Assembly (NCBI GenBank): GCA_902522915.1
Contig: CABYXQ010000010.1
Coordinates: forward strand, 1 to 34,589
Source of the DNA: an uncultured Pelagibacteraceae bacterium
GTDB taxonomy: Bacteria; Pseudomonadota; Alphaproteobacteria; Pelagibacterales; Pelagibacteraceae
DNA length: 34,589 bases
Reading direction: 5' to 3'
In this document: positions 1 through 34,589 of the stretch, one piece after another
Layout of the letters: every line of letters starts with the position of its first letter
Numbering within the stretch: the stretch's first letter is position 1
Notes under the pieces: model-generated
The model's database searches: none
What the model was told of the DNA's origin: nothing
Seen by the model: the letters and a program-made list of their open reading frames with translations, nothing else
Translations under genes and position numbers: made by a program

Positions 1-868
1 ATTTAAGATATTTAGCGAACCCTTTTTGGATGAAGCTGATGCAATCGAGCAGTTATCAGAATTTGAAGCGTTATTAATTATGAGAGAGAGAACTGCAATA
101 TCAAAAAATTTGATCGATAATCTTAATGATTTAAAATTTATAATTACAAGTGGAATGAGGAATAAATCTATTGATCTAGATGCTGCAAAAAAAAGAAAAA
201 TAATTGTTTGTGGAACAGAAATAAATACCAATCCAACACCCGAGTTGACTTGGGCTTTAATATTAGGTTTGGCTAGAAATTTTAAAGAGGAATTTGATAA
301 TATGTATCAAGGTTATTGGCAAACAACTATTGGTGTAGAATTAAAAGGTAAAATTTTAGGATTAATAGGACTAGGAAGAGTAGGCTCTCAAGTTGCAAAA
401 ATTGGAAAAGCATTTGGAATGGAAGTTATGGCATGGAGTGAAAATTTAAATTTAGATAATTGTAAAAAACTCGAAGTTCTCCCTTGTAGTAAGGAGGATT
501 TAATAAAAAATTCTGATTTTTTGTCAATTCATGTTCAAGGAGGTGAAAGATATAAAGATTGTATTACTTTAAAAGAATTAGATAAAATGAAAAAAACATC
601 TTTTTTAATTAACACTTCGAGAGGCCCAATAATTAATGAAGACGATTTAATAATTGCACTATCAACAAATATTATTGCTGGCGCGGGTCTTGATGTTTTT
701 GGAAAAGAACCTTTACCTGAAAATAATAAGCTCAGATTTTTACCAAATGCATTATTAACTCCACATATCGGTTATGTAACAGCTGAAAATTATGCTATTT
801 TTTATAATCAAATGATTGAAAATCTTGAAGCTTGTGTAGATAATAAGCCAATAAGACTTTTAGAATAG
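1..868 (+). CDS. D-isomer-specific 2-hydroxyacid dehydrogenase, 5' end cut off by window
   Basis: NAD(P)-dependent dehydrogenase of the D-3-phosphoglycerate dehydrogenase superfamily, which interconverts 2-hydroxy and 2-oxo acids. The frame is open back to position 2 with no stop, so the true start lies upstream; the TTG at 26 is only an internal codon. Visible family marks are the substrate-domain end MRERT, the Rossmann loop GLIGLGRVG, the catalytic arginine in NTSRGPI, the glutamate in GLDVFGKEP and the catalytic histidine in LLTPHIG. It ends three bases before msrB, so the two are probably co-transcribed. The substrate cannot be told: a serA-type ACT regulatory domain is absent, since the protein stops soon after the catalytic His. 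Family call is firm, exact reaction is open. Confidence 0.9.
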   Translation, partial: FKIFSEPFLDEADAIEQLSEFEALLIMRERTAISKNLIDNLNDLKFIITSGMRNKSIDLDAAKKRKIIVCGTEINTNPTPELTWALILGLARNFKEEFDNMYQGYWQTTIGVELKGKILGLIGLGRVGSQVAKIGKAFGMEVMAWSENLNLDNCKKLEVLPCSKEDLIKNSDFLSIHVQGGERYKDCITLKELDKMKKTSFLINTSRGPIINEDDLIIALSTNIIAGAGLDVFGKEPLPENNKLRFLPNALLTPHIGYVTAENYAIFYNQMIENLEACVDNKPIRLLE

Positions 869-871
869 TTT

Positions 872-1276
872 ATGACAAAAGAAATTAATCCTAATCTTAC
901 TGAGCAACAAAAATTAGTTTTATTTAAAGAACAAACAGAGCCTCCTGGTACAAGTGAGCTGAATCATGAAAATAGAGAAGGAAGTTTTCATTGTGCAAAT
1001 TGTGGTGAAAAATTATTTGATTCAAAATCAAAATATGAAAGTGGATCAGGTTGGCCGTCGTTTTATGAATCTCTTCCAGATGTTTTTGAAACAAAAACAG
1101 ATTATTTTGTAGGTTATGCAAGAACTGAATATCACTGCAAAAAATGTGGAGCTCATCATGGTCATATATTTGATGATGGACCAAATCCTACTGGTAAAAG
1201 ATATTGCAATAATGGTATATGCTTAGATTTTAAACCTAAAAAAAAATATGAAAAAAAAAATTTTAACTGCCCATAA
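872..1276 (+). CDS. msrB: Peptide-methionine (R)-S-oxide reductase MsrB
   Basis: Repairs oxidised protein by reducing methionine-R-sulfoxide. The 134-residue protein has the usual MsrB length. It carries both zinc-binding CxxC pairs (C41/C44 in FHCANCG and C89/C92 in YHCKKCG), the GSGWPSF substrate loop, the HHGHIFDDGP motif and the catalytic cysteine C112 in KRYCNNGIC. A further cysteine, C117, lies in the same segment and might help in recycling; that is inference. It follows the hydroxyacid dehydrogenase by three bases and its last 29 bases overlap the next reading frame. The convergent glutaredoxin gene nearby gives a small redox-repair neighbourhood. Confidence 0.95.
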   Translation: MTKEINPNLTEQQKLVLFKEQTEPPGTSELNHENREGSFHCANCGEKLFDSKSKYESGSGWPSFYESLPDVFETKTDYFVGYARTEYHCKKCGAHHGHIFDDGPNPTGKRYCNNGICLDFKPKKKYEKKNFNCP

Positions 1277-1745
1277 CGAGGCTTTATATCATTTAATTAA
1301 TTTTAGAATAAACCAGTTTACCTTGTCCCAAAAATTACTTAAAATGGATTACTTGTCATTTATGATTTGTAGTGTGGTTGGAACACATATTCTTTATAAA
1401 AATTTGTTAAAAAATAAAAATGTTGATTGGGATGAACATTGGAAAATAATCAGAACTGAGTCAGAAAACACAATTAAAAACAAAAAAAAACTTTCTATAT
1501 TTGCAATATCAGAGACTTTAAAAATTCCAAAAGAATCTGTTAGACGTAAACTTTTAAAACTTGTTGACCGAAAGATTTTAAATCATTCAACATCATATGG
1601 AGTAATGCCAGGTGTTAATATGGCAGATGTAATTAAACCTTTTGCAAGAAAAGAAATTATACAATTGTCTGGCTTTTTAAAAGCACTTAAAAAACATAAG
1701 GCTTTAGATCAGGTAATTGATATAAAAGAAAAAGATTTAGAATAA
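1248..1745 (+). CDS. Winged-helix-like protein of unknown function
   Basis: A 165-residue lysine-rich protein. The segment around residues 85-120 (LSIFAISETLKIPKESVRRK, then LLKLVDRKIL) reads as a helix-turn-helix followed by a wing, so DNA binding is likely. No family is recognised with confidence. The first ATG (1248) lies inside msrB; an in-frame ATG at 1344 would remove the overlap and give 133 residues with the HTH intact, so the start is uncertain. It ends one base from the convergent glutaredoxin gene, leaving no room for a separate terminator. A regulator of the MsrB/redox genes is possible from position only. Confidence 0.6.
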   Translation: MKKKILTAHNEALYHLINFRINQFTLSQKLLKMDYLSFMICSVVGTHILYKNLLKNKNVDWDEHWKIIRTESENTIKNKKKLSIFAISETLKIPKESVRRKLLKLVDRKILNHSTSYGVMPGVNMADVIKPFARKEIIQLSGFLKALKKHKALDQVIDIKEKDLE

Positions 1746-1746
1746 G

Positions 1747-2001
1747 TTATTTTAATAAATCTTGGAGTTTGTTTTCTTTTTCAAGAGCTCTTGCTTCATC
1801 ATAGCCACCAATGTGTTGATCATCAAAAAATATTTGTGGGATAGTTCTTTTACCATTTGCTTTTTTAATCATCTCATCCATTGCTCCTTCAACTATTGAA
1901 ATATCTATTTCTTTATATGTTGCGTTATTTCTGGTTAATAATCTTTTCGCAGCATCGCAATAATTACAACGTGGACCTGTATAAATAGTTATTGATTTCA
2001 T
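1747..2001 (-). CDS. grxC: Glutaredoxin 3 (GrxC-type)
   Basis: Small glutathione-dependent thiol-disulfide oxidoreductase. The 84 residues match the length of GrxC. The active site is C12-N-Y-C15 in GPRCNYCDAAKRLL; the cis-proline segment RTIPQIFFDD and the glutathione-binding GGYDE follow in the expected order. The active site reads CNYC rather than the classical CPYC. It lies directly downstream of the TIGR03643-type gene with a three-base gap and is probably co-transcribed with it from the promoter region near 2301-2350. Confidence 0.93.
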   Translation of the reverse strand: MKSITIYTGPRCNYCDAAKRLLTRNNATYKEIDISIVEGAMDEMIKKANGKRTIPQIFFDDQHIGGYDEARALEKENKLQDLLK

Positions 2002-2004
2002 AAC

Positions 2005-2301
2005 TTATAAATAATCATTCTTTTTAATTTTACTAGTTATTTCTTTGCGAGAATATTCAAATTTTTTTCTATGTTTAATACTTTTTTGATTAACTCTTTT
2101 TCTCCATAATCTAAAAGAAGAAGGCTTCAAAGATCTTCGCATAATTTTGATAACTTCAGTTTCGGTTTTAGTAGTTTTTTTTTCTATTTCCTCAAAAGTT
2201 ATTCTGTCTGCCCAAGCTGCCCAAATAACCCAGTCCGGGTCATTTACGTTAGGCTCAGGATTCTTAACTTTAGTGATCGGGGTGTGACCTTTTTTTTTCA
2301 T
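2005..2301 (-). CDS. TIGR03643/DUF2805 family protein
   Basis: A 98-residue basic protein of unknown function. The family pattern is visible as PDWVIWAAWADRITFEEIE, then VIKIMRRSLKPSSFRLWRKR and a lysine/arginine-rich tail with KSIKHRKKF. Members are short, widespread in proteobacteria and uncharacterised. The FEEIEKKT...ETEVIKIMRR stretch resembles a helix-turn-helix, so nucleic-acid binding is a possibility, stated as inference. It is divergent from the LysE-family gene and precedes glutaredoxin in the same orientation. Confidence 0.8.
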   Translation of the reverse strand: MKKKGHTPITKVKNPEPNVNDPDWVIWAAWADRITFEEIEKKTTKTETEVIKIMRRSLKPSSFRLWRKRVNQKSIKHRKKFEYSRKEITSKIKKNDYL

Positions 2302-2349
2302 AAATCCTTTATATTTAAAAAAAATGATTAATGCATTTTTTTATGATTA

Positions 2350-2358
2350 TGATATACT
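2350..2358 (+). promoter_or_regulatory. Extended -10 promoter element for the LysE-family gene
   Basis: TGATATACT at 2350-2358 is a TG-N extended -10 with hexamer TATACT. No convincing -35 hexamer is seen, as often in extended -10 promoters. A transcript starting about 7 bases downstream would begin at the inverted repeat at 2366, giving a leader of about 60 nt. Confidence 0.5.
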
Positions 2359-2365
2359 TGTAACA

Positions 2366-2426
2366 GATAGTCCATCTTAGCCATCTTTAGCTCCCGGTTT
2401 TTTTGGACTATCCAACCTTTAAGATG
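2366..2426 (+). promoter_or_regulatory. Structured leader with start-codon-sequestering pseudoknot (candidate cis-regulatory RNA)
   Basis: GATAGTCCA (2366-2374) is a perfect inverted repeat of TGGACTATC (2404-2412), a 9-bp stem around a 29-nt loop. The loop holds two near-identical tandem units, CATCTTAGC (2373-2381, its first two bases shared with the stem) and CATCTTTAGC (2382-2391). Both are complementary to the start region: CATCTTA pairs exactly with TAAGATG (2420-2426), and the second copy pairs six bases with AAGATG (2421-2426). The geometry is an H-type pseudoknot that buries the AUG, as in translational riboswitches such as SAM-II. No known riboswitch consensus was recognised. Confidence 0.5.
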
Positions 2427-3038
2427 CTCCCCTTAAATTATTTACTTTTTTTGCAAATAATTTTGTTTCTTTTTATAACGCCCGGCACTCCAAGAATTGT
2501 AATTATTTCTTATTCTATGAATTATGGCGTTCAAAAATGTATTTGGACAGCGCTAGGGGACGTTACTGCAAATATTATTCAAGCAACTTTAGTAATTTTT
2601 GTAATAGGCTCTTTTTTTTCTGATAATTCAAATTTTTTAAATATATTTAAGTGGATTGGTGTAATTTATCTTTTGTATTTAGCTTACGATATTTATAACT
2701 CAAGACCAAAAGATATTAATTCAAGTAATGCTTTATCAAAAAGTTTTTTTTCTTTTTTTAAAGATGGATTTTTAATTGCAGGCACAAGTCCAAAGGCTTG
2801 GATGTTTTTTCCTTTAATATTTCCACAGTTTATTGATTTCAATTTGAATTATGTAGTTCAATTTTTAGTTTTGATTACAACATATGTTGTTCTAGATTTT
2901 TTATCTTTGATTGCTTACGCAATTTTAGCAAGGAAGTTGATTGTATGGATTAAAGCTAATCCGAGAGTAATTAATACAATTTCAGCGAGTGTTTTAATAA
3001 TCATTGCAATTATAATTGTATTTATTCAACGATATTAG
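2424..3038 (+). CDS. LysE/RhtB-family amino-acid exporter
   Basis: Inner-membrane efflux protein of the LysE/RhtB superfamily, which exports amino acids such as lysine, homoserine, threonine or related metabolites. Starting at ATG 2424 gives 204 residues, the family norm, beginning MLPLNYLLFLQI; an upstream TTG at 2403 lies inside the leader stem and is unlikely. The signature TPGTPRIVIISYSMNYG (TPGP in most members) follows the first membrane helix, and NAGTSPKAW-like GTSPKAWMFF occurs mid-protein. About six hydrophobic segments can be seen. There is no clear Shine-Dalgarno; the start codon lies in the predicted pseudoknot. The exported compound is unknown. Confidence 0.85.
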   Translation: MLPLNYLLFLQIILFLFITPGTPRIVIISYSMNYGVQKCIWTALGDVTANIIQATLVIFVIGSFFSDNSNFLNIFKWIGVIYLLYLAYDIYNSRPKDINSSNALSKSFFSFFKDGFLIAGTSPKAWMFFPLIFPQFIDFNLNYVVQFLVLITTYVVLDFLSLIAYAILARKLIVWIKANPRVINTISASVLIIIAIIIVFIQRY

Positions 3039-3128
3039 TAAGCATTACTGCCACTTAATGTCACTTGCAAAGTTAGTAATTTCTTTATTTAATTGATCAT
3101 TAATTAATTAATAACAATAGGAAATAAA

Positions 3129-4367
3129 ATGAAAATAACAAAAATAATATTAAGTTTTGTTTCTGCATTAGCAATTTTATTATCTTCATCAGTCACATCT
3201 TTTGCAAAAGTTGTGGGCGATAAGATAATTTTAGGATCTGCTATTTCACTAACTGGTAAATACTCTTCAAATGGTGTTCATACACAAAACGGTTACAATA
3301 TGGCTGTTGATAGAATTAATAGCATGGGTGGAGTAAAAGTTGGTGGAAAAACTTATAAGTTTGAAATCATTTATTATGATGATGAGTCGAACCCAAAAAG
3401 AGCAGCACAGCTTGCAGAAAGATTAATCTCACAAGATGGTGTTGAGTTTATGCTTGGCCCATATAGCTCAGGATTAACGAAAGCAATAGCGCCAGTAACT
3501 GAAAAATATGGTGTACCAATGGTTGAGGCGAATGGTGCTTCTAGATCTTTGTTTACTAAAGGTTACAAATATCTATTTGCAGTTTTAGCTCCAGCTAATT
3601 TATATCTAGATGTTGCAATTAGAACAGCAGTAGAGTTAAATGGTGGTAAGGGTGTTAGAATTGCCCAAGCATTTGAACAAGATGCTTTTTCACAAGACGT
3701 TAGATTAGGTATTTTAGATGCAGCTAAGGAAACTGGATCTGAAATCATAATCGATGATAAACTACCAAAAGAACTTAATGATATGGCTGCTACATTAGTT
3801 AAAGTTAAACAAATGAAGCCAGATGTTTTAGTTGTATCAGGTCATACAAAAGGAGCATTAACAGCTATTAGACAAATTGCTGAAATGAAAGTAGATGTTC
3901 CAATGTTGGCAATGACACATTGCGATGCTGCGAAATTATCAAAACAACATGGTAAAAATTCACAGTATGCTCTTTGTGCTTCTCAATGGCATAAAACGTT
4001 AACATATAAAGATGATTTCTTTAAAGATGGAATGACTTATGCGGCAGACTTTACAAATGAGTTTGGTTATGATCCGCCATACCAAGCAGCTGAGTCTTCA
4101 GCAGCATTATTAGTTTTTAAAGATGCTTTTGAAAGAGCCAATTCTTTTGATCAAAAGAAAGTAAGAGATGCTCTAGCAGCAACTAACATGCAAACATTTT
4201 ATGGAAATATTAAGTTCGCACCGGGAGGTCAGAATGTTGACAAACCGATGGTACTTTTCCAAGTGATGTGTGATGGTGCTGGGAAATGTGAAAATAAAGT
4301 TGTGGCTCCACTTAAGTGGGCTTCAGCTGAGTTAATACATCCGGTTCCTAAGTGGTCTGAAAGATAA
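3129..4367 (+). CDS. Liv-type ABC transporter substrate-binding protein 1
   Basis: Periplasmic binding protein of the Peripla_BP_6/LivK class for amino acids, amides or related solutes. Residues 1-26 form a signal peptide (basic MKITK, hydrophobic core, cleavage after SFA), followed by IILGSAISLTGKYSS, the typical start of the mature domain, and by YYDDESNP and MLGPYSSG of the ligand cleft. At 412 residues it is slightly longer than LivK. A ribosome site AGGAAA precedes the ATG. A weak promoter (TTGCAA 3065-3070, TTTAAT 3088-3093, 17-bp spacer) may serve it. Permeases and ATPases follow after a hairpin terminator, an arrangement that lets the binding protein be made in excess. Confidence 0.92.
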   Translation: MKITKIILSFVSALAILLSSSVTSFAKVVGDKIILGSAISLTGKYSSNGVHTQNGYNMAVDRINSMGGVKVGGKTYKFEIIYYDDESNPKRAAQLAERLISQDGVEFMLGPYSSGLTKAIAPVTEKYGVPMVEANGASRSLFTKGYKYLFAVLAPANLYLDVAIRTAVELNGGKGVRIAQAFEQDAFSQDVRLGILDAAKETGSEIIIDDKLPKELNDMAATLVKVKQMKPDVLVVSGHTKGALTAIRQIAEMKVDVPMLAMTHCDAAKLSKQHGKNSQYALCASQWHKTLTYKDDFFKDGMTYAADFTNEFGYDPPYQAAESSAALLVFKDAFERANSFDQKKVRDALAATNMQTFYGNIKFAPGGQNVDKPMVLFQVMCDGAGKCENKVVAPLKWASAELIHPVPKWSER

Positions 4368-4380
4368 TATCAAATATGTA

Positions 4381-4412
4381 AAATGCTCCCTAGTAATAGG
4401 GGGCATTTTTAT
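4381..4412 (+). terminator. Intercistronic hairpin terminator/attenuator after the binding protein
   Basis: AAATGCTCCCT and AGGGGGCATTT form an 11-bp arm hairpin with one mismatch around a 6-nt loop, followed by a T run. It sits between the binding-protein gene and livH, so it probably reduces read-through into the permease genes rather than ending the unit. Confidence 0.8.
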
Positions 4413-4452
4413 ATAAAAAGTTTCAAAATTATATAGAAAGCTTCAATAATAT

Positions 4453-5346
4453 ATGGACTTCATGGTTTTTCAATATCCAATGATAAGTGTCCAAGCTTGT
4501 TTGGATGGAATATTATTAGGTATTTTATTTGCACTGATTGCCTACGGAATGGCTCTGCAATGGGGAGTAATGAATATCATAAATATTGCTCAAGGTGATT
4601 TAGTTATTCTTGGTGGATATATTGCATATTTTATGTATCTATATGGAATTCATCCTGCTTGGGGTGTAATCGTTGCACCAATTATAATGTATTTTGTTGG
4701 AGTTGGACTTTATAAATTAGTGATTAATAAAGTAGTTGATAGAGATTTATTCATCTCAATTCTTGCAACATTTGGAATAAGTATTCTTTTTATGCAACTA
4801 ATGAATTTTGCATTTGGTGCAGATGTTGTTTTAGCTAATTCAGGATATGGAACAACTTTTTTATTTGATAGTGCAGTAGTTTTACCAAATTCAAAAATAT
4901 TTTCTGCATTCATAAGTATTTTATTTGCAATTTGTTTAGTAATTTATATGAAAAAATCAAAGTTAGGTCGTGCAATAAGAGCAACTGCACAGAATGCAAG
5001 AGCAGCAAAGATTTTAGGAGTAGATACTGAGAAAGTTTATGCAGCTACATTTGGTATTAACGCAGCTCTTTGTGGTGTAGCAGGTGCATTAATATCTATA
5101 ACGTTTACAATTCACCCTTACATGGGATTACCTTATACAATCAGGTCTTTTATGATCGTTATTGTAGCAGGATTAGGAAATTTGCCTGGAGTAGCATTGT
5201 CTGGAATGGGACTAGGAGTTTTTGAGGAATTTGCTGATTATATTTTAGGAACAGAATTTAGAATTGGAGCTGTATTTTTATTATTAGTTTTAATTTTAGT
5301 TTATAGAAGATTTAAACTATCAAGAAAAAGAGAATATTTAAAATAG
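4453..5346 (+). CDS. livH: Branched-chain amino-acid ABC permease, LivH type (system 1)
   Basis: Inner-membrane permease of the HAAT family. 297 residues with about eight hydrophobic helices; the family marks are ALQWGVMNIINIAQGDLVILGG-like text near residues 35-58, IRATAQNARAAKILGVD in the ATPase-coupling loop and the final VAGLGNLPGVALSG. The gene begins at ATG 4453 without a visible Shine-Dalgarno; an in-frame ATG at 4462 is an alternative. An imperfect 17-nt direct repeat (4418-4434 and 4438-4454) lies just before the start. It abuts livM with no gap. Confidence 0.92.
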   Translation: MDFMVFQYPMISVQACLDGILLGILFALIAYGMALQWGVMNIINIAQGDLVILGGYIAYFMYLYGIHPAWGVIVAPIIMYFVGVGLYKLVINKVVDRDLFISILATFGISILFMQLMNFAFGADVVLANSGYGTTFLFDSAVVLPNSKIFSAFISILFAICLVIYMKKSKLGRAIRATAQNARAAKILGVDTEKVYAATFGINAALCGVAGALISITFTIHPYMGLPYTIRSFMIVIVAGLGNLPGVALSGMGLGVFEEFADYILGTEFRIGAVFLLLVLILVYRRFKLSRKREYLK

Positions 5347-6396
5347 ATGAACAAAAATTTAATTTTATATGTTGCAATATTGTTTTTTGGAATTACAGCA
5401 CCATTTATTTTTCCAGCATTTAAAGTTCAATTATCAATACTTTGCATTTTAATTGTACTAGCTTTAACGTGGAATATTCAAGGTGGGGAAATGGGCTACA
5501 ACACCTTTGGAAACATATTATTTTATGGTTTAGGGATGTATTTATGTGCTTCAGTTCAAGTAGGAATGTTCTTCCCTTTAGCAGAATGGACTGAGAGTGG
5601 TGGAGAAAAAACTTTTGTACATACTCCAGCTCAGTTTTTTCAAGGTATGGCAGTTGGACTGGTAGTGGCTGCAGTGATACCAACTATAGTTGCAGGATTG
5701 ATCGGTTATGCAATTTTAGGATTAAGGGGGCATTATTTTGCGATTTGTACATTAGGTTTAGGAGTTGCAGCTGGAGAGATATCTGGAGGTATAGAAATTA
5801 TTGGAGCAGGACAAGGTTTTACTACACCACCATTTCCTGACGTTGGTGGCTTAGAATCAAGAGGAGAATTTTTCTACTTTTTAAGTTTTGGAGTACTCGT
5901 ATTAACATTTATTGCTGTTAGAGCAATTTATTCAACTAGATTTAAATTAATTCTAAATGCAATTAGAGATAATGAAGACAAAGCTGAAGCGATGGGAATT
6001 CAAACTATGAAATATAAAATCATTGGTTGGATGATATCAGCTTTCTTTTGTGGATTAGCTGGTGGAATTATGGGTGGTTTAGTTGGATACATAGATTCCA
6101 CTGATGTAGCTTTTGATGGAAGAGAAATGGGTGTTTTCATGGTATTGATGGCTATCTTAGGAGGTAAAGGAACTTTGTGGGGACCTGTCATTGGAGCTAC
6201 AGTTTTTCATATTTTTAAAGAGGGTTTTTGGACATTTTTTTTAGGATGGCAGTACGTTGCGCTAGGAGTTCTTATTGTAGTAATAGTAATTTATTTCCCT
6301 GAAGGAATAATGGGATGGTTGAGAGAAAAATTTCCAGAAAGATTTGGCGAAACAATAGATGAAAAAGATAGAAAAGCACAGGTAGAATTGAAATGA
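5347..6396 (+). CDS. livM: Branched-chain amino-acid ABC permease, LivM type (system 1)
   Basis: Second HAAT permease, 349 residues. Visible marks are LALTWNIQGGEMGYNTFGN in the N-terminal helices, GLRGHYFAICTLGLG, the coupling loop LNAIRDNEDKAEAMGI and the C-terminal LGGKGTLWGPVIGA. A loop near residues 75-95 with FPLAEWTESGGEKTF is probably periplasmic. The C-terminus is charged and cytoplasmic. Start follows the livH stop directly, and the stop overlaps the livG start by four bases (ATGA), so translation is coupled. Confidence 0.92.
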   Translation: MNKNLILYVAILFFGITAPFIFPAFKVQLSILCILIVLALTWNIQGGEMGYNTFGNILFYGLGMYLCASVQVGMFFPLAEWTESGGEKTFVHTPAQFFQGMAVGLVVAAVIPTIVAGLIGYAILGLRGHYFAICTLGLGVAAGEISGGIEIIGAGQGFTTPPFPDVGGLESRGEFFYFLSFGVLVLTFIAVRAIYSTRFKLILNAIRDNEDKAEAMGIQTMKYKIIGWMISAFFCGLAGGIMGGLVGYIDSTDVAFDGREMGVFMVLMAILGGKGTLWGPVIGATVFHIFKEGFWTFFLGWQYVALGVLIVVIVIYFPEGIMGWLREKFPERFGETIDEKDRKAQVELK

Positions 6397-7133
6397 GTAT
6401 TTTAGAGGTAAGTAATGTCAGTAAATCATTTGGTGGGGTAAAAGCAAATGTTGATATTTCAATGAATGTTGAGAAAGGAAAAATTGTTGGCTTAATTGGA
6501 CCAAATGGATCAGGTAAAACTACTTTATTTAATTCTATTGTTGGAACTTATCCAATAGATAATGGTTCAATTAAGTTTAATGGTAAAGAAGTATCTGAGT
6601 TACCAGTTCCGATTATTGCAAAACTTGGTTTACTTAGAACTTTTCAGCAAACACGAATTTATGGCAAGTTAAATTGTGTGGAGAATATGCTTATTAGCCA
6701 TAAAGGAAGTGATGCAAGTTTATTTACGATATTTTCAAAAATTCCTAAAGATTTAAACGAAAAAGCAGAGAATTTGTTAAATTTTGTGGGCCTGTATCAA
6801 AAAAGAAAATTAAGAGCAGGAGATCTATCTTTTGGACAACAAAAGTTATTAGAACTTGCTATGGCATTAATGAATGAGCCAGAGATGCTATTACTAGACG
6901 AACCTACAGCAGGAATTAACCCAACATTAATTAATGGAATTATAGATAGGTTAATTAAAGTTAACAAAGATTTTGGAATTACTTTATTAGTAATAGAACA
7001 CAACATGAGAGTTATTATGCAATTAGCTGAAGATATATTTTGTTTAGCTCACGGCAAGATGCTAGCTAATGGATCTCCAGATGAAATAAAAAATGATAAA
7101 CGCGTCGTTGATGCTTATTTAGGAGCGCAATAA
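6393..7133 (+). CDS. livG: Branched-chain amino-acid ABC ATPase, LivG type (system 1)
   Basis: Cytoplasmic ATPase that powers the LivHM pore. 246 residues with Walker A GPNGSGKTT (near residue 36), Q-loop FQQTR, ABC signature LSFGQQKLLEL (the usual LSGGQ reads LSFGQ), Walker B MLLLDEPTAG and switch His in VIEHNMR. The YLGAQ C-terminus is typical of LivG. It overlaps livM upstream by four bases and shares one base with livF downstream. Confidence 0.93.
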   Translation: MSILEVSNVSKSFGGVKANVDISMNVEKGKIVGLIGPNGSGKTTLFNSIVGTYPIDNGSIKFNGKEVSELPVPIIAKLGLLRTFQQTRIYGKLNCVENMLISHKGSDASLFTIFSKIPKDLNEKAENLLNFVGLYQKRKLRAGDLSFGQQKLLELAMALMNEPEMLLLDEPTAGINPTLINGIIDRLIKVNKDFGITLLVIEHNMRVIMQLAEDIFCLAHGKMLANGSPDEIKNDKRVVDAYLGAQ

Positions 7134-7918
7134 TGGCAAATCAATATGAAGTATTAGGAAAAGCACCAACAGCAAATGATTTAAAAAAATTATCTTCAGA
7201 TGATATTCATTTAACTATTAAAGGTTTAAATGCAGGATACGGTAAAATGGAAATTTTACATAACTTTGATTTATTTGTAAACAAAGCACAATCATTGTGT
7301 TTAATTGGACCCAATGGAGCTGGCAAATCTACAATACTTCATTCAATCTATGGATTTACAAATATATTTTCAGGGCAAATAGAAATTGATGGAAAAGAAA
7401 TTACAAATTTAACTCCTGCAGAAAAGCTCAAGTCAGTAGGGATAGCTTATATTCTTCAAGATAATTCTGTTTTTCCAGACATGACTGTTGAAGAAAATTT
7501 ACTAATGGGTGGATATATTAAAGAAAATTCTGATGAGTCATATCAGGAAGCAGAGAGAATTTTTGAAAAATATGAACGACTAAGAAATAGAAGAAATCAA
7601 CCTGCTAAAGTTTTATCTGGAGGTGAGAGAAGATTGTTAGAAATATCTAGAGCATTGGTAATGAAACCTTCTGTTTTATTAGTAGACGAACCTTCAATTG
7701 GATTAGAACCAAGATATATAGATATGGTTTTTGAAATTTTAAGAGATCTTCAACAAAATGAAAAAAAAACAATCATCTTAGTTGAGCAAAATGCAAAAAA
7801 AGGATTAGAATTTTCAGATATAGGATACGTTTTGGTATCGGGACAAACTGCAATTGCAGGTAAAGGAGACGATTTACTTCAAAATCCTGACGTTGGTAGA
7901 CTGTTCCTAGGCGGATAA
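7133..7918 (+). CDS. livF: Branched-chain amino-acid ABC ATPase, LivF type (system 1)
   Basis: Second ATPase of the importer. 261 residues: Walker A GPNGAGKST, signature LSGGERRLLEI, Walker B VLLVDEPSIGL and the switch region ILVEQNAKKGLE, closing with FLGG. The core normally begins near residue 1 in LivF, but here about 28 extra residues (MANQYEVLGKAPTANDLKKL and on) precede the first strand HLTIKGLNAGYG. That extension is odd and may be a docking element. The gene overlaps livG and azlC by one base each, so all are one transcript. Confidence 0.92.
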   Translation: MANQYEVLGKAPTANDLKKLSSDDIHLTIKGLNAGYGKMEILHNFDLFVNKAQSLCLIGPNGAGKSTILHSIYGFTNIFSGQIEIDGKEITNLTPAEKLKSVGIAYILQDNSVFPDMTVEENLLMGGYIKENSDESYQEAERIFEKYERLRNRRNQPAKVLSGGERRLLEISRALVMKPSVLLVDEPSIGLEPRYIDMVFEILRDLQQNEKKTIILVEQNAKKGLEFSDIGYVLVSGQTAIAGKGDDLLQNPDVGRLFLGG

Positions 7919-8622
7919 TGATCAATAAAAGTTTTTTTTTTAAAGGATATAAATCTATTTTTACTCATGACAGTCCAGCGATAGCTCTTACTTGTTGCTT
8001 TATAGCTATTGGTGCTCTTTTTAAAAATTTAGGTTTCAATATTCAAGAAAGTATTTTTTCAACTGTTTTAACTTATGCTTTACCGGGTTCATTGGTGATG
8101 GCTGAGTCTATGTTAATTGGAGCTTCTTTATTAAATATTTTTTTAGCTGTTTGGTTCGTTAATGCACGACTTTATCCTATGGCTGTGTCTTTGTTTCCTT
8201 TAATGATGCATAAAAGTCAACCTAAGTGGAAATATTATTTTTCTTGTCATTTTATTGCTGTTTCTGCCTGGTTAATCATGAAAAGTAATTATAAAAAAAT
8301 TCCAAAAGAGCATAGGATTGATTATTGGATTGGTATTGGAAGTGCAACAGTAACTGTATCAGTCATTGGAACAGTTGTAGGATTTTCATTCTCAGATTAT
8401 TTAAATAAAGATATGATGATGGGATTGGCAATTCTTAATCCAGTTTATTTTTTATGTATGATGGTTGGAGCGTCAAAAACTATACCAGTAACGTTATCAG
8501 TTCTGCTTGGAATAATATTGGGACCAATAATCTATTTATTTTCACCTGAATGGTCAATTTTAATGGCAGGTGTTATTGGAGGAACTATTGCTTATTTAGT
8601 TGGAGAGCATAGTGTCAGCTAA
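7918..8622 (+). CDS. azlC: AzlC-family branched-chain amino-acid exporter, large subunit
   Basis: Inner-membrane protein of 234 residues with about seven hydrophobic segments. Family features are the region SPAIALTCCFIAIGALF, the segment TYALPGSLVMAESMLIGAS (AzlC members have a conserved small/Pro motif here) and WFVNARLYPMAVSLFP. With AzlD it forms a two-part exporter known for branched-chain amino acids and their analogues. It begins on the last base of livF and overlaps azlD. An importer and an exporter of similar substrates in one operon suggests control of the internal amino-acid pool. Confidence 0.85.
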   Translation: MINKSFFFKGYKSIFTHDSPAIALTCCFIAIGALFKNLGFNIQESIFSTVLTYALPGSLVMAESMLIGASLLNIFLAVWFVNARLYPMAVSLFPLMMHKSQPKWKYYFSCHFIAVSAWLIMKSNYKKIPKEHRIDYWIGIGSATVTVSVIGTVVGFSFSDYLNKDMMMGLAILNPVYFLCMMVGASKTIPVTLSVLLGIILGPIIYLFSPEWSILMAGVIGGTIAYLVGEHSVS

Positions 8623-8935
8623 TATTGTTTATGCAATTCTAGTTACGTCCCTAGCAACATTTTTGTCTAGGTTTTTGGGTGTTATTACATCCCAAGGTAT
8701 AAAAGAATCATCTAAACTTTTTAAATGGTTTAATTGTTTGGCTTATGCAACTTTAGCAGCATTAATTGCAAGGACTATAATTTTTCCTGCTGGCATTCTA
8801 ATTGATGCCAGTTATTCCAGTAGATTAATTGTTGTATTATTATCTTTGTTTGTATTTTTTATTTCAAAAAAAAACTTTGTTTATCCAACAATTTTTTCAG
8901 CTATTTGTATGGCAATTATTAATAATTATGTTTAA
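8612..8935 (+). CDS. azlD: AzlD-family exporter small subunit
   Basis: Partner of AzlC, 107 residues and four hydrophobic segments when started at the GTG at 8612 (begins MSANIVYAILVTSLATF). A TTG at 8600 would add four residues; GTG fits the family length better. The segment FLSRFLGVI and the C-terminal VYPTIFSAICMAIINN are typical. The start overlaps the azlC end by 11 bases, so translation is coupled. About 40 AT-rich bases separate it from the next gene. Confidence 0.82.
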   Translation: MSANIVYAILVTSLATFLSRFLGVITSQGIKESSKLFKWFNCLAYATLAALIARTIIFPAGILIDASYSSRLIVVLLSLFVFFISKKNFVYPTIFSAICMAIINNYV

Positions 8936-8975
8936 TAAAAATTGATTTATAAATTAAGGTAAAATAAAATTTAGA

Positions 8976-9887
8976 ATGCATAAAATTAAAGGTATAGATA
9001 TTCAAAAACACGAAAAATCAAATAGGATTATTAACATTAGTTTAGAGAATGATATTATAGATAAATTAATTTTTCCTTTTAATAAATTTGATTTAACAGC
9101 ATTAGAACTCAAGCCATTTACAAGATTTACATTAGCTAAAAGTTTAGATGATTTAACAAATAACAAATTAAGTGAATTGATGAATTCAATTATAAGAGAT
9201 AGATCAACAGGCTGCTTTATAATAGGGCCAAAAAATATAACATCAAAAATTAATGATACATTTTTAGTTAAATTATCAACTGCAATTGCTCATTTAATGG
9301 GTGTTCCAAATCATGACTCAATGGCTGGAAAGTATTATGCAAGATTTGAGGTTAAACATGAAGATAGTAGTGACTCTTATTTAAGAAAGGCATATAGAAA
9401 TATGGATCTTCATACTGATGGAACATATGTAAAAGAAGTTACTGACTGGTTAATAATGACCAAGATAGATGAACAAAATGTACTAGGTGGTGAAACTGCA
9501 ATGTTACATCTTGATGATTGGGAGCATTGTGATGATTTGTTCAATAATCCAGTCGGTAAACAGAATTTTACTTGGGGCTCACCTAAAAGTAAAAATATTG
9601 ATTATAAAGTTGAGCATCCAGTTTTTTCATCAGATGAAAAGGGTAGACCTAAAATTTCATATATAGATCAGTTTCCAGAACCAAAAAATATGGAGCAGGG
9701 AAATTTTTTACAAAAGTTATCAGATAGTTTGGAAGAAAGTAAAAATAAAGTTATCACTAAGTTGCCTGTTGGAAGTGCTATTGTTGCGAACAACTACTTT
9801 TGGTTACATGGAAGAAAACCATTCAAAGAAAATAAGGATTTAAATAGAGAATTATTGAGAATTAGAGGCTCTTTTTTTGTTAATTAA
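8976..9887 (+). CDS. glaH: CsiD/GlaH-type glutarate 2-hydroxylase (Fe(II)/2-oxoglutarate oxygenase)
   Basis: Enzyme that converts glutarate to L-2-hydroxyglutarate with 2-oxoglutarate and O2, a step in lysine breakdown. 303 residues. The iron ligands are H146 and D148 in MDLHTDGTYVKEVTDW and H278 in NNYFWLHGRKPF; the co-substrate arginine is in RELLRIRG. Segments KIDEQNVLGGETAMLHLDDW and ISYIDQFPEPKN match what I know of E. coli CsiD closely. A candidate promoter (TTGATT 8942-8947, TAAAAT 8965-8970, 17-bp spacer) lies so near the ATG that the mRNA would be almost leaderless. The usual partner LhgO oxidase and CsiR regulator are not in the window. Confidence 0.87.
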   Translation: MHKIKGIDIQKHEKSNRIINISLENDIIDKLIFPFNKFDLTALELKPFTRFTLAKSLDDLTNNKLSELMNSIIRDRSTGCFIIGPKNITSKINDTFLVKLSTAIAHLMGVPNHDSMAGKYYARFEVKHEDSSDSYLRKAYRNMDLHTDGTYVKEVTDWLIMTKIDEQNVLGGETAMLHLDDWEHCDDLFNNPVGKQNFTWGSPKSKNIDYKVEHPVFSSDEKGRPKISYIDQFPEPKNMEQGNFLQKLSDSLEESKNKVITKLPVGSAIVANNYFWLHGRKPFKENKDLNRELLRIRGSFFVN

Positions 9888-9920
9888 TTCAATATAATCA
9901 ATATAAAGTAATCAAAATTT

Positions 9921-10688
9921 ATGAATTTAGGATTTATTGGTACAGGAAAAATAGCATCTTCAGTAATCACTGGAATCTGTAAATCTAAAATTAAATATAA
10001 GAAAATATTTATATCCTCAAGAAACAGAAAAATTTCTCAAGTTCTTAAAAAAAAATTTAAAAATATAGTTATCTCAAAAGATAATCAGCAGATAGTCGAT
10101 AAATGTGATTGGATATTTTTATCAGTTACACCGACGGTAGGTGAGAAAATTATTAAAGATTTAAAATTTAAATCAAAACAAACGATTATTAGTTTCATTT
10201 CGACAATTACATTATCTCAATTAAAAAAAGTTATTAAAGTAAAAGCAAAAATTGTTAGAGCAATACCGTTACCTCCAATATCATTAAGAAAAGGACCAGT
10301 ACCTATTTGCCCACCTAATTCAAAAGTAAAAAGTTTCTTTAATCAATTAGGAACAACTGTGGAGATTGAAAAAGAAAAATCTTCTATTAATTTTTGGTCT
10401 ACTTCTGGAATGATGGCACCTTTTTATGAATTATTGAGAGTGATGACTGATTGGTTGGTCAAACGTGGTGTAAAAAAAGATAATGCTCAAAAATATATTA
10501 CATCTTTATTTTTAGCTTTATCTGAAGATGCAGTTGTAAATTCTAAAGAAGATTTAAAACATTTAGTAAGAGAATCTCAAACACCAAAAGGTCTTAACGA
10601 ACAAGGTGTTAAAGAATTAACTAAAGCTGGTTTTTATAAGTCTTTAGAAAAAACGTTAAATAGTATTCATAAAAGACTAAGTAAATAA
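9921..10688 (+). CDS. Pyrroline-5-carboxylate-reductase-like NAD(P)-dependent protein
   Basis: 255 residues. The N-terminal Rossmann motif GFIGTGKIASSVITG, the middle VRAIPLPP (ProC has R-x-(M/I)-P-N-x-P) and the C-terminal ESQTPKGLNEQGVKEL (equivalent to the ProC loop S-P-G-G-T-T) place it in the ProC superfamily. The ProC active-site loop is altered (TPKGLN for SPGGTT), so the substrate may not be pyrroline-5-carboxylate; reduction of another imine or oxidation of an amine or hydroxy acid is possible. It lies 33 bases after glaH and 5 bases before livG2, apparently in the same transcript. Confidence 0.75.
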   Translation: MNLGFIGTGKIASSVITGICKSKIKYKKIFISSRNRKISQVLKKKFKNIVISKDNQQIVDKCDWIFLSVTPTVGEKIIKDLKFKSKQTIISFISTITLSQLKKVIKVKAKIVRAIPLPPISLRKGPVPICPPNSKVKSFFNQLGTTVEIEKEKSSINFWSTSGMMAPFYELLRVMTDWLVKRGVKKDNAQKYITSLFLALSEDAVVNSKEDLKHLVRESQTPKGLNEQGVKELTKAGFYKSLEKTLNSIHKRLSK

Positions 10689-10693
10689 ATTAC

Positions 10694-11482
10694 ATGTCTG
10701 AAAATATTTTAAAAATAAATAATTTATCAAAATACTTTGGTGGTTTAGCAGCTGTGTCTAATTGTTCTTTAAATGTCAAAAGAGGAACTATAACTGGCAT
10801 CATTGGACCAAATGGATCTGGTAAAACTACTTTATTTAATTTGATTGCTGGTAATTTAAAATCTTCTAGCGGGGTAGTATTTTTTGATGAAGAGAATATT
10901 ACCGATGTTCCTTCTTATGAATTATTTTCAAAAGGGTTACTTAGAACTTTTCAAATTGCACATGAATTTACAAATTTATCAGTTTTGGAAAATTTAATGA
11001 TGGTTCCAGGAAATCAGTCTGGTGAAAAATTAATGCAAGCGTTACTCAAACCAAAATTAGTAGCTGAAGAAGAAACTATATTAAAAGAAAAAGCAAAAGA
11101 AGTTGTAGATTTTTTAAATTTAAGTCATTTATCAAACGAATTAGCAGGAAACTTGTCTGGTGGACAAAAAAAATTACTCGAGCTTGGAAGAACTATGATG
11201 GTAGATGCTAAATTAGTACTTCTTGATGAGGTTGGAGCTGGTGTTAATCGTACACTTCTTAAAGATCTTGGAACTGCAATAGAAAAGTTAAATAAAGAAA
11301 AAGGTTATACATTTTGCATGATAGAGCATGATATGGATTTTATTGGAAGATTATGTGATCCAGTGATTGTTATGTCAGAAGGCTCAGTTTTATTTGAAGG
11401 ATCTGTTGAAGATGCGAAAAAAGATGAGAGGGTAATTGAAAGTTATTTAGGTAGAGGTTCAAAAATTAAGGATGTTGTCTAA
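10694..11482 (+). CDS. livG: Branched-chain amino-acid type ABC ATPase, LivG type (system 2)
   Basis: 262 residues with Walker A GPNGSGKTT, Q-loop FQIAHE, signature LSGGQKKLLEL, Walker B KLVLLDEVGAG and the switch histidine in MIEHDMDF. The residue after the catalytic glutamate is valine (DEV) in place of the near-invariant proline (DEP); some LivG/UrtD-like ATPases of marine alphaproteobacteria may share this. System 2 has the gene order G-F-H-M, unlike system 1 (H-M-G-F). Stop and livF2 start share one base. Confidence 0.92.
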   Translation: MSENILKINNLSKYFGGLAAVSNCSLNVKRGTITGIIGPNGSGKTTLFNLIAGNLKSSSGVVFFDEENITDVPSYELFSKGLLRTFQIAHEFTNLSVLENLMMVPGNQSGEKLMQALLKPKLVAEEETILKEKAKEVVDFLNLSHLSNELAGNLSGGQKKLLELGRTMMVDAKLVLLDEVGAGVNRTLLKDLGTAIEKLNKEKGYTFCMIEHDMDFIGRLCDPVIVMSEGSVLFEGSVEDAKKDERVIESYLGRGSKIKDVV

Positions 11483-12189
11483 TGGCATTTTTTGAAGGTA
11501 ATAGTATGACAGGTGGTTATGGAAATGGTCCAGACATTATTAGTTCCTGTACAGTGAATGTTAATAAAGGTGAGATTGTTTCAATCCTTGGACCTAATGG
11601 AGCAGGCAAATCAACAGCAATGAAAGCGATGTTGGGACTTCTTAATCTAAAATCTGGATCAATCATTATTGACGGTAAAGATATTTCAAAATTATCACCC
11701 CAAGATAGAGTAAAAGAAGGAATTTCATTTGTGCCACAAACAAAAAATGTTTTTTCAGGAATGACAGTTGAAGAAAATTTAGAAATGGGCGCATTTCTTA
11801 TGAGCAATGAAATTAAAGATGTTATAGAAGAAATTTATATTTTATTTCCAATTCTAAAGGAAAAAAGAAACCAAATAGTAGGTGAATTATCAGGTGGACA
11901 AAGACAGCAGGTTGCATTGGGAAGAGCTTTAATGATTAAACCAGCTGTTTTGATGTTAGATGAGCCTACCGCTGGTGTTTCGCCGATTGTTATGGATGAA
12001 TTATTTGACCATATAGTAAAAGTAAAAAAAACCAATGTTGCAATTTTAATGGTAGAACAAAATGCTAAACAAGCTTTAAGTATATCAGATAGAGGTTATG
12101 TCTTAGTTACTGGTGAAAACCGTTATTCAGGTACAGGAAAAGAATTATTAAATGATCCAAGAGTAAGAAGCTCTTTTTTAGGAGGATAG
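11482..12189 (+). CDS. livF: Branched-chain amino-acid type ABC ATPase, LivF type (system 2)
   Basis: 235 residues, the normal LivF length without the N-terminal extension of system 1. Walker A LGPNGAGKST, signature LSGGQRQQVALGRAL, Walker B VLMLDEPTAG, switch region MVEQNAKQAL and the final FLGG are all present. It is coupled to livG2 by a one-base overlap and lies one base before livH2. Confidence 0.93.
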   Translation: MAFFEGNSMTGGYGNGPDIISSCTVNVNKGEIVSILGPNGAGKSTAMKAMLGLLNLKSGSIIIDGKDISKLSPQDRVKEGISFVPQTKNVFSGMTVEENLEMGAFLMSNEIKDVIEEIYILFPILKEKRNQIVGELSGGQRQQVALGRALMIKPAVLMLDEPTAGVSPIVMDELFDHIVKVKKTNVAILMVEQNAKQALSISDRGYVLVTGENRYSGTGKELLNDPRVRSSFLGG

Positions 12190-12190
12190 T

Positions 12191-13201
12191 ATGGATTTTT
12201 TAAATGCTATCATACTTTTATTAAATTATATTTTTGTTCCAGCTTTAGCCTACGGATCACAATTAGCATTAGGTGCAATTTTTGTAACTTTAATTTATGG
12301 AATTTTAAGATTTGCAAATTTTGCAACTGGGGACATGATGTCTTTTGGAACAATGGTTGCAATATTATTCACTTGGTATTTTCAATCTTTAGGGATTTCA
12401 CTAGGTTTATTACCAACGGCGTTAATAGCTATTCCTTTTGCAGTAGTCTTTATGGCTTTGTATATGCTTTTGATAGATAAATTTGTTTTCAAATATTATA
12501 GAGTTCAAAAAAGTCCACCTGTTCAATTAGCGATGGTAAGTATTGGCGTAATGTTTGTAACCCAAGCAGTAGTTAGAATAATAATTGGACCAGCAGATAG
12601 AAGATTTTTTGATGGGCAAAAGTTTATCGTTAAAGCTGGAGAATTTAAGGAAATGACAGGACTAAATGAAGGCCTAGCTATAAAATCAACTCAAGTAATA
12701 ACCGTATTTGTCACTATTGTACTTGTTTCAATATTATTTTGGTTTTTAAACAAAACTAAGACAGGAAAAAGCATGAAAGCTTATTCTGATAATGAAGATT
12801 TGGCACTATTGTCAGGAATTGATCCAAAAAAAATAGTTATGATTACTTGGATAATTGCTGCAATTTTGGCAACAATAGGTGGAGTTTTGTATGGTTTGGA
12901 CAAAAGCTTTAAACCGTTTACTTATTTTAATAACATGCTTCCAATATTTGCAGCCGCAATAGTTGGAGGTATTGGAAATCCATTTGGAGCTTTTTTGGGT
13001 GGCTATGTTATTGCATTTTCAGAGATATTTTTAACTTATGCTTACAAAAAATTTTTTATGTATATTTTACCAGAAAGTATGGAGCCAGAAACATTAGTTC
13101 AATTGCTTTCAACTGATTATAAATTTGCGGTATCATTTACGATATTAGTAATAGTACTATTGTATCGACCTTCTGGAATATTTAAAGGAAAAGTATTGTG
13201 A
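12191..13201 (+). CDS. livH: Branched-chain amino-acid type ABC permease, LivH type (system 2)
   Basis: 336-residue inner-membrane permease. Marks are YGILRFANFATGDMMSFG (LivH: NFAHGEL-like), the coupling loop KAYSDNEDLALLSGIDPKK and the C-terminal IVGGIGNPFGAFLGG. A loop around residues 135-165 (GPADRRFFDGQKF) is longer than in system 1 and probably faces the periplasm. GTG or TTG near the 3' end starts the next gene: livM2 begins four bases before this stop. Confidence 0.92.
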   Translation: MDFLNAIILLLNYIFVPALAYGSQLALGAIFVTLIYGILRFANFATGDMMSFGTMVAILFTWYFQSLGISLGLLPTALIAIPFAVVFMALYMLLIDKFVFKYYRVQKSPPVQLAMVSIGVMFVTQAVVRIIIGPADRRFFDGQKFIVKAGEFKEMTGLNEGLAIKSTQVITVFVTIVLVSILFWFLNKTKTGKSMKAYSDNEDLALLSGIDPKKIVMITWIIAAILATIGGVLYGLDKSFKPFTYFNNMLPIFAAAIVGGIGNPFGAFLGGYVIAFSEIFLTYAYKKFFMYILPESMEPETLVQLLSTDYKFAVSFTILVIVLLYRPSGIFKGKVL

Positions 13202-14568
13202 GAAAAAATCTAAATGTAATTGCTGCTTATAGCATCATGTTAGTTTTGATAATCCTAGTTGGTATTTTTCAATCTTGGAACATTGCATTATCAATATTTA
13301 ATATGTGTTTAATTTCTGCAGTAATGACAATGGGTGCTAACATCCAATGGGGATACGCAGGTTTAATTAACTTTGGAATTATGGGATACACAGCTCTCGG
13401 AGGACTAGCAGCAGTACTGATATCAGTTGATCCTGTTCAAGAAGCTTGGCGTGCTGGGGGCTTTGATGTCTTGATGTGTTTATGGCTAATTATTGCAATG
13501 ATATTTGTTATTCGATTTATTTTAAAAAATTTTGCAAAATCAAAGTTAAGAACCTATGGGATTGCAGGAATTATTATTGCAGGAATTATAATTATTAGAG
13601 TAACAGCTGAACCCGGTATAGAAGCAATCGAAGGAGTCAATCCAGCAAAAACTGGTTTTTTAGGCGGTCTTGGATTGCCAATAGTTTTTTCTTGGATAGT
13701 TGGAGCTTTCTTTGCGGGTGGATTAGCTTTTATAGTTGGAAAAGTAGCTTTAGGCTTAAGAGCCGACTATCTAGCAATTGCAACATTGCTTATATCAGAA
13801 ATTGTTATAGCAATAATTAAACATGAAGATTGGTTAACTAGAGGAGTTAAAAATGTTATAGGCCTTAAAAGACCAGCGCCCTATGAGGTTAATCTTCAAT
13901 CTACAGAATGGTTTATTAATTTAGTTGAAAATTTTAATATAGGAAAATTAAATTTAATTTCTAACTTAGCAGATAGGCAAACTGCACTTAATCAATTAGT
14001 TATAGAAGGTTCATCTGTATTTGTTAAACTTTGTTATTCTGGATTATTTTTAATTGTGGTTATAATACTTTTAATACTTACTCAAAAAGCACTTTATTCA
14101 CCTTGGGGCAGAATGATGAGAGCTATAAGGGACAATGAAGAGGCTGCAAATGCAATGGGAAAAAATGTTGTTAAGCAACATTTATTAATTTTCATATTAG
14201 GATCTGCAATTGTAGGAATAGCTGGAGCAATGCTAGTAACTCAAGATGGTCTGTTTACACCAGGAAGTTATAGACCGATGAGATATACATTTCTTATTTG
14301 GGTTATGGTAATTGTTGGAGGAAGTGGTAATAATTTTGGTGCTATTTTAGGTGGATTTGCTGTCTGGTTTTTATGGATAGAGGCTGCTCCTATGGCATTA
14401 TTCATGATAAACATGTTTACAGCTGGAATGCCAGATACCCATGCTTTGAAAATTCATTTAATTGAAAGTGTTCCATATTTTAGATATTTAATGATGGGTC
14501 TTGGACTTTTATTAATTATGAGGTATCGACCAAAAGGTATACTTCCCGAAAAAATAGAAATAAAATAA
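13198..14568 (+). CDS. livM: Branched-chain amino-acid type ABC permease, LivM type (system 2), enlarged
   Basis: 456 residues, about 100 more than system 1 LivM, starting at GTG 13198 and overlapping livH2 by four bases. Core motifs: GANIQWGYAGLINFGIMGY, VALGLRADYLAIATLL, coupling loop RAIRDNEEAANAMGKN and VGGSGNNFGAILGG. Extra material includes a hydrophobic pair around residues 100-135 and a hydrophilic loop near residues 215-265 (after IIKHEDWLTRGVKNVIGLKR). The loop is probably periplasmic and may contact the binding protein encoded at 15857-17047. Confidence 0.9.
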   Translation: MRKNLNVIAAYSIMLVLIILVGIFQSWNIALSIFNMCLISAVMTMGANIQWGYAGLINFGIMGYTALGGLAAVLISVDPVQEAWRAGGFDVLMCLWLIIAMIFVIRFILKNFAKSKLRTYGIAGIIIAGIIIIRVTAEPGIEAIEGVNPAKTGFLGGLGLPIVFSWIVGAFFAGGLAFIVGKVALGLRADYLAIATLLISEIVIAIIKHEDWLTRGVKNVIGLKRPAPYEVNLQSTEWFINLVENFNIGKLNLISNLADRQTALNQLVIEGSSVFVKLCYSGLFLIVVIILLILTQKALYSPWGRMMRAIRDNEEAANAMGKNVVKQHLLIFILGSAIVGIAGAMLVTQDGLFTPGSYRPMRYTFLIWVMVIVGGSGNNFGAILGGFAVWFLWIEAAPMALFMINMFTAGMPDTHALKIHLIESVPYFRYLMMGLGLLLIMRYRPKGILPEKIEIK

Positions 14569-14575
14569 TTATATT

Positions 14576-14644
14576 ATGAAATATATTATATTAGGTGCAG
14601 CATTTGCTTGGGCCATGTATATGGCTGATAAGTATATGTTTTAA
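14576..14644 (+). CDS. 22-residue hydrophobic small protein
   Basis: An ATG at 14576 opens a 22-codon frame that starts MKYIILGAAFAW, continues with A-M-Y-M-A, and ends DKYMF. It is mostly hydrophobic with one lysine near each end, as in a single-pass membrane peptide. Its TAA (14642-14644) overlaps the ATG of the MFS gene (14644) as TAATG, the coupling seen elsewhere in this operon. It fills the only gap between livM2 and the MFS gene, starting 7 bases after livM2. No Shine-Dalgarno is obvious. It could be a transporter-associated micropeptide; conservation has not been tested. Confidence 0.5.
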   Translation: MKYIILGAAFAWAMYMADKYMF

Positions 14645-15807
14645 TGAACAAAAATCTTTTAATTTTAGCATTAAGCCAAATATTTAGTTTTACTGCAGCA
14701 CCTGTAACAGTATTTTTAAGTGGAATTATTGGTTCTCAAATTAGCCCTGTCATATCACTCTCTACTTTACCAATGTCGATATCAGTAGTTGGTATTGCAA
14801 TAGGTGCAATTTTCGCAACAAAAATTATGAGTTTAATCGGAAGAAAAGCAGGTTTTATTTCAGCTTCAATTGGAAATTTTTTAGTTTGTACACTAGCAGC
14901 CTATTCAATAATGGAGCAGAATTTTTTTTTATTTTGTTTTGCAAATTTTTTTCTTGGTGTTGGAATGTCTTTTACACATCAATATCGTTTTGCAGCAGCA
15001 GAAAGTGTTGAAAAAAATAAAATACCAAAAGCAATTTCAATAATTTTATTAGGTGGAATTGTTTCAGCGTTTATAGGACCAGGAATTGCAAACTATTCGA
15101 AAGATATAGTTAGTGAACATTTATATGTTGGCTCTTATTTATCTCTTGGAATTTTAACACTTGTACCAGCTATTTTCTTTTTGTTTTATGAAAATATATC
15201 AAAATTAGAAACTAATATAAAATATTCAGGACGAAGTCGTTTAGAATTAATTTCTCAACCTAGGTTTTTACAAGCTTTAGTGGCTTCAGCTTTTGGATAT
15301 GCGATTATGACATTTTTGATGACAGCAACCCCATTAAGCATGCATGTAATGGAAAAAATGAGTCTTAGTAAAACAGGTCTAGTTATACAATTTCATGTTG
15401 TAGCAATGTTTTTACCATCTTTGATTACAGGTAGTTTAATCAAAAAATTTGGCCATAGTAACATAATGTATGCTGGGGTATTTCTTTATAGCATAACTAT
15501 AGTAGCAAGCTTTTTTGACCAGACTTTTTATAATTATATGTTTGCCTTAATTTTCTTAGGTTTAGGTTGGAATTTTTTATTTATATCTGGAACAAGTTTA
15601 CTTGTTTTAACTTATAAAGAAGATGAAAAGTTTAGAGCTCAAGGCTTAAACGATTTTATAGTTTATTCTGTTCATGCCGTAGGCAGTCTATCAGCAGGAA
15701 TTTTAATTGCTCTTACCAGTTGGAAAACAATGAATCTTATATGTATTCCACTTATGATTTTAATTGTTTTAATAACTTTAAGAGCAGAAATTTTAAGTAA
15801 AAAATAA
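14644..15807 (+). CDS. Major facilitator superfamily transporter
   Basis: 387 residues with about twelve hydrophobic helices. The loop between helices 2 and 3 reads KIMSLIGRKAGFISAS, a form of the MFS motif G-x-x-x-D-R-x-G-R-R without the acidic residue. FFLGVGMSFTHQYRFAAAES resembles the helix 4-5 region of YfcJ/YbfB-like or rhizobial MFS proteins. The substrate is unknown. It starts within the stop of the 22-residue frame and ends at a bidirectional terminator, closing the operon that begins with glaH. Confidence 0.85.
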   Translation: MNKNLLILALSQIFSFTAAPVTVFLSGIIGSQISPVISLSTLPMSISVVGIAIGAIFATKIMSLIGRKAGFISASIGNFLVCTLAAYSIMEQNFFLFCFANFFLGVGMSFTHQYRFAAAESVEKNKIPKAISIILLGGIVSAFIGPGIANYSKDIVSEHLYVGSYLSLGILTLVPAIFFLFYENISKLETNIKYSGRSRLELISQPRFLQALVASAFGYAIMTFLMTATPLSMHVMEKMSLSKTGLVIQFHVVAMFLPSLITGSLIKKFGHSNIMYAGVFLYSITIVASFFDQTFYNYMFALIFLGLGWNFLFISGTSLLVLTYKEDEKFRAQGLNDFIVYSVHAVGSLSAGILIALTSWKTMNLICIPLMILIVLITLRAEILSKK

Positions 15808-15810
15808 AAA

Positions 15811-15843
15811 AAACCCCAGCAGCTTTTAGCCGCTGAGGTTTTA
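15811..15843. terminator. Bidirectional terminator between convergent genes
   Basis: AACCCCAGCAGC and GCCGCTGAGGTT form a 12-bp arm hairpin with two mismatches around a TTTTA loop, flanked by A runs on the left and T runs on the right, so it can end transcription from both the MFS gene and the minus-strand binding-protein gene. Confidence 0.8.
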
Positions 15844-15856
15844 AATTAGATATTAA

Positions 15857-17047
15857 CTATCTTTGTTTTTTAGTTTTAAATTTTCCGCCTTTGATTTCTT
15901 GCTCTAAGAAAGAACCTTCAGCCTCACCAACGCCAGTAAAAGTTACTCCGGTTGCACCTTCGTAATTAATCTTTTTACCTTTAGCTAGTAAGTCTAGTCC
16001 TTTTTTAAGCTCACCTGGATAAATTTTAGTTCCAGGAGCATTAGCAACATCCATTACATTTTTAGCAATTGATGATCTGTCAGCTGAATTACCAGCTTGC
16101 ATAGCTAAAACTATTAAAGCGGCTGCATCGTATGACTCGCCTGTATACGGGCCAGATGAATCTATACCACCAGCTTTTGCAACTTCAGCAAATACTCCAG
16201 CACCTTTTCCAGTTGAACCTGGCATAGTACCAAAAGATTTACTCAAACCTTTTCCAAAAGCATCAACAAGTGATTGACCAATCATACCATCTGATAAAAC
16301 AAATTTATCAAACGCACCTGAGTCTAAAGCAGCTTGGATCATACCTTTACCACCTTGGTCAAGGTAACCGATTACAACCATTGCATCACCACCAGCAGAA
16401 GCTAATGTTGCAACCTCCGAAGAATAGTCAGCTTTACCATCTTCATGAGCAGTAACTGCCGTTACTTTTATTCCATGGGCTTCAGCTGCAGCTTTATAAA
16501 CATCTGCTAAACCTTTTCCATAATCATTATTAGTATAAGTCATAGCCACACTTTTAACTTTTCTATCTTTAGTTACGTCAGCTAAAATTTGTCCACCTCT
16601 AGCATCTGATGGTGCAGTTCTAAAGAAATACCCATTATCATCTAGAGTTGTTAATCCAGGAGAAGTAGCTGATGGTGAAATCATTACAACACCATTTGGT
16701 ACAGCAACATTTGATGCAATAGCACCTGTTACACCTGAACAGTCAGCACCCATAATTGCAGCAACACCACCTGAAATTAGACCTTCAGCTGCTGCAGTTG
16801 CTGCCGCTGAGTCAACGCAAGTTGAGTCTGCTCTTACTGGTTCAATTTTTTTTCCACCTAAAAGTGAACCTGAGTCTGATGCTTCTTTAAAAGCAAGTTC
16901 TGCAGATGCAGCCATAGCTGGAGTTAGTGATTCAATAGGACCCGTAAATCCTAAAATAATCCCCATCTTAATCGCGTGTCCGTCTGCCATTACATTTGTT
17001 CCAAAACTTGATACAAACATAAATGCAGCAATAATTAGTTTTTTCAT
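15857..17047 (-). CDS. Liv-type ABC transporter substrate-binding protein 2
   Basis: Periplasmic binding protein of the Peripla_BP_6 class. The frame is open to an ATG at 17059, but ATG 17047 is preferred: GAGGAAG lies six bases before it and the protein then starts with a clean signal peptide MKKLIIAAFMFVSSFG ending at VMADG. The mature part begins AIKMGIILGFTGPIESLTP; VRADSTCVDSAAA and AIMGADCSGVTGA line the cleft, with two cysteines that may pair. It is convergent with the system 2 Liv genes and is their likely binding protein, since that operon has none; the link is by position. Confidence 0.9.
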   Translation of the reverse strand: MKKLIIAAFMFVSSFGTNVMADGHAIKMGIILGFTGPIESLTPAMAASAELAFKEASDSGSLLGGKKIEPVRADSTCVDSAAATAAAEGLISGGVAAIMGADCSGVTGAIASNVAVPNGVVMISPSATSPGLTTLDDNGYFFRTAPSDARGGQILADVTKDRKVKSVAMTYTNNDYGKGLADVYKAAAEAHGIKVTAVTAHEDGKADYSSEVATLASAGGDAMVVIGYLDQGGKGMIQAALDSGAFDKFVLSDGMIGQSLVDAFGKGLSKSFGTMPGSTGKGAGVFAEVAKAGGIDSSGPYTGESYDAAALIVLAMQAGNSADRSSIAKNVMDVANAPGTKIYPGELKKGLDLLAKGKKINYEGATGVTFTGVGEAEGSFLEQEIKGGKFKTKKQR

Positions 17048-17090
17048 TATCTTCCTCATTTATTGTTAACAATTTATAAAAACTAATTAG

Positions 17091-17120
17091 ATTATGAATA
17101 TTCATAATATTCAATGACAA
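17091..17120 (-). promoter_or_regulatory. Promoter with an overlapping 18-bp palindromic operator
   Basis: Read on the minus strand, TTGTCA (17115-17120) and CATAAT (17091-17096) are -35 and -10 hexamers with an 18-bp spacer. ATTATGAATATTCATAAT (17091-17108) is a perfect 18-bp palindrome covering the -10 and half the spacer, the usual position for a repressor site. Expression of binding protein 2 is therefore probably repressed by a dimeric regulator not encoded nearby. Confidence 0.6.
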
Positions 17121-17176
17121 AATCACCTTATTTTTTGCAATGAATAACTCAAAAGTGGTGGCTGAACCTTAAATAT

Positions 17177-18658
17177 CTATCTTATTGAAAATGGATCTAA
17201 AGTTGGTTCATCAGATGTATAATACCAGGTAGTTTTCACTCTTGTATAATCTTTAATTGAATCTATTCCTGCTTCTTTTCCATAGCCACTATCTTTAATT
17301 CCACCAAATGGAGCCGAAGGCGAAATTAATCTATAAGTATTAACAAAAGTAATCCCTGCTCTTATCGCTTTAGAAACTCTTAACCCTCTTGCTAAATCAC
17401 TTGTATAAACCCCTGATGATAATCCATATTGATTATCATTCATTTTTTCTATGACTTCCTCTTCAGTATCAAATTTCATAACAGAGAGAACTGGACCAAA
17501 TAATTCATTTTCTGCTGCGGGTAAATTGTGATTGTCACATTCAATTATTGTTGCTGGAAAATAATACCCTTCATTAGAAAACGGATGTCTTTTTCCACCA
17601 CACTTTATTTTTCCACCTTGTTCAGTTGTAAGTTTAATATTTTTTTCTATAACTTCTAATTGTTTAAAATTACTTAATGGTCCCATTTCTGTATCTGGAT
17701 CCATGGGTGTTCCGATTTTAATTTTTTCTGCCCTTTTTGAAAGTTTATCTAAAAATTCATCATAAATTCCTTTTTGTAAATACAACCTTGAACCAGCGAT
17801 ACAACTTTGGCCACTAGCTCCAAAGATACCTGCTGTAATGCCATTTATTGCATTTTCTTGTTTAGCATCATCAAATACTGCGACAGGACTTTTTCCACCT
17901 AATTCCAAACTAACTTCAGATAAATTTTCTGCAGAATTTTTAATTATATGTCTTGCTGTTTCTGGTCCTCCAGTAAAGGCAACTTTTTCAACTAATGGGT
18001 GGGTTGTTAAAGCTTTTCCACATGGATCACCAAATCCAGTTACTACATTTACAACTCCTTTAGGAATACCTGTTTCTTCAATTAATTTTGCAAACTCAAA
18101 CATAACTGCTGGAGCTAACTCTGAAGATTTAATTACAACTGTGTTTCCCATAGCAAGAGCTGGAGCTAACTTTGTTGCAGTTAAAAACATTTGTGAATTC
18201 CATGGAACAATAGCAGCTATTACACCAATTGGAATACGTGTAGTAATTGCTTGTATATTTGGTTTATCAATTGGTAAAACTGTTCCTTCAACTTTATCAG
18301 CTAATCCAGCATAGTAATCATAATACTCTGCTATATAGTTAGCTTGTTTATTTGTTTCTCTAAATAATTTTCCAGTGTCTATTGTTTCAATTTTTCCAAG
18401 CAGCTCAGCATTATCTCTAAGCTTGTCACCAATAGCTCTTAAAAATTTTGCTCTTTCTCTAGGAAGTAATTTAGGCCATTCTCCTTCAAATGCAGCTTGG
18501 GCTGCTTTTACTGCCCTATCAACATCTTTTGCATTTGCCTCTGGCACAACTGCCCAAGGTTTATTATCTTCTGGATTTAAAGTTTTAAAAGTTTTTTTAC
18601 TTTCAGAGTCAACCCACTCTCCATTAATGAACATTTTATAATGTTTTAAATCACTCAT
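17177..18658 (-). CDS. Aldehyde dehydrogenase (betaine-aldehyde-dehydrogenase-like)
   Basis: NAD(P)-dependent oxidation of an aldehyde to an acid. 493 residues, the family norm. Catalytic residues are visible: N154 in VPWNSQMF, E252 in LELGGKSP and C286 in ASGQSCIAGS; the cofactor loop is FTGGPETARHI. The C-terminal FGGIKDSGYGKEAG and YTRVKTTW are standard. It is the last gene of the five-gene operon that starts with the flavin monooxygenase, overlaps the hydrolase gene by eight bases, and is likely to oxidise an aldehyde formed by the TPP enzyme or hydrolase upstream. The specific aldehyde is not known. Confidence 0.92.
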   Translation of the reverse strand: MSDLKHYKMFINGEWVDSESKKTFKTLNPEDNKPWAVVPEANAKDVDRAVKAAQAAFEGEWPKLLPRERAKFLRAIGDKLRDNAELLGKIETIDTGKLFRETNKQANYIAEYYDYYAGLADKVEGTVLPIDKPNIQAITTRIPIGVIAAIVPWNSQMFLTATKLAPALAMGNTVVIKSSELAPAVMFEFAKLIEETGIPKGVVNVVTGFGDPCGKALTTHPLVEKVAFTGGPETARHIIKNSAENLSEVSLELGGKSPVAVFDDAKQENAINGITAGIFGASGQSCIAGSRLYLQKGIYDEFLDKLSKRAEKIKIGTPMDPDTEMGPLSNFKQLEVIEKNIKLTTEQGGKIKCGGKRHPFSNEGYYFPATIIECDNHNLPAAENELFGPVLSVMKFDTEEEVIEKMNDNQYGLSSGVYTSDLARGLRVSKAIRAGITFVNTYRLISPSAPFGGIKDSGYGKEAGIDSIKDYTRVKTTWYYTSDEPTLDPFSIR

Positions 18659-19433
18659 TTTTATCTATAAAATTTTTGATAGTTAAATTTACATTATCCG
18701 CACATTCAATACCACAAAGATGTTTACCGTTATTGATAATCTTTAACTGACTATTCTTGATTATTTTATTTAATTCCTCTGACATCGCTGTAGTTGAACC
18801 TGCATCATGTTCCCCAGTCATTATTAAAGTTTTTGCCTTAATTTTATTGAAATCTTCATCATTTTTATGAGTAACAAAGAGTTCATAAACTTTTAAAAAA
18901 TTCTGCATATTATTAGCAGATAAAATTGAGGTAATTTTTTCATAAGTATTTGGATTTTTTTCTAAATACTCATCTGTAAACCATCTTTTTAAAGCTAGTT
19001 TTGATAACTTTAATTCTTTTTTAGCTTGATCAAATCTTTCATTAACTATTTTTTGTTGCTCTTTAGATCTTTTGTAAATGGAACATAAAAGAATTAATGA
19101 TTTTAACCTATCACTGAATTTTATTGCAAAATTTCTTGCAATTAATGAACCAATTGAAAATCCAACTAAATGAATTTTATCAATTTTTAGCTCATCAATT
19201 AAATTTATCAATTGATCTGAAAAATCATCAAAACTTATTTTGTTTTTCTTTAACGGTGTTTTCCCATGTCCTAAAATATCGTATGAAATTGTATTATTTT
19301 CTTTAAAAAAATTTAATTGAGGTTCCCAGATTTCATGAGTTAATCCCACCCCATGAATAAATACTATTGGAATAGATTGGTGTTTATTATTAAAATAATA
19401 GAAAGTACCTGATGAAGTTGTTCCAAATGTCAT
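18651..19433 (-). CDS. Alpha/beta hydrolase (3-oxoadipate enol-lactonase-like)
   Basis: A 260-residue cytosolic hydrolase, started at ATG 19433 (a TTG one codon earlier is possible). Counting from that TTG, the oxyanion HG is at 29-30, the nucleophile S94 in VGFSIGSL, the acid D211 in MTGEHDAGS and the base H239 in NNGKHLCG, a full catalytic triad. The fold and length resemble PcaD/RutD-like enzymes that open lactones or cleave C-C or carbamate bonds. It lies six bases after the AA_synth gene. In this operon it would act between the monooxygenase step and the aldehyde dehydrogenase. Confidence 0.85.
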   Translation of the reverse strand: MTFGTTSSGTFYYFNNKHQSIPIVFIHGVGLTHEIWEPQLNFFKENNTISYDILGHGKTPLKKNKISFDDFSDQLINLIDELKIDKIHLVGFSIGSLIARNFAIKFSDRLKSLILLCSIYKRSKEQQKIVNERFDQAKKELKLSKLALKRWFTDEYLEKNPNTYEKITSILSANNMQNFLKVYELFVTHKNDEDFNKIKAKTLIMTGEHDAGSTTAMSEELNKIIKNSQLKIINNGKHLCGIECADNVNLTIKNFIDKNE

Positions 19434-19439
19434 CAAGTA

Positions 19440-20027
19440 TTATTTGGGTTCAATACCCATTTCTTTCATATCTTGATATCTATCACCCGTTCTTGCGTGT
19501 GCACGTCCACTAGAAGAACCTCCAATTGCTATTACAATTTCATCATCAAAAGGAGCATCATGAATTGTGAACTCATGAGTTAAGTAATAAGGTCTAAGAC
19601 CAGAGTCGGTTTTATGCATCATTGGAATCGAAATTTTTGTACCTGCGCCACCTCTAATATTTGTAAAACTTAAATATGAAGTTCCCCCGACAGCATCTCT
19701 AAATTTATTTCCAAATCTAAGAGTATGTATAAAAGCAGAGGCATGTTCAATTTCACCATTTAGACCTACAACTCCAGCTTTTCCGTAAGCTAAAATTTTT
19801 TCTGGTGAACCAATTTCTTTTATAAGTTCTGGAACCAATAAATCACCTAATTTAGGAGCTAAATCTAAAATTATTGGTCTTAAGTTTTCAACAAAGCCTT
19901 GTCCATGCCAAGGGTTTTTAAATATTGCAGCAACAGAAACTAGCAAAACAGGTTCCTTTGCTTCTTTACCACCTTCAATAAAAGTTTTATCAACAAATTT
20001 TGTAAATTTTCTCAACTCTAAATTCAT
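19440..20027 (-). CDS. AA_synth-family protein (PF06684-like)
   Basis: 195 residues. The pattern LVSVAAIFKNPWHGQGF, LGDLLVPELI, ILAYGKAGVVGLNGEIEHAS and GGSSSGRAHARTGDR matches the family named "amino acid synthesis" after Bordetella BB2672, whose true function is not established. In other genomes, as I recall, these proteins accompany flavin monooxygenases and hydrolases in catabolic clusters, as here. The conserved acidic, histidine and arginine residues suggest a small-molecule enzyme. The start overlaps the TPP-enzyme stop by four bases. Confidence 0.8.
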   Translation of the reverse strand: MNLELRKFTKFVDKTFIEGGKEAKEPVLLVSVAAIFKNPWHGQGFVENLRPIILDLAPKLGDLLVPELIKEIGSPEKILAYGKAGVVGLNGEIEHASAFIHTLRFGNKFRDAVGGTSYLSFTNIRGGAGTKISIPMMHKTDSGLRPYYLTHEFTIHDAPFDDEIVIAIGGSSSGRAHARTGDRYQDMKEMGIEPK

Positions 20028-21727
20028 TTTTTTTCTCTATGTTTGAAACTGTCTCTTCTAAAACTGTATAATGCTTTAGGATCTACATCAACATCAATCA
20101 CCGCAGGTTTATTACATTTAATTGAAGCACTAATTGCTTCGTTTATTTCTGAAATTTTTTTAACCTTAAAACCTTTTGCTCCATATAATTCAGCAACTTT
20201 GTCAAAAGAAGGACTAGTGATATCTGCACCTAAATACCTTTTGCCAAAAAAGTCTTTCTGATATGCTTTTTCAGCTCCCCAACTTTGATTGTTCATTACA
20301 ATAGTTATTGTATTTATGCCATATTCAACTGCTGTACTTAACTCAGATATTGTCATACCAAAACCACCATCGCCCATTAGACTTACAACAGTTTTTTTTG
20401 GTTTTGCAATTTTAACTCCAAGACCACACGCAAATGAAAAACCTACTAAACCAAAGTCCAAAGGAGTAAATAAAGATGGAGGATTATAATATTCTAGAGC
20501 ATCTGTTGCTTGTAAACATAGAGTTCCCGCATCTAGAGTAATAGCATTATCTTTAGGTAATGCTTTTCTTATTTCTTTAAACAATCCTTTGGGTTGAATA
20601 GGAAAGTTTTTTCCAAGATTGTCTTTTTCTCTTCTAACTAAATAATTTTTTCTTTCTTTTAGATATGAGCTTGTCCAATTTTTTACATCTAATTTAATCC
20701 TTTGTTTTTTAATCTCATTATATATTTGATTAGTTGCTGTACCTGCATCAGCATTAATACCAATTACAATAGGAAAATATTTTCCAAGCATTTTTTTTTC
20801 TATTTCAATTTGAATAATTTTTGCTTTTTTGTTTATGTTATCGTAAGAATAAAAAGTAGAGTTAAAACCTAATCTTGTTCCAATTGCTAAAATTACATCT
20901 GATTCTTTAACAAGACTTGAAGCAACAGGATTTCCTCGAGGACCCATTTGACCTGCATTTAGTTTATGATTAAATGGAATAGCATCCCCGTGACCTGCTG
21001 CAGTTACTATTGGTATATTTAATAATTCTGCTAGTTTAATTACTTCTTTGTATTTAGCGGTGTATTTAATTCCCCCTCCAGCAATTATTATAAACTTTTT
21101 TGCTTGATTTATAATTTTCACCGCTTTCTTTATTTTCTCATAGCCACCTTTAAGAATACTTTCATTAACGAAAGAAGGTTTATTTGTATTTATATTGTAA
21201 TTATTTGTTGCTGCTAAAATATTTCTTGGCAAATTAATACAAACGGGGCCTCTTCTAGGTTTCATTGCCAAACTAAAAGCATCACTCATAATATCAGGTA
21301 TTTTTTTTGAATTTTTTATAGTCCAAGTTTTTTTTGTAATAGGAGCAAATAGAGATTGTTGATCTAATCCTTGAAATGCATCTTCCATTTTATCTTTAGT
21401 TGAATACGAGCCAGCAATTGCAACAACTGGTGAAAATGCGGCCTTTGCTTGAGCAACACCAGTAACTAAATTAGTAGCGCCTGGACCATTTTGACCTGCA
21501 ATAATAACACCAGGTTTATTAGAAGCTCTTGCATATCCATCAGCCATATGTGTTCCTGTTCGCTCATCTCTTACGCCAATAAATTTAATTTTTTTTTCAT
21601 GATATAGAGCATCAAATATCTCCATCGTAGCTGAACCAATGAGACCAAACACTTTTTCAACATTTTCTTTTTTTAAAGATTTTACAGCAGCTTGACCACC
21701 GGTTATTTTTTTTCGTGATTTGATCAC
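20024..21727 (-). CDS. Thiamine-diphosphate-dependent enzyme (acetolactate synthase superfamily)
   Basis: 567 residues with the three-domain layout of the superfamily. The N-terminal domain has E55 in VRDERTGTHMADGYARA (the cofactor-activating glutamate) and GQNGPGATNLVTG; the middle domain has GGGIKYTAKYKEV; the C-terminal domain has the cofactor motif GDG (452-454) to NN (479-480). The N-terminus resembles sulfoacetaldehyde acetyltransferase and oxalyl/benzoylformate-type members more than true acetolactate synthase, and no regulatory subunit gene is near. It may cleave a 2-oxo acid or 2-hydroxyacyl compound to an aldehyde for the dehydrogenase. It overlaps both neighbours by four bases. 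Substrate unknown. Confidence 0.85.
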   Translation of the reverse strand: MIKSRKKITGGQAAVKSLKKENVEKVFGLIGSATMEIFDALYHEKKIKFIGVRDERTGTHMADGYARASNKPGVIIAGQNGPGATNLVTGVAQAKAAFSPVVAIAGSYSTKDKMEDAFQGLDQQSLFAPITKKTWTIKNSKKIPDIMSDAFSLAMKPRRGPVCINLPRNILAATNNYNINTNKPSFVNESILKGGYEKIKKAVKIINQAKKFIIIAGGGIKYTAKYKEVIKLAELLNIPIVTAAGHGDAIPFNHKLNAGQMGPRGNPVASSLVKESDVILAIGTRLGFNSTFYSYDNINKKAKIIQIEIEKKMLGKYFPIVIGINADAGTATNQIYNEIKKQRIKLDVKNWTSSYLKERKNYLVRREKDNLGKNFPIQPKGLFKEIRKALPKDNAITLDAGTLCLQATDALEYYNPPSLFTPLDFGLVGFSFACGLGVKIAKPKKTVVSLMGDGGFGMTISELSTAVEYGINTITIVMNNQSWGAEKAYQKDFFGKRYLGADITSPSFDKVAELYGAKGFKVKKISEINEAISASIKCNKPAVIDVDVDPKALYSFRRDSFKHREKK

Positions 21728-22893
21728 GAAACTTTTTTGACTTCAGTATCTATATCTTCTTTAAAGTGAGGCATTACTTTTTCTGTGAAAAGTTTTATAC
21801 TTTTCATACAGTCTTCATGTTTAACACCTGGAAAATTCGACCAAACTTGTAAGTTTTGTAAATTTAATTCACTTTTTAATTCTTTAATTTTATCAATAAC
21901 ATATTCTGGAGTTCCAAATAACATATTTCGTTTATGGAGAAAATCATAACTCAATAAATCTAATTTACCTTTTGTTACCGGAAGTTCTTCTCCTGGATCC
22001 ATATGATTTCCAAGGCCTCTCCAATGACAAACCCATCTCATATAGTTTACCATATGTTCTCCTGCTTTTTCTTTAGCTTCTTCCATTGTGTCCGCAACAA
22101 ACATGTCTCTTACTAAAGAAATTCCTTCACCCATTGGTACGTTTCTTTTTTCTGACTCAGATTTTGCATTTCTAAATGCTTCAAATTTTATTTTTAAAGC
22201 TTTAACAGTTGGTATCCACATTATTATATTTAATCCTTGTTGTGCTGCCCATTCGATTGACCTAATTCCATCAACAACTTGGTGAATAGGTGGACAAGGT
22301 TTTTGATAAGGTTTTGGAAGTACACTAATATTTTCCATTACATTTGTTTCAAGGTTTACTAAATCTTTATTTGGTGGGCTCATATCATGTTGCCAAACAT
22401 AATCAGGTGCAGGGTATGTATAAAACTCACCTTTGTGATTAAAAAATTTTTCTTTCCAAGCTTTTTTTAAAATAGTAAGTGTTTCTTCAAATAATCTAAA
22501 GTTTTTTGCCTGGTCTTTCATATCAGCTTCTTTATTTAAATTAATAGCTTCTCTACCATAAATTCCTCTACCAATTCCTATTTCAACTCTTCCTTTAGAC
22601 AATTGATCTAATAAAGCGATATCTTCAGCCATTCTAATTGGATTATGAAAAGTGATCACATTGCAAGCTTGACCAATTCTAATATTTTTAGTTCGAGCAG
22701 CAGCATCTACACCCATCATTAATGGATTAGTTAAAGACTCCATTCCTTCATGGTTAAAGTGGTGTTCAGTATACCAGATAGAGTCCCAACTAGATTTATC
22801 ACAGTATTCTGTAATTTCTCTAGTTTCATCTAGAAGCTCGTCATATGGCTTATGATTCCAGTTAGTAGTATTACAAAAGTATCCAAATTTCAT
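21724..22893 (-). CDS. Luciferase-like flavin-dependent monooxygenase
   Basis: 389 residues of the bacterial-luciferase (LLM) superfamily, which uses reduced FMN and O2. Marks: SIWYTEHHFNHEG, the segment RIGQACNVITFHNPIRMAE, GRVEIGIGRGIYGRE and the later FGTPEYVIDKI. The paired histidines EHHF are typical of the group. A strong ribosome site (AAAGGAGGAAG) precedes the ATG. It is the first gene of a five-gene operon and probably performs the first oxidation of the substrate. No flavin reductase gene is present in the window, so reduced FMN must come from elsewhere. Confidence 0.88.
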   Translation of the reverse strand: MKFGYFCNTTNWNHKPYDELLDETREITEYCDKSSWDSIWYTEHHFNHEGMESLTNPLMMGVDAAARTKNIRIGQACNVITFHNPIRMAEDIALLDQLSKGRVEIGIGRGIYGREAINLNKEADMKDQAKNFRLFEETLTILKKAWKEKFFNHKGEFYTYPAPDYVWQHDMSPPNKDLVNLETNVMENISVLPKPYQKPCPPIHQVVDGIRSIEWAAQQGLNIIMWIPTVKALKIKFEAFRNAKSESEKRNVPMGEGISLVRDMFVADTMEEAKEKAGEHMVNYMRWVCHWRGLGNHMDPGEELPVTKGKLDLLSYDFLHKRNMLFGTPEYVIDKIKELKSELNLQNLQVWSNFPGVKHEDCMKSIKLFTEKVMPHFKEDIDTEVKKVS

Positions 22894-22991
22894 TCTTCCT
22901 CCTTTAAACTTTCTAATTTAAAAAAAGACGACCGATCCCACTTTCGTATTGGATTTCACGATGAGTTATGTATCGCTTTAATGAAATTATA
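22894..22991 (-). promoter_or_regulatory. Promoter and structured leader of the flavin-monooxygenase operon
   Basis: On the minus strand TATAAT lies at 22986-22991 (no good -35), so RNA should start near 22979. The leader can form GCGAU/AUCGU (22972-22976 with 22958-22962), then a second hairpin AUCC...GGAU closed by UAC-GAAA-GUG, a GNRA tetraloop. The AUCGG at its 3' edge could instead pair with the first GCGAU, giving two exclusive folds. A run of seven U and the ribosome site follow. It resembles a regulatory leader; no known riboswitch class was recognised. Confidence 0.4.
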
Positions 22992-23000
22992 CTATTAATC

Positions 23001-23966
23001 TTAACGTTGATATTCAATAAATTTCTTTAAAGAGTTTTGTAAAAATTTTTGAAAAAATATGCCTTTTTTACCGTTCTTTGAGCCATTTAGAAAGGAAGGG
23101 TGCATTACGAAATCATATGAAGGTTCAAAGAAAAATGGAATAGACATTCTTTCTGTCTTATTCCAGAGCACCCTATGATTTGTCGCTTTAAATCTACCTT
23201 TACTTAAATACTCTAAAGCTAATCCAGTATTTACTATGAGTGCATTTTTATTAAATGGTACATCATACCATTTTTTATTTTTTCTATTTTGAACTTGTAA
23301 GCCTCCTTTTTTGTCTTGGTAAAGAACGGTAAAAACTCCACTATCAACGTGTGTTTCGCATCCAAGAGCAACGCCATCTTGTTTTGAAATTTCCACAGGT
23401 TTTGTTTGATTAGGATAGTAATTAAATCTTAATGTACTTAGAGTTTTGACTCTAGAGAAAGCTTGATTACTGATACTCTCATTTTTTTTATAAAGCTTAA
23501 TTATACTTTTAAATAATATTTCACTTAAAGAAAAAATATGATCAAAATAATTTGATAAACTTTTAATCGAGGATTTACTTAAAGATTTATTTAAATTTAA
23601 ATATTCAATATATGGAGATTTATATTTTTTAAGATTATTTGGTGTAATTTTAAGATCACCTAAATCTAATCCTTCTTTTCCATTTACAGTATTTGGAAAA
23701 TAACCTCTGTAGGTATTTTTATTTTTTTTATTCCATTTTTTAGGAGCTAACTTATTTTTATTTTCTATTGGAGAATTAAAAAATCTATTACCAATTTTAC
23801 AAATATTATTTATTTCTTTTATATCTATACCATGCCCAATAACTTGAAAAAAACCAATATCAACACAAGCTCTTTCAATTTTTAAAAGTGTATTTTTTGC
23901 AGATAAAGAATTGAAATCAGATTTTAACAAAGATGAGATATTTACTGTTGGGATGTAACTTTTCAT
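23001..23966 (-). CDS. Isopenicillin-N-synthase-like Fe(II)/2-oxoglutarate oxygenase
   Basis: 321 residues. The N-terminal DIOX_N segment (IPTVNISSLL, CVDIGFFQVIGHGI) is followed by the jelly-roll core with iron ligands H206 and D208 in ETHVDSGVFT and H264 in ATNHRVLW, and the co-substrate R273-x-S275 in ERMSIPFFFEP. These are the complete marks of the non-haem oxygenase family that includes isopenicillin N synthase and many hydroxylases; the substrate cannot be predicted. The gene overlaps the EamA transporter gene by one base and is last in the block led by parA. Confidence 0.88.
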   Translation of the reverse strand: MKSYIPTVNISSLLKSDFNSLSAKNTLLKIERACVDIGFFQVIGHGIDIKEINNICKIGNRFFNSPIENKNKLAPKKWNKKNKNTYRGYFPNTVNGKEGLDLGDLKITPNNLKKYKSPYIEYLNLNKSLSKSSIKSLSNYFDHIFSLSEILFKSIIKLYKKNESISNQAFSRVKTLSTLRFNYYPNQTKPVEISKQDGVALGCETHVDSGVFTVLYQDKKGGLQVQNRKNKKWYDVPFNKNALIVNTGLALEYLSKGRFKATNHRVLWNKTERMSIPFFFEPSYDFVMHPSFLNGSKNGKKGIFFQKFLQNSLKKFIEYQR

Positions 23967-24916
23967 TATCTATTAGGAGTATCAGTAGCAACTAGATGAT
24001 CTTTTGTTTTTTCTCTTATATAAATATATATACCAGCACCTATAATTATTGAAACACCAATAAAAGTTCGAGGAGTGGGAATATTATTAAATAAAATATA
24101 CCCAATTAATATTGACCAAATTATTAGAGAGTATTCATATAGAGAGACAACTGAAGGAGATGCAATACTGTAGGCATTGAAAACACAAAAAAAAGCTATT
24201 GCACCTATGAATCCCATTGAAATAATAAATGGCCAAGCATAACTAGGATTAGTAAACCATTCTCTAAAAATAAATTGAAATGTTGGATCACTAAAGTTAT
24301 TGAATTGACCTTCGCCTGTAAAAATAAAAAACAAAATACTTATTACAGTTGCTCCAATGTATAAATGTATCATTTGAGTGTAAACATTATCTTTATCCGA
24401 AGTATATTTGGTAATCGTCATTGATATGGAGTAGCACAATGCACAAGCAATTGGTGCTAATTTCATATAATCAAAATTATTAAAATCTGGATTTAGCACA
24501 ATGAAAACTCCAATAAACCCAGCAACAATTGCTGACCATCTTCTAATTCCAACTTTTTCTTTTAGAAATATAATAGCTAAAATTGAAACAAAAAATGGAC
24601 TAGAAAAAAATAATGCATTAGCCATTGCAAGTGACATGTATGTTAATGATACATAAAAAAAACTAAATCCAAAAAAGAAACAAATTACTCTTAATATTGT
24701 TAAAAAAGGATAGTGTGTTTTTAAATTAATTTTTTGTTTTGAGAATTTCATATAACAAATAAGTAAAAACCAAGCTACTAGCGTTCTGCCAAAATATAAT
24801 TCGTATAATGAAGCATCGTTATAAATGAATTTAATCATGGCATCTTGAACGGAAAATACAGCCATTCCTAGCAGGATAAACAGAATACCTTTGGGGTTAT
24901 TTTGCACTGAAGTCAT
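23966..24916 (-). CDS. EamA/DMT-family membrane transporter
   Basis: 316 residues with ten hydrophobic helices in two EamA halves. Visible: GMAVFSVQDAMIKFIY in the first helix, LYFGRTLVAWF, ALFFSSPFFVSILAIIFLKE at the end of the first half, and SLYEYSLIIWSILIGYILF with a closing IIGAGIYIYIREK in the second. The family exports or imports metabolites such as amino acids, sugars or S-adenosylmethionine. It overlaps the GMC oxidoreductase gene by four bases and the oxygenase gene by one, so it probably moves the substrate or product of those enzymes. Confidence 0.87.
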   Translation of the reverse strand: MTSVQNNPKGILFILLGMAVFSVQDAMIKFIYNDASLYELYFGRTLVAWFLLICYMKFSKQKINLKTHYPFLTILRVICFFFGFSFFYVSLTYMSLAMANALFFSSPFFVSILAIIFLKEKVGIRRWSAIVAGFIGVFIVLNPDFNNFDYMKLAPIACALCYSISMTITKYTSDKDNVYTQMIHLYIGATVISILFFIFTGEGQFNNFSDPTFQFIFREWFTNPSYAWPFIISMGFIGAIAFFCVFNAYSIASPSVVSLYEYSLIIWSILIGYILFNNIPTPRTFIGVSIIIGAGIYIYIREKTKDHLVATDTPNR

Positions 24917-26496
24917 GAATTAAGTATAAAGTCAGAGGCTCTTTCTGCTATCATCAATGTTGGCGCATTTAAATTACCACTTGTAATTTCTGGCATTACA
25001 GATGCATCAGCTACTCTAATATTTTTTAGACCATGAATTTTTAATTTTTCATCAACAACTGCCATATGATCTGTTCCCATTTTTAAGGTACATGAAGGAT
25101 GATAAGCTGTTTCTGATTTTGATCTAATATAATTCTCTATTTCTTTTTCAGTATTAGCATTTTCACCTGGTCCTATTTCTTTACCAGCAAAAGGTTTCAT
25201 AGAATTTTGAGCTAATATTTTTCTAGCTACGTGAATACATTTAATTGTTTCTTTCAAATCATATTCATCTTCTAAATAATTAAACTGAATTTTAGGGTAA
25301 TCGTATGGGCTCGAGGTATTTAATTTAATATGACCTCTACTTTTTGGTTGATTTAAACTTGCATGTAATTGATATCCATGTCTATCTGGATCTACTGCAC
25401 CATGATCAATTACAAAAGCTGGAAAAAAATGAAATTGTATATTTGGGTAATCTTTATCTGATGATGATTTACAAAAGCCACCTGCCTCTAAAAAGGAAGT
25501 AGAGCAGGGACCACTTTTGTTTATAAACCATTGAAGACCAACTCTTAGCATATTCAATTTATTAATATATGAGTATAAAGTATCTGAAGTTTTACATTCT
25601 TGCTGTATATATGTCTCAAGATGATCTTGAAGGTTTTTTCCAACACCCTTAATATCTTGAATAACATCAACACCTTTTTCTTTTAAGTGTTCTCCAGGAC
25701 CAATACCAGAAACCATAAGTAGTTGAGGAGAATTAATTGATCCTCCACTAAGTATTATTTCTTTATTGGCATAAATTTTTTCAACTTTACCTTTTATTTT
25801 AACTTCAATACCTACAGCCTTCTTTCCTTCAAAAATTATTTTTTCAACAAAAGATTCTGTAAATACTTTTAAATTCTCTCTTTTTCTTACTGGATTTAAA
25901 TAATATTTGGATGCACTCGCTCTTTCTCCTTTATGAATTGTGACATCATACATTCCAAATCCTTCTTGATCTTCTCCATTCATATCTTGATTTATTTTAT
26001 GTCCTGCCTCTTTTGCTGAGTCTAAAAAAGCTTTAAATAAAGGATTTTTATTTTTAGAATGATTTATAGGAAGAATACCATTTCCTCCTCTATATTTATT
26101 TTCACCTTCAGACCATGTTTCAATTTTTTTAAAAAAAGGCAAAACCTTTTCATAACTCCATTCTTTGAGACCAAATGATGACCATCTTTCATAGTCATTT
26201 TTATTACCCCTTACATAAACCATTCCATTATGAGCAGAACATCCGCCAATCATTTTTCCTCTTGGACAAAATATTCTTCTATTATTTAAGTGTGGCTCTG
26301 GTTCAGAATAATATTTATAGTTATATTTTGGATCATGCATTGTATATAAAATAGCAAGAGGCATATTTACTTTCCAAATATCGCTATTTTTACCCGCTTC
26401 GAAAATTGCAACATTATTTTGGCTTTTAGCAGATAATCTGTTTGCGAGAACACAACCAGCTGTACCTGCACCAATAATTAAATAATCAAATTTCAA
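24913..26496 (-). CDS. GMC-family FAD oxidoreductase (choline-dehydrogenase-like)
   Basis: FAD enzyme that oxidises an alcohol to an aldehyde. Starting at TTG 26496 gives 527 residues, beginning just before FDYLIIGAGTAGCVLANRLS, the FAD-binding motif; another TTG at 26535 would overlap the upstream gene by 29 bases. No in-frame ATG precedes the FAD motif, so a non-ATG start is required. CSAHNGMVYVRGNKNDYE is GMC signature 1 and GGSINSPQLLMVSGIGP signature 2. The active-site pair is H466 in YHPSCTLKMG and N510 in GNLNAPT. It closely resembles BetA-type enzymes, but choline as substrate is only a guess. Confidence 0.9.
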   Translation of the reverse strand: MKFDYLIIGAGTAGCVLANRLSAKSQNNVAIFEAGKNSDIWKVNMPLAILYTMHDPKYNYKYYSEPEPHLNNRRIFCPRGKMIGGCSAHNGMVYVRGNKNDYERWSSFGLKEWSYEKVLPFFKKIETWSEGENKYRGGNGILPINHSKNKNPLFKAFLDSAKEAGHKINQDMNGEDQEGFGMYDVTIHKGERASASKYYLNPVRKRENLKVFTESFVEKIIFEGKKAVGIEVKIKGKVEKIYANKEIILSGGSINSPQLLMVSGIGPGEHLKEKGVDVIQDIKGVGKNLQDHLETYIQQECKTSDTLYSYINKLNMLRVGLQWFINKSGPCSTSFLEAGGFCKSSSDKDYPNIQFHFFPAFVIDHGAVDPDRHGYQLHASLNQPKSRGHIKLNTSSPYDYPKIQFNYLEDEYDLKETIKCIHVARKILAQNSMKPFAGKEIGPGENANTEKEIENYIRSKSETAYHPSCTLKMGTDHMAVVDEKLKIHGLKNIRVADASVMPEITSGNLNAPTLMIAERASDFILNS

Positions 26497-26506
26497 TGTA
26501 ATATTT

Positions 26507-27340
26507 TTATTGTGGGTTATCGCCTTCGATAGCAATTCTATCCATTATTCTCTCATAACCTAAACCTCTTCCGGGAAAAAAGTCAGCTATGGCATAATGA
26601 ATTACACTTCTATTGTCCCAAATGGCCACAGCATTTTCAGTCCAGTTAAATCTACAAGTAAGATCAAGTCTAGCTTGATGCTCAAATATTTCCTGTAAAA
26701 TTTTATCACTTTCCTCTTTTTCTAAACCAATAATTTGTTTTGTGTAGGTCCAATTAACATATAAAATTTTATTACCTGTTTCTGGATGTGTTCTGACTAT
26801 TGGATGTTCATTGGAGTAAGAGTCGTAATTTCTTTTTTCATTTCCTTCCATATATTTATAGTTATCAATAAAAAATTCTGCTCCAAGTGAACTATGAACT
26901 GCTTTTTTATTAATTATTTTACTTTGGATTTTAGGGTCTAATGTTTCCCATGCTAATTCCATATTTGAAAAACAAGTATCTCCACCAACAGGAGGAATTT
27001 TCACTGACTTTAATATTACTGCTTTGGTAGGTTTAGAATTATAACTTACATCACTATGCCAGTTTTCACCCCATTGGTTTTTTTCTTCTTTACCTTTAAT
27101 AATCCTTACAATTTCTGGATGATCTTTTAATCCTTTAACATATGCATGTGTTTCTAGAGGACCAAATTTTGCTGCAAGAGCTATTTGCTGTTCATTTGTA
27201 ATGGGCTGATCTCTAAAAAAAATTACTTTATGCTCTAATAATAAGTCATTTATTTTCTTAAAATTTTGATCAGAAGTATCAGTTAAATCAATTCCACTAA
27301 TTTCTGCACCTAATGCTCCTGATAATAATTTAATTTCCAT
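26507..27340 (-). CDS. TauD/TfdA-family 2-oxoglutarate oxygenase
   Basis: 277 residues, normal for TauD. The start LSGALGAEISGIDLTD is characteristic of the family. Iron ligands are H95 and D97 in NWHSDVSY and H248 in NRSVIHYAI; the 2-oxoglutarate arginine is about R264 in GLGYERIMDRI. Members hydroxylate taurine, 2,4-D, sulfate esters, betaines and others. With the GMC oxidoreductase and the thioesterase it may form a route for a small organic amine, sulfonate or ether. Its ATG overlaps the thioesterase stop by one base (TAATG). Confidence 0.9.
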   Translation of the reverse strand: MEIKLLSGALGAEISGIDLTDTSDQNFKKINDLLLEHKVIFFRDQPITNEQQIALAAKFGPLETHAYVKGLKDHPEIVRIIKGKEEKNQWGENWHSDVSYNSKPTKAVILKSVKIPPVGGDTCFSNMELAWETLDPKIQSKIINKKAVHSSLGAEFFIDNYKYMEGNEKRNYDSYSNEHPIVRTHPETGNKILYVNWTYTKQIIGLEKEESDKILQEIFEHQARLDLTCRFNWTENAVAIWDNRSVIHYAIADFFPGRGLGYERIMDRIAIEGDNPQ

Positions 27341-27807
27341 TATTTTTTTAATTTATCACTAAATATTAAATTATCATTTAGAAAGTTTGATTTATTTAAT
27401 TTAATAAAATCATCTATAATTTTTACTTTTTCTTCCTCAAATTCTGAAACTTTTCTTTTACCAAGATCCATATAAAGAGCCAAAACTTCAGTTGTGGCTG
27501 ATAAGTCATTTGTTGATTTCTCACGCATTTCTAATTTGTAATGTAATCTTTTTTTATCGTGATCTAGGTGAGACAATGAAACTATAACTTCATCATTTTG
27601 CTTTACTTCTCTAATATAGCTAGTGTGAGTTTCAACTACCATCGTGCTTTTTTTTGTAGTTTTAGCTGAATGTTCACCCATTTTAAATTTAGATAAAATT
27701 ACTTCTGCGCCCATATCAAATACCAAAATATAATATGATAAATTCATGTGGCCATTGTAATCAATCCAATCTTTAATTATTTTTTTATCAACAAGTGTAA
27801 CGGTCAT
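27340..27807 (-). CDS. Hotdog-fold acyl-CoA thioesterase (betainyl-CoA-thioesterase-like)
   Basis: 155 residues with a single hotdog domain. The segment DWIDYNGHMNLSYYILVFDMG is the family's helix-entry motif, with the Asn-Gly-His-Met-Asn run seen in 4-hydroxybenzoyl-CoA thioesterases and in the thioesterase linked to carnitine dehydrogenase. ETHTSYIREVKQNDEVIV and LHYKLEMREK fit the central strands. The likeness to betainyl-CoA thioesterase, next to a choline-dehydrogenase-like enzyme and a TauD oxygenase, hints at quaternary-amine catabolism. It starts two bases after the ParA stop. Confidence 0.75.
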   Translation of the reverse strand: MTVTLVDKKIIKDWIDYNGHMNLSYYILVFDMGAEVILSKFKMGEHSAKTTKKSTMVVETHTSYIREVKQNDEVIVSLSHLDHDKKRLHYKLEMREKSTNDLSATTEVLALYMDLGKRKVSEFEEEKVKIIDDFIKLNKSNFLNDNLIFSDKLKK

Positions 27808-27809
27808 AG

Positions 27810-28448
27810 TTATTTTATTTCTGAGAGTATCTGATCTGATAAATTTTTAATTTCTTCAACTGCATTACCTTTTTTTTGTTTTTCTACCGCTGTTTTACCT
27901 TCGCCCATAGAAGAAGTATAAATTTGTCGATTTCCAATTATTGTTTTAGTTGAAGAAAGATCAAGACTTTTTATAAAATCTTTTGTTTTTTCAATAAGTT
28001 TTGATCTCTGACTCGATCTATTTATTTGTACTAGAATTTTTTTATTCGCTTTTTTTGCTATATCAACTATTGCCCCTGTTGCCCAAAAATCTACATGTGA
28101 TGCTGCCATCGGTATTAAAACTAAATCTGCAGCTTCAATTGAAGGTCTCGCATCTGATTCAATTTTTGGAGGAGTATCAATAATTACAATATCATTATCA
28201 TTTTTTAAGGTTTTAGACTCGTATTGAGCTCCCCATAAGCTAGCAGTTTTAAATGTAAGATTTTCACTAGAAACTTTTTTTTCAGTTCGTATCATAAACC
28301 ATTTTCCAAGACTTCCTTGAGGATCTGTATCAATAATAGCTACTTTTAAATTATGATATTTTATAAATGCTAAAGCAAGATGAACGGCAAGTGTTGTTTT
28401 GCCAGTCCCTCCTTTTTGCTGAGAAATAGTTATTACCTTAGAAAGCAT
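27810..28448 (-). CDS. Orphan ParA-like Walker ATPase
   Basis: 212 residues of the ParA/MinD class. Deviant Walker A KGGTGKTT (residues 12-19), Walker A' IIDTDPQGSLGKW, and Walker B VIIDTPPK are intact. It is short and lacks the N-terminal DNA-binding domain of plasmid ParA; no parB gene or parS site is seen nearby, so a chromosome-partition role is not supported. TATAAT at 28462-28467 (minus strand) is a likely -10, and a perfect palindrome TTAGCGCTAA (28448-28457) abuts the start codon and may be an operator. It heads a row of metabolic genes, with a two-base gap to the thioesterase. Confidence 0.87.
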   Translation of the reverse strand: MLSKVITISQQKGGTGKTTLAVHLALAFIKYHNLKVAIIDTDPQGSLGKWFMIRTEKKVSSENLTFKTASLWGAQYESKTLKNDNDIVIIDTPPKIESDARPSIEAADLVLIPMAASHVDFWATGAIVDIAKKANKKILVQINRSSQRSKLIEKTKDFIKSLDLSSTKTIIGNRQIYTSSMGEGKTAVEKQKKGNAVEEIKNLSDQILSEIK

Positions 28449-28634
28449 TAGCGCTAAATATATTATATAATGAATAGATGTTCGAACGAATAAGGATAAA
28501 TTTAAAAAATTTTAATTAAATTCTATCACTGATTGTATTTTATAAATATTTATTAATTATTTAAAAAAATAATGAGTAAATTTTTTTTTAACTACATATA
28601 AAAATTATATATTTAAAATATAAACACTTTTAAT

Positions 28635-28663
28635 TTGCTTTGATGATGATTTTAATCTTAAAT
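28635..28663 (+). promoter_or_regulatory. Candidate promoter of the rhodopsin operon
   Basis: In the 244-bp gap between the divergent parA and rhodopsin genes, TTGCTT (28635-28640) and TTAAAT (28658-28663) are spaced by 17 bp. The transcript would start near 28670, just before the GAGAGGG sequence upstream of the rhodopsin ATG. The rest of the gap is very AT-rich with a small palindrome GTTCGAAC at 28480-28487 and no other gene. Confidence 0.45.
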
Positions 28664-28692
28664 AAGCCTTGAGAGGGTAAAATTTTTATCGT

Positions 28693-29397
28693 ATGAACAA
28701 ATTATTATTACCCCAAGACGTTGTTGGGGGATCTTTTTGGTTAATTTCGGTTGCAATGATAGGTGCAGCGATATTTTTCTTTCTTGAAAGAGGACGGCTG
28801 GCTCCAAAATGGGGGACGGTAATGAATTTGGTTGGTGTAATTGCCCTAATGTCATCGATACACTACTTCTATGCTAAAAATTTATGGGTTTTAAATGGTC
28901 AAGCACCAACGGCTCTTCGATATATCGATTGGCTGCTAACTTTTCCTCTTACAATTCTAACTTTTTATGTAATGCTTAAGTCAGTTACGGATATTAAGCG
29001 TGGAATGTTCTGGAGATTGTTAGTTGGGACATTAGTTTGGGTTGTTGCTCAGCTTTTAGGTGCTTATGGATACATGAGTGTAACTCTTGGGTTCCTAGTA
29101 GGTATTGTTGGATGGCTTTATATAATTGGAGAACTTTATATGGGAGATGCAGGACGAGCTAATGCATCTTGTAATAATGAGCGTGTACAAATGGCTTTTT
29201 TTGCAAATAGACTAATAATTACAATAGGTTTTTCGATTTATCATATTGGATATTTTATAGAGCACTTAGCAGGAGGAGCCAATATTAATAGTTTAAACAT
29301 AATTTATAATTTAGCTGACATATTAAATAAAGTTATTTTTGGAATGATAATTTACAGTGCAGCTTTAGAAGACACAAAGAAAGGTAATCAGAATTAA
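28693..29397 (+). CDS. Divergent proteorhodopsin-family microbial rhodopsin
   Basis: Seven-helix retinal protein of 234 residues with no cleavable signal peptide. Conserved: H57 (PR H75), R76, the proton acceptor D79 in RYIDWLLT (PR D97), T83 (T101), counter-ion D209 and the Schiff-base lysine K213 in NLADILNKVIFG (K231). Unusual: the proton-donor position (PR E108) is T90 in FPLTILTFYV; the colour-tuning position 105 is T87, neither Leu nor Gln; and helix F reads GFSIYHIGYF, with F180 and H184 where the family has Trp and Pro. It should bind retinal, but fast proton pumping is doubtful; a slow pump, sensor or other role is possible. No retinal-synthesis genes are near. It begins an operon with an SPFH protein. 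Confidence 0.92.
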   Translation: MNKLLLPQDVVGGSFWLISVAMIGAAIFFFLERGRLAPKWGTVMNLVGVIALMSSIHYFYAKNLWVLNGQAPTALRYIDWLLTFPLTILTFYVMLKSVTDIKRGMFWRLLVGTLVWVVAQLLGAYGYMSVTLGFLVGIVGWLYIIGELYMGDAGRANASCNNERVQMAFFANRLIITIGFSIYHIGYFIEHLAGGANINSLNIIYNLADILNKVIFGMIIYSAALEDTKKGNQN

Positions 29398-29411
29398 AGG
29401 GGGAATAATAT

Positions 29412-31391
29412 ATGACTAAAGGAGCAGACATAATAGCGGGTATAATTTTAGTTGCACTAGCAATTGCAATTATTGTTTATTTGTTACACTGGCTATACAG
29501 AAGATCTTCAAAAGAAGTTTCGTTTGTACGTACAGGAATGTTAGGAGAAAAAGTTGTTATATCTGGAGGTGCTTTTGTCTTACCTATAATTCATAATATT
29601 ACACAAGTAGGAATGCGAACACTCAGCTTAAATATAAAAAGAGCAGGAGATAAATCGCTAATTACAAAAGATAGAATGAGAGCAGAACTTGTTACAGAAT
29701 TTTTTACTAAAGTTCCACCTGAAGCCAAAGCAGTTTCAACTGCAGCTCAAACTTTAGGAAATAGAACTCTTGATCCAGAACATTTAAAAGAAGTTGTGGC
29801 TGGTCGTTTTGCAGATGCACTTGGAGAAGTTGCAGCAAAAATGACTTTAGATGAAATACAAGAAAATCGAGGACAATTTGTTAAAGAGGTTGCAAAAATT
29901 GCAAATGAGTCAATAGGTCATACAGGATTAGCACTTGAAACAGTTTCTATTATATCACTTGATCAAGCGCCAATTGAAATGTTTAATCCAGCCAATACTT
30001 TTGACTCTCAAGGTTTAACACAATTGACAGAACAAATTGAAGAAAGAAAGAAAAAAAGAAACGATATTACTCAAGATACAAAAATCTCAATTGAAAATAA
30101 AAATTTAGAGACTGTTCAAAAAGAATTAGAAATTAAGAAAAATGAAGAGTTTTCTAAATATCAACAAGAGAGAGAAATTGCAATTCAAAGAGCAAAAGAA
30201 AAAACTGAAACAATAAAAGAAAAAGCAGAAAAAGAAAGAGAAGCAGAAGAAGCTGAAATTAGAAGTCAAGAACAAATAGAAGTAGCAAAAATTTCTCAAA
30301 ATCAAGTAATTGAGGTTGAAAGAAAATTAACAGAAACAAGGCTTATCGAAGAAATTGAAAAACGTAGAAAAGAGCAAAATGAATTAGAGAAGAACTCAGC
30401 GTTTGAGATAAGACAAAAAGATTTAGAAACTGAAGTTAAAATTTTAAATCTTGATAAAGAAAGTGAGTATGCAAGACTTGAAAAGCAAAGACAAGTTGAC
30501 ATCAAACGTGCTCAAGAAAAAGCAGCTATTATAAAAGAACAATCTGAGAGACAAAAGGAAGCTGAAGAAGCACAAATTGTTTCGGAGCAACAAGTTAAAA
30601 ATGCCAAGATTGAACAACAAAAAAATATAGACTCTCATAGAATAGAATCTGAAAGGGTAGTAAGACTTCTTGATATAGAAAAAGCTAAAAGATTAAGTAT
30701 TGAAGAGCATCAAAAAAATCTTGAAGTGATTAATAAGTCAAAACAGGTTTTAAAATCTAAAGCAGAAGAGGAAAATTCAAGAGCTAGAGCTATAGAAGCA
30801 GAAGAAAAAGCTAATTCAGCTAGGTATGTAGAAAAGGCACAAGGAATTAAAAAAGTAGATGTAATAACAGCTGCTTCAAAAGCAGAACAGGATAGGCATG
30901 CAACTATGGCAGCAAAATTGAGATATGAAATAGATGCCGCTGGTAAAGAAGCATTAAATTCTGCTGAAAATCTTAGAAGTGATGCAAGTAGAAGAAGTGC
31001 GTTACGTTTAAAACTTGCCGACAAAATTGAGTCAATTATTAGAGAAAGTGTTAAACCGATGGCTAACATTGGAGACATAAAAATTGTTGATGTTAATGGT
31101 TTGCCAGGTTTTAGTGGAACATCTAGTACTGGAGGAGGGAGTAACGGAGAAACTTCTGATGGCGCAGGTGGATCTGCAAGAAGTGGAAATTTAGCGGATA
31201 ATGTGGTTAGTTCTGCATTGCGTTACAGAGCTCATCAACCTTTCTTAGATAGCTTGCTAAAAGAAATTGGAATGGCACCAGGAGAAATAAGTAATATCAG
31301 AAATATTTTAGGTGATTATGAAAATCCAAAAAAAGATTATCATATGAATTTTGATAATGATCCAACCAAAGGATCTAAAGGTTCTAAATAA
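29412..31391 (+). CDS. SPFH/flotillin-like (YqiK-type) membrane protein with repeated coiled coil
   Basis: 659 residues. An N-terminal membrane helix (about residues 7-29) is followed by an SPFH domain (about 35-200: SFVRTGMLGEKVVISGGAFV through LALETVSIISLDQAPIEMFN), then a highly charged coiled coil to about residue 545 and a Gly/Ser-rich linker (567-592) before a short C-terminal domain with HQPFLDSLLKEIG. Two 100-residue coiled-coil units repeat with a 106-residue period. Such proteins form oligomeric membrane scaffolds or microdomains. A strong ribosome site AAAGGGGGAA lies before the ATG, 14 bases after the rhodopsin gene. Organising the rhodopsin in the membrane is a tempting but untested role. 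Confidence 0.88.
   Translation: MTKGADIIAGIILVALAIAIIVYLLHWLYRRSSKEVSFVRTGMLGEKVVISGGAFVLPIIHNITQVGMRTLSLNIKRAGDKSLITKDRMRAELVTEFFTKVPPEAKAVSTAAQTLGNRTLDPEHLKEVVAGRFADALGEVAAKMTLDEIQENRGQFVKEVAKIANESIGHTGLALETVSIISLDQAPIEMFNPANTFDSQGLTQLTEQIEERKKKRNDITQDTKISIENKNLETVQKELEIKKNEEFSKYQQEREIAIQRAKEKTETIKEKAEKEREAEEAEIRSQEQIEVAKISQNQVIEVERKLTETRLIEEIEKRRKEQNELEKNSAFEIRQKDLETEVKILNLDKESEYARLEKQRQVDIKRAQEKAAIIKEQSERQKEAEEAQIVSEQQVKNAKIEQQKNIDSHRIESERVVRLLDIEKAKRLSIEEHQKNLEVINKSKQVLKSKAEEENSRARAIEAEEKANSARYVEKAQGIKKVDVITAASKAEQDRHATMAAKLRYEIDAAGKEALNSAENLRSDASRRSALRLKLADKIESIIRESVKPMANIGDIKIVDVNGLPGFSGTSSTGGGSNGETSDGAGGSARSGNLADNVVSSALRYRAHQPFLDSLLKEIGMAPGEISNIRNILGDYENPKKDYHMNFDNDPTKGSKGSK
30030..30644 (+). 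repeat. Internal coiled-coil duplication in the SPFH protein
   Basis: Residues 207-305 and 313-411 align without gaps at a 106-residue (318-bp) offset. Examples: EQIEERKKKRND with EEIEKRRKEQNE, NKNLETV with QKDLETE, REAEEAEI with KEAEEAQI. A weaker third copy begins near SIEEHQKNLEV (residue 429). The copies differ in sequence, so the duplication is old. Confidence 0.75.
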
Positions 31392-31405
31392 AGAGTTAAA
31401 AATAT

Positions 31406-31795
31406 ATGAGTAGTGATTTAAATAGTTGGGCAAAAAAGTACGAAGAACTTACAAATAGTGATGAAACTATTGCCGCAATGGCAAAATATTATTCATGCTC
31501 ATTTATGTTTGATATGGAAAAAGCAAAAGTCATTATCGAAATGCACGATGGTAAAGTAAAAAATATTAATACTAACCCAGGTCCATTAGACCCATATGAC
31601 TTTGCATTAAGAGCTTCTGCAAATACCTGGAAAGAATTTAGTCAACCTATGCCAAAACCTATGTATCACGGTATATGGTCAGCAAGTTTTAGAAAAGATT
31701 TAAAAATAGAGGGCAATCATTTAATTTTAATGAAAAATTTAAGAAATTTTACTGTTCAATTTGAATTATTAAGAAAATCAGGAGTACCAGTTTAA
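31406..31795 (+). CDS. Small SCP2-like protein of unknown function
   Basis: 129 residues, soluble, no signal peptide. The strand-helix pattern FMFDMEKAKVIIEMHDGKVK, DPYDFALRASANTWKEF and the closing IEGNHLILMKNLRNFTVQF resembles a sterol-carrier-protein-2 fold (strand with D/G-K turn, "DF-L-S...W", C-terminal strand). I am not certain of the family. It lies 14 bases after the SPFH gene and 33 before the alpha/beta hydrolase, inside the amidase-like operon; it may bind a lipid or small hydrophobic ligand. Confidence 0.5.
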   Translation: MSSDLNSWAKKYEELTNSDETIAAMAKYYSCSFMFDMEKAKVIIEMHDGKVKNINTNPGPLDPYDFALRASANTWKEFSQPMPKPMYHGIWSASFRKDLKIEGNHLILMKNLRNFTVQFELLRKSGVPV

Positions 31796-31828
31796 GATGA
31801 ATTTTGTTGAATTAGAAGGAGTACAAAA

Positions 31829-32683
31829 ATGGTAAAGCATCACAGTGTAGTAGGTCGTTATGTTACTATTGAAGTAGATGATTGCGAATATAAAGTTTTT
31901 TATCTTCAAAATGGAAAAGGTATACCATTAATATGCCAACACACAGCTGGTTGTCACAATCATCAATGGAGAGGACTTCTTGAAGATGAGGAAATTATAA
32001 AAAATTATAATGTAATTGCATATGATTTACCTAGACATGGAAAATCAGACCCTCCACACAATAAAGAATTTTGGAAAGAAGAATATAAACTAACTGCAGA
32101 CCATTATTGCAATTTTATAGTTAAATTATGTGAAGCTTTAGACTTAAAAAATCCTATTTTTATGGGATCTTCTTTTGGAGGAAATGTAGCTTTGCAATTA
32201 GCTCTTCGCCATCCTAATAAATTTAGAGCTGTAATTCCAGTTGAAGCAGCTGACCATGCGCCAGGTTTTTATTTAGATTGGTGGAGACATCCACATGCTA
32301 ATGCAGCACAAGTTTGTGGAAGTGGTACGTGGGATTTAATGGCACCTCAATCACCTGAAAGAGATAGATGGTTAACATGGCATTATTACACTCAAGGCTC
32401 TGAGGCATTTAAAGGAGACTTATATTTTTATTCAGTTGATCATGATTTAAGAAATGAATTGAAGAATATTGATGGACACAAATGTCCAGTAATTATGATG
32501 ACAGGAACTTATGATTATTTGACACCACCAGAAGCAACCGAAAATACAGCAAGACAAATTAAAGGTGGAGTTTATATAGAAATGCCAGATATAGGGCATT
32601 TTCCAATGAGTGAAAATCACGAGTTATTTAGAGTTTATTTATTAGAAGCATTAAAAATAATTCAAGAAAGGACCAATAAGTAA
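31829..32683 (+). CDS. Alpha/beta hydrolase in the formamidase-like cluster
   Basis: 284 residues. Catalytic triad S115 in FMGSSFGGNVALQLA, D229 in MTGTYDYLTPP and H257 in PDIGHFPMSEN; oxyanion-side HTAGCHNHQW near residue 38. AYDLPRHGKSDPP is the typical strand-4 loop of epoxide hydrolase/haloperoxidase-like members. A clear ribosome site (GAAGGAG) precedes the ATG by seven bases. Its place directly before the two dimethylformamidase-like subunits suggests that it acts on the same compound, perhaps an ester or amide precursor. Confidence 0.87.
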   Translation: MVKHHSVVGRYVTIEVDDCEYKVFYLQNGKGIPLICQHTAGCHNHQWRGLLEDEEIIKNYNVIAYDLPRHGKSDPPHNKEFWKEEYKLTADHYCNFIVKLCEALDLKNPIFMGSSFGGNVALQLALRHPNKFRAVIPVEAADHAPGFYLDWWRHPHANAAQVCGSGTWDLMAPQSPERDRWLTWHYYTQGSEAFKGDLYFYSVDHDLRNELKNIDGHKCPVIMMTGTYDYLTPPEATENTARQIKGGVYIEMPDIGHFPMSENHELFRVYLLEALKIIQERTNK

Positions 32684-32703
32684 TTTATTTACTGGGAGGT
32701 AAT

Positions 32704-33123
32704 ATGGAAAAAGATAAAACAGGAGTTCAACTTAATCTTGGTCACACAAGCACCGATGACTATATTACTGAAAAATATGTTTTGCCATTATTAAGAGATG
32801 AAAAAATGAGAAATAAATTGATCGAGGAGCATAGAGCTACTCCAGTAGGAAGGGCACCACAACCTCATAAAGGCCAGCCAATGGTTGAGCATAGCAAGGA
32901 ACTTCAAATCGTTCTTGATAAACTTAGAAGACAGCCTATGGCAGTTAAAAAATATGTAACAGTATGTAAAAAAGATTTTGAAGATTATAGAATAGGAATA
33001 GTCACTGGTGTAAGAGGTGATCCAGTTGAAATTCTAGAAGAATCTTTTTCTTCTGAAGAAGCTGTCGAGCATGCAATTTTTTTAAAAAGAATTTTAGATC
33101 TTTTAGAAAGACATGGACAATGA
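32704..33123 (+). CDS. N,N-dimethylformamidase small-subunit-like protein
   Basis: 139 residues. The C-terminal half, with LRRQPMAVKKYVTVCK, FEDYRIGIVTGVRGDPVEIL and EEAVEHAIFLKRILDLLERH, follows the pattern of the small (alpha) subunit of N,N-dimethylformamidase as I recall it: R-x-Q-P, then a D/A-YRI strand, then an EEA-x-HA-x-FL-x-RI helix. The length (about 130) and the position directly before a large-subunit homologue support this. The N-terminal 50 residues differ more. A good ribosome site GGGAGGT precedes the ATG. The small subunit has no catalytic residues in known enzymes and serves assembly. Confidence 0.72.
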   Translation: MEKDKTGVQLNLGHTSTDDYITEKYVLPLLRDEKMRNKLIEEHRATPVGRAPQPHKGQPMVEHSKELQIVLDKLRRQPMAVKKYVTVCKKDFEDYRIGIVTGVRGDPVEILEESFSSEEAVEHAIFLKRILDLLERHGQ

Positions 33124-33145
33124 TTAAAATTAAAATGGTAATATA

Positions 33146-34589
33146 ATGCTGAGAATTACTGGTTATAGCGATAAGTATACATCTTTTCCTGGAGAAGAAA
33201 TTAAATTTTATGTTAACTCTGAAAAAAATGAAAATTATGAGGTTCAAATTGTAAGATTAATTCATGGAGATACAAATCCTGAAGGTCCTGGATACAAAGA
33301 AGAAGAGATAGGTGCTGAGTGTAATAGAAATTATCAAGGAAAAAATCAAAAAATCCATGGTGGCTCTTATATTGTAATACCTCAAGACGAAAGATTAAAC
33401 ACAACAAGTTTTACTCTACAGGCATATATATTCCCCACAACACCAGACAAAGGTAAGCAAGGAATACTAACAAAGTGGAATGAAAAAACGCAAAGTGGTT
33501 ATGGGTTATTTATAGACGAAAATAGCTGTTTATCAGTTATGATTGGAGATGGAGGGGGACAAACAACATCAGTTTCAAGTGAAAAGAAATTGATGAGAAA
33601 AGTTTGGTATTTGGTGGCAGCAACTTATGATGCTGAAACAGGAAAATTAAAACTGTATCAAGAACCTTGTGTTACACCTACTAATGGTGGACTAGGTATG
33701 TCGTTGCTACATCCTGCAGATGAAACAACAGCTTATGTTGAGTCTATCAGCAATTTAAGACCACGAGCAAATGACGCTCCTTTTTTAATGGCCGCTAGTG
33801 CATTAAATGATAGATCAGGAAGACATATATTTGGAGGACATTACAAAGAAGCATTTAGTCCTATTGAATTACCAGAGCAAACATTAACTTACAATGGCAA
33901 AATAGATAGGCCAAGACTTAGTAAAAAAGCTTTATCAAAATCAGAGATAGAGTCATTAGCTAGAGGTTTTGGCGGATGTACCTCAGAATTAAGATCTGAA
34001 GTTATAGGGGCTTGGGATTTTCATGCGAACATTACAAAAAATATGGCTTCTACTTTAATTATTGACATGACATCTAATCATCTTAATGGCTTTATTGTAA
34101 ATTTACCATGTAGAGCTATGACAGGATACAATTGGACTGCAGATGAAATGGTATTCCATCATAAGCCAGAAGAATATGGTGCTATTCATTTTCATGATGA
34201 TGATATTGATGATGCAAGATGGGATGTAGACTTTGTTTATAAAGTACCTGATAAAATTAGAAGTGGAGTTTATGCAGCAAGATTGAGGATAAATGGTGAG
34301 GACTCAGCAGAAACAGAGGATTTTATTCCTTTTGTAATTAAACCACCTAAAGGCAAAACTAATTCAGATCTTTTATTTGTTTTACCAACAAATAGTTACA
34401 TAGCTTATTCAAATGATAATTTAGGCACAAATTCAGTTGTGGCTCAATTGTTGGCTGGAAAAGTACCAGTTATGTCAGCTTCAGATTTGTATTTAAATGA
34501 ACACAGAGAATATGGTCTATCAACCTATTCTCAACATTCAGATGGAAGTGGTGTAGCAATTTCATCAAGGCTAAGACCTATTTTGAATA
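33146..34589 (+). CDS. N,N-dimethylformamidase large-subunit-like protein, cut by window end
   Basis: ATG 33146 opens a frame with no stop to the last base: 481 codons of a protein usually about 760 long. An N-terminal strand-rich segment is followed by a LamG/concanavalin-like domain (residues 88-300: TTSFTLQAYIFPT, LTKWNEKTQSGYGLFID), then the family core with GAWDFHANI, RAMTGYNW, EYGAIHFHDDDIDDA and PTNSYIAYSND (Y418, Y421). DMFase is an iron amidohydrolase with tyrosine and glutamate ligands; tyrosines in PTNSYIAYS or GLSTYSQHSDGSG are candidates, and the expected glutamate lies past the window. The family splits formyl or N-alkyl amides to a carboxylate and an amine. Confidence 0.85.
   Translation, partial: MLRITGYSDKYTSFPGEEIKFYVNSEKNENYEVQIVRLIHGDTNPEGPGYKEEEIGAECNRNYQGKNQKIHGGSYIVIPQDERLNTTSFTLQAYIFPTTPDKGKQGILTKWNEKTQSGYGLFIDENSCLSVMIGDGGGQTTSVSSEKKLMRKVWYLVAATYDAETGKLKLYQEPCVTPTNGGLGMSLLHPADETTAYVESISNLRPRANDAPFLMAASALNDRSGRHIFGGHYKEAFSPIELPEQTLTYNGKIDRPRLSKKALSKSEIESLARGFGGCTSELRSEVIGAWDFHANITKNMASTLIIDMTSNHLNGFIVNLPCRAMTGYNWTADEMVFHHKPEEYGAIHFHDDDIDDARWDVDFVYKVPDKIRSGVYAARLRINGEDSAETEDFIPFVIKPPKGKTNSDLLFVLPTNSYIAYSNDNLGTNSVVAQLLAGKVPVMSASDLYLNEHREYGLSTYSQHSDGSGVAISSRLRPILN

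Follow-up and report, generated by a model that had tools for sequence, protein, structure and literature searches.

A Pelagibacterales flotillin-associated rhodopsin with a fixed, altered chromophore pocket that most likely holds no retinal

Does every proteorhodopsin homologue of a SAR11-type bacterium work with light? The question is raised by a stretch of 34,589 nucleotides from an uncultured Pelagibacteraceae bacterium (contig CABYXQ010000010.1 of assembly GCA_902522915.1; hereafter the window), which carries on its plus strand a 234-residue proteorhodopsin (PR) homologue running from ATG to TAA. An earlier note, made from the letters of the window alone, had described the protein as a second, non-canonical rhodopsin of a SAR11-like lineage, and had predicted a slow photocycle and a histidine beside the retinal that might change colour or relay protons. 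The first of these descriptions was borne out, as the genome also encodes a DTE-Q PR at C42:2639-3313 (locus L159). This ordinary PR has Val, Gln, Glu, Met, Gly, Trp, and Pro at the sites numbered 84, 87, 90, 116, 120, 180, and 184 in the window protein, to which it is 45% identical. The photochemical predictions are taken up below. The features of the locus are collected in Table 1.

Table 1. Coordinates of the rhodopsin gene, its key codons, and its neighbours in the window (FAR, flotillin-associated rhodopsin; BR, bacteriorhodopsin; counts of FARs refer to the Pelagibacterales set)
Feature	Coordinates	Strand	Evidence or conservation
ParA-family partition ATPase, divergent, across 244-base spacer	27810..28448	-	NF041546, 185.1 bits (cut-off 180); 43/48 loci
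FAR gene, DTT-T type, 234 aa	28693..29397	+	ORF, Pfam, PDB, identity to AG-390 SAGs
Asp79 codon, counter-ion/acceptor site (BR D85)	28927..28929	+	D in 43/45 FARs, E in 2/45 (L042, L069)
Phe84 codon (BR T90 site; H84 in PsFAR)	28942..28944	+	F in 45/45 FARs, V in 32/32 PRs
Thr87 codon, tuning site (BR L93)	28951..28953	+	T in 39/45 FARs, S in 3, Q in 2, I in 1
Thr90 codon, donor site (BR D96)	28960..28962	+	T in 45/45 FARs, E in 32/32 PRs
Trp116 codon (BR M118 site)	29038..29040	+	W in 45/45 FARs, M in 32/32 PRs
Gln120 codon (BR G122 site; E120 in PsFAR)	29050..29052	+	Q in 45/45 FARs, G in 32/32 PRs
Phe180 codon (BR W182 site)	29230..29232	+	F in 45/45 FARs, W in 32/32 PRs
His184 codon (BR P186 site)	29242..29244	+	H in 45/45 FARs, P in 32/32 PRs
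Lys213 codon, Schiff-base lysine site (BR K216)	29329..29331	+	K in 45/45 FARs
Flotillin, 659 aa	29412..31391	+	Flot PF15975 9.2e-29, Band_7 5.7e-10; 14 bases past FAR stop codon
orf129, possible SCP2-like (lipid/sterol carrier)	31406..31795	+	SCP2 PF02036 16.9 bits, below cut-off of 21.3; 44/48 loci
Alpha/beta hydrolase	31829..32683	+	Abhydrolase_1 8.9e-22; 44/48 loci
orf139, conserved neighbour, no family match	32704..33123	+	
DMFA2_C + Laminin_G_3 protein (N,N-dimethylformamidase beta-like), cut at window end	33146..34588	+	

The protein matched the Pfam family Bac_rhodopsin (PF01036) with 97.6 bits against a cut-off of 24.6. A search of the PDB placed two entries of a flotillin-associated rhodopsin (FAR) on top, 9r21 (E value of 1.3e-86) and 9r23 (1e-85), with the next match at 4.2e-58. 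When genome contigs were scanned, the protein was found at 100% identity in AG-390-P19, at 98% in AG-390-L03, and at 94% in SCGC AAA288-N07 (our locus L075). Haro-Moreno et al. (2023; PMC10308929), who defined the FArhodopsins, used AG-390-L03 as their reference SAG. Olson et al. (2018; PMC5864233) name AAA288-N07 as carrying the DTT-T type. Because of these two matches, we assign the gene to a family that is already known: it was described in 2018 and again in 2023, and structures of a relative followed in 2025. The protein is a Pelagibacterales flotillin-associated rhodopsin (FArhodopsin) of the DTT-T type, a PR paralogue encoded in a known FAR cluster. With the FArhodopsins of PMC10308929 it shares the order, the DTT motif, the tuning Thr, a short N-terminus, a same-strand flotillin gene (16 nucleotides downstream in that account) and an ordinary PR elsewhere in the genome. 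No meaningful difference was found from AG-390-L03 as the text of PMC10308929 describes it, and none from the SAR11 DTT-T putative proteorhodopsin of deep ALOHA water as presented in the text of PMC5864233.

The alignment of the FAR protein with PRs and BR is free of indels throughout helices C and F. In it, Thr83 and Arg76 correspond to T89 and R82 of BR, and the remaining sites to those given in Table 1; the green proteorhodopsin (GPR) numbers, which we take to be D97, T101, 105, E108, W197, P201, K231, R94, and H75, agree with the alignment offsets. The residues listed in the earlier note (Lys213, Asp79, Arg76, His57, Thr90, Thr87, Phe180, and His184) are as it had stated. We also looked for a shifted alignment that places a Glu or Asp at the donor site or Trp and Pro in helix F, the outcome that the note had named as counting against its assignment, and since no shift restores these residues, the assignment holds.

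To place these residues within the family, a FAR set and a PR set were assembled. The former comprises 45 rows, namely the window gene and 44 of 49 loci (41 distinct sequences; the L033 protein is identical to that of the window), and omits L072 (contig end), L076 (broken frame), L077 and L078 (distant, treated apart below), and L081 (27 residues). The latter comprises 30 rows from 61 genomes searched, being the best 30 loci of a longer list plus L001, minus the window's own match, and was enlarged to 32 by L133 and L134. At GPR position 108, where pumping PRs have a carboxylate donor, the FAR protein has Thr90. The PR-type retinal pocket, with Trp, Pro, Met, and Gly at BR positions 182, 186, 118, and 122, is absent, and Phe, His, Trp, and Gln are found instead. 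What the protein does possess is the FAR combination of a DTT motif (D79, T83, and T90), tuning residue T87, and lysine K213. Arg76, Trp80, Tyr183, Asp209, and His57 are invariant across all 45 FAR rows. The earlier note had missed the changes at Phe84, Trp116, and Gln120, as well as the adjoining flotillin gene.

TAT rhodopsin of SAR11 HIMB114, too, has Thr at the donor site and is the second rhodopsin in its lineage. It was dismissed as a counterpart on its helix C motif, which is Thr-Ala-Thr, the window FAR having Asp79-Thr83-Thr90. The Thr/Phe/His combination for which the earlier note had singled out the protein is present far beyond chance (45/45 FARs, versus Glu/Trp/Pro in 30/30 PRs), but it is not new, being fixed throughout a family that has already been published (PMC10308929).

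Can a protein with such a pocket hold retinal? Olson et al. credited the DTT-T proteins with a retinal pocket (PMC5864233); a retinal-less state was proposed for FArhodopsins in PMC10308929, in which an AlphaFold analysis had four conserved FAR residues clashing with a modelled retinal. When produced in Escherichia coli, DTT-T proteins remained unpigmented and caused no change of pH in the light, even with the N-terminus of a PR added (PMC5864233). As both articles point out (PMC5864233 and PMC10308929), these negative results could stem from misfolding or from the missing flotillin.

Further evidence comes from PsFAR, the protein of the two top PDB entries, for which we found no publication and which is known here from PDB titles and alignments. 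PsFAR has the same family, fold, and numbering at sites 84 and 120 as the window FAR, to which it is 54-55% identical. At sites 57, 84, 87, 90, 116, and 120 it has Phe, His, Gln, Met, Met, and Glu, and it keeps Trp180 and Pro184; the window FAR has His, Phe, Thr, Thr, Trp, and Gln at the first six of these sites and Phe and His at the last two. Entry 9r21 is the wild type, whereas 9r23 is titled as the double mutant H84V/E120G. The mutated sites are those of Phe84 and Gln120 in the window FAR, and the Val and Gly introduced are the residues that PRs have there. The double mutant may have been made to open the pocket. Pro202 of proteoopsin, which lies alongside the ionone ring and serves as a marker of pocket closure (PMC11322631), should by its numbering be the match of His184.

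The best of five AlphaFold2 models (pLDDT of 85, the five spanning 61.5-85.3; pTM of 0.83) resembled 9r23 and 9r21 most closely (Z scores of 33.6 and 33.5; 1.5 Å over 229 residues), followed by PsPR (9r22; 32.3) and by green and blue proteorhodopsin (7b03 and 4kly; 31.2 and 30.4). The model suggests that the FAR protein most likely folds as a normal seven-helix rhodopsin. With 7b03 and 4kly (39-40% identity) it also shares the Lys, Arg, His, and acceptor site, whereas their donor Glu and their pocket Trp, Pro, Met, Gly, and Val are all replaced. A crude sum of pocket residue volumes gave medians of 3066 cubic Å for FARs versus 2916 for PRs. By the same crude sum, HIMB59-like FARs reach 3158, though they keep Trp and Pro, and the FARs of loci L121-L123 come to 2731; filling of the pocket is thus not uniform across the family.

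Because of the contact-site changes, the negative E. coli tests, and the sites chosen in the PsFAR mutant, we prefer a retinal-free state to a slow photocycle or tuning by His. Judged by its residues, the FAR protein is most likely retinal-free, with its chromophore site changed and its pocket filled: Phe84, Thr87, Trp116, Gln120, Phe180, and His184, changed jointly, would fill the space so that no retinal is held. The slow photocycle, colour change, and His relay proposed in the earlier note all presuppose bound retinal and are therefore unsupported if the pocket is retinal-free; apart from the E. coli results, they are weakened by the larger residues at the three further contact sites Phe84, Trp116, and Gln120.

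A case for photochemistry is made by the residues that have stayed. A retinal-binding photoreceptor, or a very slow pump in which the donor Thr slows the photocycle and His184 tunes colour or relays protons, would account for Lys213, Arg76, Trp80, Tyr183, and Asp209 being kept in every FAR row and Asp79 in nearly all, and it is odd to find these residues conserved if a chromophore was never bound. The lower-photic-zone distribution that has been published (PMC10308929) also suits such a role. Retinal could moreover be at hand, because all 11 genomes of the order in which we detected the cluster marker orf129 (see below) have an ordinary PR and 9 of them have a BCD/blh-family gene, although no blh match was found in the window's own genome (73% complete). 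Against this stand the alteration of five contact sites together in all 45 rows, the E. coli proteins described above, and the tuning site, which varies more than any other changed position, unlike the pattern of colour selection. We consider a photochemical role of the FAR protein unlikely.

A pocket that has lost its chromophore might simply be decaying, and the conservation of the gene bears on this. Invariant columns make up 163 of the 234 in the FAR protein. For the pocket we used 22 sites that correspond to pocket positions of BR; 20 of these never vary within FARs, compared with 143 of the 212 other sites (Fisher p = 0.027, uncorrected for relatedness), so the signature is fixed and not drifting. 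The FAR and PR consensus sequences differ at 9/22 pocket sites and at 111/212 sites elsewhere, and the change between the two is therefore not concentrated in the pocket. The median dN/dS was 0.033 for FARs (322 usable of 990 pairs, 668 being dropped as saturated) versus 0.120 for 12 same-genus PRs (65 of 66 pairs), a rough comparison given that the two sets differ in depth. The FAR protein is kept under strong purifying selection, and hence a function is presumably retained. A decaying, pseudogene-like paralogue without function would explain why several functional residues are lost, why freshwater FARs without the Lys exist (PMC10308929), and why the Lys, Asp, and Arg are also gone from one relative beside a flotillin gene (L132); the broken frame in 1 of the 48 loci (L076) could be a sequencing error. 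The low dN/dS, lying below that of the PRs of the genus, the invariant columns, and published transcription (PMC10308929) make such decay extremely improbable.

If the protein is maintained, its neighbourhood may indicate what for. A flotillin gene lies beside FAR in all 48 loci (L033-L080), being truncated at the locus end in four (L042, L046, L055, and L060), and orf129 and the hydrolase gene are missing only where a locus ends inside flotillin. The flotillin of the window is the sole copy found in its genome (73% complete). A sterol-carrier annotation is given to a protein of the FAR cluster in PMC10308929, which fits the sub-threshold SCP2 match of orf129, and transcripts spanning rhodopsin and flotillin have been published in the same article. 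The spacer between the ParA gene and FAR is AT-rich. Elsewhere in the window, positions 3129-8935 and 10694-14568 hold two gene sets for ABC transporters of the branched-chain-amino-acid type, with an azlCD-like pair (7918-8935) after the first of them, all judged from translations.

Among 397 genomes of the order, the cluster marker orf129 was detected in 11, which all belong to the window's own genus, and in 3 of the 151 that are at least 90% complete. The FAR cluster is thus island-like, being absent from most relatives. FAR was seen in 8 of the 11 genomes, each time with the key residues of the window protein; in the other three (G945, G962, and G1103) the contig stops short of its position. 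The ordinary rhodopsin of one FAR-carrying genome (L164, G1075:C19:4259-4939) is of the DTQ-Q type, with Gln as donor and Asn at the His57 site; DTQ-Q is the motif of deep-water SAR11 pumps in Olson et al. (PMC5864233). A tblastn search of phage records with the FAR protein gave no match. Carriage by phage was likewise dismissed after short peptide patterns taken from this protein alone were scanned against viral_contigs, which gave three stretches, none of them related.

Beyond the order, a search baited with orf129 returned mostly weak matches, in 29 of the 385 genomes at class level and in 8 of the 398 at phylum level; eight distant genomes with strong matches were taken further. FAR, flotillin, and orf129 occur together in five of these, G611 carries a degenerate rhodopsin next to a flotillin gene (L132), and no rhodopsin was found in two (G256 and G729). 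In a tree of 31 rows chosen out of 86, the Pelagibacterales FARs are separate from pumping PRs: all 11 of them cluster together with support of 100/99, and this cluster is joined first by the HIMB59-like FARs at 100/98 and then by L077 and L078 at 96/99. Support for the 19 FAR-like rows as a whole is 94/94, just below the level starred by the tool, and L132 and BR are long branches.

The Phe180/His184 pair was seen in the Pelagibacterales set alone and in none of the eight other FAR-like rows. The HIMB59-like FARs (L119 and L120) have the DNI motif, which PMC10308929 assigns to HIMB59, with Phe84, Phe116, and Gly120, and they keep Trp and Pro. Loci L121-L123, from three genomes of 4-4.5 Mb of one genus, have Val84, Met116, Ala120, Trp180, and Pro184, and Gly in place of Trp141. 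With a pocket nearly like that of PRs, they may represent a retinal-binding end of the FAR family. L077 and L078 have His84 and Glu120, like PsFAR. Their FAR clusters are borne by L077:10001-20386 (Hyphomicrobiales MAG OFTM302) and L078:10001-19945 (Chromatiales MAG Ww634), with identities of 61-62% for FAR, 56% for flotillin, 81-84% for orf129, and 87% for the hydrolase; as orf129 and the hydrolase are far more conserved than the rhodopsin, gene transfer or mis-binning is suggested. In L132 (G611:C33:162005-162664), which adjoins a flotillin gene, the Schiff-base Lys is replaced by Arg, the acceptor Asp by Gly, and the Arg by Pro; its genome is of the window's class and listed as 100% complete.

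Gene neighbourhood and published co-transcription hint that FAR would be made together with the adjoining flotillin and might act, independently of light, in membrane microdomains that flotillin organises. There it could scaffold other membrane proteins or partner with them; alternatively, it could be the receptor of a small lipid-like molecule that enters the leftover pocket, in which Lys213, Asp79, and Asp209 are still in place. The occurrence of orf129 without rhodopsin in two of the eight strong-match genomes speaks against a microdomain role. As an overall reading, we nevertheless consider it probable that the protein is a light-independent, retinal-free seven-helix FAR of flotillin microdomains.

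A different use of the same microdomains would leave the light to the ordinary PR. The equivalent of His57 in PR, His75, has a role at the protomer interface. FAR could be a regulatory subunit of mixed complexes with PR in flotillin microdomains, aiding the pump in dim light, a hypothesis stated by the 2023 authors (PMC10308929). All 11 genomes with the cluster marker do have a PR, His57 is kept in 45/45 FARs, and the PsFAR entries have five chains, as do several PR entries. Yet PsFAR has Phe and L123 has Gln at the His57 site, FAR is only 45% identical to the PR of its own genome, and FARs are also mesopelagic (PMC10308929), where blh declines (Olson et al., PMC5864233). We find mixed complexes rather unlikely compared with the light-independent, retinal-free protein favoured above.

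The receptor variant of that favoured reading can be given a more specific form. Retinal-free proteoopsin binds decanoate, its lysine forming a salt bridge with the ligand (PMC11322631). By analogy, the pocket of Pelagibacterales FARs could have been turned into a site for a ligand other than retinal, such as a fatty acid, in which Phe84, Trp116, Gln120, Phe180, and His184 together with Lys213, Asp79, and Asp209 would bind a polar-headed lipid. We put this forward tentatively, as a rather unlikely case. If true, the protein would be a microbial rhodopsin that resembles a chemoreceptor and is coupled both to a flotillin raft and to a possible carrier of the SCP2-like kind, the product of the second gene downstream.

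What is added here to the published account is modest, namely a list of fixed pocket changes and an estimate of selection. The main text of PMC10308929 appears to leave Phe180/His184, Trp116, and Gln120 unnamed, although its Fig. 5 and Table S5 may name them, so that the list may already stand in a figure or supplement of that article. The FAR family is reported to be abundant in dim ocean water (PMC10308929). The present account of its residues singles out five invariant sites, candidates for reversion, that may explain a lack of retinal binding.
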